The notes under the pieces were generated by a model. The model ran no database searches. It was not told the origin of the DNA and saw only the letters and a list, made by a program, of their open reading frames with translations. The position numbers and the translations under genes were made by a program. A stretch of 49,776 nt of DNA from Bacillota bacterium. Lineage in GTDB: Bacteria; Bacillota_I; Bacilli_A; RF39; UBA660. This document shows positions 1-49,776 of the stretch, one piece after another (positions within the stretch are counted from its first letter, which is position 1; the number at the start of each line of letters is the position of its first letter). The stretch covers positions 1 to 49,776 of the forward strand of contig SVAN01000007.1 in the NCBI GenBank assembly GCA_015059375.1. The letters run 5' to 3'.

Positions 1-1
1 T

Positions 2-115
2 ACACCATTTTATGATGTTATAAGATGCAATAAAGATACAAATAATGAATACTATAAAGTACTAAAAAATCAGAATTATGATGATAATGATATAGTTAAA
101 TATTGTGAAAAATAA
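2..115 (+). CDS. 3' end of an unidentified gene (5' end outside window)
   Basis: An open frame enters from the left edge and reads 37 codons before TAA. The visible C-terminal tail is hydrophilic and rich in Asn, Asp, Lys and Tyr and ends in CEK. It carries no recognisable motif, so no function can be given. A good hairpin terminator follows 20 bp later, which supports this as a real gene end. Confidence 0.5.
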   Translation, partial: TPFYDVIRCNKDTNNEYYKVLKNQNYDDNDIVKYCEK

Positions 116-134
116 ATAATAAATTACTATCTAT

Positions 135-164
135 AGAGTAGATATAAACATCTATTCTTTTTTA
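135..164 (+). terminator. Rho-independent terminator of the upstream partial gene
   Basis: A 9-bp stem (AGAGTAGAT with ATCTATTCT, one G-U pair) with a 6-nt loop is followed by a run of T. It lies just after the partial reading frame. Confidence 0.75.
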
Positions 165-282
165 TTATATAAGAAATGTCATATGACCTGACAAATATAT
201 ATTAAATTTTGATGTTGTAATTACTAACCCTAGGCAATTGCTATAAAAATAGTGTAGTTTTATACAAAGTCCATCATTTTTA

Positions 283-291
283 TGATATAAT
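283..291 (+). promoter_or_regulatory. Extended -10 promoter of rbgA run
   Basis: TGATATAAT is an extended -10 element (TGnTATAAT). It sits 33 bp upstream of the rbgA GTG start, and only a weak -35 is visible. The same extended form recurs at many promoters in this window. Confidence 0.55.
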
Positions 292-323
292 TTTATAAGG
301 TTTAACTTTAAGGAAGTGATTTT

Positions 324-1175
324 GTGAACGAAAATAAAACTAATATAAACTATTATCCTGGTCATATGGCTAAGACTAAAAGACAAATTAATGAAAATAT
401 AAAATTAATTGATATTGTTTATGAGGTAATTGATGCACGGATTCCGTATTCATCAAAAATTAAAGATATTGAAGAATTGATAAAAAATAAGATACGGATT
501 CTAATTATGACTAAAAAAGATTTGTGTGACTTTGATGAGACTAAGAAATGGATTAATTATTATGAAAATTTAGGATATAAGGTTTTATGCCTTGATTTAA
601 AAGATAATAATGATTATAAAAAGTTAATTGATTTAACTAAAAAGGCTACAAAAGATATCCAGATTAAAAGGCAAAGCAAAGGGTTAAAAAACAAAGAAAT
701 AAAAGCACTAGTGATTGGAATCCCTAATGTAGGAAAAAGTACATTAATTAATAAAATGGTGGGAAAAAAAGTAGCAAATGTTGCTAATCAACCTGGTGTT
801 ACGAAACATTTGAATTTTTTACCGACTACGATTGGTATAACACTCTTAGATACGCCGGGAATTTTATGGCCAAAACTTGAAGATCAAAAAGTGGCCCTAA
901 ATATTGCGGCTATTGGCTCAATAAAAAAAGAAGTTTTAAATCTTTATGATGTCGCATCTCATATTATCAGCATATATATAAATAGATACCCCAATATATT
1001 AGAAGACCTTTATAAAGTTCAAATAGCAGATGAAATCAGTATTATTGAATCCCTAGCTAAAAAATGGGGGTTTGTCAAGAATGAAGAAATCGATTATAAT
1101 AGAGCATGTGAAAGAATATACAACGATTTAATTAATGGAAAGGTAAAGCAAATAACACTAGACTTATGCAAATAG
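324..1175 (+). CDS. rbgA: Ribosome biogenesis GTPase RbgA (YlqF)
   Basis: RbgA is a circularly permuted GTPase that acts late in 50S ribosomal subunit assembly. The permutation is visible: the G4 motif TKKD (about residues 63-66) comes before the P-loop GIPNVGKST (132-140) and the G3 motif DTPG (176-179), and a basic helical C-terminal domain follows. At 283 aa it matches the family length. The start is GTG at 324, preceded by AAGGAAGTGA. It overlaps rnhB by 10 bp; the rbgA-rnhB pairing is classical in Bacilli and suggests a shared transcript. Identification is firm. Confidence 0.95.
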   Translation: MNENKTNINYYPGHMAKTKRQINENIKLIDIVYEVIDARIPYSSKIKDIEELIKNKIRILIMTKKDLCDFDETKKWINYYENLGYKVLCLDLKDNNDYKKLIDLTKKATKDIQIKRQSKGLKNKEIKALVIGIPNVGKSTLINKMVGKKVANVANQPGVTKHLNFLPTTIGITLLDTPGILWPKLEDQKVALNIAAIGSIKKEVLNLYDVASHIISIYINRYPNILEDLYKVQIADEISIIESLAKKWGFVKNEEIDYNRACERIYNDLINGKVKQITLDLCK

Positions 1176-1798
1176 ATTTACTACAGTATGAAAAACAATT
1201 ATATAAAGAAGGATATAAATATATCGCGGGTTGTGATGAAGCAGGTCGTGGTCCTTTATGTGGGCCAGTTGTAGCCGCGGCGGTTATTTTACCAGAAAAT
1301 TACTTTTTAGAGGGTTTAACAGATTCAAAGAAACTTACCGAAAAACAACGAGAAAAATTTTATCCAATAATTATGCGTGATGCAATTAGCGTTGGCGTTT
1401 CGATTATTGATAATAATAAAATTGATGAAATCAATATTTTGGAAGCTTCGCGATTTGCAATGAAAGAAGCGGTTAGTAAGCTTACCAAGCAGCCGGATTT
1501 CATCTTAACTGATGCAATGGATTTGAAATGCGAGAATTGTTTGCCAATTATTAAAGGCGATCAAAAAAGCCTTACAATAGCCGCGGCTTCCGTAATCGCT
1601 AAGGTTACTAGAGATCACATTATGTATGAATTAGATCAAAAGTATCCAGAGTATGAATTTGCTAAACACAAAGGGTATCCTACTAAGAGACATCTTGAAA
1701 TAATTGATAGGTGTGGTATATTAAATATTTATAGGAAGACTTTTAAACCGGTAAAAGAAATCCTAGAGAGGACAAACAATGAAATTAATCAAAGGTAA
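1166..1798 (+). CDS. rnhB: Ribonuclease HII
   Basis: RNase HII cleaves RNA strands, and single ribonucleotides, embedded in DNA duplexes. The signature CDEAGRGPLCGPV lies at residues 23-35. The four catalytic acidic residues can be placed at D24, E25, D116 (LTDAMD) and D150 (VTRDH). LTDSKKL near residue 51 is also family-typical. Its 210 aa is a compact but complete version. It overlaps rbgA upstream and the LTA-synthase-like gene downstream (20 bp), so the cluster appears translationally coupled. Confidence 0.95.
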   Translation: MQIDLLQYEKQLYKEGYKYIAGCDEAGRGPLCGPVVAAAVILPENYFLEGLTDSKKLTEKQREKFYPIIMRDAISVGVSIIDNNKIDEINILEASRFAMKEAVSKLTKQPDFILTDAMDLKCENCLPIIKGDQKSLTIAAASVIAKVTRDHIMYELDQKYPEYEFAKHKGYPTKRHLEIIDRCGILNIYRKTFKPVKEILERTNNEINQR

Positions 1799-3794
1799 AA
1801 CATTTTTCAGTTATCTAACATTATTAATCTTTTTGTTATTAACGGAGATAATCTTTCGCGTCATAAGTGGTAATAATATAGTTAACTTTTCTTTTCTAAG
1901 AGTTTTTCTTTTGATTAATTTTATTTCTTTAATTTTAGGATTTTTAACATCCTTTTTAAAAAGCAAATATAATAAAATTTTAAACGCTATTATAGTGTTG
2001 ATTGCTAATATATATGCGTGGGTCCAACTGGGTTTTTATAACTTTTTAGGTGTGTATATATCTTTAAATACTTCAAGTCAATTTGGAGCTGTAAAAAGTT
2101 ATATAATGGATTTTATGCATTCAATGAAAGCGGAATTTCTATTAGCGTTTTTGCCGTTTGTAGGTATTATAACTACATATGTAATTATTAATATTATTAA
2201 AAAACATGATGAACATTTTCGTTTAAAAAAGCATTATACCTATGAAAATCAAACTAATTTTATAACGGTACTTTTATTACTTTTTCTTTTTGGCGGAAGC
2301 TTTTATTATTTGCTAGATGATAAATTTGCGGATAATTATCAGGCGGTTTCGAATAAAGATTTATTTGTTACGGCTTCGAATCCTGGTTTATGTGTTAAAG
2401 AATTTGGCATTTTATCATTTGGGATTATTGATATAAAATCAAAATTTATTGAATCTGATAATGAAAAACTGATTTATTATGCATATAATGATGACGAGGT
2501 AAATGAAAACGAAGAACGGCTTTTTGATGATACAGCTTGGGAAACGGTTATTAGTGAAGAGCAAAGTCTTACTTTGAATAGTTTGAATACATATTTCATT
2601 AATGGTCAAGTTACAGAAAAAAATGAAATGACTGGTGTCTTCAAAGACAAAAATCTTATCGTAATCATGATGGAGAGTGTAAACGATGTTATTTATAACG
2701 AGGAATATTTTCCCAATTTTTATAAGTTAGCAAATGAAGGATGGAGTTTTGTCAATAATTATTCACCTCGAAATAGTTGTGCGACTGGGAATAATGAATT
2801 TAGTGCCATGACTGGCTTATATTCGATATATAATTTATGTACTTCAAATGTTTATTTAAATAATAGCTACTACACTTCAATTTTTAATTTATTTAATAAT
2901 GAGGGATATTATACAAATAGCTTGCATAATTTTACTGAAGGCTATTATTATCGCTCGACAATTCATGCTAATATGGGCTCATCGAAATATTATGGAGTTC
3001 AAGATTTAGAAATTCCTTTTTATACTTATTATGGTGGATGGGCTAGTGACGAAGATTTAATGAATAAATATTTAAACATTGTTGACACTTATGATAAAAA
3101 AGTTCCTTTTATGAGTTTTATTACAACTGTTACTTCCCATCAACCTTATTCATCATCGTCGCCATATGGTGATTTATATTTAGAAATGACCGAAAATACA
3201 GATTATTCAATGGAACTGAGAAGGTATCTTTCCAAATTAAAAGTGTTAGACAATTCTTTAGGAATTTTAATTGAAGGCTTAAAAGCAAGAAAAATTTTAG
3301 ACGATACTGTGATTGTTTTATTTGGTGATCATTATCCATATGGAATTCCTTTAGATATTATAAATGAAATTTTAGAGCGGGATTTAAATAATTATGAAAA
3401 CGAAAAAGTTCCTTTAGTAATATATAATCCTAAAATTGAAGAAAAAGTATATGAAACTTATACTAGTTATTTAAATTTAACCCCAACCATTGCCAATCTT
3501 TTTGATTTAAATTTTGACCCGAGGTTGTATGCTGGCGTCGATATTTTTAGTAAAGTTTATGATAATACTGTTGTATTTGCAGATTTTTCATGGAAAAATG
3601 CTAAAGCATATTACAATGCCTCAACAGGGGAAATAACTTACTATACAGATTTTGTGTATACAGATGAAGAATTAAAAAACATCAATACCTTAATTTATGC
3701 TAAAATGAATTCATCATCACTAGCAATTAAAAATAATTATTTTGCGTATTTAGAAAAAAGATTAAAAGAAGTTGAAGAAAGGAAAAATGCATAA
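1779..3794 (+). CDS. LTA synthase-family membrane sulfatase/phosphoglycerol transferase
   Basis: This is a membrane-embedded enzyme of the LtaS family, which transfers glycerol phosphate from phosphatidylglycerol to build lipoteichoic acid or related polymers. About five hydrophobic segments occupy residues 8-180. An extracellular alkaline-phosphatase/sulfatase-like domain follows from about 290. The probable metal and nucleophile residues are E299 (IMMES) and T336 (SCATGNNEF), and a later FGDHYPYG motif supplies Asp and His ligands. The length (671 aa) fits the family (about 640-650). Which polymer it makes cannot be read from the sequence. It shares one base with the topA start codon (TAATG), so the two are probably translated together. 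Confidence 0.85.
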   Translation: MKLIKGKTFFSYLTLLIFLLLTEIIFRVISGNNIVNFSFLRVFLLINFISLILGFLTSFLKSKYNKILNAIIVLIANIYAWVQLGFYNFLGVYISLNTSSQFGAVKSYIMDFMHSMKAEFLLAFLPFVGIITTYVIINIIKKHDEHFRLKKHYTYENQTNFITVLLLLFLFGGSFYYLLDDKFADNYQAVSNKDLFVTASNPGLCVKEFGILSFGIIDIKSKFIESDNEKLIYYAYNDDEVNENEERLFDDTAWETVISEEQSLTLNSLNTYFINGQVTEKNEMTGVFKDKNLIVIMMESVNDVIYNEEYFPNFYKLANEGWSFVNNYSPRNSCATGNNEFSAMTGLYSIYNLCTSNVYLNNSYYTSIFNLFNNEGYYTNSLHNFTEGYYYRSTIHANMGSSKYYGVQDLEIPFYTYYGGWASDEDLMNKYLNIVDTYDKKVPFMSFITTVTSHQPYSSSSPYGDLYLEMTENTDYSMELRRYLSKLKVLDNSLGILIEGLKARKILDDTVIVLFGDHYPYGIPLDIINEILERDLNNYENEKVPLVIYNPKIEEKVYETYTSYLNLTPTIANLFDLNFDPRLYAGVDIFSKVYDNTVVFADFSWKNAKAYYNASTGEITYYTDFVYTDEELKNINTLIYAKMNSSSLAIKNNYFAYLEKRLKEVEERKNA

Positions 3795-5824
3795 TGAAAA
3801 AAGTTGTAATAGTGGAATCACCCGCCAAGTGTAAAACAATTGAAAAATATTTAGGTAGTAGCGAGTATAATGTTGTATCTTCGAAAGGGCATATTAGAGA
3901 TTTAGCTACGACAGGAAAATTTGGTCTTGGAATTGATATTGAAAATAATTTTAAGCCAAGTTATACAATTATTTCCGGAAAAAAGAAAGATGTAACTTAT
4001 TTAAAGAAACTAATTGAACAGGCTGATCATGTTTATCTAGCAACCGACCCTGACCGTGAAGGAGAAACTATTTCTTGGCATTTATTTGATGAATTAGCAA
4101 TTCCTGAGGATAAATATGATCGCGTCGTATTTAATGAAATTACCAAAGATATTGTTTTAAAAGCGTTAGAAAATCCAAGACGTATTGATATGAATTTGGT
4201 TCATAGTGGCGAAACTCGCCGATTTTTAGATAGAATTATCGGTTTCCGTTTAAGCAAATTAATGCAATCTAAGACTGGCGGTAAGTCGGCCGGACGAGTT
4301 CAAAGCGTGGCACTTAAATTAATAGTTGACCGTGAACGTGAAATATTAGCATTTGTTCCTAAAGAATATTGGACTATTGAAGCTGAATTTAAGGATTTTA
4401 CTGCGATTTTAGATTCGTATCATGAAAAAGAAATTGAAATAAATAATGAAGAAGAAGCAAATCTTATTTTAGGTAAATTATCGGAAGAATTTAAAATTGC
4501 ATCAATTGAAGAAAAAGAAAAGAATCGGAGTGCCAAAGAAGTATTTAAAACATCAACCCTTCAGCAAGTGGCTTCCTCGAAATTGGGCTTTGCAGCTTCG
4601 AAAACGATGAAATTAGCGCAAAAGCTGTATGAAGGTGTGGAGATTGGTTCGGAGACAGCCGGGTTAATTACCTATATGAGAACTGATAGTACAAGAATAT
4701 CAGATGAATTTATTAAATCAACTTTTGGATTTATCAAAGAAAAGTATGACGAAAAATATTTGGGTTATGTAAAAAAGGGAAAGAAAAAAGATAATGTTCA
4801 AGATGCCCATGAAGGCATTAGGCCGACCTCAATAAATCGTAATCCCGAAGAGATGAAAAAGTACTTAAGTGCTGATGAATATAAGTTATATAAAATGATT
4901 TATATTAGAGCTTTAGCCTCATTAATGGCAGATGCCAAGTTTTTAGCTACAACAGTCAAACTTGATAATAATGGATACATTTTTAAAGCCAATGGTAGTG
5001 TTTTAACGTTTGATGGTTATTTAAAAGTCTATAGTGATTATGAAGATCAAGAGGATACAATTTTACCAAATTTTAATGATAATAAAGATGGCGTATTAAC
5101 TGCTGAAAAAATTGAAAAATATCAACATTTTACAAAACCGCCAAGTAGATACACAGAAAGTTCCTTGATTAAAGAACTTGAAAGTTTGGGAATTGGTCGT
5201 CCATCGACTTATGCTACTATTCTAGGAACGATTAAAGAAAGAGGCTATGTAACATTAGAGGATAAGAAATTTATTCCAACAGAAATTGGTATCGAGACAA
5301 CGGACAAATTGCAAGAATTCTTTTCCAGCATTGTTAATGTTAAGTACACAGCAGCAATGGAAGATGATTTAGATAAAATTGCTGAAAATGAAGCAGATTA
5401 TCAAAAGGTTCTAAGAGAATTTTATGATGGATTTGCGCCTTTAGTAGATGCTGCATTTAAAAATATGGAAAAGAAGCCTGCCGAAGAAACTGGAGAAACA
5501 TGTCCAGAGTGCGGAAACTCCCTTGTAATTCGTAAAGGGAAGTATGGTGAATTTGTAGCGTGTTCAAATTATCCAACATGTAAATATATTAAAAAAGAAA
5601 AAAAAGAATCATTAGTGGTGTGCAAATGTCCTAAGTGTAGTGGCGATATAGTTGAAAAACCAACTCGCAAAGGGAAAGTTTTTTGGGGATGTAGCAATTA
5701 TCCAAAATGTAAATATGCATCATGGTATAAACCGACTGGTGAGAAATGTGATGTTTGTGGAGATTTAATGGTTGACAAAAATAAGCTAATTATTTGTCCT
5801 ACCTGTAGTCAGAACGAAGATTAA
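3794..5824 (+). CDS. topA: DNA topoisomerase I
   Basis: This type IA topoisomerase relaxes negative supercoils. The Toprim domain begins VIVESPAKCKT with catalytic E8 and continues with ATDPDREGE (about 83-91) holding the metal-binding acidic residues. The active-site tyrosine is Y294 in GLITYMRTDST. The C-terminal 110 residues contain three four-cysteine zinc modules: two of the CxxC...CSNYPxCKY type and a shorter CDVCG...CPTC. At 676 aa it is close to the usual Bacilli length. It is the last gene of the rbgA-rnhB-LTA synthase-topA run. Confidence 0.96.
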   Translation: MKKVVIVESPAKCKTIEKYLGSSEYNVVSSKGHIRDLATTGKFGLGIDIENNFKPSYTIISGKKKDVTYLKKLIEQADHVYLATDPDREGETISWHLFDELAIPEDKYDRVVFNEITKDIVLKALENPRRIDMNLVHSGETRRFLDRIIGFRLSKLMQSKTGGKSAGRVQSVALKLIVDREREILAFVPKEYWTIEAEFKDFTAILDSYHEKEIEINNEEEANLILGKLSEEFKIASIEEKEKNRSAKEVFKTSTLQQVASSKLGFAASKTMKLAQKLYEGVEIGSETAGLITYMRTDSTRISDEFIKSTFGFIKEKYDEKYLGYVKKGKKKDNVQDAHEGIRPTSINRNPEEMKKYLSADEYKLYKMIYIRALASLMADAKFLATTVKLDNNGYIFKANGSVLTFDGYLKVYSDYEDQEDTILPNFNDNKDGVLTAEKIEKYQHFTKPPSRYTESSLIKELESLGIGRPSTYATILGTIKERGYVTLEDKKFIPTEIGIETTDKLQEFFSSIVNVKYTAAMEDDLDKIAENEADYQKVLREFYDGFAPLVDAAFKNMEKKPAEETGETCPECGNSLVIRKGKYGEFVACSNYPTCKYIKKEKKESLVVCKCPKCSGDIVEKPTRKGKVFWGCSNYPKCKYASWYKPTGEKCDVCGDLMVDKNKLIICPTCSQNED

Positions 5825-5856
5825 GTTTTTAAACAAAACAAGTTTTGCCTAGCTTT

Positions 5857-5905
5857 TTCGCATTTTTGACAAAGACTTGACAAATGCGAACAAAAGTGTT
5901 ATGTT
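5857..5905 (+). promoter_or_regulatory. Promoter of the asnA T-box operon inside a 9-bp inverted repeat
   Basis: A consensus -35 TTGACA (5877-5882), a 17-bp spacer and the -10 TATGTT (5900-5905, preceded by TGT) form a strong promoter. A perfect 9-bp inverted repeat (TTCGCATTT at 5857-5865, AAATGCGAA at 5882-5890) brackets the -35. A second TTGACAAA lies 11 bp upstream of the first. The repeat could be an operator or part of a topA terminator, although no T-run follows it. Confidence 0.65.
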
Positions 5906-5911
5906 GTTATT

Positions 5912-6192
5912 GCGTTGATGAGGAAAAGTACCTTAGGATTTTATCCTAGTGAGTCAGGTATAGTGGAAACTGATGATAAAACCTTTGAGAAAGAACACCT
6001 CGGAGCAAACTACCGAAATATTAATTTAAAGTAGGCTAGTTCGGTGCGCAATCCGTTATCATATTGCTAGGTTTATTTGAACTGAAAAAGAGATTACTAA
6101 AAAATATAAAAAGTTAATACTTTAGTAATAAATTAAGGTGGCACCGCGGATCCCGTATTCGTCCTTATAATTAGGATGGATACGGGATTTTT
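5912..6192 (+). promoter_or_regulatory. T-box riboswitch, asparagine specificity
   Basis: This leader senses uncharged tRNA and controls readthrough into the asnA operon. The T-box core AAGGTGGCACCGCGG is at 6135-6149. Stem I carries a specifier loop with the loop-E halves AGTA (5927-5930) and GAA (5989-5991). The specifier codon reads AAC (5994-5996, Asn), followed by A and the closing strand CCTC, which pairs with GAGG at 5919-5922. The TGGC of the T-box (6139-6142) would pair with a tRNA 3' end GCCA, matching the G discriminator of tRNA-Asn. A terminator follows. The Asn assignment agrees with asnA downstream. Confidence 0.92.
6150..6192 (+). terminator. T-box regulated terminator
   Basis: A 9-bp stem, ATCCCGTAT (6150-6158) with ATACGGGAT (6180-6188), encloses a smaller TCCT/AGGA pairing and is followed by T residues. 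It abuts the T-box sequence, so the antiterminator and terminator are mutually exclusive, as expected for this riboswitch class. Confidence 0.85.
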
Positions 6193-6212
6193 ATTTTGAA
6201 GAGGATGATAAT

Positions 6213-6773
6213 ATGAAAAAATTTAATGAAGATTTAAATCAAAAATTTTTATTAAGTGATTATTTGAAAATGACTAAAAGTGATTTAGGTCCTTGTGGAG
6301 TTAATGACGAAGGACGGATTAAACGTACTAACTATTTAATTGAAGTTCTAGGCGATGTTACTTTAACTAAAGAGATGTACAAACTATTTATAGGACAATT
6401 TCAAACTTTTGGAGGAAAATACAATGTAAGAACTAAACCGACAACGATTAAGGGAATTTATCAATTTGTAGAAACCTATCCAATGTTGAGTGCGAATGAA
6501 ATTGATGAAATATGGCCTAGATATATTAATGATTTATTTGAAGAATATAATTTATTAATGTTATTTTCAGAGTATTTAAAATTATGCGAAGATCCTAATG
6601 ATGCATTTGAACTTTTTATTGACTTTATTGACGAAAAGACAATAGAGCATAATCAAAAGTATCCAGAAAGGCCAAGTTATTATATAAGTACCGGCCAAAG
6701 TGTTGCGGCGACGTTTACTAAACAAGAATTTTTAGATAGTATTCAATTAGCCAAAAAATTAACAAAGAAATAA
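6213..6773 (+). CDS. Unknown soluble protein in the asparagine T-box operon
   Basis: I do not recognise this 186-aa protein. It has no signal peptide or membrane segment. It is acidic and mostly helical in appearance, and the N-terminal third holds a GPCGVNDEGRIKRTNY stretch that looks like a conserved site. It starts at ATG after GAGGATG, directly behind the T-box terminator, and ends 19 bp before asnA. It is therefore transcribed only when asparaginyl-tRNA is uncharged. The position suggests a role in asparagine supply or in modulating AsnA, but this is inference from context only. Confidence 0.8.
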   Translation: MKKFNEDLNQKFLLSDYLKMTKSDLGPCGVNDEGRIKRTNYLIEVLGDVTLTKEMYKLFIGQFQTFGGKYNVRTKPTTIKGIYQFVETYPMLSANEIDEIWPRYINDLFEEYNLLMLFSEYLKLCEDPNDAFELFIDFIDEKTIEHNQKYPERPSYYISTGQSVAATFTKQEFLDSIQLAKKLTKK

Positions 6774-6792
6774 TTAAGAAAGAGGGATTGAA

Positions 6793-7761
6793 ATGAAAAA
6801 AGAATTAAGTTATTTAGAAACAATCAAAATGATTGCAGAAGTAAAAAAGCATTTTGAAAGCCAATTAGAAAAAAGACTAGCACTAACTAAAGTGGGGTGT
6901 CCGCTTTTTGTTAAAACTTCTTCGGGATTACAAGATGGATTGACTGGAGTTGAAAAATCTGTAGGTTTTATTAAAACAGATGAAGAATTTGAAATTGTTC
7001 ATTCACTTGCGAAATGGAAAAGAGAAGCTTTGGGAAAATATGATTTTCCGATGCATACAGGATTATATACCGACATGAAAGCCATCCGTAAAGATGAAGT
7101 GGTTGATGATATTCATTCAATGTATGTAGAACAATGGGATTGGGAAAAGGTTATTACTAAAGAAGATCGAAGTATTGATTATTTAAAAGAGACTGTTCGA
7201 AGTATCTATAAGGCACTTAGACAAACAATTATTGTTATGAAACAAAAATATCCATTTATTGCTGTCAATCTTCCAAAAACAATATTTTTTATTACAAGCC
7301 AAGAGCTTGAGGATTTATATCCCGATAAAACTTCTAAAGAACGTGAGGATTTAATAACTAGAGAGAAAAAAGCTGTTTTTATTATAGGAATTGGGGATAA
7401 ATTAAAATCAGGAAAGCCACATGATTTACGGAGTCCAGACTATGACGATTGGTCTTTAGACGGCGACTTACTAGTATATGATAAAACTATCGATAAAGCC
7501 ATTGAACTTTCTTCGATGGGAATTAGAGTAGATGAAAAATCAATCTTATCTCAGTTAGAAAAAAGCGATGCTTTAGATAAAATCAGTTTTCCATATCATC
7601 AAAAGATAATTCAAAAACAGTTGCCATATACAATTGGCGGTGGCATTGGTCAATCAAGAGTTTTAATGTTGATTCTTGGCAAAAGGCATATCGCTGAAGT
7701 TCAAGCGTCAAGTTGGGAAACATCTACATTAGAAACTTTAAAAGACTATCAAATATTATAA
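6793..7761 (+). CDS. asnA: Aspartate-ammonia ligase (asparagine synthetase A)
   Basis: AsnA makes asparagine from aspartate, ammonia and ATP. It is a class II aminoacyl-tRNA-synthetase-like enzyme. Family-typical stretches include the N-terminal SYLETIKMIAEVKKHFE, SSGLQDGLTGVEKSV, WDWEKVI, SPDYDDWSLDGDL and the C-terminal GGGIGQSRVLMLIL, which is the class II motif 3 equivalent. Its 322 aa compares with about 330 in well-studied members. It is the second gene of the T-box operon, which fits feedback by tRNA-Asn charging. A terminator follows directly. Confidence 0.95.
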   Translation: MKKELSYLETIKMIAEVKKHFESQLEKRLALTKVGCPLFVKTSSGLQDGLTGVEKSVGFIKTDEEFEIVHSLAKWKREALGKYDFPMHTGLYTDMKAIRKDEVVDDIHSMYVEQWDWEKVITKEDRSIDYLKETVRSIYKALRQTIIVMKQKYPFIAVNLPKTIFFITSQELEDLYPDKTSKEREDLITREKKAVFIIGIGDKLKSGKPHDLRSPDYDDWSLDGDLLVYDKTIDKAIELSSMGIRVDEKSILSQLEKSDALDKISFPYHQKIIQKQLPYTIGGGIGQSRVLMLILGKRHIAEVQASSWETSTLETLKDYQIL

Positions 7762-7767
7762 TTTTTA

Positions 7768-7801
7768 AAAATAGAGAATTTTAATAATTTTCTATTTTTT
7801 A
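7768..7801 (+). terminator. Terminator of the asnA operon
   Basis: AAAATAGAGAA pairs with TTTTCTATTTT around a short loop and is followed by a T-rich tract, immediately downstream of asnA. Confidence 0.7.
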
Positions 7802-7815
7802 TTTGTTAAGACATA

Positions 7816-7824
7816 TGATATAAT
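7816..7824 (+). promoter_or_regulatory. Extended -10 promoter of the herA-like gene
   Basis: TGATATAAT lies 26 bp upstream of the chosen ATG. No convincing -35 is present at the usual spacing. Confidence 0.55.
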
Positions 7825-7850
7825 TATTTAAGAATAAAGAGGTGTTTTTG

Positions 7851-9599
7851 ATGTTCGGAAAAATCCTTTACATTAGTGATAATATCGCTCATGTCCAAAA
7901 TCTAGCAAAGGGCGCTATTACTACTGATTTAATGAATTTACATGTGGTTTTTGAATCTGGCGAGCAAAGAATTCTAGGCGAAATAACAGAGCTTAATGAT
8001 GAAATTATAAAAATTCGTTTTCTTGGCGAATATGTTCAAGATCGTTATGTGAATGGTGTACTTAGAAAACCTTTATTATCTTCCCAAATTCGCATTATTA
8101 ATGGAAATGAATTAATGGCCTTAGTAGGGCATTACAACGAAAATAGTTTTGTTCTAGGGGCGAGCGCTATCTATAAAGGTTTTACTGTTTGCCCAAATAT
8201 CAACGATTTATTTTCTAATCATTTAGCAATATTTGGTAACTCTGGCTCTGGTAAATCATGTGGAGTTTCTCGTATTGTTCAAAATATGTTTTTAAATCAA
8301 AATACCAGTATGAAAAATGCCAATTTATTTATTTTTGATGCTTATGGCGAGTATAAAAATGCTTTTAGTAGAATCAATGAAATTAACTCAGAATATAATT
8401 ACAAATTTATAACGACTAACCCAACGGAACCACGAGATGTTTTATTGCAAATTCCGGTCAATTTACTTACTCTTGATGATTATGCACTTTTACTGCAAGC
8501 AAGTAGTCATACACAACTACCAATATTAGAAAAAACATTAAAATTATCAAAAATTTTTGCAATGGATAATCCCGATTCCCGTAAATATAAAAACCATCTA
8601 ATTGCTAAAGCGCTTTTAGCAATATTATTTAGTAGCGAAACAACTGCCCAAAAGAAAAATGAAATATTTACAATTATTGAAACTTGTCATACTCCAGAAT
8701 TTAATTTTGATACAACGATACAGGGGTTAGGATATACCAGATCATTTAGTGAGTGTTTTGAAATTGATTCTAATGGATATTTTGGAGAATCGGTATTAAT
8801 AACTGAATATATTTTAAAAAATATTGATGATACAATTGAAGCCTTACAACCAGACCCAAATGTTTTCTATACATTAAAAGACTTTGCCAAAGCATTGGAA
8901 TTCACTTTAATTAGTGAAGGATTTTTACACAATACAACTTTAGTCGATGATGCTTCCATATTACGTGTAAGAATCAATACGATTGTTAGTGGGGTAGTAG
9001 GTAATTATTTTAATGGAAGTAGATATGTTTCTAACGAAGAATATATCAACACGTTAAAATCTTTAGGACAATATAAGGCACAAATTATTAATATTAATCT
9101 CGAAGACATTGATGATGTTTATGCAAAAGTTATTGTTAAAATATTTTGTAAATTATTATTTGATTATTCAAAAGGTTTAAAAAATCGGGCAAGCGTACCT
9201 TTTCATTTGTTTTTAGAGGAAGCCCATCGTTATATCCAAAAAGATAACGATACCTTTCTACTCGGTTATAACATTTTTGATCGAATAGCAAAAGAAGGAA
9301 GAAAATACGGAGTTATTCTTGATATTATTTCCCAAAGACCTGTGGAAATATCTGATACAGTTATAGCTCAATGTTCCAATTTCTTAATTTTTAAAATGAC
9401 CCATCCGCTAGATATAAAATATATCGAAGAAATGTTACCTAATATGTCTACGGATGTTATAGAAAAGCAAAAAACATTGCAACCCGGTACATGTGTAGCA
9501 TTTGGTAGTGCCTTTAAAATACCGATGATTATTAAATTGGAAATGCCAAATCCTATGCCATATTCTTCAAATTGTAATGTATCAAGTTGCTGGCGCTGA
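7851..9599 (+). CDS. HerA-like ATPase (DUF87 family)
   Basis: This hexameric-type ATPase resembles HerA, which pumps or translocates DNA in repair and in some defence systems. An N-terminal beta-rich HAS-barrel-like region (about 1-90) is followed by a Walker A GNSGSGKS (about 129-136) with the DUF87 context, and a Walker B-like FHLFLEEAHRYI late in the protein. ISQRPVEISDTVIAQCSN is typical of the HerA/FtsK clan sensor region. ATG at 7851 is preferred over the in-frame GTG at 7842 because AGGTG then sits 6 nt upstream. No NurA nuclease or Sir2 partner lies beside it. It is flanked by its own promoter and terminator and ends in TGA. Confidence 0.85.
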   Translation: MFGKILYISDNIAHVQNLAKGAITTDLMNLHVVFESGEQRILGEITELNDEIIKIRFLGEYVQDRYVNGVLRKPLLSSQIRIINGNELMALVGHYNENSFVLGASAIYKGFTVCPNINDLFSNHLAIFGNSGSGKSCGVSRIVQNMFLNQNTSMKNANLFIFDAYGEYKNAFSRINEINSEYNYKFITTNPTEPRDVLLQIPVNLLTLDDYALLLQASSHTQLPILEKTLKLSKIFAMDNPDSRKYKNHLIAKALLAILFSSETTAQKKNEIFTIIETCHTPEFNFDTTIQGLGYTRSFSECFEIDSNGYFGESVLITEYILKNIDDTIEALQPDPNVFYTLKDFAKALEFTLISEGFLHNTTLVDDASILRVRINTIVSGVVGNYFNGSRYVSNEEYINTLKSLGQYKAQIININLEDIDDVYAKVIVKIFCKLLFDYSKGLKNRASVPFHLFLEEAHRYIQKDNDTFLLGYNIFDRIAKEGRKYGVILDIISQRPVEISDTVIAQCSNFLIFKMTHPLDIKYIEEMLPNMSTDVIEKQKTLQPGTCVAFGSAFKIPMIIKLEMPNPMPYSSNCNVSSCWR

Positions 9600-9623
9600 A
9601 AGATTCAGGATTGAATCTTTTTT
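9599..9623 (+). terminator. Terminator of the herA-like gene
   Basis: AAGATTCA and TGAATCTT form an 8-bp stem with a 5-nt loop followed by six T, starting at the TGA stop. Confidence 0.85.
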
Positions 9624-9677
9624 CTTTGAAAATTTTTGTAAATATTAGTAAAGTATATTTATTTTGAAAATAGCATT

Positions 9678-9686
9678 TGGTATAAT
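9678..9686 (+). promoter_or_regulatory. Extended -10 promoter of 6S RNA
   Basis: TGGTATAAT is an extended -10 element. Transcription would begin near 9693, at the base of the RNA's terminal stem. Confidence 0.65.
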
Positions 9687-9692
9687 TAAATT

Positions 9693-9867
9693 ATCTAGAA
9701 TAGTTTATCAAGCATAAAACCGACAATGTTAGATAAAAGGGAATCTAATTGAATAATGGTGTTGAAAACCTACCCGTTAAGTGAGTAGGAATCCTAAAGT
9801 TGTTCATGTGATTACCCACCTGCGAGAGCGGGATTTTATCAACGGTAAGCTATACTAGATTTTTTTT
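9693..9867 (+). ncRNA. ssrS: 6S RNA (SsrS/BsrA type)
   Basis: A non-coding transcript of about 175 nt with its own promoter and a closing stem. CTAGAATAGTTTA (9695-9707) pairs with TAAGCTATACTAG (9846-9858), followed by a T8 tail. Inside, GATAAAA near 9732 can pair with TTTTATC near 9833, and an apical hairpin CCTAC/GTAGG lies at 9769-9789, giving the long rod with a central bulge typical of 6S RNA. 6S RNA binds the sigma-A RNA polymerase holoenzyme. The locus directly upstream of tcdA (yrvM) is where Bacillus keeps bsrA, between aspS and yrvM. The call rests on architecture plus synteny. Confidence 0.78.
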
Positions 9868-9878
9868 AAAGGAATAAT

Positions 9879-10544
9879 ATGAACGAAAGACTAAAAGGAC
9901 TTTTTACTGATGGACAAATTGCAAAATTAAATGCTGCTAGAATATTACTTGTTGGGGTAGGCGGAGTTGGTTCTGTTTGTTTTGAAATATTAATTCGATC
10001 TGGAATAAAAAATATTACAATAATTGATTTTGATACATACGAGGAAAGCAATTTAAATCGTCAACTGCATGCCAATAGAAATGTAATTGGCAAATATAAA
10101 GTTGATGTTTTAAAAAAATACGCAGAAAACATCTCTGATGATATTAGTGTTGAGGCCATTAGAGAATATATAAATAAAGATAGTTGTTTAGATTACGAGG
10201 GATATGATTATATAATCGATGCTTGCGATAGTATTGAAGCTAAGGTTATGCTAATTACGAAAGCTCAGGATTATAATTGTAAAATTATCTGTAGCTTAGG
10301 AGTTGGTAATAGAATTGATTCGACAAAACTTAAAATTACAAGTCTAAATCAAACTGTTGGCGATCCGTTGGGTAAAAAATTACGATATGAATTAAAAAAA
10401 ACCGGATTCAATGGCAGCGTAAAAGTGGTTTCTTCATCAGAATTACCAATTAAAATAAGTCCAGTTTCATCATATATGAGTGTATCTGCAACTGCAGGAA
10501 TATTATTAGCAGATGCAGTGATAAAGGATTTAATTAATGAATAG
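9879..10544 (+). CDS. tcdA: tRNA threonylcarbamoyladenosine dehydratase (TcdA/YrvM)
   Basis: TcdA is an E1-like adenylating enzyme that cyclises N6-threonylcarbamoyladenosine at position 37 of ANN-decoding tRNAs. The Rossmann motif LLVGVGGVGSVCFEIL (about 24-39) is followed by IDFDTYEESNLNRQ, the conserved ThiF/MoeB signature. IDACDSIEAK and the late SSSELPIK are TcdA-like. At 221 aa it is shorter than the roughly 250 aa of Bacillus YrvM; the missing part is C-terminal. Its ATG follows AAAGGAATA. It overlaps dxs by 8 bp. Confidence 0.9.
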   Translation: MNERLKGLFTDGQIAKLNAARILLVGVGGVGSVCFEILIRSGIKNITIIDFDTYEESNLNRQLHANRNVIGKYKVDVLKKYAENISDDISVEAIREYINKDSCLDYEGYDYIIDACDSIEAKVMLITKAQDYNCKIICSLGVGNRIDSTKLKITSLNQTVGDPLGKKLRYELKKTGFNGSVKVVSSSELPIKISPVSSYMSVSATAGILLADAVIKDLINE

Positions 10545-12399
10545 CGAAGAAAATAATTTTAATTATCAAAAAATAAAAGATATGGATAAAGAGCAACTTG
10601 AAACGTTAGCAATTCAAATGCGAAGCTTTATTTTAGAAAACGTATCTCACACCGGAGGCCATCTATCATCAAATTTAGGTATTGTTGATTTAACGCTATC
10701 AATGTTGAAAGTATTTGATCCAGCTAAAGACCTATTTCTTTTTGACGTGGGACATCAATGTTATCCATATAAAATTTTAACTGGCCGAGCTGGGCAATTT
10801 AGTACTTTGAGAAAATATAAAGGATTATCCGGCTTTCAGGCTAGAAACGAATCAAGATTTGATTGTTTTGAGGCTGGGCATTCTTCGACATCGATTAGTA
10901 CAGGTTTAGGGATGGCAATTGCACGTGACTTGAATGATGAAGATTTTGAAGTTATATCTATTATTGGAGATGGTTCTATTAGTAATGGACTAGCATATGA
11001 AGCTTTGAATCACCTTGGTGATGTTAAAACTAAGCAAATAATTATCTTAAATGATAATCAAATGAGCATTAGTGAAAATGTGGGAGCAGTTCATAATCTT
11101 CTTGATCAAATTCGTTCCGCGAAAGGATACCGTAACGCTAAAGAAAACACTAAATCATTTTTAAATAAAACAAAACTTGGAAGTAAAGTTGCCTGTGGTA
11201 TAGATGCTATCAAAAATAATGTAAAGAAAATCTACTTAAAGCAAGGGTCAATATTTGAAAATTTTGGGATTGAATATTATGGCCCGATTAATGGTCATGA
11301 CTTTGAAGAATTAGATAAATATTTAAAAATTGCTAAAGAGCAAAAGAAACCAGTTTTGTTACATGTGATAACCAAAAAAGGGTGTGGTTATCCTTTAGCC
11401 GAAGATGATAAAATTGGTAAATTTCATGGAATAGCGGCTTTTGATATAAAGACAGGAGCGGTTAAATCTCCGAATAATTTGCCTTCTTTTAGCGAAATAG
11501 TCAGTTCTTATGTTTATAATTTTGCCAAAAAAGATAAAGATATTATTTGCATTACTCCGGGAATGTGTTATGGAAACAAATTAGAAACAATCAAAGAAAA
11601 ATTACCTGATCAATATTTAGATGTTGGAATTGCTGAAGAACACAGTTTGTTACTTGCAAATGGTTTGGCAATAAAGAATAAAAAACCGATTGTATTTATA
11701 TACTCGACTTTTTTACAACGAGGGTATGATGAAATTGTGCATGATATAGCGCGGATGAATAGCAATCTGACATTATGTATTGACCGCGCTGGTTTGGTTC
11801 CTGGCGATGGCGTATCTCACCAAGGTGTATTTGACATTCCAATGTTAATAAGCGTTCCAAATATGGTAATTACAATGCCTAAAGATGCTAAAGAAGCTAA
11901 TGATCTTATTTATACATCACTTAATTTTTCCTCTCCATTTGCAATCCGTTTTCCGAAAATAAATATAAAATATGATTATGGCAGGCCACAAAAATTACCG
12001 ATAGGATCTTGGGAAGTTCTTAGAAAGGGAACTGATGGTTTCATTATTACTTACGGAGATTTAGTTTCAAAAGCTCTTAATGTAGCGGACAAACTTCAAG
12101 AAAAACAAATTAATTTATGCGTTGTTAATGCCCGCTTTATTAAACCTCATGACAAAGAAATGTTTAATCAAATTATTAAACTAAATAAGCCAATCTATAT
12201 TTATGAAGAAAGTATGAAAATAGGCTCTTTAGGAAGTGTTTTGGCTCAAGAAGCGTTATCACTAGGTTTTTCGTCAAAACTCCAGATTTTTGCGATTGAT
12301 GATCAATTCTTGACTCATGCATCTCGAGATGAACTTCTTAAAATAACCGGTCTTGATGAAACAACAATATTAAATAAAATACAAAAGGATTTTGCGTAA
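10537..12399 (+). CDS. dxs: 1-deoxy-D-xylulose-5-phosphate synthase
   Basis: DXS condenses pyruvate and glyceraldehyde 3-phosphate using thiamine diphosphate, the first step of the MEP isoprenoid pathway. Recognisable parts are HTGGHLSSNLG (about 38-48), VGHQCYPYKILTGR (71-84), the ThDP motif GDGSISNGLAYEALN (144 onward) ending at ND (172-173), GIAEEHSLLLANG in the second domain, and DRAGLVPGDGVSHQG. Its 620 aa matches the family. The start overlaps tcdA, so the two are probably cotranscribed. No other MEP gene is visible here. Confidence 0.92.
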   Translation: MNSEENNFNYQKIKDMDKEQLETLAIQMRSFILENVSHTGGHLSSNLGIVDLTLSMLKVFDPAKDLFLFDVGHQCYPYKILTGRAGQFSTLRKYKGLSGFQARNESRFDCFEAGHSSTSISTGLGMAIARDLNDEDFEVISIIGDGSISNGLAYEALNHLGDVKTKQIIILNDNQMSISENVGAVHNLLDQIRSAKGYRNAKENTKSFLNKTKLGSKVACGIDAIKNNVKKIYLKQGSIFENFGIEYYGPINGHDFEELDKYLKIAKEQKKPVLLHVITKKGCGYPLAEDDKIGKFHGIAAFDIKTGAVKSPNNLPSFSEIVSSYVYNFAKKDKDIICITPGMCYGNKLETIKEKLPDQYLDVGIAEEHSLLLANGLAIKNKKPIVFIYSTFLQRGYDEIVHDIARMNSNLTLCIDRAGLVPGDGVSHQGVFDIPMLISVPNMVITMPKDAKEANDLIYTSLNFSSPFAIRFPKINIKYDYGRPQKLPIGSWEVLRKGTDGFIITYGDLVSKALNVADKLQEKQINLCVVNARFIKPHDKEMFNQIIKLNKPIYIYEESMKIGSLGSVLAQEALSLGFSSKLQIFAIDDQFLTHASRDELLKITGLDETTILNKIQKDFA

Positions 12400-12410
12400 A
12401 TCCTTTTTTG
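12385..12410 (+). terminator. Terminator of dxs, overlapping its stop codon
   Basis: AAGGATTT and AAATCCTT form an 8-bp stem that includes the last dxs codons, followed by six T. Confidence 0.8.
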
Positions 12411-12439
12411 TTGAATTAATAGACAGGGATAGTTATAAT
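12411..12439 (+). promoter_or_regulatory. Promoter of the Cys-cluster protein gene
   Basis: TTGAAT (12411-12416), a 17-bp spacer and TATAAT (12434-12439). Confidence 0.7.
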
Positions 12440-12465
12440 AGATACTATTGAAAAGGGCGGTATTT

Positions 12466-13107
12466 ATGAACAAAAATGAGAATAAGGAACTATGTAAGGC
12501 GTGTGGTGGATTGTGTTGTAAAAAAGGAGGTTGCCAATACTCTGTTGATGATTTTGAAAGCTTGAAATTTGAATATCTTTATAATAAATTGCAAGAGGGG
12601 TATATTTCTATTGTTTGTGCTTTGAATTTTCAAGTAATAAAAGGCAAACCTGTCGTAAATCCTATTTTATATGTGAAAGCTCGCAATGTTAATCGGCCAA
12701 TTATTGATTTATTATCGATGCGGACTAAATGTTCTGCATTAACAGAAGAAGGATGTCTTTATGATTATGAACATCGCCCAAGCGGAGGCGTTAATTTAGT
12801 TCCGAAAAAGAACGGCCAATGTTATCATGAAAAAAGTCCAATGGAATATATTACAATGTGGAAACCATATCAAACAATCTTGCGTAAATTAGTTAAGAAG
12901 ATTTCTGGTAAATCGGTTGAAAATCAATTAAAAGATAATGCATATCAATTATTTAAAGATATCTTTAATCAAAATTTTGAAGGAGTAGATAAAATGGAAA
13001 TCAAAGATGTTCTTAATAGTTTAAGTGATCTTGCAGCTTTATATCCAACTGAATTTAATAGAGCATATCAAGAAAATCAAGAAAGGCTAGCTAAAATTAG
13101 CAGATAA
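12466..13107 (+). CDS. YkgJ-family cysteine-cluster protein
   Basis: A small soluble protein (213 aa) of the YkgJ type, thought to bind zinc or an iron-sulfur centre; the substrate is unknown. The N-terminal cluster CKACGGLCCKKGGC and a second set CSALTEEGCLYDYEHRP near residues 85-101 supply the cysteines, and YEHRPSGG is typical of the family. ATG at 12466 is chosen over the in-frame TTG at 12448: AAAGGGCGG sits 5 nt upstream of it, and the TTG lies at or before the probable transcription start. The C-terminal half is helical and lacks motifs. The gene has its own promoter and terminator. Confidence 0.8.
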   Translation: MNKNENKELCKACGGLCCKKGGCQYSVDDFESLKFEYLYNKLQEGYISIVCALNFQVIKGKPVVNPILYVKARNVNRPIIDLLSMRTKCSALTEEGCLYDYEHRPSGGVNLVPKKNGQCYHEKSPMEYITMWKPYQTILRKLVKKISGKSVENQLKDNAYQLFKDIFNQNFEGVDKMEIKDVLNSLSDLAALYPTEFNRAYQENQERLAKISR

Positions 13108-13146
13108 AAAGACTTTGGAATTTTATTTTCCAAAGTCTTTATTTTT
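13108..13146. terminator. Bidirectional terminator between the YkgJ-family gene and gpsA
   Basis: A perfect 13-bp stem, AAAGACTTTGGAA with TTCCAAAGTCTTT, has a 7-nt loop and is flanked by A on the left and T on the right. It can serve both convergent genes. It overlaps the last codon of gpsA. Confidence 0.9.
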
Positions 13147-14116
13147 TATTAATAAGAAAATCTGCTAAATCATGTGGATCTTTTTTTCCGTCAATGATAT
13201 CGTTAATTAAAGTTATAAGTGGAATTTCAATCTTTCTTTTATCCAATAGTCTTAGAACAATTTTAGTAGTAAAATATCCTTCAACCGTATTTTGTTCCCG
13301 AAAGTCTTTAATTTTTGCAATATCTCCGGTTGACCCTATAACATATCCAAAAGAGTAGTTACGACTTTTTTTAGACATACTGGTCATCAGTAAATCACCA
13401 ACACCGGCAAACGATAGAATTGTTTTAGGTTTACCTCCTAAAAAGAAAATCAAGTCTTTAATATCATGGAGTGATTCATTAATTAAAAACGCTTGTGTAC
13501 TTTCGGAATAGCCTAAGCCTCCCAAAATTCCTGAGGCAATAGCAATAATATTTTTAACGCTTCCACAGATTTGGACGCCAATCATATCCTTGGATTTACG
13601 CAACTTTAACGTATCGTTGCTAAGGGCATTAGCAATCGTGTTTTGGGTTTTTGAATTATTCGAGGCAATAGCTAAAGCTACCGGTTCGTTATTAACCATA
13701 TCAATTGCAAATGTAGGGCCAGATATAACTGCAATATTTTTGGTTTTTAAGGTTTCTTTTACAACGTTTGATAACAATTGACAAGTATTATCTTCGATAC
13801 CTTTACTAGCAATACAGATTGGCGTTTTTTTATGATAATAATCTTTAATATTGTTTGATACTTCCCAAATAAAACGCGAAGCACATGTCATAAAAATTAT
13901 TTCGGTATCTTTAAGAACTTCTTGCATATTTCCAGATACTTTGATATTCTTTGGAAACTCGTAATTTTCCATCACTGATTTTAACGATCCAGTTTTTTGC
14001 CATTCCTTAATTTTTTCGTTACTTTCACTCCACATATATACTTCATGATTATTTTTAGCTAGAGCAGAAGCAATAGCAATACCATATGCTCCTGTTCCTA
14101 AAATTGATACTTTCAT
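13139..14116 (-). CDS. gpsA: Glycerol-3-phosphate dehydrogenase [NAD(P)+]
   Basis: GpsA reduces dihydroxyacetone phosphate to sn-glycerol 3-phosphate for phospholipid and teichoic-acid backbones. The N-terminal nucleotide-binding motif GTGAYGIAIASALA (about 7-20) is followed by SKGIEDNT, ISGPTFA, the catalytic-lysine region SVKNIIAIASGIL and GVGDLLMTS. At 325 aa it is of normal length. Its ATG overlaps the rarA stop by 4 bp (ATGA), indicating translational coupling with rarA upstream. Supply of glycerol phosphate fits the presence of an LTA synthase-like gene in the window. Confidence 0.94.
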   Translation of the reverse strand: MKVSILGTGAYGIAIASALAKNNHEVYMWSESNEKIKEWQKTGSLKSVMENYEFPKNIKVSGNMQEVLKDTEIIFMTCASRFIWEVSNNIKDYYHKKTPICIASKGIEDNTCQLLSNVVKETLKTKNIAVISGPTFAIDMVNNEPVALAIASNNSKTQNTIANALSNDTLKLRKSKDMIGVQICGSVKNIIAIASGILGGLGYSESTQAFLINESLHDIKDLIFFLGGKPKTILSFAGVGDLLMTSMSKKSRNYSFGYVIGSTGDIAKIKDFREQNTVEGYFTTKIVLRLLDKRKIEIPLITLINDIIDGKKDPHDLADFLINKK

Positions 14117-15312
14117 TTTTTTTGTGTCCTTTCTTTATGTACTTTATTTAAATTATTTTCAATTAAATTATCTTTCGGGATATAATATTTTTGATTTTGT
14201 AAATTATCTGGTAGATATTGTTGCACAACATAGCTGTTTAGATAATCGTGAGGATATTTATAATCAGTAGAGCCGTTTTTAATATTGCTAGGTATTTTTC
14301 CGGCTTTTCCTAAATTAATATCATTCATCGCTCGATTTAGTGCCATATAAGCGCTATTACTTTTCGGAGACAATGCCATTTCGACTACTATGGCTGCCAA
14401 AGGAATTTGTGCTTCTGGAAGACCAACACGCTCGGCGGCGTTAATGGCACTATCTAGTCTTGGACCAATTCCCGGATTAGCTAAACCAATATCTTCATAA
14501 GCAATAACGCTTAAGCGACGTTCAATTGAATCAAGATCTCCAGCTATAATTAATCTGGCTAAATAATGAACGGCAGCATCGACATCTGAGCCACGAATTG
14601 ATTTTTGCAAAGCACTTAGCATATCATAATGACCATCTTCATTAGCATCAATATAAATATTGGGTTTGCTATTGATTAATTTAATATGGTCAATAGTGAC
14701 AGTTTTATCTTTACTGCTATAATAAGCCATTTCTAATAAATTAAGCGCAGATCGCATATCGCCACCACTTAATGTAGCAATATACATTAAAGCATTTTCA
14801 TCAATTCTTATGTTTTCTAGATGCGTGCTAGCTTTTTTTAATCCATCAGTAATATTTTGGTTAGTTAGTTCATGAAGTTCAAAAATGGATACCCGACTAC
14901 GAATAGCGGGATTAACTTTAATATAAGGATTAGAAGTAGTAAGTCCAATTAAAATAACGGTACCATTTTCAATATATGGTAGCAAAATATCTTGTTTATC
15001 CTTATTCATCCGATGAATTTCATCGATAATTAAAATAGCGTCATTATTGAGTCTGGCTTCATTAATCGCATTTTCAAAATCACTTTTATTATTGATTGCG
15101 GCATTCAAAAAGAAACATTTCTTATCAACTTCATTGGCGATTACATGGGCAAGGGTTGTTTTCCCTGTGCCTGGTCTGCCATATAAAATTATTGAAAAGA
15201 TTTGTTTGTTTTCAATTAAATTTCTTAATACTTTTCCTTTACCAATTAAATGTTCTTGCCCTAAAACGTCATCTAGACTTTTTGGCCGAACTTGATCTGC
15301 TAAAATATTCAT
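14113..15312 (-). CDS. rarA: Replication-associated recombination ATPase RarA (MgsA)
   Basis: RarA is a AAA+ ATPase of the clamp-loader clade that acts at stalled replication forks. It begins LADQVRPKSLDDVLGQEHL, then has Walker A GRPGTGKTT (about 45-53), Walker B ILIIDEIHRMNK and a sensor region IGLTTSNPYIKVNPAIRSR. The C-terminal half contains SVIAYEDIGLANP and the MgsA oligomerisation region. At 399 aa it is slightly shorter than the usual 420-440. It heads a two-gene unit with gpsA, from an extended -10 promoter. Confidence 0.93.
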   Translation of the reverse strand: MNILADQVRPKSLDDVLGQEHLIGKGKVLRNLIENKQIFSIILYGRPGTGKTTLAHVIANEVDKKCFFLNAAINNKSDFENAINEARLNNDAILIIDEIHRMNKDKQDILLPYIENGTVILIGLTTSNPYIKVNPAIRSRVSIFELHELTNQNITDGLKKASTHLENIRIDENALMYIATLSGGDMRSALNLLEMAYYSSKDKTVTIDHIKLINSKPNIYIDANEDGHYDMLSALQKSIRGSDVDAAVHYLARLIIAGDLDSIERRLSVIAYEDIGLANPGIGPRLDSAINAAERVGLPEAQIPLAAIVVEMALSPKSNSAYMALNRAMNDINLGKAGKIPSNIKNGSTDYKYPHDYLNSYVVQQYLPDNLQNQKYYIPKDNLIENNLNKVHKERTQKK

Positions 15313-15326
15313 ATGTCCTCGTAATA

Positions 15327-15335
15327 ATTATATCA
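15327..15335 (-). promoter_or_regulatory. Extended -10 promoter of rarA-gpsA
   Basis: On the minus strand TGATATAAT lies 15 bp upstream of the rarA ATG. Confidence 0.55.
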
Positions 15336-15409
15336 ATATTTTGCTAATAAATCTACCTAATGCCATTTGCTAGTCTAAATAATATGGAGGTTCAAAAGAT
15401 AATATTAAA

Positions 15410-15438
15410 TTGACTCTAAATGACCTGTTTGATAAAAT
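15410..15438 (+). promoter_or_regulatory. Promoter of the gene at 15463
   Basis: TTGACT, a 17-bp spacer and TAAAAT (15433-15438, preceded by TGA) make a near-consensus promoter 25 bp before the start codon. Confidence 0.75.
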
Positions 15439-15462
15439 ATCCCTTGTATTTAGGAGAATTAT

Positions 15463-16035
15463 ATGGAAAAACAAGCATTTCAAAAAAGAATGAATTCTTA
15501 TGCAGAGGTAATCAGAAATTATCTAATTCATGATGGTTTAAAATTTGATAATGGAACTAAAAGATATACTATAAAGGTTAATGAGGTATTATGTAATTTA
15601 ACAATTGACAAAGGGGTAGTAGAGCTTACCGATTTAGAAAATAACGTTTGCGAATATTTTATATTTACTTCGCTTGATCCCTCTGTTCTTTATGAACATT
15701 ATTCATTCTCTAGCTCAGATTCAGAAACTGTCGATATAACATATAGTTTAATTAAAGATGATAATAATCAAATGAAAATTACTTCAGCGGGTGCAAAGCT
15801 TGGGATGATTGATTATCCTGGAAACTGCGCTAATAAAATTATATTTTTTTGTCACGAGATACTTGGAAATAATCTTTTTGAAACTGTCGATAAAATCGCT
15901 GATTTTGCTAGTGTAGAGGTTTTGTCAGTAATCCAAGATGTGCCAAAACAAATATGTGGGTATAGTGTAATAGATGCCATAAATAATCACGAAAGTCTTG
16001 TTTACGATGATTTACAAGAGATAAAAATTAGATAA
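15463..16035 (+). CDS. Conserved-looking protein of unknown function
   Basis: I do not recognise this 190-aa protein. It has no signal peptide or membrane segment. An N-terminal amphipathic helix is followed by alternating hydrophobic and polar stretches that look like a beta-rich core (about 37-115), then a helical end. Five cysteines are scattered without a metal-binding pattern. It starts at ATG after TTAGGAGAA and is a single-gene unit with a strong promoter and its own terminator, so it is very likely expressed. Confidence 0.75.
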   Translation: MEKQAFQKRMNSYAEVIRNYLIHDGLKFDNGTKRYTIKVNEVLCNLTIDKGVVELTDLENNVCEYFIFTSLDPSVLYEHYSFSSSDSETVDITYSLIKDDNNQMKITSAGAKLGMIDYPGNCANKIIFFCHEILGNNLFETVDKIADFASVEVLSVIQDVPKQICGYSVIDAINNHESLVYDDLQEIKIR

Positions 16036-16057
16036 GATTTGCTTATCTAATTTTTTT
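16031..16057 (+). terminator. Terminator of the gene at 15463
   Basis: GATAAG and CTTATC form a hairpin overlapping the stop codon (16031-16047), followed by TAATTTTTTT. Confidence 0.8.
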
Positions 16058-16082
16058 GTCATATAATTTATTTGTGATTGTT

Positions 16083-16958
16083 ATGGATATTTATATTGAA
16101 AAATATTTGGATTATTTGAAATATGAAAGAAAGCTTTCGGAAAACACATATCTTTCTTATTTTTATAATTTAAAGCAATTTGCCCTATATTTCAATAGTC
16201 AAAATTTACTTAGTCTTAATGCCGATAGTATTAGGGAATTTTTATATCAAGAGCGAATTACCGCTAAAACGCGAGCGCATTATCTAACAGTCATTAGTTC
16301 CTTTTTTAATTATCTTATACTTAATAATATTATAAAAGATAATCCTACGCAGACAATTAAATTACCTAAATTAGATAAAAAATTACCAGAGTACTTAACA
16401 ATCGAAGAAGTAGATAAAATTCTTAATATCAATCCTACGAAACCGATTGATTATCGAAATATCGCAATGTTAGAAACAATTTATGCGTCTGGCTTAAGGG
16501 TTTCTGAACTAGTAGAATTAAAAATTAACAATATTGACTATGATGAATGTGTTATTCGAATTTATGGAAAAGGGAAGAAAGAAAGACTGGTTCCAATTAA
16601 TGATTCAAGTAAAAATGCTTTACAAACATATATTAATGATTATCGCCCTTTTTTATTAAGAGGAAAAGATAGCGAATATGTTTTTATCAATAATCTTGGA
16701 GGTAGAATTACTCGCCAAGGATTTTTTAAAATATTAAAAAAAGTATGTGATGAAAACGGGATTAAGAAACACGTTTCACCACATACTTTAAGGCACTCTT
16801 TTGCGACCCATTTGCTTAACAATGGAGCAGATTTAAGAGTTATACAAGAACTTCTTGGACATAGTAATTTAACAACTACTCAAATTTATTCGCATTTAAC
16901 TAATGAAAAAATTAAAGAAGATTATCAAAATCATCCAAGAAACAAAATGGAAGATTAA
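16083..16958 (+). CDS. Tyrosine recombinase of the XerC/XerD type
   Basis: This site-specific recombinase probably resolves chromosome dimers. The N-terminal SAM-like core-binding domain is about residues 1-85. The catalytic set is present in order: R139 (SGLRVSEL), H234 and R237 (HTLRHSFATHLL), H260 (LGHSNL) and Y269 (TQIYSH). Numbers are from ATG at 16083, preferred because the upstream in-frame TTG at 16056 lies inside the previous gene's terminator. The 291 aa equals the XerC/XerD size, and no integrase-type arm domain or attachment site is visible, so a housekeeping role is more likely than a prophage one. XerC versus XerD cannot be decided from one copy. Confidence 0.88.
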   Translation: MDIYIEKYLDYLKYERKLSENTYLSYFYNLKQFALYFNSQNLLSLNADSIREFLYQERITAKTRAHYLTVISSFFNYLILNNIIKDNPTQTIKLPKLDKKLPEYLTIEEVDKILNINPTKPIDYRNIAMLETIYASGLRVSELVELKINNIDYDECVIRIYGKGKKERLVPINDSSKNALQTYINDYRPFLLRGKDSEYVFINNLGGRITRQGFFKILKKVCDENGIKKHVSPHTLRHSFATHLLNNGADLRVIQELLGHSNLTTTQIYSHLTNEKIKEDYQNHPRNKMED

Positions 16959-16964
16959 ACTAAA

Positions 16965-17111
16965 CTATTTTGCTTGACTTCTTGCATTGCTATTAGCACG
17001 GCTATTTGCTTGGCTATTAGCTCGCGAATTGGCACTAGAATTATTAGCTTTTTGATTAGCTTTTGATGAACAATTTCTAGCGTTTGATTTTGCGTTAGCA
17101 TTTTTATTCAT
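16965..17111 (-). CDS. Tiny low-complexity Ala-Asn-Ser repeat protein
   Basis: A 48-codon gene. It starts at ATG behind a full AGGAGG ribosome-binding site (about 7 nt spacing) and ends in TAG 7 bp from the recombinase stop. The product begins MNKNANAKSNARNC and continues as four-residue units of the form A-N-S-x (ANSRANSQANSRANSNARSQ), strongly basic with a single Cys. No domain is recognised. Its strong ribosome site and clean repeat argue that it is real. Similar short Asn/Ser/Ala-rich basic peptides occur in spore-forming Firmicutes, but a role in spores is only a guess. Confidence 0.72.
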   Translation of the reverse strand: MNKNANAKSNARNCSSKANQKANNSSANSRANSQANSRANSNARSQAK

Positions 17112-17172
17112 ATATTTAACCTCCTATAAGTATTATGGAGTAATTTGTTAAAATTATCATGGAAAAATTTGG

Positions 17173-17201
17173 TTGCCGAATGTTTTTGACGATGATATAA
17201 T
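17173..17201 (+). promoter_or_regulatory. Promoter of the fic gene
   Basis: TTGCCG (17173-17178), a 17-bp spacer and TATAAT (17196-17201) with TGA directly before it. Confidence 0.6.
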
Positions 17202-17227
17202 AAATTATCGTTTGTAAGGGGGATAAC

Positions 17228-18358
17228 ATGATTAATTACTTACCGCTGGAATTTATAGATGGTCATCGTTTAAAAATTCGGGAAGATCGATTTGCTCAAA
17301 CTAAAGAAGAACTAGAACTTTTTCTTGAGGGACAGCGTCATCTTCATACCAAAGCTTTTGCTAAGGATGTAATGTTTTCTCATGAAATAAAAGCTAATAA
17401 TTTAGTCGAAGGTTATACAGATGATGTTTCTCAAATCAAAGCAGTTATTGAAAAAATGCGCCACCAACCTCAAACTGAGCAAGCCAAAAGAATCATTAAC
17501 CTTTATCATGGATATAATTATATTTTAAAAAATTATCCAATAGATCAAGAAACGTTAAAAAAATTATATTCAATATTGTCAAAAAAGTTATTAGAACCAC
17601 AAGATTTTGCAAGGATGGGTCCTTACTACCGAAAAGATAAGGTGTTTATCTTAAAAAAGGGGAGACTAGATGTTGAGCCTGATGAAGGGGTTCCTTCAGA
17701 GTTAATCGAAAAGTTTATGCAAGCCTACTTTAACTTTTTAAATAGCTTAGACTTTTCTCAATCCATAACAGATGAGTATATTAAAAGTCAAATCTTGCAT
17801 TTTTATTTTGTATATATTCATCCGTATTTTGATGTTAATGGTCGAACATCAAGAACGGTTGCTATGTGGTATTTATTAAAGAAAAAGGCTTATCCTTATA
17901 TTATTTTTAATCGCGGGATTACTTTCGAGGGAACAGAATATGATAAAGTAATTGAAGATGCAAAAAAATACCATGATATCTCCTTTTTTATAGATTATAT
18001 GTTAAAAACTGTACAGACAGAATTAGAAAAAGAATATATTATGCAATCGATTGCCAATTGTACTAACGCAAAATTATCTTCGACAGATTGGCAAACGTTG
18101 CTTTACCTTCTTTCAATGAATGGACTAATTACCGCAAGTGATTTTGTGGCAACATACAATCGATACAATGATAAACTGCGTCCTAGACAAATTTATGAAA
18201 CGATGTTAGATTCCCTTTATTGTAAAGGAATATTAGAAGTAGAAAGAACAACTCAAAGCTATATGTTTAATGATAAGCATAATGAAGTAATTAGGTTTAA
18301 TCCGCAAGTAATGCAATATGACCATAACAAAATAAAAAGATTAGTAAAATTCAAATAG
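17228..18358 (+). CDS. Fic-family adenylyltransferase-type protein
   Basis: Fic proteins transfer AMP or similar groups onto target hydroxyls. The catalytic loop HPYFDVNGRTSR (residues 198-209) matches HxFx(D/E)GNGRxxR except that V replaces the first G. The N-terminal helix that usually carries the inhibitory (S/T)xxxE(G/N) motif reads SHEIKAN (51-57), with Lys where the Glu would be. The C-terminal 100 residues are probably a winged-helix region. Its 376 aa matches chromosomal class II Fic proteins. The start follows AAGGGGG. No antitoxin gene is adjacent. A ZIP transporter follows 19 bp later. The target is unknown. Confidence 0.88.
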   Translation: MINYLPLEFIDGHRLKIREDRFAQTKEELELFLEGQRHLHTKAFAKDVMFSHEIKANNLVEGYTDDVSQIKAVIEKMRHQPQTEQAKRIINLYHGYNYILKNYPIDQETLKKLYSILSKKLLEPQDFARMGPYYRKDKVFILKKGRLDVEPDEGVPSELIEKFMQAYFNFLNSLDFSQSITDEYIKSQILHFYFVYIHPYFDVNGRTSRTVAMWYLLKKKAYPYIIFNRGITFEGTEYDKVIEDAKKYHDISFFIDYMLKTVQTELEKEYIMQSIANCTNAKLSSTDWQTLLYLLSMNGLITASDFVATYNRYNDKLRPRQIYETMLDSLYCKGILEVERTTQSYMFNDKHNEVIRFNPQVMQYDHNKIKRLVKFK

Positions 18359-18377
18359 TATATTCATATATTTTAAT

Positions 18378-19118
18378 ATGAATATATTGTATGCTTTACT
18401 AATCTCTTTTTTTGCCGGAATATCAACTCTTATTGGGGCGTTGTTTATATTTTTACCAATTAAACAATCACAAATTAATAAATTTATTACATTTTCTTTA
18501 TCATTTTCAATTGCTGTAATGATTGGAGTTAGTATTTTTGATTTACTGCCCGAATCTATTTTTAAAATTGAGGAAACTTATCATAATTATACACTAATTA
18601 TTATAGTTTTCTTATTTTTAATTAGTTTTTTAATAATTAAATTCATAAGTAGGTATCTTACTATATATGAAAATAATTTATATAAATTAGGCATTCTTTC
18701 AATGATTACTTTAATACTTCACAATCTTCCGGAAGGGGTATTAACTTTTTTAAGTAGTTATACAGATATTAAGCTAGGAATTAAACTATCACTAGCGATT
18801 GCTATGCATAATATACCTGAAGGCATAGCCATTGCTGTTCCACTATATTATGCAACCGGATCAAAGTTTAAAGCTATAGTTAGGACTACATTATCTGGAT
18901 TATCTGAGCCACTCGGAGCTATTTTAGCATATTTATTTCTTGCCAAATGGATTAGTCCAACACATATTGCTTTAATATTAGTTTTAGTAGCGGGTTTAAT
19001 GATAACTTTAGCAATTGAACAAATGCTTCCCGAAACATTAAAATATAAAGAAAATAAAATGGTATATCTTGGTTTAACGCTTGGAATAGTTGTAGTAGCG
19101 TTAAATTCTATACTTTAA
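18378..19118 (+). CDS. ZIP-family metal transporter
   Basis: A membrane transporter (246 aa) of the ZIP family, which usually imports zinc, iron or manganese. Seven to eight hydrophobic segments are visible. The two signature helices carry HNLPEGVL (about 115-122) and MHNIPEGIAIAVP (about 142-154), the intramembrane metal site. Its length is typical of bacterial ZupT-like members. The start codon lies within an AT-rich inverted repeat (ATATTCATAT...ATATGAATAT) and lacks a clear ribosome site, so it may depend on coupling with fic. The metal specificity cannot be read. Confidence 0.9.
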   Translation: MNILYALLISFFAGISTLIGALFIFLPIKQSQINKFITFSLSFSIAVMIGVSIFDLLPESIFKIEETYHNYTLIIIVFLFLISFLIIKFISRYLTIYENNLYKLGILSMITLILHNLPEGVLTFLSSYTDIKLGIKLSLAIAMHNIPEGIAIAVPLYYATGSKFKAIVRTTLSGLSEPLGAILAYLFLAKWISPTHIALILVLVAGLMITLAIEQMLPETLKYKENKMVYLGLTLGIVVVALNSIL

Positions 19119-19130
19119 AATGGAGGCGCA

Positions 19131-19736
19131 ATGAAAGTTGTTGGGGTTTTTACTCGAATAGATCAGTTAAATGGGAAGAAAATTATTTATGTACCGATTG
19201 ATATTATTAATAAACTAAAGGATAAAGTCAAAATAAAATTTCTTTGCAACTTCTCCAAAAATAATATCGAAAACCTCCTTGATGAAGTGCAACGATGTGA
19301 TGGTATCATAATACCTGGAGGCGATAATATTATTAATGAGGAACTTGAAGTATGTAAATTTGCGTATGACCATGACATCCCAATTTTAGGGATTTGTTTA
19401 GGAATGCAAACTATGGCGATGGCTTATAACGGAATCATGGGTACAATTCCAAATTTTGAACACAAATCAAATCGGCAATATGTTCATAAAGTAAGCATTC
19501 TTTCGGATTCAAAACTCTACCGGATTTTGCGAAAACCAACGATTATGGTTAATTCGCGTCACAAAGACTATATCATCAAAACTGATTTAAAGATCGGAGC
19601 TAAATCACCAGAGGGAATTATTGAAGCAATAGAATGTCCGGAAAAAAGATTCTTTATTGGGGTTCAATGGCATCCCGAAAATTTAAAAGATAGATTCTCA
19701 AAACAACTATTTGATTATTTTATTAGTATGTTATAA
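19131..19736 (+). CDS. Class I glutamine amidotransferase-like peptidase C26 protein
   Basis: The triad is visible: the nucleophile C89 in GICLGMQ, and H181 and E183 in QWHPE. The oxyanion region is IIPGGDN. The 201-aa stand-alone architecture fits the gamma-glutamyl-gamma-aminobutyrate hydrolase (PuuD-like) or gamma-glutamyl peptidase group rather than a biosynthetic subunit. The start follows GGAGGCGC. It lies 12 bp after the ZIP gene and 23 bp before the PIG-L gene, so these are probably one transcript. The substrate is unknown. Confidence 0.82.
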   Translation: MKVVGVFTRIDQLNGKKIIYVPIDIINKLKDKVKIKFLCNFSKNNIENLLDEVQRCDGIIIPGGDNIINEELEVCKFAYDHDIPILGICLGMQTMAMAYNGIMGTIPNFEHKSNRQYVHKVSILSDSKLYRILRKPTIMVNSRHKDYIIKTDLKIGAKSPEGIIEAIECPEKRFFIGVQWHPENLKDRFSKQLFDYFISML

Positions 19737-19759
19737 TAATAACTAAGAAGGTAGTAACA

Positions 19760-21076
19760 ATGAAAAAATTAATCTATATATTAGCTTTATTATTGCCGGT
19801 AAGCGTTAATGCTGAGGAAATACTAAATAATCAATGTAAAATTACGGCAGGAGAAAACGAATATGCGAGAATCGAAGATGATAACTATTCAACATTTGTG
19901 AATTTTAATAAAGATTTACAAATAAACATTGAGTGTGATACAAACTTTAAAAACATTTATATTATGTATAACAAAAAAAATACCGAAGGAAGTTTGAATT
20001 ATAATAATAAAGAATTTGAATTTGGTAAAAATGGATATTTAAATGAAGTTTTAAAATTAAAAAGTAATACTAAAAAAGCAACACTAACATATGACGATAA
20101 TTTTAGTATTGCTGAGATATACATTTTGGGAGAAAGCTTACCGAAATGGGTTCAAGATTGGCAAACTCTTGAAAAGTCAGATTTAATGCTTTTTTCAACG
20201 CATGCCGATGATGAACAATTGTTTTTCGCAGGACTAATGCCAACATACATTGATAAAGGATATAAAATTCAAGTAGTTTACTTTACAAATCACTATAATA
20301 ATACATTGCGCTATCACGAACAGTTAGAAGGCTTATGGACAATTGGTATAAAATATTATCCTGTTATTAGTACGTTTCCTGATGCATATTCAACTTCTTT
20401 AGATGGAGCAATCGCTAATTTAAATTCGTCAGGCTATACGGTTGATGACGCACTTGCTTTTGAAGTTAATCAAATCAGAAAGTTCCGGCCTTATGTTGTG
20501 GTTGGGCACGACGAAAAAGGGGAGTATAGTCATGGACAACATATTTTAAATACTGATGTTTTAAAAAAAGCAATTAAAGAAGCTGCAAACGGTGATTATC
20601 ACGCAGATAATGATCCTTGGCAAATTAGTAAATTATATTTACATTTATATAATCAAAATCAAATTATTTTAGATTATGACATTCCCCTTAAAAGTTATGG
20701 GGGAAAGACAGCGTATGAAGTGGCGAAAGAAGGATACGCAAAACACTACTCTCAACAATATACATGGTTTACAGATTGGCTAAATGGGCCTAATAATTCA
20801 TATACTTCTGCAACAGAAATTAAAACTTATAATCCTGCAGTATATGGCTTGTATTATAGTAGTGTAGGGGAAGATAACGAAAAAAACGACATGTTTGAAA
20901 ATGTTAAGTTTCCAATATCAGAAATCATATTTAATGATAAAACATCAAGCCCACTTGAAAAATTCAAAAAGAATTATTTAAATTTAAATAATCAAGAAAA
21001 AATAATATTATATAGTGGCTTGGCTATTATCTTTATTAGTATTACACTGGTTATGATTAAAAATAAAAAACATTAA
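19760..21076 (+). CDS. Secreted, membrane-anchored PIG-L family deacetylase
   Basis: PIG-L (LmbE-like) enzymes are zinc-dependent N-deacetylases of sugar conjugates. A signal peptide (about 1-18, ending VNA) precedes a beta-rich region (about 20-125) and the PIG-L domain, with the metal motif HADDE (H148, D151) and the second site GHDEKGEYSHGQH (H258, H261). A C-terminal hydrophobic helix (about 413-434) with a basic end KNKKH anchors the protein. It is thus an extracytoplasmic enzyme held at the membrane, probably acting on envelope glycans. The lack of a sortase motif and the C-terminal helix suggest membrane rather than wall attachment. Confidence 0.87.
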   Translation: MKKLIYILALLLPVSVNAEEILNNQCKITAGENEYARIEDDNYSTFVNFNKDLQINIECDTNFKNIYIMYNKKNTEGSLNYNNKEFEFGKNGYLNEVLKLKSNTKKATLTYDDNFSIAEIYILGESLPKWVQDWQTLEKSDLMLFSTHADDEQLFFAGLMPTYIDKGYKIQVVYFTNHYNNTLRYHEQLEGLWTIGIKYYPVISTFPDAYSTSLDGAIANLNSSGYTVDDALAFEVNQIRKFRPYVVVGHDEKGEYSHGQHILNTDVLKKAIKEAANGDYHADNDPWQISKLYLHLYNQNQIILDYDIPLKSYGGKTAYEVAKEGYAKHYSQQYTWFTDWLNGPNNSYTSATEIKTYNPAVYGLYYSSVGEDNEKNDMFENVKFPISEIIFNDKTSSPLEKFKKNYLNLNNQEKIILYSGLAIIFISITLVMIKNKKH

Positions 21077-21227
21077 TAATTTTAAAAAGAAACTAAAGTT
21101 AACATAATATATATTATGCGAAGTTGAAAATTGTTAAATAAAAAGGATACCTTACATACAATCTTTATTACCAATTTAATTTGTAAAAACTCAAAAAATA
21201 TTATGCTGATGCTTAGCTAAAATAAAA

Positions 21228-21264
21228 ATCTAAAACTATAATTCAAGTTTTAGATTTTTTATTT
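21228..21264 (+). terminator. Terminator downstream of the PIG-L gene
   Basis: AAATCTAAAACT and AGTTTTAGATTT form a 12-bp stem with one or two mismatches, followed by a T-run. It lies 150 bp after the PIG-L stop, so the mRNA would carry a long 3' untranslated region unless a small RNA lies there. Confidence 0.75.
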
Positions 21265-21309
21265 ATTAAAATTATATTTTCTGTTATTTATATCCTTATA
21301 ATTATATAT

Positions 21310-21361
21310 AATAAGGTTATAATATAATTTATCCTATTTATATTATTTAATAAGGTTATAA
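21310..21361. repeat. 13-nt direct repeat pair AATAAGGTTATAA
   Basis: Two exact copies lie 39 bp apart start to start (21310-21322 and 21349-21361) in the spacer downstream of both flanking genes. The function is unknown. Confidence 0.5.
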
Positions 21362-21387
21362 ATATACGCATATATGAGCAATAGGGG

Positions 21388-22188
21388 TTATTTTACTAAA
21401 GAAGAGGAAGCCCAGTGGTATTCGCCATTAGAATCTTTTTCGAAAATATGAAGATACTTTTGACCGTGTTTCTTAACAAATTTATCGTTAAATTGTGTTT
21501 TTTTGCCAATTGATTCGCTACACTTGGTGTTTTCTTTAGATCCGGTATTAGTTAAATAACATTTATCATTGTTTATTGCTAAGAAATAATCATATAAATA
21601 AATCTTATTCCCCTTCTCTTTTGCCTTAGTAATTAGCCTATATGTAGTAGGGGCCCAACCTATTTGTAAGTTTTGAACAACAGTATTTCCGCATACATAT
21701 CGATTACCTTCTTCGTCAAAGTAGCATATTTTGGAACCAGATAAATTAAAATCAATAGTATTTTGGATTTTTTTGCCAAATATTTTAGCGTAAGCATCGC
21801 TTAGTGCTTTTTCGTCTATAACATTTACACTACACCCTACCGTTTTTTCGGTAGAATCATCATCTACTCTAAAATCTTTACCTTCAGTTAAAGTACAAAT
21901 GTTTTTTTTCTTTACTTTATCTAACGTATCATTATTAATATTATCTTCATTTAAAAGTTTAAATGCTAGACACATTTTGACTTCATCAGAAAGATTATCA
22001 AAATTTGCTTCTTTGTCCTCATATAATGGCATTCCTTCACAATAGTCTAGATACTTGTCTCCTAAGAAAGAGTAAATATTTTGAATTTGAGCGCCTTGAG
22101 GATCAAGAGATTGCATTTGGTCTTTTAAAAAGGCACCAATAACAATAATTATAATAGCCCAAAATAAATATACAATCTTCTTTTTCAT
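21388..22188 (-). CDS. Membrane-anchored extracytoplasmic protein, unknown
   Basis: I do not recognise this 266-aa protein. One N-terminal membrane helix (about 4-22) with basic start MKKK is followed by a soluble part that is presumably outside the cell. It contains about ten cysteines, several in close pairs (CYFDEEGNRYVC, CYLTNTGSKENTKC), which suggests disulfides. The start is 2 bp from the stop of the DNA-binding protein gene, so the pair is almost certainly coexpressed. A regulator plus membrane-anchored partner could form a sensing pair, but no direct evidence exists. Confidence 0.72.
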   Translation of the reverse strand: MKKKIVYLFWAIIIIVIGAFLKDQMQSLDPQGAQIQNIYSFLGDKYLDYCEGMPLYEDKEANFDNLSDEVKMCLAFKLLNEDNINNDTLDKVKKKNICTLTEGKDFRVDDDSTEKTVGCSVNVIDEKALSDAYAKIFGKKIQNTIDFNLSGSKICYFDEEGNRYVCGNTVVQNLQIGWAPTTYRLITKAKEKGNKIYLYDYFLAINNDKCYLTNTGSKENTKCSESIGKKTQFNDKFVKKHGQKYLHIFEKDSNGEYHWASSSLVK

Positions 22189-22190
22189 GT

Positions 22191-22970
22191 CTAAATCCTT
22201 CGAGATTGAATTTCTGCAAATTTTTCAAAAACCTCCGCAGCGTTTGATTCATTAATATCATCATAACCAAGCTCTTGTAACGCTTGGACTTTTATTATAT
22301 CTAATTGTTGCGTACGACTCATTTTTTCTTCATTTTTTTGTTCAATCTCTTGAATAAATCTTCGCCGAGATTCTGCTACTTTACTTTTTGAAGCTCCTCC
22401 ATTATTGTATAATGTCAAACCTGAATACAAGATACCTTCAAAAATAAATTGCCGATCTTCGTCGTATGCAAACTCATCAGGTTTTATAAAGCCATTTGTT
22501 TTAGCGATATATCCAAGAATATATTTGATTTCAGGAACATTGTTCACAGATTGTAAAAGGTAATAAATATATCTTACTGTTGCATTATTAGTGTATCCGC
22601 CTTCAATTAATTTTTCTTTTAATAAAAAGAAAATGTCTCCTAAAAGGTTTTTAGATTCTTTATCAAGGCCGGTTAAATCAAAGCAATTATCAATGTTGTC
22701 TTCTTTTTTGATGTTGGCATTTAATCTTTTTTCAACCTCTAATAAATAATCCGTTGTTACTTTTAATCCTTTGATAGTATTTTCGCTACCATCGGTTATA
22801 TCCAATAATTGTAATAATAATATTTTCTTTTCCTTGGGCCATTTTTCTAAACCGTCCAATGTTAAATAGTTATAAACCATTTGTCTTGAAACCCCTAAGT
22901 ATTTAGCTAACTTTACTTTAGAAATTCCTAATTCTTGTAATAAATCATTTAATATTTCCAACTTCTTCAC
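22191..22970 (-). CDS. Helix-turn-helix DNA-binding protein, unknown target
   Basis: The N-terminal 45 residues contain a helix-turn-helix of Cro/C1 or resolvase type: LGISKVKLAKYLGVSRQMVY. The remaining 200 residues are helical and lack a known domain; RRRFIQEIEQKNEEKMSR looks like a coiled or dimerising segment. GTG at 22970 is preferred over the in-frame TTG at 22988, because the -10 TATAAT ends only 2 bp upstream of that TTG, so transcription would begin within or after it. It is divergent from the gene at 23069 across a shared promoter region and is followed directly by a membrane protein gene. Confidence 0.75.
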   Translation of the reverse strand: MKKLEILNDLLQELGISKVKLAKYLGVSRQMVYNYLTLDGLEKWPKEKKILLLQLLDITDGSENTIKGLKVTTDYLLEVEKRLNANIKKEDNIDNCFDLTGLDKESKNLLGDIFFLLKEKLIEGGYTNNATVRYIYYLLQSVNNVPEIKYILGYIAKTNGFIKPDEFAYDEDRQFIFEGILYSGLTLYNNGGASKSKVAESRRRFIQEIEQKNEEKMSRTQQLDIIKVQALQELGYDDINESNAAEVFEKFAEIQSRRI

Positions 22971-22990
22971 TCTACTTTCTTTACACAATC

Positions 22991-23048
22991 ATTATATCCA
23001 GATTAACACTTTCTTGTCAATTGATATATGCAGAATTTGTGATAAAAT
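22991..23048. promoter_or_regulatory. Divergent back-to-back promoters with central palindrome
   Basis: Minus strand: TTGACA (23015-23020), an 18-bp spacer, TATAAT (22991-22996) for the DNA-binding protein gene. Plus strand: TTGATA (23021-23026), a 16-bp spacer, TAAAAT (23043-23048) for the gene at 23069. The two -35 boxes touch, and the palindrome TCAATTGA spans the junction (23017-23024). A protein bound there would control both directions. The helix-turn-helix product is the obvious candidate (inference). Confidence 0.7.
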
Positions 23049-23068
23049 TATTATAAGGTGGCGATAAA

Positions 23069-23425
23069 ATGAAGAGCAAATCAAAAACACTTTGGTTTTT
23101 AATCTATTCTTTTTTTATCATAATAATCATTTTTTTGTCATATTTCCTTTATATAAAAAATAATTATATTGTTATTGAAAAAATGTATCTCGCTGCAGCA
23201 AAAACGATATATGAAGAAAACGGCATTCAACATAACCAGAATACAGAAAAAATTGTTTTAACTAAACGTGAAATAAATTTGATGCTTTCTGCACCTAGTT
23301 TAAAAGCGGATTGTAATGGCTACGTAATTATTTATCCGAATAACCAAGGTCCTACTTATAAAGCATACATAAAATGTGCTAATAAATATCAAACATGGGG
23401 GTATAATCCAAAATATTTAGAATAA
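23069..23425 (+). CDS. Small single-pass membrane protein, unknown
   Basis: A 118-aa protein with a hydrophobic helix at about 8-30 and an external-looking remainder containing two cysteines (ADCNGY and IKCANKY), probably a disulfide. No family is recognised. The start follows AAGGTGGCG. It is divergent from the helix-turn-helix gene with shared promoter DNA and is closed by a large bidirectional terminator. The cysteine-pair style resembles the membrane protein at 21388-22188, which hints that the three genes form one module. Confidence 0.7.
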   Translation: MKSKSKTLWFLIYSFFIIIIIFLSYFLYIKNNYIVIEKMYLAAAKTIYEENGIQHNQNTEKIVLTKREINLMLSAPSLKADCNGYVIIYPNNQGPTYKAYIKCANKYQTWGYNPKYLE

Positions 23426-23426
23426 A

Positions 23427-23510
23427 AAAAGGTATAAAAATTATATGAACCTCATTTCTATGTCCAAGAAACGGGGTTCATATCAAAATTTAACTTTTAT
23501 ACCTTTTTAA
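23427..23510. terminator. Long bidirectional terminator hairpin
   Basis: AAAAAGGTATAAAA at the left pairs with TTTTATACCTTTTT at the right, and an inner stem TATGAACC/GGTTCATA lies between them. It serves the gene at 23069 and smc, which converge here. It ends in the smc stop codon region. Confidence 0.85.
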
Positions 23511-26425
23511 TTGGCATCCTCAAGCTTAACGCTAACAAGTTTAGAAACTCCACTTTCTTGCATTGTTATGCCATATAAGATGTCCGCATACTCCATCATT
23601 TTTTTCTTATGGGTAATTAATATAAATTGACTTTGACTTTTCATGTTTGCTAAATATTCGCCAAACATATTTACATTTTCTTCATCTAATGCTGCTTCAG
23701 CTTCGTCTAAGACGATGAAAGGAACTGGTTTTACATTTAAAATTGCGAAAATTAAACAAATGGCTGTCAGAGCTTTTTCTCCTCCAGATAAAGAAGCTGT
23801 CGAATTTAGTTTTTTTCCAGGAGGAACTGCTAAAATATTAATACCAGTATTTAGTAGGTCACTCTCATCTGCTAGTTTTAATAAACCATTCCCCCCTTTA
23901 AACATAATCCTAAATACTTTAGAAAATTCCTTAGCAATTTGATCAAATGATTTTTTGAATTTATCTTTCATAATTTCGTCCATCTCGCTAATAACACATA
24001 GCAGTTCCTTAGAGGATGTATCTAAATCGTTTCTTTGTTTATCTAAAAAATCATAGCGTCTTTTTAATCTATCATATTCATCAATACTTCCTAAATTGGC
24101 ATTTGGCAACTGCCTTAATTGAGATTTTAGCTTACTAACCATATTTCGAGCTATTTCAATTTCCATGTCTAATGAGTAATTATTATTGGCATATTCATAT
24201 GTCATATTATATTCATTTGTTAAAGTATTCAATAAATTATCAATACGAACTTCATATTTTCCTAAATCTATTTCATTAGTTTTAATGGCATTATCTAATT
24301 TGTAATAATGATTATTTTGTTCCGCAACTTGTTTTTCAAGGTCACTAATTTTACCAGTAATATCAAATTTCTTACTCTGAATATTTTTAAGTTCTATTTC
24401 GCACAATTCTTTATTTTTTTGTTTGTCACTTAGTTCATTAATAATTTCATTAATTCGGTTATCAATTTGATTATTATCAATTGCTCCTAAACCTTTAATA
24501 TTGTCATTTATTTGGTTTAATTTACCTTGCAATATTGATAATGCTTGTTCTTTATTTTCGATGGCAATCCGGGCTTGGGAAATTTTTTTAGAAAGTTCAC
24601 CATTACTGTTAACAAGTATATCATACTTACTATTTTCGTTTTTAAGCGATAAGTTAATCGTGTCTAGCAATTGTTTCTTACCATCTAATTCTTTTTTTAA
24701 TTTATTTAATAGTGATCGATCATGTGATTCTTTACTGCCGGTTCCCCCAGCAATTGAACCACCTGGGAAGATTACTTCTCCTTCTAAGGAAACCATTTTA
24801 TACTTATAATCTACAACTTTAGCTATAGCAAATAAATCATCAATCGAATCTACGATTAGCACATTTCCCAGTTGATTTTCAATAATATCTTTATATTGTT
24901 TATTGAAAGTCAACAAATCTGAAGCAATTCCGATGAATCCAGGGAGCGATGCTATAGTATATTCTATATCTTTTGAAAGGTGACGAGATTTAATTGTGTC
25001 AATTGGGAAAAAAGTTGCCCTTCCTAAATGGTTTTCTTTAAGATAATTAATTGCCTCTTTAGCAGCTTTCATGTCATCAACAATAATGAAATTAGCATTA
25101 GCTCCTAGGGCAGTGTTAATTGCTGTTCTGTGTGCTTCATTAATATCTATTACGTTACCTATTGTATTATGAATTCCCGAAAGACGAGGATTATTAATAA
25201 TGCTACTTACACTTCTTGGTAAAAAAACATTATTTTCTAGATTGCTAGTCTCAATATTAATTTTGTTTTGCAATTCTAAAATTTCTTTATTTACTTTATT
25301 ATAATCATTAGTGTACGCGCTGATTTTCATCTTGGTTTTAAGTTCTTCATCAGATTGAATGTGATAATTTCGTACTTCTTCTTGCATATTTTCCTTAAGG
25401 GAAGATAATTCTTTGTCGGTAACTGCAATATTTTTTTCGACTTCTAATTTTTCTTCATTTAGAGCAATTAAATTAGTATCAATTGTTTCTTTATCTAGTT
25501 TATATTTGGCTCTTTCTAAATTTATTTGTTTTTGACTATTTAAAGTAGAAATATTATCACTTAATGTAATAATCTTTTGATTTAATTCTGAAATTTGCTC
25601 ATCTATTTTAACATTTTCTAATTTTAATTTTTCTAATTCTTCCGGTTTGTTTATATCAAGCGATTCAAGTTCTTTTTGAATTATCTCATTTTCCTTTTTT
25701 AATTTTTCAAATTTTGAGGTTAAAGCAGTAATATCGTAAGCAATTAAGGAAACCTCAACATTTTCCAGTTCCTTTTTTATTGATACGTATTTTGTAGCAT
25801 CATCTTTTTGCTTTTCCAATGGTTTTAACGATGCCTCTAACTCTTTAATTATCAAAATAACTCTAGTTAAGTTCTCTTTTGTGCCTTCTAATTTTTTTAA
25901 CGCTTCTTCTTTTCTCTTCTTATATTTTAATACTCCGGCAGCACTTTCAAATAAAATTCTTCTTTCGCTAGATTTATTTTCTACTAAAGCGTTAATATTT
26001 CCTTGTGAAATAATATTAAATTTCGACGTTACATCAATCAGTAAGTCTGAGACATCTTTAAGTCTAACTCGAGCATTATTAATAAAATATTCATTTTCTC
26101 CTGAACGATATATTACTCTTTTGATTTCTACTTCATTAAACTCTGTATTTAATCTTTTATCTGAGTTATCAAACAAAATAGCTACACTAGCTTTTTTCTG
26201 CTCTTCTCTTGTTTTAGAGCCACTAAAAATTACATCACTCATTGAGCTTTCGCCCCGTAAGGACTTTACGCTTTGTTCTCCTAAAACCCATAAAATTGCA
26301 TCAACTACATTACTTTTCCCACTACCATTTGGCCCAACTATTGCACAAATTCCTGAACTAAAATCTAATTCTAGCTTATCGGCAAAAGATTTAAAACCTT
26401 GAACTTTAATACTTTTAATATACAT
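23507..26425 (-). CDS. smc: Chromosome segregation ATPase Smc (short form)
   Basis: Smc organises and segregates the chromosome with ScpA/ScpB. The N-terminal head begins YIKSIKVQGFKSFAD with Walker A GPNGSGKSN (31-39). A coiled-coil arm runs from about 165 to 400, the hinge lies at about 405-545 (GIHNTIGNVIDINEAHRTA), the return arm follows, and the C-terminal head carries LSGGEKALTA and Walker B FIVLDEAEAALDEEN. At 972 aa it is about 200 residues shorter than Bacillus Smc (about 1186) and matches Mollicutes proteins (about 980); the loss is in both arms. It is 3 bp after rnc, the usual Firmicutes order. Confidence 0.96.
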   Translation of the reverse strand: MYIKSIKVQGFKSFADKLELDFSSGICAIVGPNGSGKSNVVDAILWVLGEQSVKSLRGESSMSDVIFSGSKTREEQKKASVAILFDNSDKRLNTEFNEVEIKRVIYRSGENEYFINNARVRLKDVSDLLIDVTSKFNIISQGNINALVENKSSERRILFESAAGVLKYKKRKEEALKKLEGTKENLTRVILIIKELEASLKPLEKQKDDATKYVSIKKELENVEVSLIAYDITALTSKFEKLKKENEIIQKELESLDINKPEELEKLKLENVKIDEQISELNQKIITLSDNISTLNSQKQINLERAKYKLDKETIDTNLIALNEEKLEVEKNIAVTDKELSSLKENMQEEVRNYHIQSDEELKTKMKISAYTNDYNKVNKEILELQNKINIETSNLENNVFLPRSVSSIINNPRLSGIHNTIGNVIDINEAHRTAINTALGANANFIIVDDMKAAKEAINYLKENHLGRATFFPIDTIKSRHLSKDIEYTIASLPGFIGIASDLLTFNKQYKDIIENQLGNVLIVDSIDDLFAIAKVVDYKYKMVSLEGEVIFPGGSIAGGTGSKESHDRSLLNKLKKELDGKKQLLDTINLSLKNENSKYDILVNSNGELSKKISQARIAIENKEQALSILQGKLNQINDNIKGLGAIDNNQIDNRINEIINELSDKQKNKELCEIELKNIQSKKFDITGKISDLEKQVAEQNNHYYKLDNAIKTNEIDLGKYEVRIDNLLNTLTNEYNMTYEYANNNYSLDMEIEIARNMVSKLKSQLRQLPNANLGSIDEYDRLKRRYDFLDKQRNDLDTSSKELLCVISEMDEIMKDKFKKSFDQIAKEFSKVFRIMFKGGNGLLKLADESDLLNTGINILAVPPGKKLNSTASLSGGEKALTAICLIFAILNVKPVPFIVLDEAEAALDEENVNMFGEYLANMKSQSQFILITHKKKMMEYADILYGITMQESGVSKLVSVKLEDAN

Positions 26426-26428
26426 AGT

Positions 26429-27076
26429 TTACCTTGCACATTTCCTTATTGCAGCTGCGGCTGCCTTTTGTTCGGCTTCTTTTTTTGATTTCCCAATTCC
26501 ACTGCCTAAAACAATTCCATCTACTACAACATTAACCTTAAATTGCATATTATGAGCTTCACCAGTAGATTCCACCAAAATATACTCTAAAGATTTTTTA
26601 TCAGTTTGAACTAATTCTTGTAAACTGGTTTTGTAATCACTAAAAAAACCTTCATGATTTTCAACGTAAGGTATAACTATTTCATAAATATATTTTTGAC
26701 ATACTTCTAACCCACATTCTAAATATATTACAGCAAGTACGGCTTCAAAAGTATCGGCAATAATTGTGTCGTTAATATGGCCAACTAAGCCGTGACCAAC
26801 TCTAATATATTTGTCATATCCCACTTGCTTAACATAACAAGCTAAAGCTTCTTCACAAACAAAGCTAGAACGCTCTTTGGACATTTGTCCTTCCTTTAAT
26901 GTTGTGTTTTTGTAAAAATACTCACTCATGATTACTTGCAATACAGCATCACCCAAAAACTCTAATCTTTCGTAATCTTCACAATGATTCTCGTATGCAT
27001 ATGAAGAATGAGTAAGGGCTGTTAATAGTAAATTTTGATTTTTAATTTTTATTCCATATTTACTTAGAAAGTCCAT
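26429..27076 (-). CDS. rnc: Ribonuclease III
   Basis: RNase III cuts double-stranded RNA, including rRNA precursors. The catalytic signature ERLEFLGDAVL lies at about 36-46, with E39 and D43 as expected acidic residues, and later DTFEAVLAVIY. A C-terminal double-stranded RNA-binding domain (about 146-213) starts DYKTSLQELVQ and ends KKEAEQKAAAAAI. At 215 aa it is slightly shorter than the family's 220-250. It starts the rnc-smc operon from a good promoter that overlaps the yidD promoter. Confidence 0.95.
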   Translation of the reverse strand: MDFLSKYGIKIKNQNLLLTALTHSSYAYENHCEDYERLEFLGDAVLQVIMSEYFYKNTTLKEGQMSKERSSFVCEEALACYVKQVGYDKYIRVGHGLVGHINDTIIADTFEAVLAVIYLECGLEVCQKYIYEIVIPYVENHEGFFSDYKTSLQELVQTDKKSLEYILVESTGEAHNMQFKVNVVVDGIVLGSGIGKSKKEAEQKAAAAAIRKCAR

Positions 27077-27104
27077 TATTTCACCTATCCTACTTACGAC
27101 TTAT

Positions 27105-27155
27105 AGTATAACATAGAACAATATATTTGTAAATTTAATAAAAAAGTAGTACAAT
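27105..27155. promoter_or_regulatory. Divergent promoters with overlapping -35 boxes (rnc-smc / yidD)
   Basis: Minus strand: TTTACA (complement of 27128-27133), a 17-bp spacer, TATACT (27105-27110, with TGT before it). Plus strand: TTGTAA (27127-27132), a 17-bp spacer, TACAAT (27150-27155). The two -35 boxes use the same bases, so the two directions should compete for RNA polymerase. Confidence 0.7.
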
Positions 27156-27173
27156 TATTTTATGTGGTGGTTT

Positions 27174-27395
27174 ATGAAATTAATAATTATATATTTAATT
27201 AGAGGTTATCAAATAATCCCCTTTACAGGACATAAAATGTGTCGTTTCACACCAACCTGTAGTGAATATATGATAGAAGCCATTGATAAATATGGAATAA
27301 TTAAAGGTTTAAAACTAGGAATAAAAAGAATAAAAAGATGTCGCCCTTTTGGTGACAGTGGGTTCGATCCGGTTCCCATCAAGGAGGAAATTTAA
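27174..27395 (+). CDS. yidD: Membrane protein insertion efficiency factor YidD
   Basis: YidD is a small amphipathic membrane-associated protein that aids YidC-dependent insertion. The signature runs [10 protein letters not shown]...[15 protein letters not shown]...RCRPF with three conserved cysteines, then a GFDPVP end. I prefer ATG at 27174 (73 aa, GGTGG just upstream). The in-frame ATG at 27162 lies about at the predicted transcription start and has no ribosome site. It directly abuts the ZnuA-like lipoprotein gene, which starts on the base after its stop. Confidence 0.9.
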
Positions 27396-28259
27396 TTGAA
27401 AAAATATAAATATGGATTTTTAGCACTGTGTTTATTAGTGCTATTTTTTGCAACTTCGTGTTCGTTTAAAACAGATAATCTCGAAGATGCAACAATATAT
27501 ACAACGGTTTATCCGATTAATTTTTTAACTAACTACTTATATAAAGATTATGCGACAATTTCAAGCATCTATCCGCTTGATTGCGATATTTCCACTTATG
27601 AACTTACGGATAAACAAGTTAAGAATTATGCTAAAGGAGATTTATTTATCTACAATGGTCTTACGAGTGAGAAGGAAACAGCTAAAACATTACTTAACAA
27701 AAACCAAAATTTACTTATTATCGACGTTTCATATGGGCTAACATTAAATTACGCTCCCGAAGAGCTTTGGTTGAGTCCTAACAATTATTTAATGCTTGCT
27801 AAAAACATTAAAGATAATCTTCAAGAGTATTTAACAAGCAAGATTATTATTGAAAAAATTGATGATAATTATAAGATATTTCAAGAACAAATATCATTAA
27901 TGGACGCTTCACTACATTCCCTTGGAAAAAATGCATCGGAGAATAATAAAAATATTATCGTCACTTCAAGTAATATGTTTAAATACCTTGAAAATTACGG
28001 ATTTAGTGTTATCAGTCTTCAGGATGAAAACAATTTAAAAGAAAATAAGTTAGATGCCATAAAAAGCAACTTTAAAACTGGTAAATATACATACATTTTA
28101 GTAGCGGATACCGACGAAGATAATGAAATAATTAAAGATTTAACAACTAACTATAAAGCTAAAAGCATTATTGTAGATACATTAACAATGTCTTTAACCG
28201 GTGATTACTTTGATGTGATGACTAAATATATTGAAAATATTAAAACTATCGTATCTTAA
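27396..28259 (+). CDS. Lipoprotein resembling ZnuA/TroA metal-binding proteins, ligands missing
   Basis: This 287-aa protein has a lipobox (FATSC, Cys near 22) and aligns by eye with cluster A-I metal-binding ABC substrate proteins. IYTTVYPI, LTDKQVKNYAKGDLFIYNG, LWLSPNNYLMLAKNI and a final DTL segment are all family-like. The three histidine ligands are absent: DPHxYEPT reads DISTYELT, DPHVWLDP reads EELWLSPN, and the third-site H is within TSSNMFKYLENYGF. It starts at TTG behind AAGGAGG. No permease or ATPase gene is adjacent. It may bind another ligand or act as a non-transport lipoprotein. Confidence 0.75.
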   Translation: MKKYKYGFLALCLLVLFFATSCSFKTDNLEDATIYTTVYPINFLTNYLYKDYATISSIYPLDCDISTYELTDKQVKNYAKGDLFIYNGLTSEKETAKTLLNKNQNLLIIDVSYGLTLNYAPEELWLSPNNYLMLAKNIKDNLQEYLTSKIIIEKIDDNYKIFQEQISLMDASLHSLGKNASENNKNIIVTSSNMFKYLENYGFSVISLQDENNLKENKLDAIKSNFKTGKYTYILVADTDEDNEIIKDLTTNYKAKSIIVDTLTMSLTGDYFDVMTKYIENIKTIVS

Positions 28260-28288
28260 TTGACAAATGAGCTGCTTTCTAGTAAAAT
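28260..28288 (+). promoter_or_regulatory. Promoter of tRNA-Ser
   Basis: TTGACA, a 17-bp spacer and TAAAAT (28283-28288) lie 19 bp upstream of the tRNA-Ser 5' end. Confidence 0.75.
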
Positions 28289-28307
28289 TAGAAATGTAGC
28301 TTGGTAT

Positions 28308-28399
28308 GGAGTAGTACTCAAGAGGCTGAAGAGGCGCCCCTGCTAAGGGTGTAGGTCGGGTTAACCGGCGCGAGAGTTCAAATCTCTCCTACTCCGCCA
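28308..28399 (+). tRNA. tRNA-Ser(GCT)
   Basis: The 92-nt gene has a long variable arm. The acceptor stem GGAGTAG pairs with CTACTCC, then discriminator G and encoded CCA. The anticodon loop CTGCTAA gives GCT, between stems CGCCC and GGGTG. Confidence 0.96.
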
Positions 28400-28411
28400 T
28401 TATAAAAAAAT

Positions 28412-28440
28412 AAGAGCTTATAATATAAGTTCTTTTTTTA
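28412..28440 (+). terminator. Terminator of tRNA-Ser
   Basis: AAGAGCTTAT pairs with ATAAGTTCTT and is followed by a T-run. Confidence 0.8.
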
Positions 28441-28462
28441 TTGATTAATTAATTATTTATTC

Positions 28463-28488
28463 ACAAAAAAATCAAGCTTTCGCTTGAT
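28463..28488 (-). terminator. Terminator of the tRNA-Ile/tRNA-Glu unit
   Basis: On the minus strand ATCAAGC and GCTTGAT enclose a GAAA tetraloop and are followed by seven T. Confidence 0.88.
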
Positions 28489-28501
28489 CCATAATCTAAT
28501 T

Positions 28502-28578
28502 TGGTGACCCGTACGGGATTTGAACCCATGTATCCATGCGTGAAAGGCATGTGTGTTAAACCGCTTCACCAACGGGCC
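28502..28578 (-). tRNA. tRNA-Glu(TTC)
   Basis: On the minus strand the acceptor GGCCCGT pairs with ACGGGTC, then A and encoded CCA. The anticodon stem is CATGC/GCATG with loop CTTTCAC, giving anticodon TTC. It is second in a unit behind tRNA-Ile, 6 bp away. Confidence 0.96.
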
Positions 28579-28584
28579 ATAAAA

Positions 28585-28661
<77 letters not shown>

Positions 28662-28681
28662 ACTTTTGCAAGTACTCTTTA

Positions 28682-28710
28682 ATTCTATCCTATTTTTATC
28701 AATAATGCAA
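28682..28710 (-). promoter_or_regulatory. Promoter of the tRNA-Ile/tRNA-Glu unit
   Basis: On the minus strand TTGCAT (28705-28710), a 17-bp spacer and TAGAAT (28682-28687). Confidence 0.65.
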
Positions 28711-28774
28711 CTATTTTTTATCTTTTTTTCACAAAATTTGCTAAATTACAGTTTTCTATGAAAAAAAGTTGGAT

Positions 28775-29104
28775 TTATTCCAACTCTTCCTCTTCAATAT
28801 TATCCAAGCCTATAAATTCATTTTCCAAAGTAGTATATTTAGTTTCAATTTTTTTAGCATCAGCAGTTTCTAATTGATACCATCCATTTTGAAACATTAA
28901 TTCAAAAGTTTCTCTTTGAAGTTTACTAAATGTATCAAAATGTTTTTTTAACTCTTTATATAAAACATCGTTACTTGCTTCATTAAGTATAATTGCATAA
29001 CTTGATACCGATTGTTTTAACGTTCCTAATAAACGATCTAAATAGTCTTTATCATTTAATTCAATTGAGTTAGGTACCAAGGTTTGTTTATTTTGAATTT
29101 TCAT
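28775..29104 (-). CDS. Spore coat CotF-like protein
   Basis: A 109-aa helical protein of the CotF-like coat family. The stretch LNDKDYLDRLLGTLKQSVSS followed by INEASND-type residues (ILNEASNDVLYKELKKHFDT) is the recognisable part, and the rest is a two-helix ferritin-like hairpin with an acidic tail. ATG at 29104 follows AAGGAGGCGC, which makes the longer in-frame start at 29128 unlikely. It overlaps the preceding gene by 17 bp. Its presence argues for sporulation or a coat-derived function; the family also occurs in non-sporulating relatives. Confidence 0.72.
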   Translation of the reverse strand: MKIQNKQTLVPNSIELNDKDYLDRLLGTLKQSVSSYAIILNEASNDVLYKELKKHFDTFSKLQRETFELMFQNGWYQLETADAKKIETKYTTLENEFIGLDNIEEEELE

Positions 29105-29318
29105 TTGCGCCTCCTTGTAAAATATCAAGAATTTCGCTCATAATTGTATAAAATTCTTTTGCGGCTTTTTGTAAATGTTTACTAATTTTTTCATCTTCAA
29201 CTAGTTCAATTGCTTCGACGGTATTTTTATAAGCCCCATAATTCCAATTAAACATATCCTGAAGATATTCTAGATCTTTTCCAGTTATAATATCTGGAAC
29301 TTTTTCATATTTTTCCAT
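29088..29318 (-). CDS. Small helical protein, probable spore-coat-associated partner
   Basis: A 76-aa acidic helical protein. DLEYLQDMFNWNYGAYK near residue 16 and the remaining helices resemble the short proteins that accompany CotF-like coat genes in Clostridia and Bacilli; I do not know a function. It starts at ATG behind AGGAGGAATTT and overlaps the CotF-like gene by 17 bp, so the two are translated together and may assemble together. Confidence 0.65.
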   Translation of the reverse strand: MEKYEKVPDIITGKDLEYLQDMFNWNYGAYKNTVEAIELVEDEKISKHLQKAAKEFYTIMSEILDILQGGANENSK

Positions 29319-29368
29319 AAATTCCTCCTAAAAATATTATGGTCTAATTCTTAGAAAGGATACATATC

Positions 29369-29431
29369 ATGAAGAAAACTTTTAAGAAAAATATATATAA
29401 GCAAATTAAATTATTTACAATAAAAGAATAA
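29369..29431 (+). CDS. Possible 20-aa basic peptide gene
   Basis: MKKTFKKNIYKQIKLFTIKE is preceded by GAAAGGA 8 nt before its ATG. It lies in the 180-bp spacer between the coat-like genes and tRNA-Lys. The peptide is strongly basic and amphipathic. It may be chance in AT-rich DNA; only the ribosome site supports it. Confidence 0.2.
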   Translation: MKKTFKKNIYKQIKLFTIKE

Positions 29432-29462
29432 CTATAATTCATTGACCTAATCAATAATTCCA

Positions 29463-29493
29463 ACAAAAAAAGGTTAACTTAAATTAACCTTTT
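29463..29493 (-). terminator. Terminator of tRNA-Lys
   Basis: AAAAGGTTAA and TTAACCTTTT form a hairpin with a short loop. The T-run on the minus strand follows. Confidence 0.8.
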
Positions 29494-29504
29494 AAATTTC
29501 CCTA

Positions 29505-29580
29505 TGGTGGGCTGTTAGGGATTCGAACCCTAGACCCACTGATTAAGAGTCAGTTGCTCTACCAACTGAGCTAACAGCCC
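29505..29580 (-). tRNA. tRNA-Lys(CTT)
   Basis: On the minus strand the 76-nt gene has acceptor GGGCTGT paired with ACAGCCC, then A and encoded CCA. The anticodon stem ACTGA/TCAGT holds loop CTCTTAA, giving anticodon CTT. Confidence 0.96.
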
Positions 29581-29600
29581 ATAAAGAACATTACTTATTA

Positions 29601-29609
29601 AGTATAACA
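29601..29609 (-). promoter_or_regulatory. Extended -10 promoter of tRNA-Lys
   Basis: On the minus strand TGTTATACT lies 20 bp upstream of the tRNA, with a weak TTTATT -35 at 17-bp spacing. Confidence 0.5.
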
Positions 29610-29652
29610 CAACATTTTCTAAAAATAAAGATTTTTTTATTTCTTAGAACTA

Positions 29653-29684
29653 AAAAACAGACTTTACATTGATAAGTCTGTTTT
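29653..29684 (-). terminator. Terminator of the LemA-DUF2207 operon
   Basis: On the minus strand AAAACAGACTT and AAGTCTGTTTTT pair around a 9-nt loop and end in a T-run. Confidence 0.85.
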
Positions 29685-29690
29685 CATATT

Positions 29691-31553
29691 TTAAAATCTG
29701 CCCCCACCGGAGCCGCCACCGCCGGAGAATCCTCCGCCTCCAGAAAAGCCACCGCCGAAACCACCGCCTGATGAACTATTAGAGCTTGCAATTTTAGCAT
29801 GAGCAGAATTGATAGCAGCATTAACAGTCGAGGCTACATTATCATTGATTAATGAATTGATAACAATATAATCATATGCTGAAAGTCCATTATCATAATT
29901 TTCAATATTAGGGACTTTAATTTCCATTTCTTTTCGAAGTTTATCTGCGAGTCCAAAGATGTGAGCATAAACTAGATATTTTTCCCATAGGGCAATTTGA
30001 GGTAAATCTCTTTCTGCAAAGTTACCAAAATCCTTAATAAAATTTTTAAGCCCATTCCATTTATTATAAAGATCAATTCCTAGTTTGGTTTTTTTAGTAC
30101 ATAAAACGACATATAACAAGCAAAAAATTCCAATCAAAAAGAAAAATACTGGTAAAGCTGAATATTCAACAAAAAACGGGATTATCAAGGCCGGAAATGC
30201 CGATATGATTGCTGCCCAAACTTTTTGTTTAGTATTCTTTTCATAAAACTGGCATTTTTCTGCTTCATTACGAGCATTCTTAATCCATTTATTATATTTC
30301 TTTATAAATTTTTCTGATTCACTTGTTGAATGTGATACTTTTTTTAAGTCATCTAGTTTGAATTCATGGCCGTTGCCAAAGTCATTTAAAAACCAAGTTC
30401 TTAACTCTGTTTCTCTGTCAGTTAAAGGTTCCTTTAAATTATTATCGTTACTAATCAAGGTATATGCTTTAACAATCTTCTTAGTTAATAATCCTTTTTC
30501 TTCCTCGTTTACTTTTATTAACAATCCTTTTTTATATATTATATTTAATAGAGAGGCCGAAAGCCCTTTCGAACTAATATTCCGATTCATCAGATACTCA
30601 ATAATATCAGGAGAATGTTCAGATGGAAAATCACGAAAATATTTATGATTAAAATTGCTTTGATATTCTTTATCAAATCGATGATAAACTTTATGTAAAA
30701 TATATAATTCCGTTATTCCCCATATTGTAATAACAAAATAATAAATATTTCGCATAATATGCGTTTTTTTCTGTTGTTTAACAATCTCTTCCTTTACCTT
30801 TTCACGATAAGCGTTAGCTTCATCAGCCAGTTTAGTTTCTTCATCAATAATTTGATTTAACATAGTTACGTTCGTTGTCTTATTGGTAGTTACTATAGTT
30901 TTATCAAAAGTCATTCGGATATCTACTGCTGTATTTGGCTCATAATCTTCGATATCAAAAGTAACATAATCTTTATTTGGCGATAAAGTTACGTTTCCCC
31001 AAAGCGGACCATGAGCCCAAGCCCGTAGATCACTGGTGCTTTTAGGAAGGATGACCGTAACCTTAACATTGTCCATAGCTTCGGTAAAAGAGCTATCTAG
31101 TAGATTAAGCCTTAGTTCTGCAATATCATTATGACTAACAACAACATTTTTAAGAATATATTCCAGATAAAACGCTTTATTTCTATTGCTAGGATTATAA
31201 AGCATAAAATCATGACTCGTAGAGTCCGTGCTTACCGTATAAACTAAACTATCCCCTTTTTGGGCAAAATCTACCTGCGAAAAGCACGTCCCAATTTCTG
31301 TTAAAGGTTTTCTCTTATCAGATTCACATACTCTAACTATTTCAAGATCATTTGCACTATAAAGCACAAAGTTGTTTTCAAAATACCTATAAGTTAGTTT
31401 TAAATTAAAACCATTATAATCGCCATCAATAGCAATGCTTTGGCGCACTAATAAATCGCCATTTTCTAATATTTTTATTTCCTCATCAAGGCGACTAGCA
31501 TTTACAACTATAGGAGAAAAAAACAAAATTAAAAATAACAGATATTTTTTCAT
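29691..31553 (-). CDS. DUF2207-domain membrane protein with glycine-rich tail
   Basis: A 620-aa membrane protein of the DUF2207 family (unknown function, often beside LemA). A signal peptide (about 1-19) precedes an extracytoplasmic beta-rich domain (to about 230). A membrane helix is near 268-288 and a hairpin of two more near 450-490. The last 30 residues are almost only Gly, Ser and Phe (GGGFGGGFSGGGGFSGGGGS). ATG at 31553 follows AAAGGAAAGTG, so the longer in-frame start at 31583 is discounted. It follows lemA by 41 bp in the same unit. Confidence 0.85.
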   Translation of the reverse strand: MKKYLLFLILFFSPIVVNASRLDEEIKILENGDLLVRQSIAIDGDYNGFNLKLTYRYFENNFVLYSANDLEIVRVCESDKRKPLTEIGTCFSQVDFAQKGDSLVYTVSTDSTSHDFMLYNPSNRNKAFYLEYILKNVVVSHNDIAELRLNLLDSSFTEAMDNVKVTVILPKSTSDLRAWAHGPLWGNVTLSPNKDYVTFDIEDYEPNTAVDIRMTFDKTIVTTNKTTNVTMLNQIIDEETKLADEANAYREKVKEEIVKQQKKTHIMRNIYYFVITIWGITELYILHKVYHRFDKEYQSNFNHKYFRDFPSEHSPDIIEYLMNRNISSKGLSASLLNIIYKKGLLIKVNEEEKGLLTKKIVKAYTLISNDNNLKEPLTDRETELRTWFLNDFGNGHEFKLDDLKKVSHSTSESEKFIKKYNKWIKNARNEAEKCQFYEKNTKQKVWAAIISAFPALIIPFFVEYSALPVFFFLIGIFCLLYVVLCTKKTKLGIDLYNKWNGLKNFIKDFGNFAERDLPQIALWEKYLVYAHIFGLADKLRKEMEIKVPNIENYDNGLSAYDYIVINSLINDNVASTVNAAINSAHAKIASSNSSSGGGFGGGFSGGGGFSGGGGSGGGRF

Positions 31554-31594
31554 ATTCACTTTCCTTTTAAAATTAAAAGGCAAATTGCTTTGCC

Positions 31595-32158
31595 TTAAAA
31601 TTTAACACTTACGTTTTGTCTTTCGGCTTCAGAAGCTTCGAAAAATTTTTCTTTAGTAAAATGGAACATATTCGCAACTATATTTGATGGAAAAAGTTCA
31701 ATCTTATTGTTTAAACTTAACACCGAATCGTTATAAAATTGTCGAGCATAAGTAATCTTTTCTTCAGCTGTTGAAAGTTCATTTTGTAAATTTAAAAAAC
31801 TTTCATTAGCTTTTAAATCAGGATAACTTTCAGTTAAAGCAAAAAGCTTATTAATTGCTTGAGTTAATTCTCCATCCGCTTTTAGCTGTTCTTCAGGAGT
31901 CCCAGCAGAAAGATACTTATTTCGAGCATTAATAACTTTTTCTAAAGTGTCTTGTTCATGTTTAGCATAACCCTTAACGGTCTCTACTAAATTGGGGATT
32001 AAATCAAATCTTCTTTTTAATTGAACATCAATCTGACTTAATTGATCTTTAACTCGATTACGCAAAACAACTAAGTGATTTCGAGTTGAGATAATATAAA
32101 GCCCAATAAGTAAAATAATAGCTACTATTACTAAAACCACTATCAATGTAGTATCCAT
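31595..32158 (-). CDS. lemA: LemA family protein
   Basis: A 187-aa protein with one N-terminal membrane helix (about 5-24) and a long helical body. ISTRNHLVVLRNRVKDQLSQ, QLKRRFDLIPNLVETVKGYA and the final region around FPSNIVANMFHF are typical of LemA. LemA proteins have no settled biochemical role; they are often paired with DUF2207 or TPM-domain membrane proteins, as here. The start follows AGGAGGGTA. It has an extended -10 promoter about 27 bp upstream. Confidence 0.92.
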   Translation of the reverse strand: MDTTLIVVLVIVAIILLIGLYIISTRNHLVVLRNRVKDQLSQIDVQLKRRFDLIPNLVETVKGYAKHEQDTLEKVINARNKYLSAGTPEEQLKADGELTQAINKLFALTESYPDLKANESFLNLQNELSTAEEKITYARQFYNDSVLSLNNKIELFPSNIVANMFHFTKEKFFEASEAERQNVSVKF

Positions 32159-32184
32159 TTTTAATACCCTCCTTTACTATCATC

Positions 32185-32193
32185 AGTATATCA
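32185..32193 (-). promoter_or_regulatory. Extended -10 promoter of lemA
   Basis: On the minus strand TGATATACT precedes the lemA ribosome-binding site by about 11 bp. Confidence 0.55.
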
Positions 32194-32268
32194 TATATGT
32201 TTTTTCCAAACAAATAATTTTTATTTATTTTGCTATATAATGGTGATAAAATATTTAAAGGAGTTGTT

Positions 32269-32562
32269 ATGAAAGTTAAATATCTAAGATTAAATAAAGA
32301 AGAAAGGAAAAAAGCTAAAAATAATTTTTATCAAACCGATACTGGGAAATACGTAAGAAAGCAACTTTTTTATGCCACCATTTGTTCAATCTTATGTGTA
32401 GTGGCGTCAATATATTTAATTTATGACGCATTTGCTAATAACTTATCTTTAATGGAAAAAATTTATAGTATTTGCATTCTTATTATTGGCTTTTTTCTCT
32501 TAGTCGCAAGAAGGAAAATCTTTATAAAGAAAGTTAATGAATATGTAATTAAAACTAAATAA
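32269..32562 (+). CDS. Small two-helix membrane protein, unknown
   Basis: A 97-aa protein with a basic N-terminus (KYLRLNKEERKKAKNNFYQT) and two membrane helices (about 31-52 and 64-82) separated by a short loop. No family is recognised. ATG at 32269 follows AAAGGAG, whereas the longer in-frame start at 32230 has no ribosome site. TATAAT at 32236-32241 may be its -10. Its last codons form half of a terminator hairpin. Confidence 0.7.
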   Translation: MKVKYLRLNKEERKKAKNNFYQTDTGKYVRKQLFYATICSILCVVASIYLIYDAFANNLSLMEKIYSICILIIGFFLLVARRKIFIKKVNEYVIKTK

Positions 32563-32583
32563 TGGTTTAATTACATATTTTTT
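32541..32583 (+). terminator. Terminator overlapping the end of the small membrane gene
   Basis: A perfect 13-bp stem ATATGTAATTAAA (32541-32553) with TTTAATTACATAT (32566-32578) is followed by T. The left arm codes for the last residues of the protein. Confidence 0.88.
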
Positions 32584-32586
32584 AAT

Positions 32587-32925
32587 ATGGGAAATAATAT
32601 TAAAGAATTGGAAATTGAAAATATTATTTGGTTGATATATATTTTTATATCAATTTTGGCGATTGTATCAAACTTTTATGAAAAAAGGTTTTATCATTTT
32701 CGCACTTTTCAAGACAAACAAAAATATAGATATCTAAATATTACTATTTTTGTCATAGCAATTATTATTTATCTATATTTTTTATATCGAAATCTTAAAC
32801 ACGTTAATAATGGAAACTATTCTTTCTTAGCAGTTTTTGCTTCGGTATTATTTTTAATTGCTGGAATAATCACCCTTTATATTGAATACCAAACAGCCCA
32901 GGACGAAGGTATTGCCATCATTTAA
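32587..32925 (+). CDS. Small three-helix membrane protein, unknown
   Basis: A 112-aa protein with three hydrophobic segments (about 13-28, 49-67 and 79-98) and a short acidic N-terminus. No family is recognised. It begins directly after a terminator, lacks a clear ribosome-binding site, and its 3' end overlaps the deacetylase gene end by 8 bp. The long open frame and coherent membrane pattern favour a real gene, but start and expression are uncertain. Confidence 0.5.
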   Translation: MGNNIKELEIENIIWLIYIFISILAIVSNFYEKRFYHFRTFQDKQKYRYLNITIFVIAIIIYLYFLYRNLKHVNNGNYSFLAVFASVLFLIAGIITLYIEYQTAQDEGIAII

Positions 32926-34117
32926 AGTCATAATACATTTCATGCAATTGTAAATTAATGCCTTTTAAATTAGCTAAATCCGTAATACTAAGTACTTGGA
33001 CATCAAGTAAATACAAAGTATCAATTAAGGCCACTGCCGCATCAATAGAGGTTTGATAAGTATCATGGAATAAAACGATCGAACCATCACTATAATTATT
33101 TAAAACATAATCAATTATATATTGAACATCTCGATAACGCCAATCATTGGTATCTAAATCCCATCTAACGAACACATTATCGATAGCATTCAAAGTCTTT
33201 TTATCATAAGCGCCATAAGGCGGCCTAGTAAGTTTGAGTTGGCCACCTCCGGTAATCTCAGATAGAATTTGATTGGAAATAGCAAATTCTTCTTTAATAA
33301 CAGCTTCACTTTGCATCGTAAAGTAAGCATGTTTATAACTATGGTATCCCACTTCACTATGGGAATCATAAACAATTTTAACTGTGTTAGCATCATTATA
33401 TAATTTATTACCTACCATAAAAAACGTAGCTGTCATCTTATAGTCTTCAAGCGCAGCAATTAATGCTTGGGTTCTTTTGCCATTAGGCCCATCATCAAAA
33501 GTAAACGATATACTAACTTTATTAGGATCATAAATAAAACCATTTTCATTTTGAACCTCAGGATTAATATGAATCGAAAATTCAAGATAATCCGCAATTT
33601 CTTTATAATACATTTTCAAATTAAAAGTTCGTTTAGTATTTATTAAATGAATTACATTATAATTAACTTCTAAATAATCATCTTGAAAGACATAAATTTT
33701 TTCAGCAGCCGATAGTAAAAGTTCAACATACTTCTGAGGATACTTTAAAAGAAGCAATTCCCTTTCTTTTTCTAAAAAATCCTTTTCACATTCATCTTTT
33801 ATCAACTCATTAATTGTAATTTCTTTTTTCTGAGAGATACTAATAAAATGACTTTCGATATTTCCTTCATTAAGATAAACAATATTACCAAATTCTCCTG
33901 CAAAAATCGTTTGTTTCTGAAGCTCACCAGCAAATGCAAACTGGCTTATAACATCATTAATATTAACCTTTTCATTAAATTCTGAATCTTTACTTAAAGA
34001 AATCGGATACATTAAATATAAAATACTTACTGCTATCACTAATAAAAAAACTATAATTTTTTCTACTTCCGTGGCTTTAATTAATTTTAATTTGAAATGA
34101 TTATCATTATTAGACAT
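32918..34117 (-). CDS. Membrane-anchored polysaccharide deacetylase (NodB domain)
   Basis: This carbohydrate esterase 4 type enzyme probably deacetylates peptidoglycan or another envelope glycan. One membrane helix (about 20-40) leads to an external region (about 50-190) and the NodB domain. It shows TFDDGP (motif 1, D208/D209), HSYKH (metal-binding H259 and H263), RPPYGAYD (motif 3) and DTNDWRYRD. The architecture recalls Bacillus PdaC, whose N-terminal part is a DUF3298-like domain; I cannot confirm that domain here. ATG at 34117 follows AAGGAAG, which favours it over the upstream ATG at 34144. Confidence 0.87.
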   Translation of the reverse strand: MSNNDNHFKLKLIKATEVEKIIVFLLVIAVSILYLMYPISLSKDSEFNEKVNINDVISQFAFAGELQKQTIFAGEFGNIVYLNEGNIESHFISISQKKEITINELIKDECEKDFLEKERELLLLKYPQKYVELLLSAAEKIYVFQDDYLEVNYNVIHLINTKRTFNLKMYYKEIADYLEFSIHINPEVQNENGFIYDPNKVSISFTFDDGPNGKRTQALIAALEDYKMTATFFMVGNKLYNDANTVKIVYDSHSEVGYHSYKHAYFTMQSEAVIKEEFAISNQILSEITGGGQLKLTRPPYGAYDKKTLNAIDNVFVRWDLDTNDWRYRDVQYIIDYVLNNYSDGSIVLFHDTYQTSIDAAVALIDTLYLLDVQVLSITDLANLKGINLQLHEMYYDFK

Positions 34118-34169
34118 ACTTTGATACTTCCTTATATCTATCATATCAAATTAAATAATAAACTTCAAT

Positions 34170-34877
34170 TTATCTACGATGATTAAAAAAATAAATTAAA
34201 GAAACTAGCAATATGATTATAAAACCAGCGATAATTAATATCGCCATCCATAAAGGCAAATATTCTTTAATATAAAACCAATTATTAAAATTCCATATCA
34301 AACATGGAATATAATACCAATATGACCAGTTACGACTGATTACTAATGTTTTTAAGTACTCAGAAGCAAAGAAAATAAGGTAAATTCCTATTAGCGTAAG
34401 ATTTCCCTTTTTTGTTATTGTCCCGATTAACATACAAAGTAAATTTAGTGAAATAAGCATTGGTAAACATTTTCCAAAACTAATAAAAATATCGCCTAGA
34501 ATCCTTATGTTTCGTAAAACATCACCACTTAAAAGAAAAGAAAGGTCATAGGAAAACAAAAAAGAGCAAAGAAATAAGCCAAAAAGATATAATAGTAAAA
34601 CAATTATTTTCCCAACAATCGCATTTACGGAAGAAAGGTCATTTATCGTTCCATATGCATACTCATCAGTTATTAAAACACAGGCATAGTATAGCCCTAA
34701 TACTAAATATAAAAGAAGGTATTCATTTATAAAATTATTATAAAGCAAAAGAATCTCCCCATCTAAAAGATAAAGAATATTAACTAATAAACTATAAAGA
34801 AAGGCCCAAAATAATGAGAAATATATGAATTTACTACAAATTAATTTATATGATTCACTTGCTAAATATTTAATCAT
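34170..34877 (-). CDS. ABC transporter permease (ABC-2 type)
   Basis: A 235-aa protein with about six membrane helices and almost no hydrophilic domains, in the style of ABC-2 export permeases. It overlaps the ATPase gene by 8 bp, so the two encode one exporter. The helical pattern, with one of the first loops reading VLITDEYAYGTINDLSSV, is typical of permeases whose ATPase lies upstream. The cargo is unknown; self-protection against peptides or lipid export are both possible. Confidence 0.82.
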   Translation of the reverse strand: MIKYLASESYKLICSKFIYFSLFWAFLYSLLVNILYLLDGEILLLYNNFINEYLLLYLVLGLYYACVLITDEYAYGTINDLSSVNAIVGKIIVLLLYLFGLFLCSFLFSYDLSFLLSGDVLRNIRILGDIFISFGKCLPMLISLNLLCMLIGTITKKGNLTLIGIYLIFFASEYLKTLVISRNWSYWYYIPCLIWNFNNWFYIKEYLPLWMAILIIAGFIIILLVSLIYFFNHRR

Positions 34878-35535
34878 GTTGACCTTTCAAAAAAACATTT
34901 TCAATTTTACCTAAGTATGGGCCTTTATTAGCGTATAAATCAAATTCTAAAATCTTCCCCTCATTATTCAGAATCAATAATTTATTACAATACATATCGA
35001 GCTCGTGTAAAATATGGCTTGAAATAACGATTGTTTTACCAAGTGACTTTAAGAATTTAATAATATGACGAAATTCACTTATTTTCTTAGCATCTAGTCC
35101 ATTTAACGGCTCATCAAAAAGATAAATGTCACTAGATTTGAGCAAGCATTTTGCGATTCCTAGCCGTTCTTTCATTCCTAAAGAATACTTTTGATATTTA
35201 ATATTCTTATCTTTTGTTAGGCCCACCATAGCTAAAGCTTCTTCCAAAGATAGCAAAGATTTTCCAGGTAATTTAGAAAAATACGCAAGATTTTGGTAAC
35301 CTGTTAAATAAGGATAAAACGCTGGCTTTTCAATTAAGAAACTGACCGTATAATCCCTATTAAAAATATTTTCTTTAGTTAATTTGGCTAATATTTTTAG
35401 AAGGGTTGTTTTACCAACCCCATTGTATCCTACTAACGCCACAACGTCTCCCTTTTTAATCTCAAAGCTAATATTATTTAAAATCATCTTTTTGCCATAA
35501 TAAAAAGATAAATTTTCACAAGAAAAATTTTCCAT
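34870..35535 (-). CDS. ABC transporter ATP-binding protein
   Basis: A 221-aa ATPase with Walker A GYNGVGKTT (about 37-45), a Q-loop-like region, the signature YSLGMKERLGIA, Walker B DIYLFDEP and the switch histidine in ISSHILHEL. Its similarity is to the BcrA/LanF type of exporter ATPases. The start follows AAAGGACAAA. It pairs with the downstream permease gene (8-bp overlap). Confidence 0.92.
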   Translation of the reverse strand: MENFSCENLSFYYGKKMILNNISFEIKKGDVVALVGYNGVGKTTLLKILAKLTKENIFNRDYTVSFLIEKPAFYPYLTGYQNLAYFSKLPGKSLLSLEEALAMVGLTKDKNIKYQKYSLGMKERLGIAKCLLKSSDIYLFDEPLNGLDAKKISEFRHIIKFLKSLGKTIVISSHILHELDMYCNKLLILNNEGKILEFDLYANKGPYLGKIENVFLKGQHD

Positions 35536-35579
35536 TTTGTCCTTTCCAATTTATCTTCTTCTATCTTATATATTACAGA

Positions 35580-38132
35580 TTACTTCCCAATTTCCTTTTT
35601 ATTTTGACTATATTTTTCTTTCAAATTATATAAAACATTTAGCGCTTCGATTGGAGTTAAATTAAGAGGGTCAATATCAGCAAAAATGTCTTCTGTCTTT
35701 ATCGGTTTAGGATCTAAATCTAATGCTAATTGCACATTGTTTGTCTTCGTCTTCGCAGCATTATTTTCATAGCCTTCGAGGATTTCGCCTGCTCTTTTTA
35801 TTAAAGAATCTGGCATATTTGCTAATGATGCTACGTGAATTCCATAACTTTTATCAACCGAGCCATTTTTGATTTTATGAAGAAAAACTAATTTATCATC
35901 TTCCATAGTGGCATCAACATGCACATTTTTAATTGAACGATATTTTTGATCTAATGAAGTTATTTCGTGATAATGGGTAGAAAAAAGCGTTTTACATTTA
36001 ATATTTTCACTAACATATTCCAAAATTGCTTGAGCTAAACTAATCCCATCATATGTTGCGGTTCCTCTGCCAAGTTCATCAAAAATTATTAAACTATCCT
36101 TTGTTGCATTTAATATAGCATTATTTGCTTCCATCATCTCGACCATAAAAGTACTTTGACCAGCTACTAAATCATCAGATGCTCCAATTCTTGTAAAAAT
36201 CTTATCAATAATTGGTAGATTGGCTTCTTTGCAAGGAACAAATGAGCCAATTTGCGCCATTACAATCGTTATTGCTACTTGACGCATATATGTTGATTTA
36301 CCACTCATATTTGGGCCGGTAATAAGCAATGTTGATGTATTTTCATCCATTACGCAGTCATTATCAACGTATTCTTCGTTTGATACCGCTTCCACTACTG
36401 GATGCCGCCCTCCAACGATTTTTAAAACATGTTCATTATTTAATTTGGGGCGGACAAGATTATAATCATCAGTTATTGTAGAAAATGATGCAATAACATC
36501 AATTTCGCTTAATTCGTCCGCGGTTTTCCGAACATCCAAAATATAGGCTTTCACTTTATCTTTAATGTCAATAAATAGTTCATATTCTAAATCAATAATC
36601 TTTTCCTCTGCATTTAAAATTAATGATTCTTTTTCCTTTAATTCTGGCGAAATAAATCTCTCACAATTTGCGAGTGTTTGCCGACGCTCCCAACCAAAAT
36701 TTTCTTTCACTTCGCTTGCTTGGCCTTTAGATATTTCAATATAATAACCAAAAACTTTGTTAAAACCAATTTTGAGATTTTTAATTCCGGTCTCTTCCTT
36801 AACTTTAGCTTCGAAACCGGCTACATAGTCTTTTCCGCCCGCTCTAATTAACTTAAGTTCATCAAGATTTTGATTATATCCAGCTTTAATCATCCCGCCT
36901 TCTTTAACCCCAACCGGAGCATCTTCACTAATAGCCGATTCTAAAAGATTAAATAAATCATTAAATGTATCAATCTGGTAATCAAATCCTAACTTTTCAA
37001 TTATTTCCTTAATTTTAGGCAAAGTTCCTAGGCTTTTCTTTAATTGCAACAAATCTCTTCCATTAAGATTTCCGTTGGTAATCTTCCCAGTTAATCTTTC
37101 AATATCATATACTTGATCTAGTAAATCTCTAAGCTCGTCTTTTAAAATGAATTCTTCATTAAGCTTTTCGATTTTATCATACCGCGAATTCAATACCTTA
37201 ATATTTTTAATTGGATTAATAATCCATTCTTTAAGTTTTCGAGAACCCATTGCCGTTTTACATTTGTCTAAAAGCCAAATTAAAGAAAACTGCCGTTCCT
37301 TATTTCTAAGGGTCTCCACTAATTCTAAATTACGAATAGCATGAACATCCATCTGTAAATAATCATTACGATTAATAAGTTGAAGTTCTTGAACACCAGA
37401 TAAATCCTTTAATTCAATATTAATTAAGTAATAATATAAATGTTTAACCCCCAGCTTTACTCTAGCATCAGAAACTTTAGTAAATAATGAATCGGATACA
37501 TTATCATAAAGATTATTATTTATATTCACTTCTATATTATATCTGGTCTTCAATAGGTCAATTAGATTGGTTTCAACATTATCCTTTAAAACAATTTCCT
37601 TGATTTGATAATGCAGAATTTCATTAACTAGTTTTTGCAATTCTTTATTTAAGCTAATACTCATTAATTTTCCAGTCGATATATCTAAGATTGTTAAAAC
37701 ATAAATATCTGGATAAGTTAAAAGCGATGCAATATATGAAGCACTAAAACTATCAAGTAATTCAAGATCTGCGATTGTTCCTTTGCTTATAACGTCAGTA
37801 ACTCCTCTTTTAACCATTCCTTTAACATTTTTCGCATCTTCAAGTTGTTCGCAAATAGCTACTCGATAGCCTTTATTAACTAATTTTTCAATATACCCTT
37901 TAACTGAATGATATGGCACACCACACATTGGAACTCGCTCTTCAAGCCCACCTACACGTCCGGTTAGCGTTAGTTCAAGTTCTTTTGATGCTGTTATTCC
38001 ATCTTCAAAAAAGAGCTCATAAAAATCCCCAAGACGATAAAATAATAACTCGTCTTGATACATATCTTTTATTTCCATGTATTGAGCCATCATCGGACTC
38101 AATTTACTTCTATCTACTTCACTTCTTCTCAT
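35580..38132 (-). CDS. mutS: DNA mismatch repair protein MutS
   Basis: MutS binds mismatches and starts repair with MutL. The mismatch-binding F-x-E motif lies in RLGDFYELFFEDG near residue 36. Walker A is GPNMSGKSTYMRQ and Walker B IIFDELGRGTATYDG, followed by TLFSTHYHEIT. Its 850 aa is normal for MutS1. A short C-terminal tail (SQNKKEIGK) replaces the longer tetramer domain of some species. mutL is not in the window. It starts 3 bp from the stop of the gene at 38135, so both are probably one transcript. Confidence 0.97.
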   Translation of the reverse strand: MRRSEVDRSKLSPMMAQYMEIKDMYQDELLFYRLGDFYELFFEDGITASKELELTLTGRVGGLEERVPMCGVPYHSVKGYIEKLVNKGYRVAICEQLEDAKNVKGMVKRGVTDVISKGTIADLELLDSFSASYIASLLTYPDIYVLTILDISTGKLMSISLNKELQKLVNEILHYQIKEIVLKDNVETNLIDLLKTRYNIEVNINNNLYDNVSDSLFTKVSDARVKLGVKHLYYYLINIELKDLSGVQELQLINRNDYLQMDVHAIRNLELVETLRNKERQFSLIWLLDKCKTAMGSRKLKEWIINPIKNIKVLNSRYDKIEKLNEEFILKDELRDLLDQVYDIERLTGKITNGNLNGRDLLQLKKSLGTLPKIKEIIEKLGFDYQIDTFNDLFNLLESAISEDAPVGVKEGGMIKAGYNQNLDELKLIRAGGKDYVAGFEAKVKEETGIKNLKIGFNKVFGYYIEISKGQASEVKENFGWERRQTLANCERFISPELKEKESLILNAEEKIIDLEYELFIDIKDKVKAYILDVRKTADELSEIDVIASFSTITDDYNLVRPKLNNEHVLKIVGGRHPVVEAVSNEEYVDNDCVMDENTSTLLITGPNMSGKSTYMRQVAITIVMAQIGSFVPCKEANLPIIDKIFTRIGASDDLVAGQSTFMVEMMEANNAILNATKDSLIIFDELGRGTATYDGISLAQAILEYVSENIKCKTLFSTHYHEITSLDQKYRSIKNVHVDATMEDDKLVFLHKIKNGSVDKSYGIHVASLANMPDSLIKRAGEILEGYENNAAKTKTNNVQLALDLDPKPIKTEDIFADIDPLNLTPIEALNVLYNLKEKYSQNKKEIGK

Positions 38133-38134
38133 AA

Positions 38135-39046
38135 TTATCTCTTGTTTACTATTTCTTTCTCATCTAACATCCATAATGGATTAATTTTATTTAAAACATG
38201 TATCTCTTCATTTTTCATTGCTTTTCGATTACTTTCCCGGACTTTTTGACTATCTACTAGATAATTAAAGTACCATAAAAAATAATGTAATTCTTCAGCA
38301 TCTTTAGGTAAATCATATACTCCCGAAGTAATAGCTCGATTAACAATCTGACTAATAATTAAGTTTGATTTAACCATTTGCCCTTGGGCAACGGCATTTT
38401 CATATAAATCAGCATACATTAATCTTATTAAATACGAACGGTACATAATAAGGAGGTTAAGTTGTTTTACTATTTCAGGATTGCCACTCATTATAATTTT
38501 TTTATCAAGAATATTGACAAATGTCTCCGATGGCGATAGCCCTAATGTTTTTGCAAAATCAGTTATGATAGGATAAACACCTTTAAAAGCATCGCGTAAA
38601 AGATTAGCTAAAAATTGAATTTGTAAACTTGGTTCATATTTTAGCAATAGTCCATAAGATTCATCTTCCGGGTTTTTTCGTTCTTTTGGACTTTCTAAAA
38701 ATGTGTAAAAAGACTTAATAAGTTCATTTGCAAAATGCTCATTTTCACTGAAAAACAACATTATTTCATCGACAGAGCTATTACTAAAATAACGGATTAA
38801 AGCATTATCGCGATTATAATTATACTTAATATAATTTCGGACTAACAGCAAAATTACTTCGTTTTTTTTAAATTCTTGATTATCTTGTAGACTTATAATT
38901 GATTGATATACATAATTAATGCAGTTACTGTCTAATAAATAATCAATATTTTCTTTCATGTAAGCATAAGGAGCTTTGATTTCTTTATAATTAATATTAT
39001 TAGCTTCATAAATTCTAGCTAATAAATATACTTCTTTAATATCCAT
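38135..39046 (-). CDS. Unknown helical protein between ylbL and mutS
   Basis: I do not recognise this 303-aa protein. It has no signal or membrane segment and seems all-helical. The stretch KTLGLSPSETFVNILDKKI might be a short conserved site. ATG at 39046 follows AAAGGGAGTGG; the upstream TTG at 39070 is less likely. It starts 49 bp after ylbL and ends 3 bp before mutS, so it belongs to that run. Any role in mismatch repair is only suggested by position. Confidence 0.75.
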   Translation of the reverse strand: MDIKEVYLLARIYEANNINYKEIKAPYAYMKENIDYLLDSNCINYVYQSIISLQDNQEFKKNEVILLLVRNYIKYNYNRDNALIRYFSNSSVDEIMLFFSENEHFANELIKSFYTFLESPKERKNPEDESYGLLLKYEPSLQIQFLANLLRDAFKGVYPIITDFAKTLGLSPSETFVNILDKKIIMSGNPEIVKQLNLLIMYRSYLIRLMYADLYENAVAQGQMVKSNLIISQIVNRAITSGVYDLPKDAEELHYFLWYFNYLVDSQKVRESNRKAMKNEEIHVLNKINPLWMLDEKEIVNKR

Positions 39047-39094
39047 CCGCAAAACCACTCCCTTTAGCAAACATTAGTATACCATATATTCTTT

Positions 39095-40117
39095 TTAGAT
39101 GCCATTTAAAAAATCTATTGCTTCATCAAAAGTTTTGACACATGCCATAGTAAAATTCATTTCAAATGTATTATAAATATTCTGGGCGTCCTCACAATTA
39201 GCTTCCGGAACTAAAAAGACATCAGCTTTTTTTCGTGCACCTAGCATTTTATATTTAATTCCGCCAATCGCACCAACGTTTCCGTCTTTATCAATCGTTC
39301 CGGTTCCGACAACTGTTTTTCCGCGTGTTAAATCTTCTGGAATTAATTGATCATACATCATTAAACTAAGCATTAAACCGCCACTCGAACCAGACTCTGA
39401 AGCTCGTGCGTTAAAATTAGTAGCTAAAGGCATTTGATAATCATATTTTTCAAAGAAAGTAATTCCGATAACTTTACGATTTTCATATTCATAAACATAA
39501 GCATACTTCTCCACCATCCCACTTTCATTTTTCACTAATAATGTTATTTTACTACCAATCTCAAAAGAGCCAATATATGCCCTTAAATCAAGAATATCTT
39601 TGCAATCTGTTCCTTCAATTTTCTCGATTTGGTCTAATTTTTCCAAATTAGTTCTAGCTTTATCGTCAATGCTTTTTACAACAATTTGCTTATTTTTAAC
39701 CGCAACAGCATATCCAGCTTTTTTAAATGCCACTAAGGTCGCAGTATTAACCGAATTTTCTAAATCCATTTGGGAAATTTTTAAATTAGTTTCATAATCT
39801 TCATCATATGTAAGACTATCTTCTTCCTTTAGAATATCCCAATTGCTAAAAACACTTGCTAAAAACAAATTTGGCAAATTACCTCTTGCAACAGTAACAT
39901 AACTCATATTATAACTACCGGTAATATCATCTCCACCTTCAACTGTAATTCTATCATTGAGGTTAATAATTCCACCCGGACGATACACAACATACGGAAG
40001 TGGATAATTACAAAGAACAATAATGATTAGCACAACAAAAAAATCCATAATAATTCTTTGATAATTTTCTTTCATAAATGCATATAATTTATCGAAATAT
40101 TTTTTCATTTTTTTCAC
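39095..40117 (-). CDS. ylbL: YlbL/SepM-type membrane Lon-family protease with PDZ domain
   Basis: An N-terminal membrane helix (about 20-37) precedes a PDZ-like region (about 115-215) and a Lon-type S16 proteolytic domain. The catalytic serine is S245 in ESGSSGGLML and the lysine K290 in GGIKYKMLGA. The family includes B. subtilis YlbL and streptococcal SepM, which process peptides outside the membrane. At 340 aa it matches. The gene is divergent from ylbJ with only 31 bp between starts; in Bacillus ylbJ, ylbK and ylbL are neighbours, so this is a rearranged form of that cluster. Confidence 0.9.
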   Translation of the reverse strand: MKKMKKYFDKLYAFMKENYQRIIMDFFVVLIIIVLCNYPLPYVVYRPGGIINLNDRITVEGGDDITGSYNMSYVTVARGNLPNLFLASVFSNWDILKEEDSLTYDEDYETNLKISQMDLENSVNTATLVAFKKAGYAVAVKNKQIVVKSIDDKARTNLEKLDQIEKIEGTDCKDILDLRAYIGSFEIGSKITLLVKNESGMVEKYAYVYEYENRKVIGITFFEKYDYQMPLATNFNARASESGSSGGLMLSLMMYDQLIPEDLTRGKTVVGTGTIDKDGNVGAIGGIKYKMLGARKKADVFLVPEANCEDAQNIYNTFEMNFTMACVKTFDEAIDFLNGI

Positions 40118-40124
40118 CTTATTA

Positions 40125-40133
40125 ATTATAACA
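40125..40133 (-). promoter_or_regulatory. Extended -10 promoter of ylbL
   Basis: On the minus strand TGTTATAAT lies inside the 31-bp gap between the divergent ylbL and ylbJ start codons. Its -35 region would fall in ylbJ coding DNA. Confidence 0.5.
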
Positions 40134-40148
40134 AACTACGGAGATTTT

Positions 40149-41018
40149 ATGAATAAAAAATATGTGAATTTCATCTTACTTAGTGGCGTTTTAATGATAA
40201 TTATTTTCGCTTTTGAAAAAAGCCAAATTATTGCTCTATCAGTTACAAATAGCTTTAATATCTTTATTACGCGAATTTTTCCTTTTCTATTTATTATGAT
40301 GGTCTGCAACAATCTTTTAACTTCCTTAAACTTTCCCTATTATTTAAGCAAGCTATTTCCCCACCCATATATTTATCTTTTTATTATGTCATTATTATCA
40401 GGTAGTCCGATAAATGCTGTTTTAATCAATTCTTTTATTAATCAAAAAATATTAACTCCAAAAGAAGGTAGTATTGCTCTTACATTTTCAACTTTAAATA
40501 ATCCTTTATTTTTATTAAGTTATTTTAAACTAATTTTTCTTAATCAAATTACAATCATTAAACTCTTTTTAATAATTTACCTTTCTAATTTTACTATCCT
40601 CATTTGGGCAATAAGCAAAAATCCCAAACTAAAATATCAAGCACCTATTAACCCAATAAATATTCAAAAATCTTTGATTTTTGCAATAACTAGTTCAATT
40701 AAAAATCTGATTAATATTTTGGCAATTATTACATTTTTTAAATTAATATCTGATCTTTTTATTCCTCGAGATTCTAGTTACACAATTTTAATCAAAGGCC
40801 TTATTGAACTAACTCAAGGATTAAATGCTTTACCACAATTATTATTAACAACCACAATAAAAGAATTACTGGTAATCGTAATTCTTTTATTCGCTGGTTT
40901 TTCAATTCACATTCAGATATCCAATATTTTAGCAAATCATCCGATTAATTATAAATATTTTTATTTATCTCGGCTAATCTTATGTATCTTTGGAGTAATT
41001 ATAGTTCTTAGTACATAA
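40149..41018 (+). CDS. ylbJ: YlbJ-like sporulation integral membrane protein
   Basis: A 289-aa polytopic membrane protein with about eight helices. It fits the YlbJ group of the nucleoside-recognition (Gate) family: RIFPFLFIMMV and LLSGSPINAVLIN look like the two Gate repeats, and the second half repeats the pattern around GFSIHIQI. In Bacillus, YlbJ is needed for spore cortex formation and heat resistance. The start follows ACGGAG. It is the divergent neighbour of ylbL, which supports the name. Its end overlaps the downstream pilin gene by 11 bp, tail to tail. Confidence 0.8.
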   Translation: MNKKYVNFILLSGVLMIIIFAFEKSQIIALSVTNSFNIFITRIFPFLFIMMVCNNLLTSLNFPYYLSKLFPHPYIYLFIMSLLSGSPINAVLINSFINQKILTPKEGSIALTFSTLNNPLFLLSYFKLIFLNQITIIKLFLIIYLSNFTILIWAISKNPKLKYQAPINPINIQKSLIFAITSSIKNLINILAIITFFKLISDLFIPRDSSYTILIKGLIELTQGLNALPQLLLTTTIKELLVIVILLFAGFSIHIQISNILANHPINYKYFYLSRLILCIFGVIIVLST

Positions 41019-41547
41019 CTGAGAAAACAAGATCATCGATTGTATTATTGTTATCAATTAATCTTCCGTTATGATAATATATCATATTATTTGTATTTTT
41101 GGTATAGACTTCAATATTACATTCATGAAGAGTCTTATCATAAGTTCGAACAATTTCACATTTCGGCGTTGTCGATAGCGTTCCTCCTTTAATATTCCAT
41201 TTATTTAAAATGGTAGATCCCTTCGCAAATTCTAAAATAGTATATTTTCCTTCACCATCAGCAAGAACCTGTAAAGTGTATATAACACTGCCCCCAACTG
41301 CAGACCGGAAATAAATTTTATTACCAGAGTAATTAACAGATTTAATATTTACATCCGAAGCAATTGTAGTTTCAATCTTATCAATTATTTCAATTCTTTG
41401 TTCTTGATTAACTGACGCAAAATAATCATTATCTTTTTGAAAATTTACATCCGAAAGAAGTTGATACATAAAAATCATAATTACAGATATTAAGGCTACA
41501 CTTACAATTAATTCAATAATGGAAATCCCTTTATTATTTAGTTTCAT
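41008..41547 (-). CDS. Type IV pilin-like (pseudopilin) protein
   Basis: A 179-aa protein with a prepilin signature: MKLNNKG, then ISIIELIVSVALISVIMIF, with Glu at position +5 of the predicted mature protein and a 20-residue hydrophobic helix. The remainder is a beta-rich external domain, with two cysteines near the end (TPKCEIV and HECNIEV). It is the last of three genes in a row with prepilin-like N-termini. A prepilin peptidase (PilD type) is required, but none lies in the window. Confidence 0.85.
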   Translation of the reverse strand: MKLNNKGISIIELIVSVALISVIMIFMYQLLSDVNFQKDNDYFASVNQEQRIEIIDKIETTIASDVNIKSVNYSGNKIYFRSAVGGSVIYTLQVLADGEGKYTILEFAKGSTILNKWNIKGGTLSTTPKCEIVRTYDKTLHECNIEVYTKNTNNMIYYHNGRLIDNNNTIDDLVFSVMY

Positions 41548-41558
41548 GTTTCTCCTTT

Positions 41559-42509
41559 CTATCTAATTGCTATTGTATAAGGGTTATCTTCACTTCCTGT
41601 ACCACCGACATATAATACATTTTCTTTTAAGTAAACAACTGGTCTAACCGCTAATGAAGTAGTTATTAAAGTAGTTCCCAAATTCCCAGATGCGGTTATT
41701 ATATTCATTGACGATGCGGCTGCAGACGGCGTAATTGTCCATTCTGATACATAATTAGTAAGCCAGTTATATGGTAAACAATCCCCATAGCTATAAAGAT
41801 AATTTGAACTTCTCGAGCAAGCACTAGCTAAAGAGGCAAAGCCATAATCGCTGGGATACATTAGGCCAACATTAGCAATATCACTTAGCCCGCTTTGTTC
41901 ATAATTGTATTGATTAATAAGACCACTATCATAATAATTGTTATGCGTTCCTTTTTTCCAATATACTGGTTCAATCATATCCCGACTTTGAAGTGTCAGT
42001 CTTGATGAATAATAAGTATTATTTAAATAGTTTTTAAGTAAAGATGCGCCATAATCGTTTACCGTATTATCAAATGGTAAAGTTAGATTATTGGCATTAA
42101 CACCAGAAATTGGGAGTGGCTCGGAGCGAATTATTTTAACTAATTTTTTACCGGTAATAGAATGAACACTGTCATTAAATACGCCAATAATCCGCCATTT
42201 TTCATTATTAAATACTACGTAGTTGTTAGCATTTTTGCCTTGATAACGAATTCCATATTCATCTACTACTTTCCATGCGGTTTGGCTTGAAGTCCGATCC
42301 ACAAGCGAAGTTAAATGTTCATATAAGAAATCACTACTTGCATAAGGATCATAGATTTCCGTATTTTTTTGTTTAATATCATTCTTATAAATTGTAAAAT
42401 TAAAGCGATTATTTATATATGTTGTCATCACTAATAAGAGCAATAACATAATAACAATGAAAAACGAATAAATAATCGAAATTGAAATAAACCCATTTTT
42501 CTTTATCAT
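41559..42509 (-). CDS. Pilin-like anchored protein with the surface domain shared with 48487-49722
   Basis: The N-terminus MIKKNGFISISIIYSFF has the pilin-like G|F cleavage context and a hydrophobic helix, but Ser replaces the conserved Glu at +5. The body is a domain also present in the gene at 48487-49722: RYQGKNANNYV (versus RYEGKDPDNYVWYN), WRIIGVFND (versus WRIIGVFDG), YPSDYGFA (versus YLSDYGYA) and the final RPVVYLKENV...GSEDNPY (versus RPVLYLEANV...GSAENPY). ATG at 42509 overlaps the preceding pilin gene's TGA (ATGA), showing translational coupling. Its function is unknown; a pilus-associated display of this domain is plausible. Confidence 0.75.
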   Translation of the reverse strand: MIKKNGFISISIIYSFFIVIMLLLLLVMTTYINNRFNFTIYKNDIKQKNTEIYDPYASSDFLYEHLTSLVDRTSSQTAWKVVDEYGIRYQGKNANNYVVFNNEKWRIIGVFNDSVHSITGKKLVKIIRSEPLPISGVNANNLTLPFDNTVNDYGASLLKNYLNNTYYSSRLTLQSRDMIEPVYWKKGTHNNYYDSGLINQYNYEQSGLSDIANVGLMYPSDYGFASLASACSRSSNYLYSYGDCLPYNWLTNYVSEWTITPSAAASSMNIITASGNLGTTLITTSLAVRPVVYLKENVLYVGGTGSEDNPYTIAIR

Positions 42510-43264
42510 AAATACACCCACGATAAGTAATACGCATTTTCGCACGCCATATTAAAATTGATTTTATCATCTGCATTATATTGTCTCATTTTATCTTCAT
42601 CAGTTCCAGTAGTATAATGGTTTCTTACTTTTTCTAATATACACTCAGAATATTTCCCTTTACCAACTTGAATAACGTTATTACTATCAACTGCAACATC
42701 ACCATTTTTAGCTTCATAAATAAGAGATATTAAAATTCCTTCATGATTTTTATATTTCCCGCCTGTATTGGGTACATCTAATGTCAAAATATAGTCTTGT
42801 AAATAACTAAAACCGTGGGCATTAGCAAATCTCAAAGTTGTTTTGCACTTTTGATCAGGAGTCCTTTCTCCAGTTTTAATGCAATTTTTTAACGTTTCAA
42901 TATCAGAAATTTTAAGATAAACCAATCGATAAAATTTATATAAATCTTGGGCGGCACTAATTAACGAATTGTCTTTGTAAATATCACTTTCAATATTAAA
43001 AACATAAATATACATTCTTTCGTTTACAGGAGCTAGATTCATTTTATAATCAATCGCATTATTAAATTTAGAATAATCTAAAGTTAAATCTAAAACATCG
43101 CGAATATGTTGAGTTTTATATACATAAGCAATATCATCATGATAAAGCCGGCGTTGCTCTGTTATAACAACACTGCTATATGACGAATAAAGAAAAACTA
43201 AAGTTGTCATTAAAATAACAACAGTAATGATTGTTTCTATAAATATAAATCCCTTATTATTCAT
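42506..43264 (-). CDS. Type IV pilin-like (pseudopilin) protein
   Basis: A 252-aa prepilin-like protein: MNNKG, then FIFIETIITVVILMTTLVF, with Glu at +5. The external domain is mostly helical with four cysteines (CIKTGERTPDQKC and two later). It heads the three-gene pilin-like set, from an extended -10 promoter. Its size suggests a minor pilin or pseudopilin rather than the main subunit. No pilus ATPase (PilB/PilT) or PilC gene is present here. Confidence 0.82.
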   Translation of the reverse strand: MNNKGFIFIETIITVVILMTTLVFLYSSYSSVVITEQRRLYHDDIAYVYKTQHIRDVLDLTLDYSKFNNAIDYKMNLAPVNERMYIYVFNIESDIYKDNSLISAAQDLYKFYRLVYLKISDIETLKNCIKTGERTPDQKCKTTLRFANAHGFSYLQDYILTLDVPNTGGKYKNHEGILISLIYEAKNGDVAVDSNNVIQVGKGKYSECILEKVRNHYTTGTDEDKMRQYNADDKINFNMACENAYYLSWVYL

Positions 43265-43282
43265 ACTCTCTACCTTATATAA

Positions 43283-43291
43283 ATTATAACA
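43283..43291 (-). promoter_or_regulatory. Extended -10 promoter of the pilin-like cluster
   Basis: On the minus strand TGTTATAAT lies 18 bp upstream of the first pilin-like ATG. Confidence 0.55.
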
Positions 43292-43302
43292 AAATTTATT
43301 TC

Positions 43303-43331
43303 AGAAAAAAAGTACCTTTAAAAGATACTTT
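43303..43331 (-). terminator. Terminator of the decayed gene
   Basis: On the minus strand AAAGTATC and GGTACTTT form a stem, with one G-U pair, followed by a T-run. It starts at the pseudogene's stop codon. Confidence 0.7.
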
Positions 43332-43550
43332 ATAAAGATAATTGGTATGGCGATGTCTGCGAACCATCGCCAGCATCAATAATTACATCGCCATTTAAAT
43401 ATAGCATTGGTCTTATAATAAATTCGTTGGTTAGTGACAAAATATGCAATACTCCACTTGAGTGTATAGAAAGCGCACTATGTAATAGTCAGAAATCGGA
43501 GATATTACCCATTCACTTTTATTAGCGTTGGCCAATAACCAATTATAGTT
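43330..43550 (-). pseudogene. Remnant of the surface-domain family (C-terminal fragment, frameshifted)
   Basis: On the minus strand one frame reads YNWLLANANKSEWVISPIS and then stops, while the adjacent frame continues SSGVLHILSLTNEF, IIRPMLYLNGDVIIDAGDGS and SPYQLSL before TAA. Together they rebuild the C-terminal part of the domain in the genes at 41559 and 48487 (compare YNWLTNYVSEWTITPS and RPVVYLKENV). A frameshift lies near 43485, and an in-frame TAG cuts off the upstream part. It kept its terminator. The remaining spacer to 43773 holds no gene apart from a hairpin at 43712. Confidence 0.8.
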
Positions 43551-43711
43551 TGCCTAAAGTTAAAAATAAAATTATCAATCCCCAATTTTATTCATTATCT
43601 TCCACCTCTTAGGTTTACACTTGTTTTATTTACCTATACTTAATTGCCCCCATACTATCAAAAAAATCCAGCCTTTTTTGTAAATTTACATCAATTTCAC
43701 TTACACATAAT

Positions 43712-43736
43712 AAAACTAGGATGGTATCCTAGTTTT
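43712..43736. terminator. 11-bp perfect hairpin, possible weak terminator
   Basis: AAAACTAGGAT and ATCCTAGTTTT pair around GGT. The T-runs are short on both strands. It may protect or terminate transcripts from either side. Confidence 0.5.
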
Positions 43737-43782
43737 AAGTACAAAAACAATTTTCTTACATAAAATATACCAGGTGATATAT

Positions 43783-43959
43783 ATGTGCCCTCCAAGAAGA
43801 CCTGGTTTTGCTGTTTTTTGTATTCTTATTTTATCAGTCTTAATCTTTTATCAATTAATCTTAACTTTATTTTTACCTTTTCGCTTTAATGTTTTTATTT
43901 TAATTGTCGAGATATGTTTATTATTCTTCTTCCTCTTTAAAATAGTATGGCCTTATTAA
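43783..43959 (+). CDS. Small two-helix membrane protein, unknown
   Basis: A 58-aa hydrophobic protein starting MCPPRRPGFAVF, with two membrane helices separated by LFLPFRFN. ATG at 43783 follows CCAGGTGAT at 6 nt. The in-frame GTG at 43774 is part of that ribosome site. It lies opposite the CotS-like gene end, overlapping it by 39 bp. No function is recognised; the coat-gene neighbourhood hints at sporulation only by position. Confidence 0.6.
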   Translation: MCPPRRPGFAVFCILILSVLIFYQLILTLFLPFRFNVFILIVEICLLFFFLFKIVWPY

Positions 43960-44814
43960 CTTTTCAGTTCCATAAATATAACTAATATTTTCTTTAACCA
44001 GTTTAGTATTATTAAATTCATTATCAGATAATTCAAAAATCATAGGAAGACTTATCAAAATAAAAAGCAATTTTTTTTCACTTTCCAAAAACTCAAAATG
44101 ATTAAAATATTTTTCTAAAAAAGTAGCAAAATCATGATTTAAATATTCTTTTTGATATAGATGAACAAAATCAATTATCGGCGTATCAATCTTATATTGA
44201 TCCCAACTAATTAAGGCACTTTTTTGTTGATTATAAATAAAATGCTCTAGCGCTAAATTGTTGTGGACGACAGCAACCCGAGCTTTTTCCTCATCTTTAA
44301 CTAGGTTATACCAAGCATCAATTTCTTCCTTACAAAAAGCTAAACTTTGCCTAACTTTATAATAATTTCGGGCAAATAAGTATTTACTCGGACTTACAAA
44401 TTCTTCTTTACAAATATTTAAAAAAAGACTTTCATAATATGATGATAAGTAACTAATATTACTATGGACGGCATCATATATTTCTTTAAAACCATCTAAA
44501 GAAGCTTTTTTATAATAGACAGTCTTATTATGCAACGAAGCTAAAAGAGCAGCCATTTCTTCAAGTTTTTGTTCCTCGGGAATCGCATCTTCTTCAATAT
44601 ACTCAAAAACATTTTCTTCGTTTCGATAATTATGTTTAATTTCAGGAAAACTATCAAAACCGCGATTATGCAGATAATTAAATAATGTAAATAAATCTTT
44701 ATTTTGTTTTTTAATGACAAATTTTCCCGATGAACTATCAACAATTGTCACATGATTATTAAGAGTATATCGATATGGTTTATAAATGCTTTTAAGAATA
44801 TCTAAGCTACTCAT
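43921..44814 (-). CDS. CotS-like spore coat kinase-fold protein
   Basis: A 297-aa protein of the CotS/aminoglycoside-phosphotransferase-like fold. The order is a lysine region (GKFVIKKQNKD), an LEEMAALLASLHN helix, a catalytic-loop equivalent VVHNNLALEHF (where active members have HGDLHxxN) and a second site SWDQYKIDTPIIDF. The Asp of the catalytic loop is replaced by Asn, so it may be catalytically weak or inactive. It overlaps the SpoVID-like gene by 8 bp. That pairing, as in Bacillus coat assembly, is strong support for a spore-coat role. Confidence 0.8.
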   Translation of the reverse strand: MSSLDILKSIYKPYRYTLNNHVTIVDSSSGKFVIKKQNKDLFTLFNYLHNRGFDSFPEIKHNYRNEENVFEYIEEDAIPEEQKLEEMAALLASLHNKTVYYKKASLDGFKEIYDAVHSNISYLSSYYESLFLNICKEEFVSPSKYLFARNYYKVRQSLAFCKEEIDAWYNLVKDEEKARVAVVHNNLALEHFIYNQQKSALISWDQYKIDTPIIDFVHLYQKEYLNHDFATFLEKYFNHFEFLESEKKLLFILISLPMIFELSDNEFNNTKLVKENISYIYGTEKLIRPYYFKEEEE

Positions 44815-45514
44815 TGATAATTGGAATAATTAATTTATCATTTTTTGTAAGATTACTTGTATCATTAATTTTTTCTAAATCATCTTTAGTTACTTTATAA
44901 GTTAAAGCTATACTTTCAAGGGTTTCAGTTTCTGAAACAATATGAATATGATATGTCATATAATCATTTTCCGTTTCAACTCCTGATACCATTTCGGGAC
45001 TTACTTCCTTTAAAGGCGGTAAACTGTCCTCTATTATTTCTGTTAGTTCATTTTCTAGAGAATCTGGTACCCGAGGTTCATTGTCCTTTTCTTTGTCTGA
45101 TTGTCGAACTTCCGGATTTTCCACTGGTTCTATTTTGGAAAGTTCAATTAAATCCATCGGATCTTCAACAAAATCTTCGGTAATAATCTCTTCGCGAATA
45201 TCATCCGCAGAAATAATATAATCAATCATTACCGTCATTTCATTGCCATCAATATCATAAGTAAAATTATCAATACTAAATTCCAAAGAATCTCTTTCAA
45301 TACGATTCGTAAGTTCTACATTAAACGGAATAGTAAATTTAAAATCGGAAGTATTGACGCTTAGCTCATGTTCCTTATAAGTTCCACTTACTAAAAAATT
45401 GCCCAGCACTTCCGAATCATTTTGGGTAATCTCATGTTCTAAAGAGATACTACAAATTTCTTTTACTGGGCAATTAAATTTCACTTTACTTTCAAAAGGT
45501 ATTATACAGTTCAT
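44807..45514 (-). CDS. SpoVID-like coat morphogenesis protein with LysM domain
   Basis: A 235-aa protein. The N-terminal 115 residues (MNCIIPFESKVKFNCPVKE and onward) form a beta-rich domain typical of SpoVID and related coat proteins. A Pro/Glu-rich linker (about 115-185) follows, and the C-terminal LysM domain reads HIVSETETLESIALTYKVTK with a final LIIPI. In Bacillus, SpoVID tethers the coat to the forespore. ATG at 45514 follows TAGGAGATG at normal spacing. It is the first gene of the SpoVID/CotS-like pair. Confidence 0.82.
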   Translation of the reverse strand: MNCIIPFESKVKFNCPVKEICSISLEHEITQNDSEVLGNFLVSGTYKEHELSVNTSDFKFTIPFNVELTNRIERDSLEFSIDNFTYDIDGNEMTVMIDYIISADDIREEIITEDFVEDPMDLIELSKIEPVENPEVRQSDKEKDNEPRVPDSLENELTEIIEDSLPPLKEVSPEMVSGVETENDYMTYHIHIVSETETLESIALTYKVTKDDLEKINDTSNLTKNDKLIIPIINE

Positions 45515-45565
45515 CTTATCATCTCCTATCAAAAGATATGATAAAACATTATTAATATGACTTTT

Positions 45566-46015
45566 TTAAAGATTCTTATCTTTCGAATCAATAATTATTG
45601 TAACAGGTCCGTCATTTGTAATGCTAAGTTTCATGTCAGCACCAAAAATTCCGGTAACACAAGGAACAATTTTATTGAATTTTTCATTAAACTCTTCATA
45701 TAATTTACTAGAAAGTTCGCCAGGCAACGCTCTAATATATGACGGTCTATTTCCCTTAGCGGTTTGGGCATATAAAGTAAATTGCGATATTGATAGAATA
45801 CTTCCTTGCACCTCAATTACGGACTTATTCATAACCCCGTTTTCATCATCAAAAATTCTTAAATTAGTAATTTTTTTGACAATATAATCGATATCTTCGG
45901 ATGTATCGCCTTCGGTAAAACAAGATAAAACGACCAAGCCGTGATTTATTTGATTATATATTTTGTCAGCAATTTCTACACTGCTTTCTTTACTTCTTTG
46001 AACTACTACTCTCAT
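45566..46015 (-). CDS. dtd: D-aminoacyl-tRNA deacylase
   Basis: DTD hydrolyses D-amino acids (and glycine) from tRNA. Its conserved SQFTLYA motif (about residues 77-83) and the C-terminal NDGPVT motif (about 132-137), which form the active-site pair, are both present. 149 aa is the usual length. Its start overlaps the rel stop by 4 bp (ATGA), continuing the comN-rel-dtd run. The rel-dtd order is common in Firmicutes. Confidence 0.96.
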   Translation of the reverse strand: MRVVVQRSKESSVEIADKIYNQINHGLVVLSCFTEGDTSEDIDYIVKKITNLRIFDDENGVMNKSVIEVQGSILSISQFTLYAQTAKGNRPSYIRALPGELSSKLYEEFNEKFNKIVPCVTGIFGADMKLSITNDGPVTIIIDSKDKNL

Positions 46016-48120
46016 TTTCGGTAAACTTCCTTTACATATCTTAATTTATTAATGTTTTTAATGACGTTTTCAATATCACTTGTATCTTTTACTTTAAGAT
46101 CAATTCGATACACATTTTCTTTTTGCATATCAATAGTAACAATACTTAAATTTTCCGTTGTAATAACCGCGATTAAATCAGATAATTTATTTTTATCACT
46201 CGATATTTTAACTATTATACTTGTAAAATATAAATTATCTCGATTTCCGGACCATGATACTTCAACCATGCGATTATTGTAAATAGATACATTCGCACAA
46301 TTTTTTCGATGAATAGCTATTCCATCATTTTTAGTAATAAAACCAACAATCTCATCATTTTTAACTGGATTACAACATCTAGCCAAATGGGTTAAAATTG
46401 ACACTTTATTATCTACTAAAATATCTGATTTATGATTAATATTTATATTACCACTTTTTTTAGTTACTAACGTATCTTCAGAATCTTCGTTTCCAATTAC
46501 ATAATTAATGACAAAGTTTGCAGTATATCTAAATGATCCAATAGATACATAGATATCATCTAAGTCCTTTAATTTTAAACCAGTACAAATTTTATCAATA
46601 TTTTCTGAAGATAAAATATCTGTAATGGATAATTTTCTTTTACGAAGTTCTTTTTCTAAAATTGTTTTGCCTTTTAAAATATATTGTTCTTTATCAATTT
46701 TTGAAAAATATGCTTTAATCTTATTTTTGGCTTGACTAGTTTTGACAATGTTAAGCCAATCTTTATTAGGTTTAGCATTAGGATTAGTCATAACTTTGAC
46801 AATATCATTTTCCTTTAATACGCTATTAATTGGTACCATTTGATCATTAACAATTGCTCCAACCATAGTGTCACCAACTTTTGAGTGAATCCTATATGCA
46901 AAATCAATTGGAGTTGATCCTTTAGGAAGTTCAACAACATCGCCTTTAGGCGTAAAAACATAAATTAAGTCAGATAAAATATCGCTATCGATTACTGATG
47001 TAAATTCCGTATCAGCACTATTTTCCGTATTTTCAATAATGCTACGATATAACTCAAGTTTTTGTTCCATCATGGTTTGAATCTTCTTCGCGCCTTTTTC
47101 TTTATATGACCAGTGTGATGCAATACCTTTTTCAGCAATTTCATCCATTTCATAGGTTCTTATTTGTACTTCATAAAGCCGTCCGCCTTCACCAAAGATA
47201 GTAGTATGAAGTGATTGATACATATTTTCTTTAGGAACAGCTATATAGTCTTTAAACCGATTTTGCATTGGGCGATATTTCGAATGAATTAACCCAATTA
47301 CAGCATAACAATCACTTTCTTTTTCTACAAAAACTCTTAAAGCTAAAATATCATAAATATTTTCCCATTTTTTGCCATTACTAAGTTTATTATAAATGCT
47401 ATAAACACTCTTAACGCGACCTTTGATTTCAAATTTAATATCATTGTCAATCAAAAGATGTGAAATACTATCTTTCATATCCTGAAGGTATTCATTTAAC
47501 TCCTCAACAGTGTCGTTTAGTTTTTCTAAAATATCATTGTATACTTCTGGTTTTAAATAAAATAAACATAGATTTTCTAGTTCACTTTTAATAGCATTAA
47601 TTCCTAAACGGTGAGCAATTGGCACTAAAACAGATAACGTTTCATTAGCTACCTTTTTTTGGTGTTCTTTAGAAAAACATTCCATCGTCCGCATATTATG
47701 AAGGCGATCTGCTAGTTTAATAAATAATACTCTTACATCTTCGCATAATCCAACCATTACTTTTCGTAAATAAATTGCACTATTTTCACTTTCATCAATC
47801 ATTTCTAAACGATTAATCTTTGCCACAGAATTAATGATAATATCCACGTCTTTACCAAAATTACTTTCAATAATATCGCTATCAAAGTCACTTGTGTCAG
47901 CACACTCGTGTAAAATGGCACTAATAATAGTCGTCACATCAACGTTTAGGCTTAACAAAATATTAGCTACCTCAAGGCAATGGGTTATTTCGCTTTCGCC
48001 ATTTTTTCTTTTTTTATCTTTTAATAATTCTGATGCCACATCATACGCTTTTTTTACAAGTGGAACATCACTGGGATTTTTAATTTTTGCAATAAATTTA
48101 TCTATTGTTATAATCAACAC
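46012..48120 (-). CDS. rel: Bifunctional-type (p)ppGpp synthetase Rel with altered hydrolase motif
   Basis: Rel makes and usually also degrades the alarmone (p)ppGpp. Order: HD hydrolase (about 20-190), synthetase (about 220-370; RVKSVYSIYNKL and YDILALRVFV are visible), TGS (about 400-460; ELPKGSTPIDFAYRIHS), a helical region, and a CC/zinc and ACT end (HLARCCNPV). In the HD part, H47 and LADRLHN (D138, N142) are kept, but the HDxxED motif reads HECADT (H71, E72, D75, T76). That predicts reduced or lost hydrolase. At 702 aa it is slightly short. It lies between comN and dtd. Confidence 0.94.
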   Translation of the reverse strand: MLIITIDKFIAKIKNPSDVPLVKKAYDVASELLKDKKRKNGESEITHCLEVANILLSLNVDVTTIISAILHECADTSDFDSDIIESNFGKDVDIIINSVAKINRLEMIDESENSAIYLRKVMVGLCEDVRVLFIKLADRLHNMRTMECFSKEHQKKVANETLSVLVPIAHRLGINAIKSELENLCLFYLKPEVYNDILEKLNDTVEELNEYLQDMKDSISHLLIDNDIKFEIKGRVKSVYSIYNKLSNGKKWENIYDILALRVFVEKESDCYAVIGLIHSKYRPMQNRFKDYIAVPKENMYQSLHTTIFGEGGRLYEVQIRTYEMDEIAEKGIASHWSYKEKGAKKIQTMMEQKLELYRSIIENTENSADTEFTSVIDSDILSDLIYVFTPKGDVVELPKGSTPIDFAYRIHSKVGDTMVGAIVNDQMVPINSVLKENDIVKVMTNPNAKPNKDWLNIVKTSQAKNKIKAYFSKIDKEQYILKGKTILEKELRKRKLSITDILSSENIDKICTGLKLKDLDDIYVSIGSFRYTANFVINYVIGNEDSEDTLVTKKSGNININHKSDILVDNKVSILTHLARCCNPVKNDEIVGFITKNDGIAIHRKNCANVSIYNNRMVEVSWSGNRDNLYFTSIIVKISSDKNKLSDLIAVITTENLSIVTIDMQKENVYRIDLKVKDTSDIENVIKNINKLRYVKEVYRK

Positions 48121-48125
48121 GTCCT

Positions 48126-48365
48126 TTATTTGGTTTTATTAATATAATCTTTTAATTTTACTTCATCAATTTTCATAATATCACTAACCATGTCATATAT
48201 ACTTAAATTTTTATTATCAATCCATACACTTTCTTTGAGAAAGTTCCATAAATCAATTTCTCGAACTTCGATTCCTTGGCGAAGCAATTCAACCTTACGC
48301 GTATTAAATGCTGGATATAATCTCGTATATAATTCATTTAATGATGAAAACTTAAATTCTTCCAT
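48126..48365 (-). CDS. ComN/YrzD-family post-transcriptional regulator
   Basis: A 79-aa helical protein matching the small post-transcriptional regulator family whose Bacillus member ComN acts on comE mRNA. VELLRQGIEVREIDLWNFLK and the IYDMVSDIM end are the recognisable part. ATG at 48365 is preferred, because the upstream TTG at 48386 lies only 2 bp after the -10 box. It starts the comN-rel-dtd operon; comN (yrzD) lies near rel in Bacillus too. Its mRNA targets here are unknown. Confidence 0.7.
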   Translation of the reverse strand: MEEFKFSSLNELYTRLYPAFNTRKVELLRQGIEVREIDLWNFLKESVWIDNKNLSIYDMVSDIMKIDEVKLKDYINKTK

Positions 48366-48388
48366 AAAATCTATCTTCTTCCTCAAAT

Positions 48389-48417
48389 ATTATACTAAAT
48401 TTTTATAAGTTATTCAA
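48389..48417 (-). promoter_or_regulatory. Promoter of the comN-rel-dtd operon
   Basis: On the minus strand TTGAAT (48412-48417), a 17-bp spacer and TATAAT (48389-48394). Confidence 0.75.
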
Positions 48418-48433
48418 ATATTTGTATTCATTT

Positions 48434-48453
48434 AAAAACCCCTGTAGGGGGTT
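48434..48453 (-). terminator. Terminator of the surface-protein gene
   Basis: On the minus strand ACCCCCT and AGGGGTT pair around AC and are followed by T residues, 34 bp after the stop codon. Confidence 0.75.
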
Positions 48454-48486
48454 AAATTATTTTAATCATTTGAACAATTGGTATTT

Positions 48487-49722
48487 CTATTTTAGTTTAT
48501 AGGGATTTTCTGCAGAGCCGTCCCCCGGCTCTATTCCTACATTTGCTTCCAGATACAAGACAGGACGCGCCGAATGATTGAAGCTGGCGCCGTGGCTGCT
48601 GACATATCCACCTGATTTGCCCAGCATAATGAACGCACCGCCGGCATAGCCAGCAATCGGAGATATAAACCATTGCATGCCGGGCGAGTATAATAACCAA
48701 TCCACCGCTCCACATGAGCCTCCATAATTATATACCGTTTCTGTATTTTCATTATTACACGAACTTCCATAGGCTGCGTATCCATAATCACTTAGATACA
48801 TTAGTCCTATTGCCGCTTCTTTAGCCGCATCTGCGTCTCCTTCGATACCATTTCTGTATCCCGCAGTTCCTGTATTTCTTTCTATTTCATACCATCCTGC
48901 TGCATATAGGGTTTTATGCGTGTCAGAATCTGTTCCTCTTAAATGCCATAGGGAATACTTTCCGTTGTGTTCTGCTATCATCTCTTGGGCTGTTGTTGAT
49001 AGCGAACTTAAATATTCACCATTTAAATATTGATTTAATGTTGAGTTTACCCAGTCGTTTTCACTTTCCAATGAATCATAAATAGAAATACAATCACCAT
49101 CGCTGTTAGCATCATCACAATCCCATGCCATTTCTGTTTCTAGTGGTGTACTTCTGGCTATCTTGGTATATTTTTTACTTGGATCTAGTCCTACATCTGT
49201 TCCATCAAATACTCCAATTATTCTCCATCTTTCACATGTTGATGTATCATTATCATCTGTGCAATTATACCATACATAATTATCTGGATCTTTTCCTTCA
49301 TATCTTACCCCATTTTGATTAACTACTCGATAAATAGAGCCATCTTGACTTGATGTATAATCTTCTGATCTTTCTAAAGCAAGAACTGTTTCTGATAAAC
49401 TCTTTTGCGTTTCCTTAAAATAAATTTTACATTCATCATTACCTTTTATTATGTATTTAATAGTTCCTAAAGCAGAATCATAATTACTAACTTTACCTCC
49501 ACCTTCGCAGTATGTTTTATTTTCATCAATACTATAGCTTCCAATTGGTACACTGTTATTTTCTATGCAATTTTCTCCGGCTAAATCACACACTAAAAAT
49601 GCCATGTTACTTTTTTTATCATTTATAAAATTTTTATTTACTACTTCATCATTTTTTCTAAAAAAAGATAATCCTAAAATTATAATTATAAATCCTAAAA
49701 TAATTATTAAAGTTTTTTTCAT
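48487..49722 (-). CDS. Membrane-anchored surface protein with hypervariable-looking C-terminus
   Basis: A 411-aa protein with a membrane anchor at about 3-22, a small Cys-containing domain (about 40-105, YCEGGGKVSNYDS), and a large C-terminal domain (about 125-411) shared with the genes at 41559 and 43330. Landmarks are WRIIGVFDG, IGLMYLSDYGYAAYG, RPVLYLEANV and GDGSAENPY. The family is common in gut Firmicutes, and its C-type-lectin-like ends are known as targets of diversity-generating retroelements. The last 70 codons differ sharply in base composition from the rest (see 48505-48725). The protein is probably exported and anchored; its ligand is unknown. A poly-T tract lies just upstream of its -10. 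Confidence 0.8.
   Translation of the reverse strand: MKKTLIIILGFIIIILGLSFFRKNDEVVNKNFINDKKSNMAFLVCDLAGENCIENNSVPIGSYSIDENKTYCEGGGKVSNYDSALGTIKYIIKGNDECKIYFKETQKSLSETVLALERSEDYTSSQDGSIYRVVNQNGVRYEGKDPDNYVWYNCTDDNDTSTCERWRIIGVFDGTDVGLDPSKKYTKIARSTPLETEMAWDCDDANSDGDCISIYDSLESENDWVNSTLNQYLNGEYLSSLSTTAQEMIAEHNGKYSLWHLRGTDSDTHKTLYAAGWYEIERNTGTAGYRNGIEGDADAAKEAAIGLMYLSDYGYAAYGSSCNNENTETVYNYGGSCGAVDWLLYSPGMQWFISPIAGYAGGAFIMLGKSGGYVSSHGASFNHSARPVLYLEANVGIEPGDGSAENPYKLK
48505..48725 (-). other. Candidate DGR variable region (GC-rich, A-depleted 3' end of surface gene)
   Basis: G+C counts per 60 bp: 26 (48481-48540), 33 (48541-48600), 33 (48601-48660), 29 (48661-48720), then 20 at 48721-48780. A on the coding strand falls to 13 and 10 of 60 in the two middle blocks. 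The coded residues GYAGGAF, VSSHGASFNH and neighbours are carried by runs of NNC/NNT codons (GTC AGC AGC CAC GGC GCC), rare elsewhere in this AT-rich genome. This is what adenine-directed mutagenesis of AAC/AAT template codons would leave. No template repeat or reverse transcriptase is in the window. Confidence 0.5.
48514..48532 (-). repeat. 7-bp inverted repeat just after the candidate variable region
   Basis: AGAGCCG and CGGCTCT enclose a 5-nt loop (GGGGA on the coding strand). It codes for EPGDGS near the protein end. Some DGRs need a small hairpin of about this size directly downstream of the variable region for target recognition. Confidence 0.55.
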
Positions 49723-49749
49723 TTATTACGCCTACCCTTATTTTTCCGC

Positions 49750-49776
49750 ATAATATCAAAAAAAAAAAAAAAAAAA
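49750..49776 (-). promoter_or_regulatory. -10 box of surface gene beside a 19-nt homopolymer
   Basis: On the coding strand TATTAT (49750-49755) lies 27 bp before the ATG. Directly upstream, from 49758 to the window edge, are 19 consecutive T (A on the plus strand). The tract would occupy the spacer between -35 and -10. It may continue past the edge or be an assembly artefact. Confidence 0.45.

Follow-up and report, generated by a model that had tools for sequence, protein, structure and literature searches.

A probable retroelement-diversified variable region in an anchored DUF6273 surface protein of a gut Bacilli genome, with many dispersed copies

The G+C-rich end of a surface-protein gene (48505-48725) is, judging from its codons, very probably the variable region (VR) of a diversity-generating retroelement (DGR) target, and would have been written by mutagenic retrohoming from one template serving many dispersed targets. 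Variation among the copies of this stretch is directed to adenines, the stretch is locally homogenised between copies, and intact DGRs of the same design occur in the same genus. The gene lies in the window, the whole stretch of 49,776 nucleotides analysed here, which is the entire contig C6 of a 1.01-Mb genome in 29 contigs with an estimated completeness of 71.8%. A sequence-only reading had proposed a DGR target in a C-type-lectin-like surface protein at this position; the within-genome copies, the template repeats of sister genomes and the DGRs of the same genus all support this proposal, the fold being assigned as probable.

Results

Composition and layout of the gene end

The gene (48487..49722, minus strand) is an open reading frame for a 411-aa anchored surface protein, starting 54 bases from the contig end. 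It encodes an N-terminal hydrophobic anchor, an N-terminal module of ~100 aa and a single DUF6273 domain (Pfam PF19789), for which the protein scores 29.3 bits against a gathering cut-off of 23.5; NCBIfam assigned no family to this protein. In the last ~70 codons the composition changes sharply, with 52.9% G+C in 48505-48725 against 29.6% in the contig. Counted in 60-bp bins from 48546, G+C reaches 34, 32 and 30, then drops to 20 one bin further upstream, so the jump reported earlier is real, while its exact counts shift with bin phase. Adenine on the coding strand was likewise correctly described as scarce, being roughly halved in the same bins (11, 10 and 12, then 24 upstream). The codons of the VSSHGASFNH run (GTC AGC AGC CAC GGC GCC AGC TTC AAT CAT) all end in C or T, as had been read.

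The two flanking framework motifs are located where they had been placed, SDYGYAAYG at 48766..48792 upstream of the variable region and RPVLYL at 48550-48567, both on the minus strand. Between them, a 153-bp alignment to an A-rich inferred template defines a DGR-type variable region with its framework (DWLLY...RPVLYL; 48550..48702, minus strand). The span 48505-48725 stands as a composition anomaly, but its hypervariable part is narrower: codon alignment of the copies confines it to a block at about 48574..48657 (minus strand), IAGYAGGAFIMLGKSGGYVSSHGASFNH, made up for the most part of NNC/NNT codons. Codons immediately ahead of WFISP, beyond this block, may also be variable, and the remainder of the G+C-rich stretch is framework common to the copies. 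On the invariant side, the 3' framework SARPVLYL (48550..48573, minus strand) is near-identical in DNA across copies and occupies the place where an initiation-of-mutagenic-homing site would be expected, a role it may have.

Predicted fold of the domain

In the AlphaFold model of the domain (window 48490-49404; pLDDT 81, pTM 0.85), the variable block falls in strands and loops at the C-terminus. By fold, the domain matches best to an IgA peptidase from Thomasclavelia ramosa, another gut bacterium, over the N-terminal part of that enzyme (Z 17.2, 208 residues, 3.2 Å). C-type lectins are among the matches at Z 5-7; since Z below 8 can be chance, the lectin assignment leans on a published structure comparison in which DUF6273 is C-type-lectin-like (PMC10743442). 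The fold is thus probably C-type-lectin-like, and the protein would bind a ligand, with host, neighbour or phage surfaces as candidate partners.

Copies of the variable region in the genome

The domain has 37 matches in the genome, free of internal stop codons. The close subfamily comprises ~19 domain copies in 8 genes, with at most three in tandem per protein: four genes carry three domains (1074-1087 aa), two carry two (815 and 817 aa), a further two-domain gene is interrupted by a contig end (at least 695 aa), and the window gene, of 411 aa, carries one. In ~16 of the ~19 close copies, the C-terminal stretch consists of identical or similar framework codons alternating with NNC or NNT codons; beyond the window copy there are about fifteen such tails, in the seven other genes. 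Three close copies (L017, L018 and L019) do not fit this design, and ordinary A/T-rich codons were seen in two of them. The G+C content of the stretch is high in every close copy (0.53-0.64), and framework DNA is near-identical between copies whose flanks diverge.

The window also holds a cluster of three neighbouring genes with prepilin-like N-termini (41008-43264, minus strand). The middle one (41559..42545, minus strand) is a DUF6273-like paralogue without the DGR codon pattern, which served as a negative control; its product may be a minor pilin tipped with a lectin-like domain. A decayed DUF6273 C-terminus (43339..43543, minus strand), with frame breaks and weak DNA and protein matches, lies in the intergenic space upstream of these genes. 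It was considered as a template repeat and rejected, being a decayed domain end and not an AAC/AAT-rich copy.

Codon-position and adenine signature

Between copies, pairwise differences at codon positions 1, 2 and 3 are 0.177, 0.139 and 0.293 upstream and 0.418, 0.466 and 0.235 in the segment, so that the third position, the most divergent upstream, becomes the least. Of the 272 third bases compared at 17 hypervariable codons, 230 are C or T, the pattern expected of codons of AAY origin. Third-base divergence among the best-preserved copies falls from 0.26 upstream to 0.10 in the segment and climbs to 0.44 beyond it. Two tandem domains of one protein differ at 114 of 600 bases upstream (19%) and at 23 of 57 downstream (40%); within the segment, with sites sorted by the inferred template, they differ at 1 of 84 non-A sites and 21 of 39 A sites.

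The inferred template, with AAC or AAT at the variable codons, was drawn by eye from the copies of this genome only. Against it, the mismatches of three copies fall at A in 24 of 24, 23 of 24 and 20 of 22 cases; these counts, and the A/non-A split of the tandem pair, are partly circular because the template comes from the same copies. Not circular, or much less so, are the flip in codon positions, the position of sister template-repeat adenines, the retrieval of sister template repeats (both below) and a leave-one-out test. In the latter, a rule-based template was built from the other copies, the window copy being excluded; 26 of the 34 differences of the window copy fall at an inferred A and 8 elsewhere (Fisher p = 5e-9). 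In the freshest copies, differences are confined or nearly confined to adenines of the inferred template (24/24 and 23/24); those of the window copy are enriched at A without being confined to it (8-9 non-A).

The freshest copies have 0-2 changes at the 84 non-A sites of the inferred template while their flanks differ by 10-20%, and homing would therefore have been very recent. The window copy, with 9 non-A mismatches, exceeds the freshest copies; it looks older and has possibly escaped recent homing. The codon pattern as a whole is what a single template would leave after being copied again and again with errors at its adenines. We know of no other process that gives such a pattern.

Intact retroelements in relatives

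The same genus contains DGRs in which a reverse transcriptase (RT) follows the target gene and a template repeat (TR). In three such genomes (G002, G005 and G009), the mismatches at template A are 17/17, 11/11 and 15/15. Their RTs carry GxxxSQ and YMDD motifs, and the stretch separating template and RT encodes an Avd homologue (NF033474, E 3e-11, significant but under the curated cut-off) and a protein resembling MutS domain I. The targets share a framework of the IGLMY-SDYGY...RPVLYL type; two of them were scanned against Pfam, and only that of G002 matched DUF6273, below the cut-off.

In the template repeats of G009 and G002, adenines fall on the hypervariable columns of the present genome (11/14 versus 1/28, p = 9e-7 each). 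Used as a DNA query, the inferred template picked out real DGR template repeats in three sister genomes and passed over the variable regions adjoining them. Across 386 sampled genomes of the family, its best matches outside this genome are AAC/AAT-rich, template-like repeats, with an RT within the short stretch examined for 5 of 10. Many members of the family have RT genes of roughly 300-500 aa. A protein search of genome contigs with the window protein alone as query returned no relatives, whereas an alignment as query recovered them. An A-biased repeat pair was the basis for choosing 13 of 79 named loci from related Bacilli metagenome-assembled genomes (MAGs); an RT lies nearby in 12 of the 13.

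The loci L082 (G002), L085 (G009) and L083 (G005), all from uncultured gut Bacilli, resemble the window gene in target family, C-terminal VR and RPVLYL-type 3' framework, and their AAC/AAT-codon templates have a near-identical framework order. They differ in that RT, Avd, the MutS_I-like gene and TR accompany the target, and in having few fresh targets each; the window genome has ~16 VRs in 8 genes, and its RT was not found.

Several further arrangements were observed in relatives. Two DGR-type RTs (L087, 7774-9261; L063, 743-2119) have, by eye, a MutS_I-like C-terminus and are possible RT-accessory fusions. The template-repeat 5' flank occurs a second time in G002 (L218, 889-1045), joined to a DUF6273 gene end in a 1.2-kb stretch from which an RT is absent; this copy is possibly a decayed or satellite template. 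A second DGR type, whose target end has an NRGGS/HRGG-like framework and is not DUF6273, occurs in G005 (L084) and in a family relative (L097). One further genome (G356) has two similar template-like repeats on two contigs (L312 and L318).

Search for the retroelement in the genome

The sequence-only reading had looked to an RT and a template repeat elsewhere in the genome; the search found neither and, with 71.8% of the genome assembled, neither confirms nor refutes the reading. A DGR-type RT was not found in this assembly with PF00078 or with an alignment of sister RTs, for which G002, G005, G008 and G009 served as positive controls. Avd, detected in four sister genomes, was likewise not found in the assembly, and the inferred template matched VR-like copies only. 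RT and template were not found in the window either, and 30 short loci of this genome contain no per-gene template repeat beside a target. Virus contigs searched with the protein and two DNA patterns gave no match, which is weak evidence given the strictness of the patterns. With 28% of the genome unassembled, the absence of RT, Avd and template is uninformative either way, and present DGR activity is accordingly unproven.

A same-genus genome, G007, is in the same state at 94% completeness: 15 regions (among loci L233-L252) match one inferred template, whose framework is unlike that of the present genome, and neither RT nor Avd was found in it. Recent loss, or an element that escaped binning, is therefore worth taking seriously.

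Discussion

The segment at the end of the window gene is best explained as follows. A DGR RT would copy a template repeat of ~100-150 bp made up of framework codons and AAC/AAT codons, with misincorporation opposite template adenines during cDNA synthesis. By mutagenic retrohoming, the cDNA would then take the place of the corresponding 3' end in DUF6273 genes. Each homing event would leave framework DNA and C/T third bases intact and randomise the first two bases of the variable codons; with the third bases kept, residues of the probably C-type-lectin-like fold would vary and stop codons would never arise. One template, or close versions of it, would have written ~16 variable regions in 8 genes, some with two or three per protein. 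RT and template would lie in the 28% of the genome that the assembly lacks, or on an element left out of the bin, and diversification may be continuing at present.

This last point is where a competing account has a real, if minority, chance. A DGR may have written the regions in a recent ancestor and then been lost, the copies since then only drifting, duplicating and recombining; such a frozen state competes with the presence of an RT today, not with a DGR origin. It agrees with the failure to find RT or Avd here and in G007 with its 15 regions, with the few fresh targets seen in each RT-bearing relative, and with the ordinary A/T-rich codons of some domains in the same arrays. The scarcity of non-A changes in the freshest copies, set against their divergent flanks, points instead to very recent homing and argues for a DGR that would have been active until very recently, and 28% of the genome is missing from the MAG. 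There is also a slim chance that some gut Bacilli without an RT of their own keep a tandem and dispersed VR repertoire that is either rewritten by a passing mobile DGR or frozen and shuffled by recombination.

An origin without any retroelement, through diversifying selection and gene conversion among the ~19 paralogues, is very improbable. Many tandem paralogues do offer scope for recombination, but selection on amino acids would not fix third bases as C or T, keep adjoining framework codons identical in DNA, or put variation at the adenines of template repeats in sister species; gene conversion alone is rejected on this codon-level evidence. That the stretch is a foreign or conserved domain end of unusual composition, as 53% G+C within a 30% G+C contig might suggest, has next to no chance, given that it is less conserved at the protein level than any other part of the domain, is G+C-rich in all close copies and shares its framework with sister DGR template repeats, and foreign origin is refuted by the codon-level comparison.

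Several elements of the DGR reading have precedents. Tentaclins (PMC10743442) and Faecalibacterium prophage targets (PMC11792537) are phage DGR targets with DUF6273, like the window protein, and in the Faecalibacterium prophages the VR also lies at the DUF6273 C-terminus. Those systems are phage-borne with one or two targets, whereas the present one comprises anchored bacterial surface proteins in many copies with tandem domains. The DGRs of Thiohalocapsa PB-PSB1 (PMC10907252) and multi-VR DGRs (PMC6642488) are alike in having several VRs per protein, dispersed targets, some loci without their own RT, and diversification in trans; trans-acting DGRs, with one template and dispersed targets, have been inferred elsewhere (PMC10907252). 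Thiohalocapsa PB-PSB1 differs in phylum, in its conflict-system targets and in having RT and TR in the genome. The Treponema denticola DGR (PMC4891356) is alike in serving many targets and differs in target family and in their number, up to eight (number via PMC10743442). DUF6273 DGR targets, multiple VRs per protein and action in trans are thus already published (PMC10743442, PMC11792537, PMC6642488, PMC10907252). As far as could be found, what is new is how extensive the repertoire is in a gut Bacilli genome of 1 Mb, together with its arrays of tandem lectin-like domains; a literature search for papers naming DGRs together with RF39 found none.

Surveys restricted to the neighbourhood of the RT miss dispersed targets, as one survey acknowledges for its own method (PMC8144416). 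In conclusion, on the DGR reading, small-genome uncultured gut Bacilli would give over many of their anchored surface proteins to diversification by DGRs, with as many as three diversified domains in a single protein. Two questions can be put to this genome in concrete terms: how a single template supplies so many targets, and whether a variable repertoire persists once its retroelement is gone.
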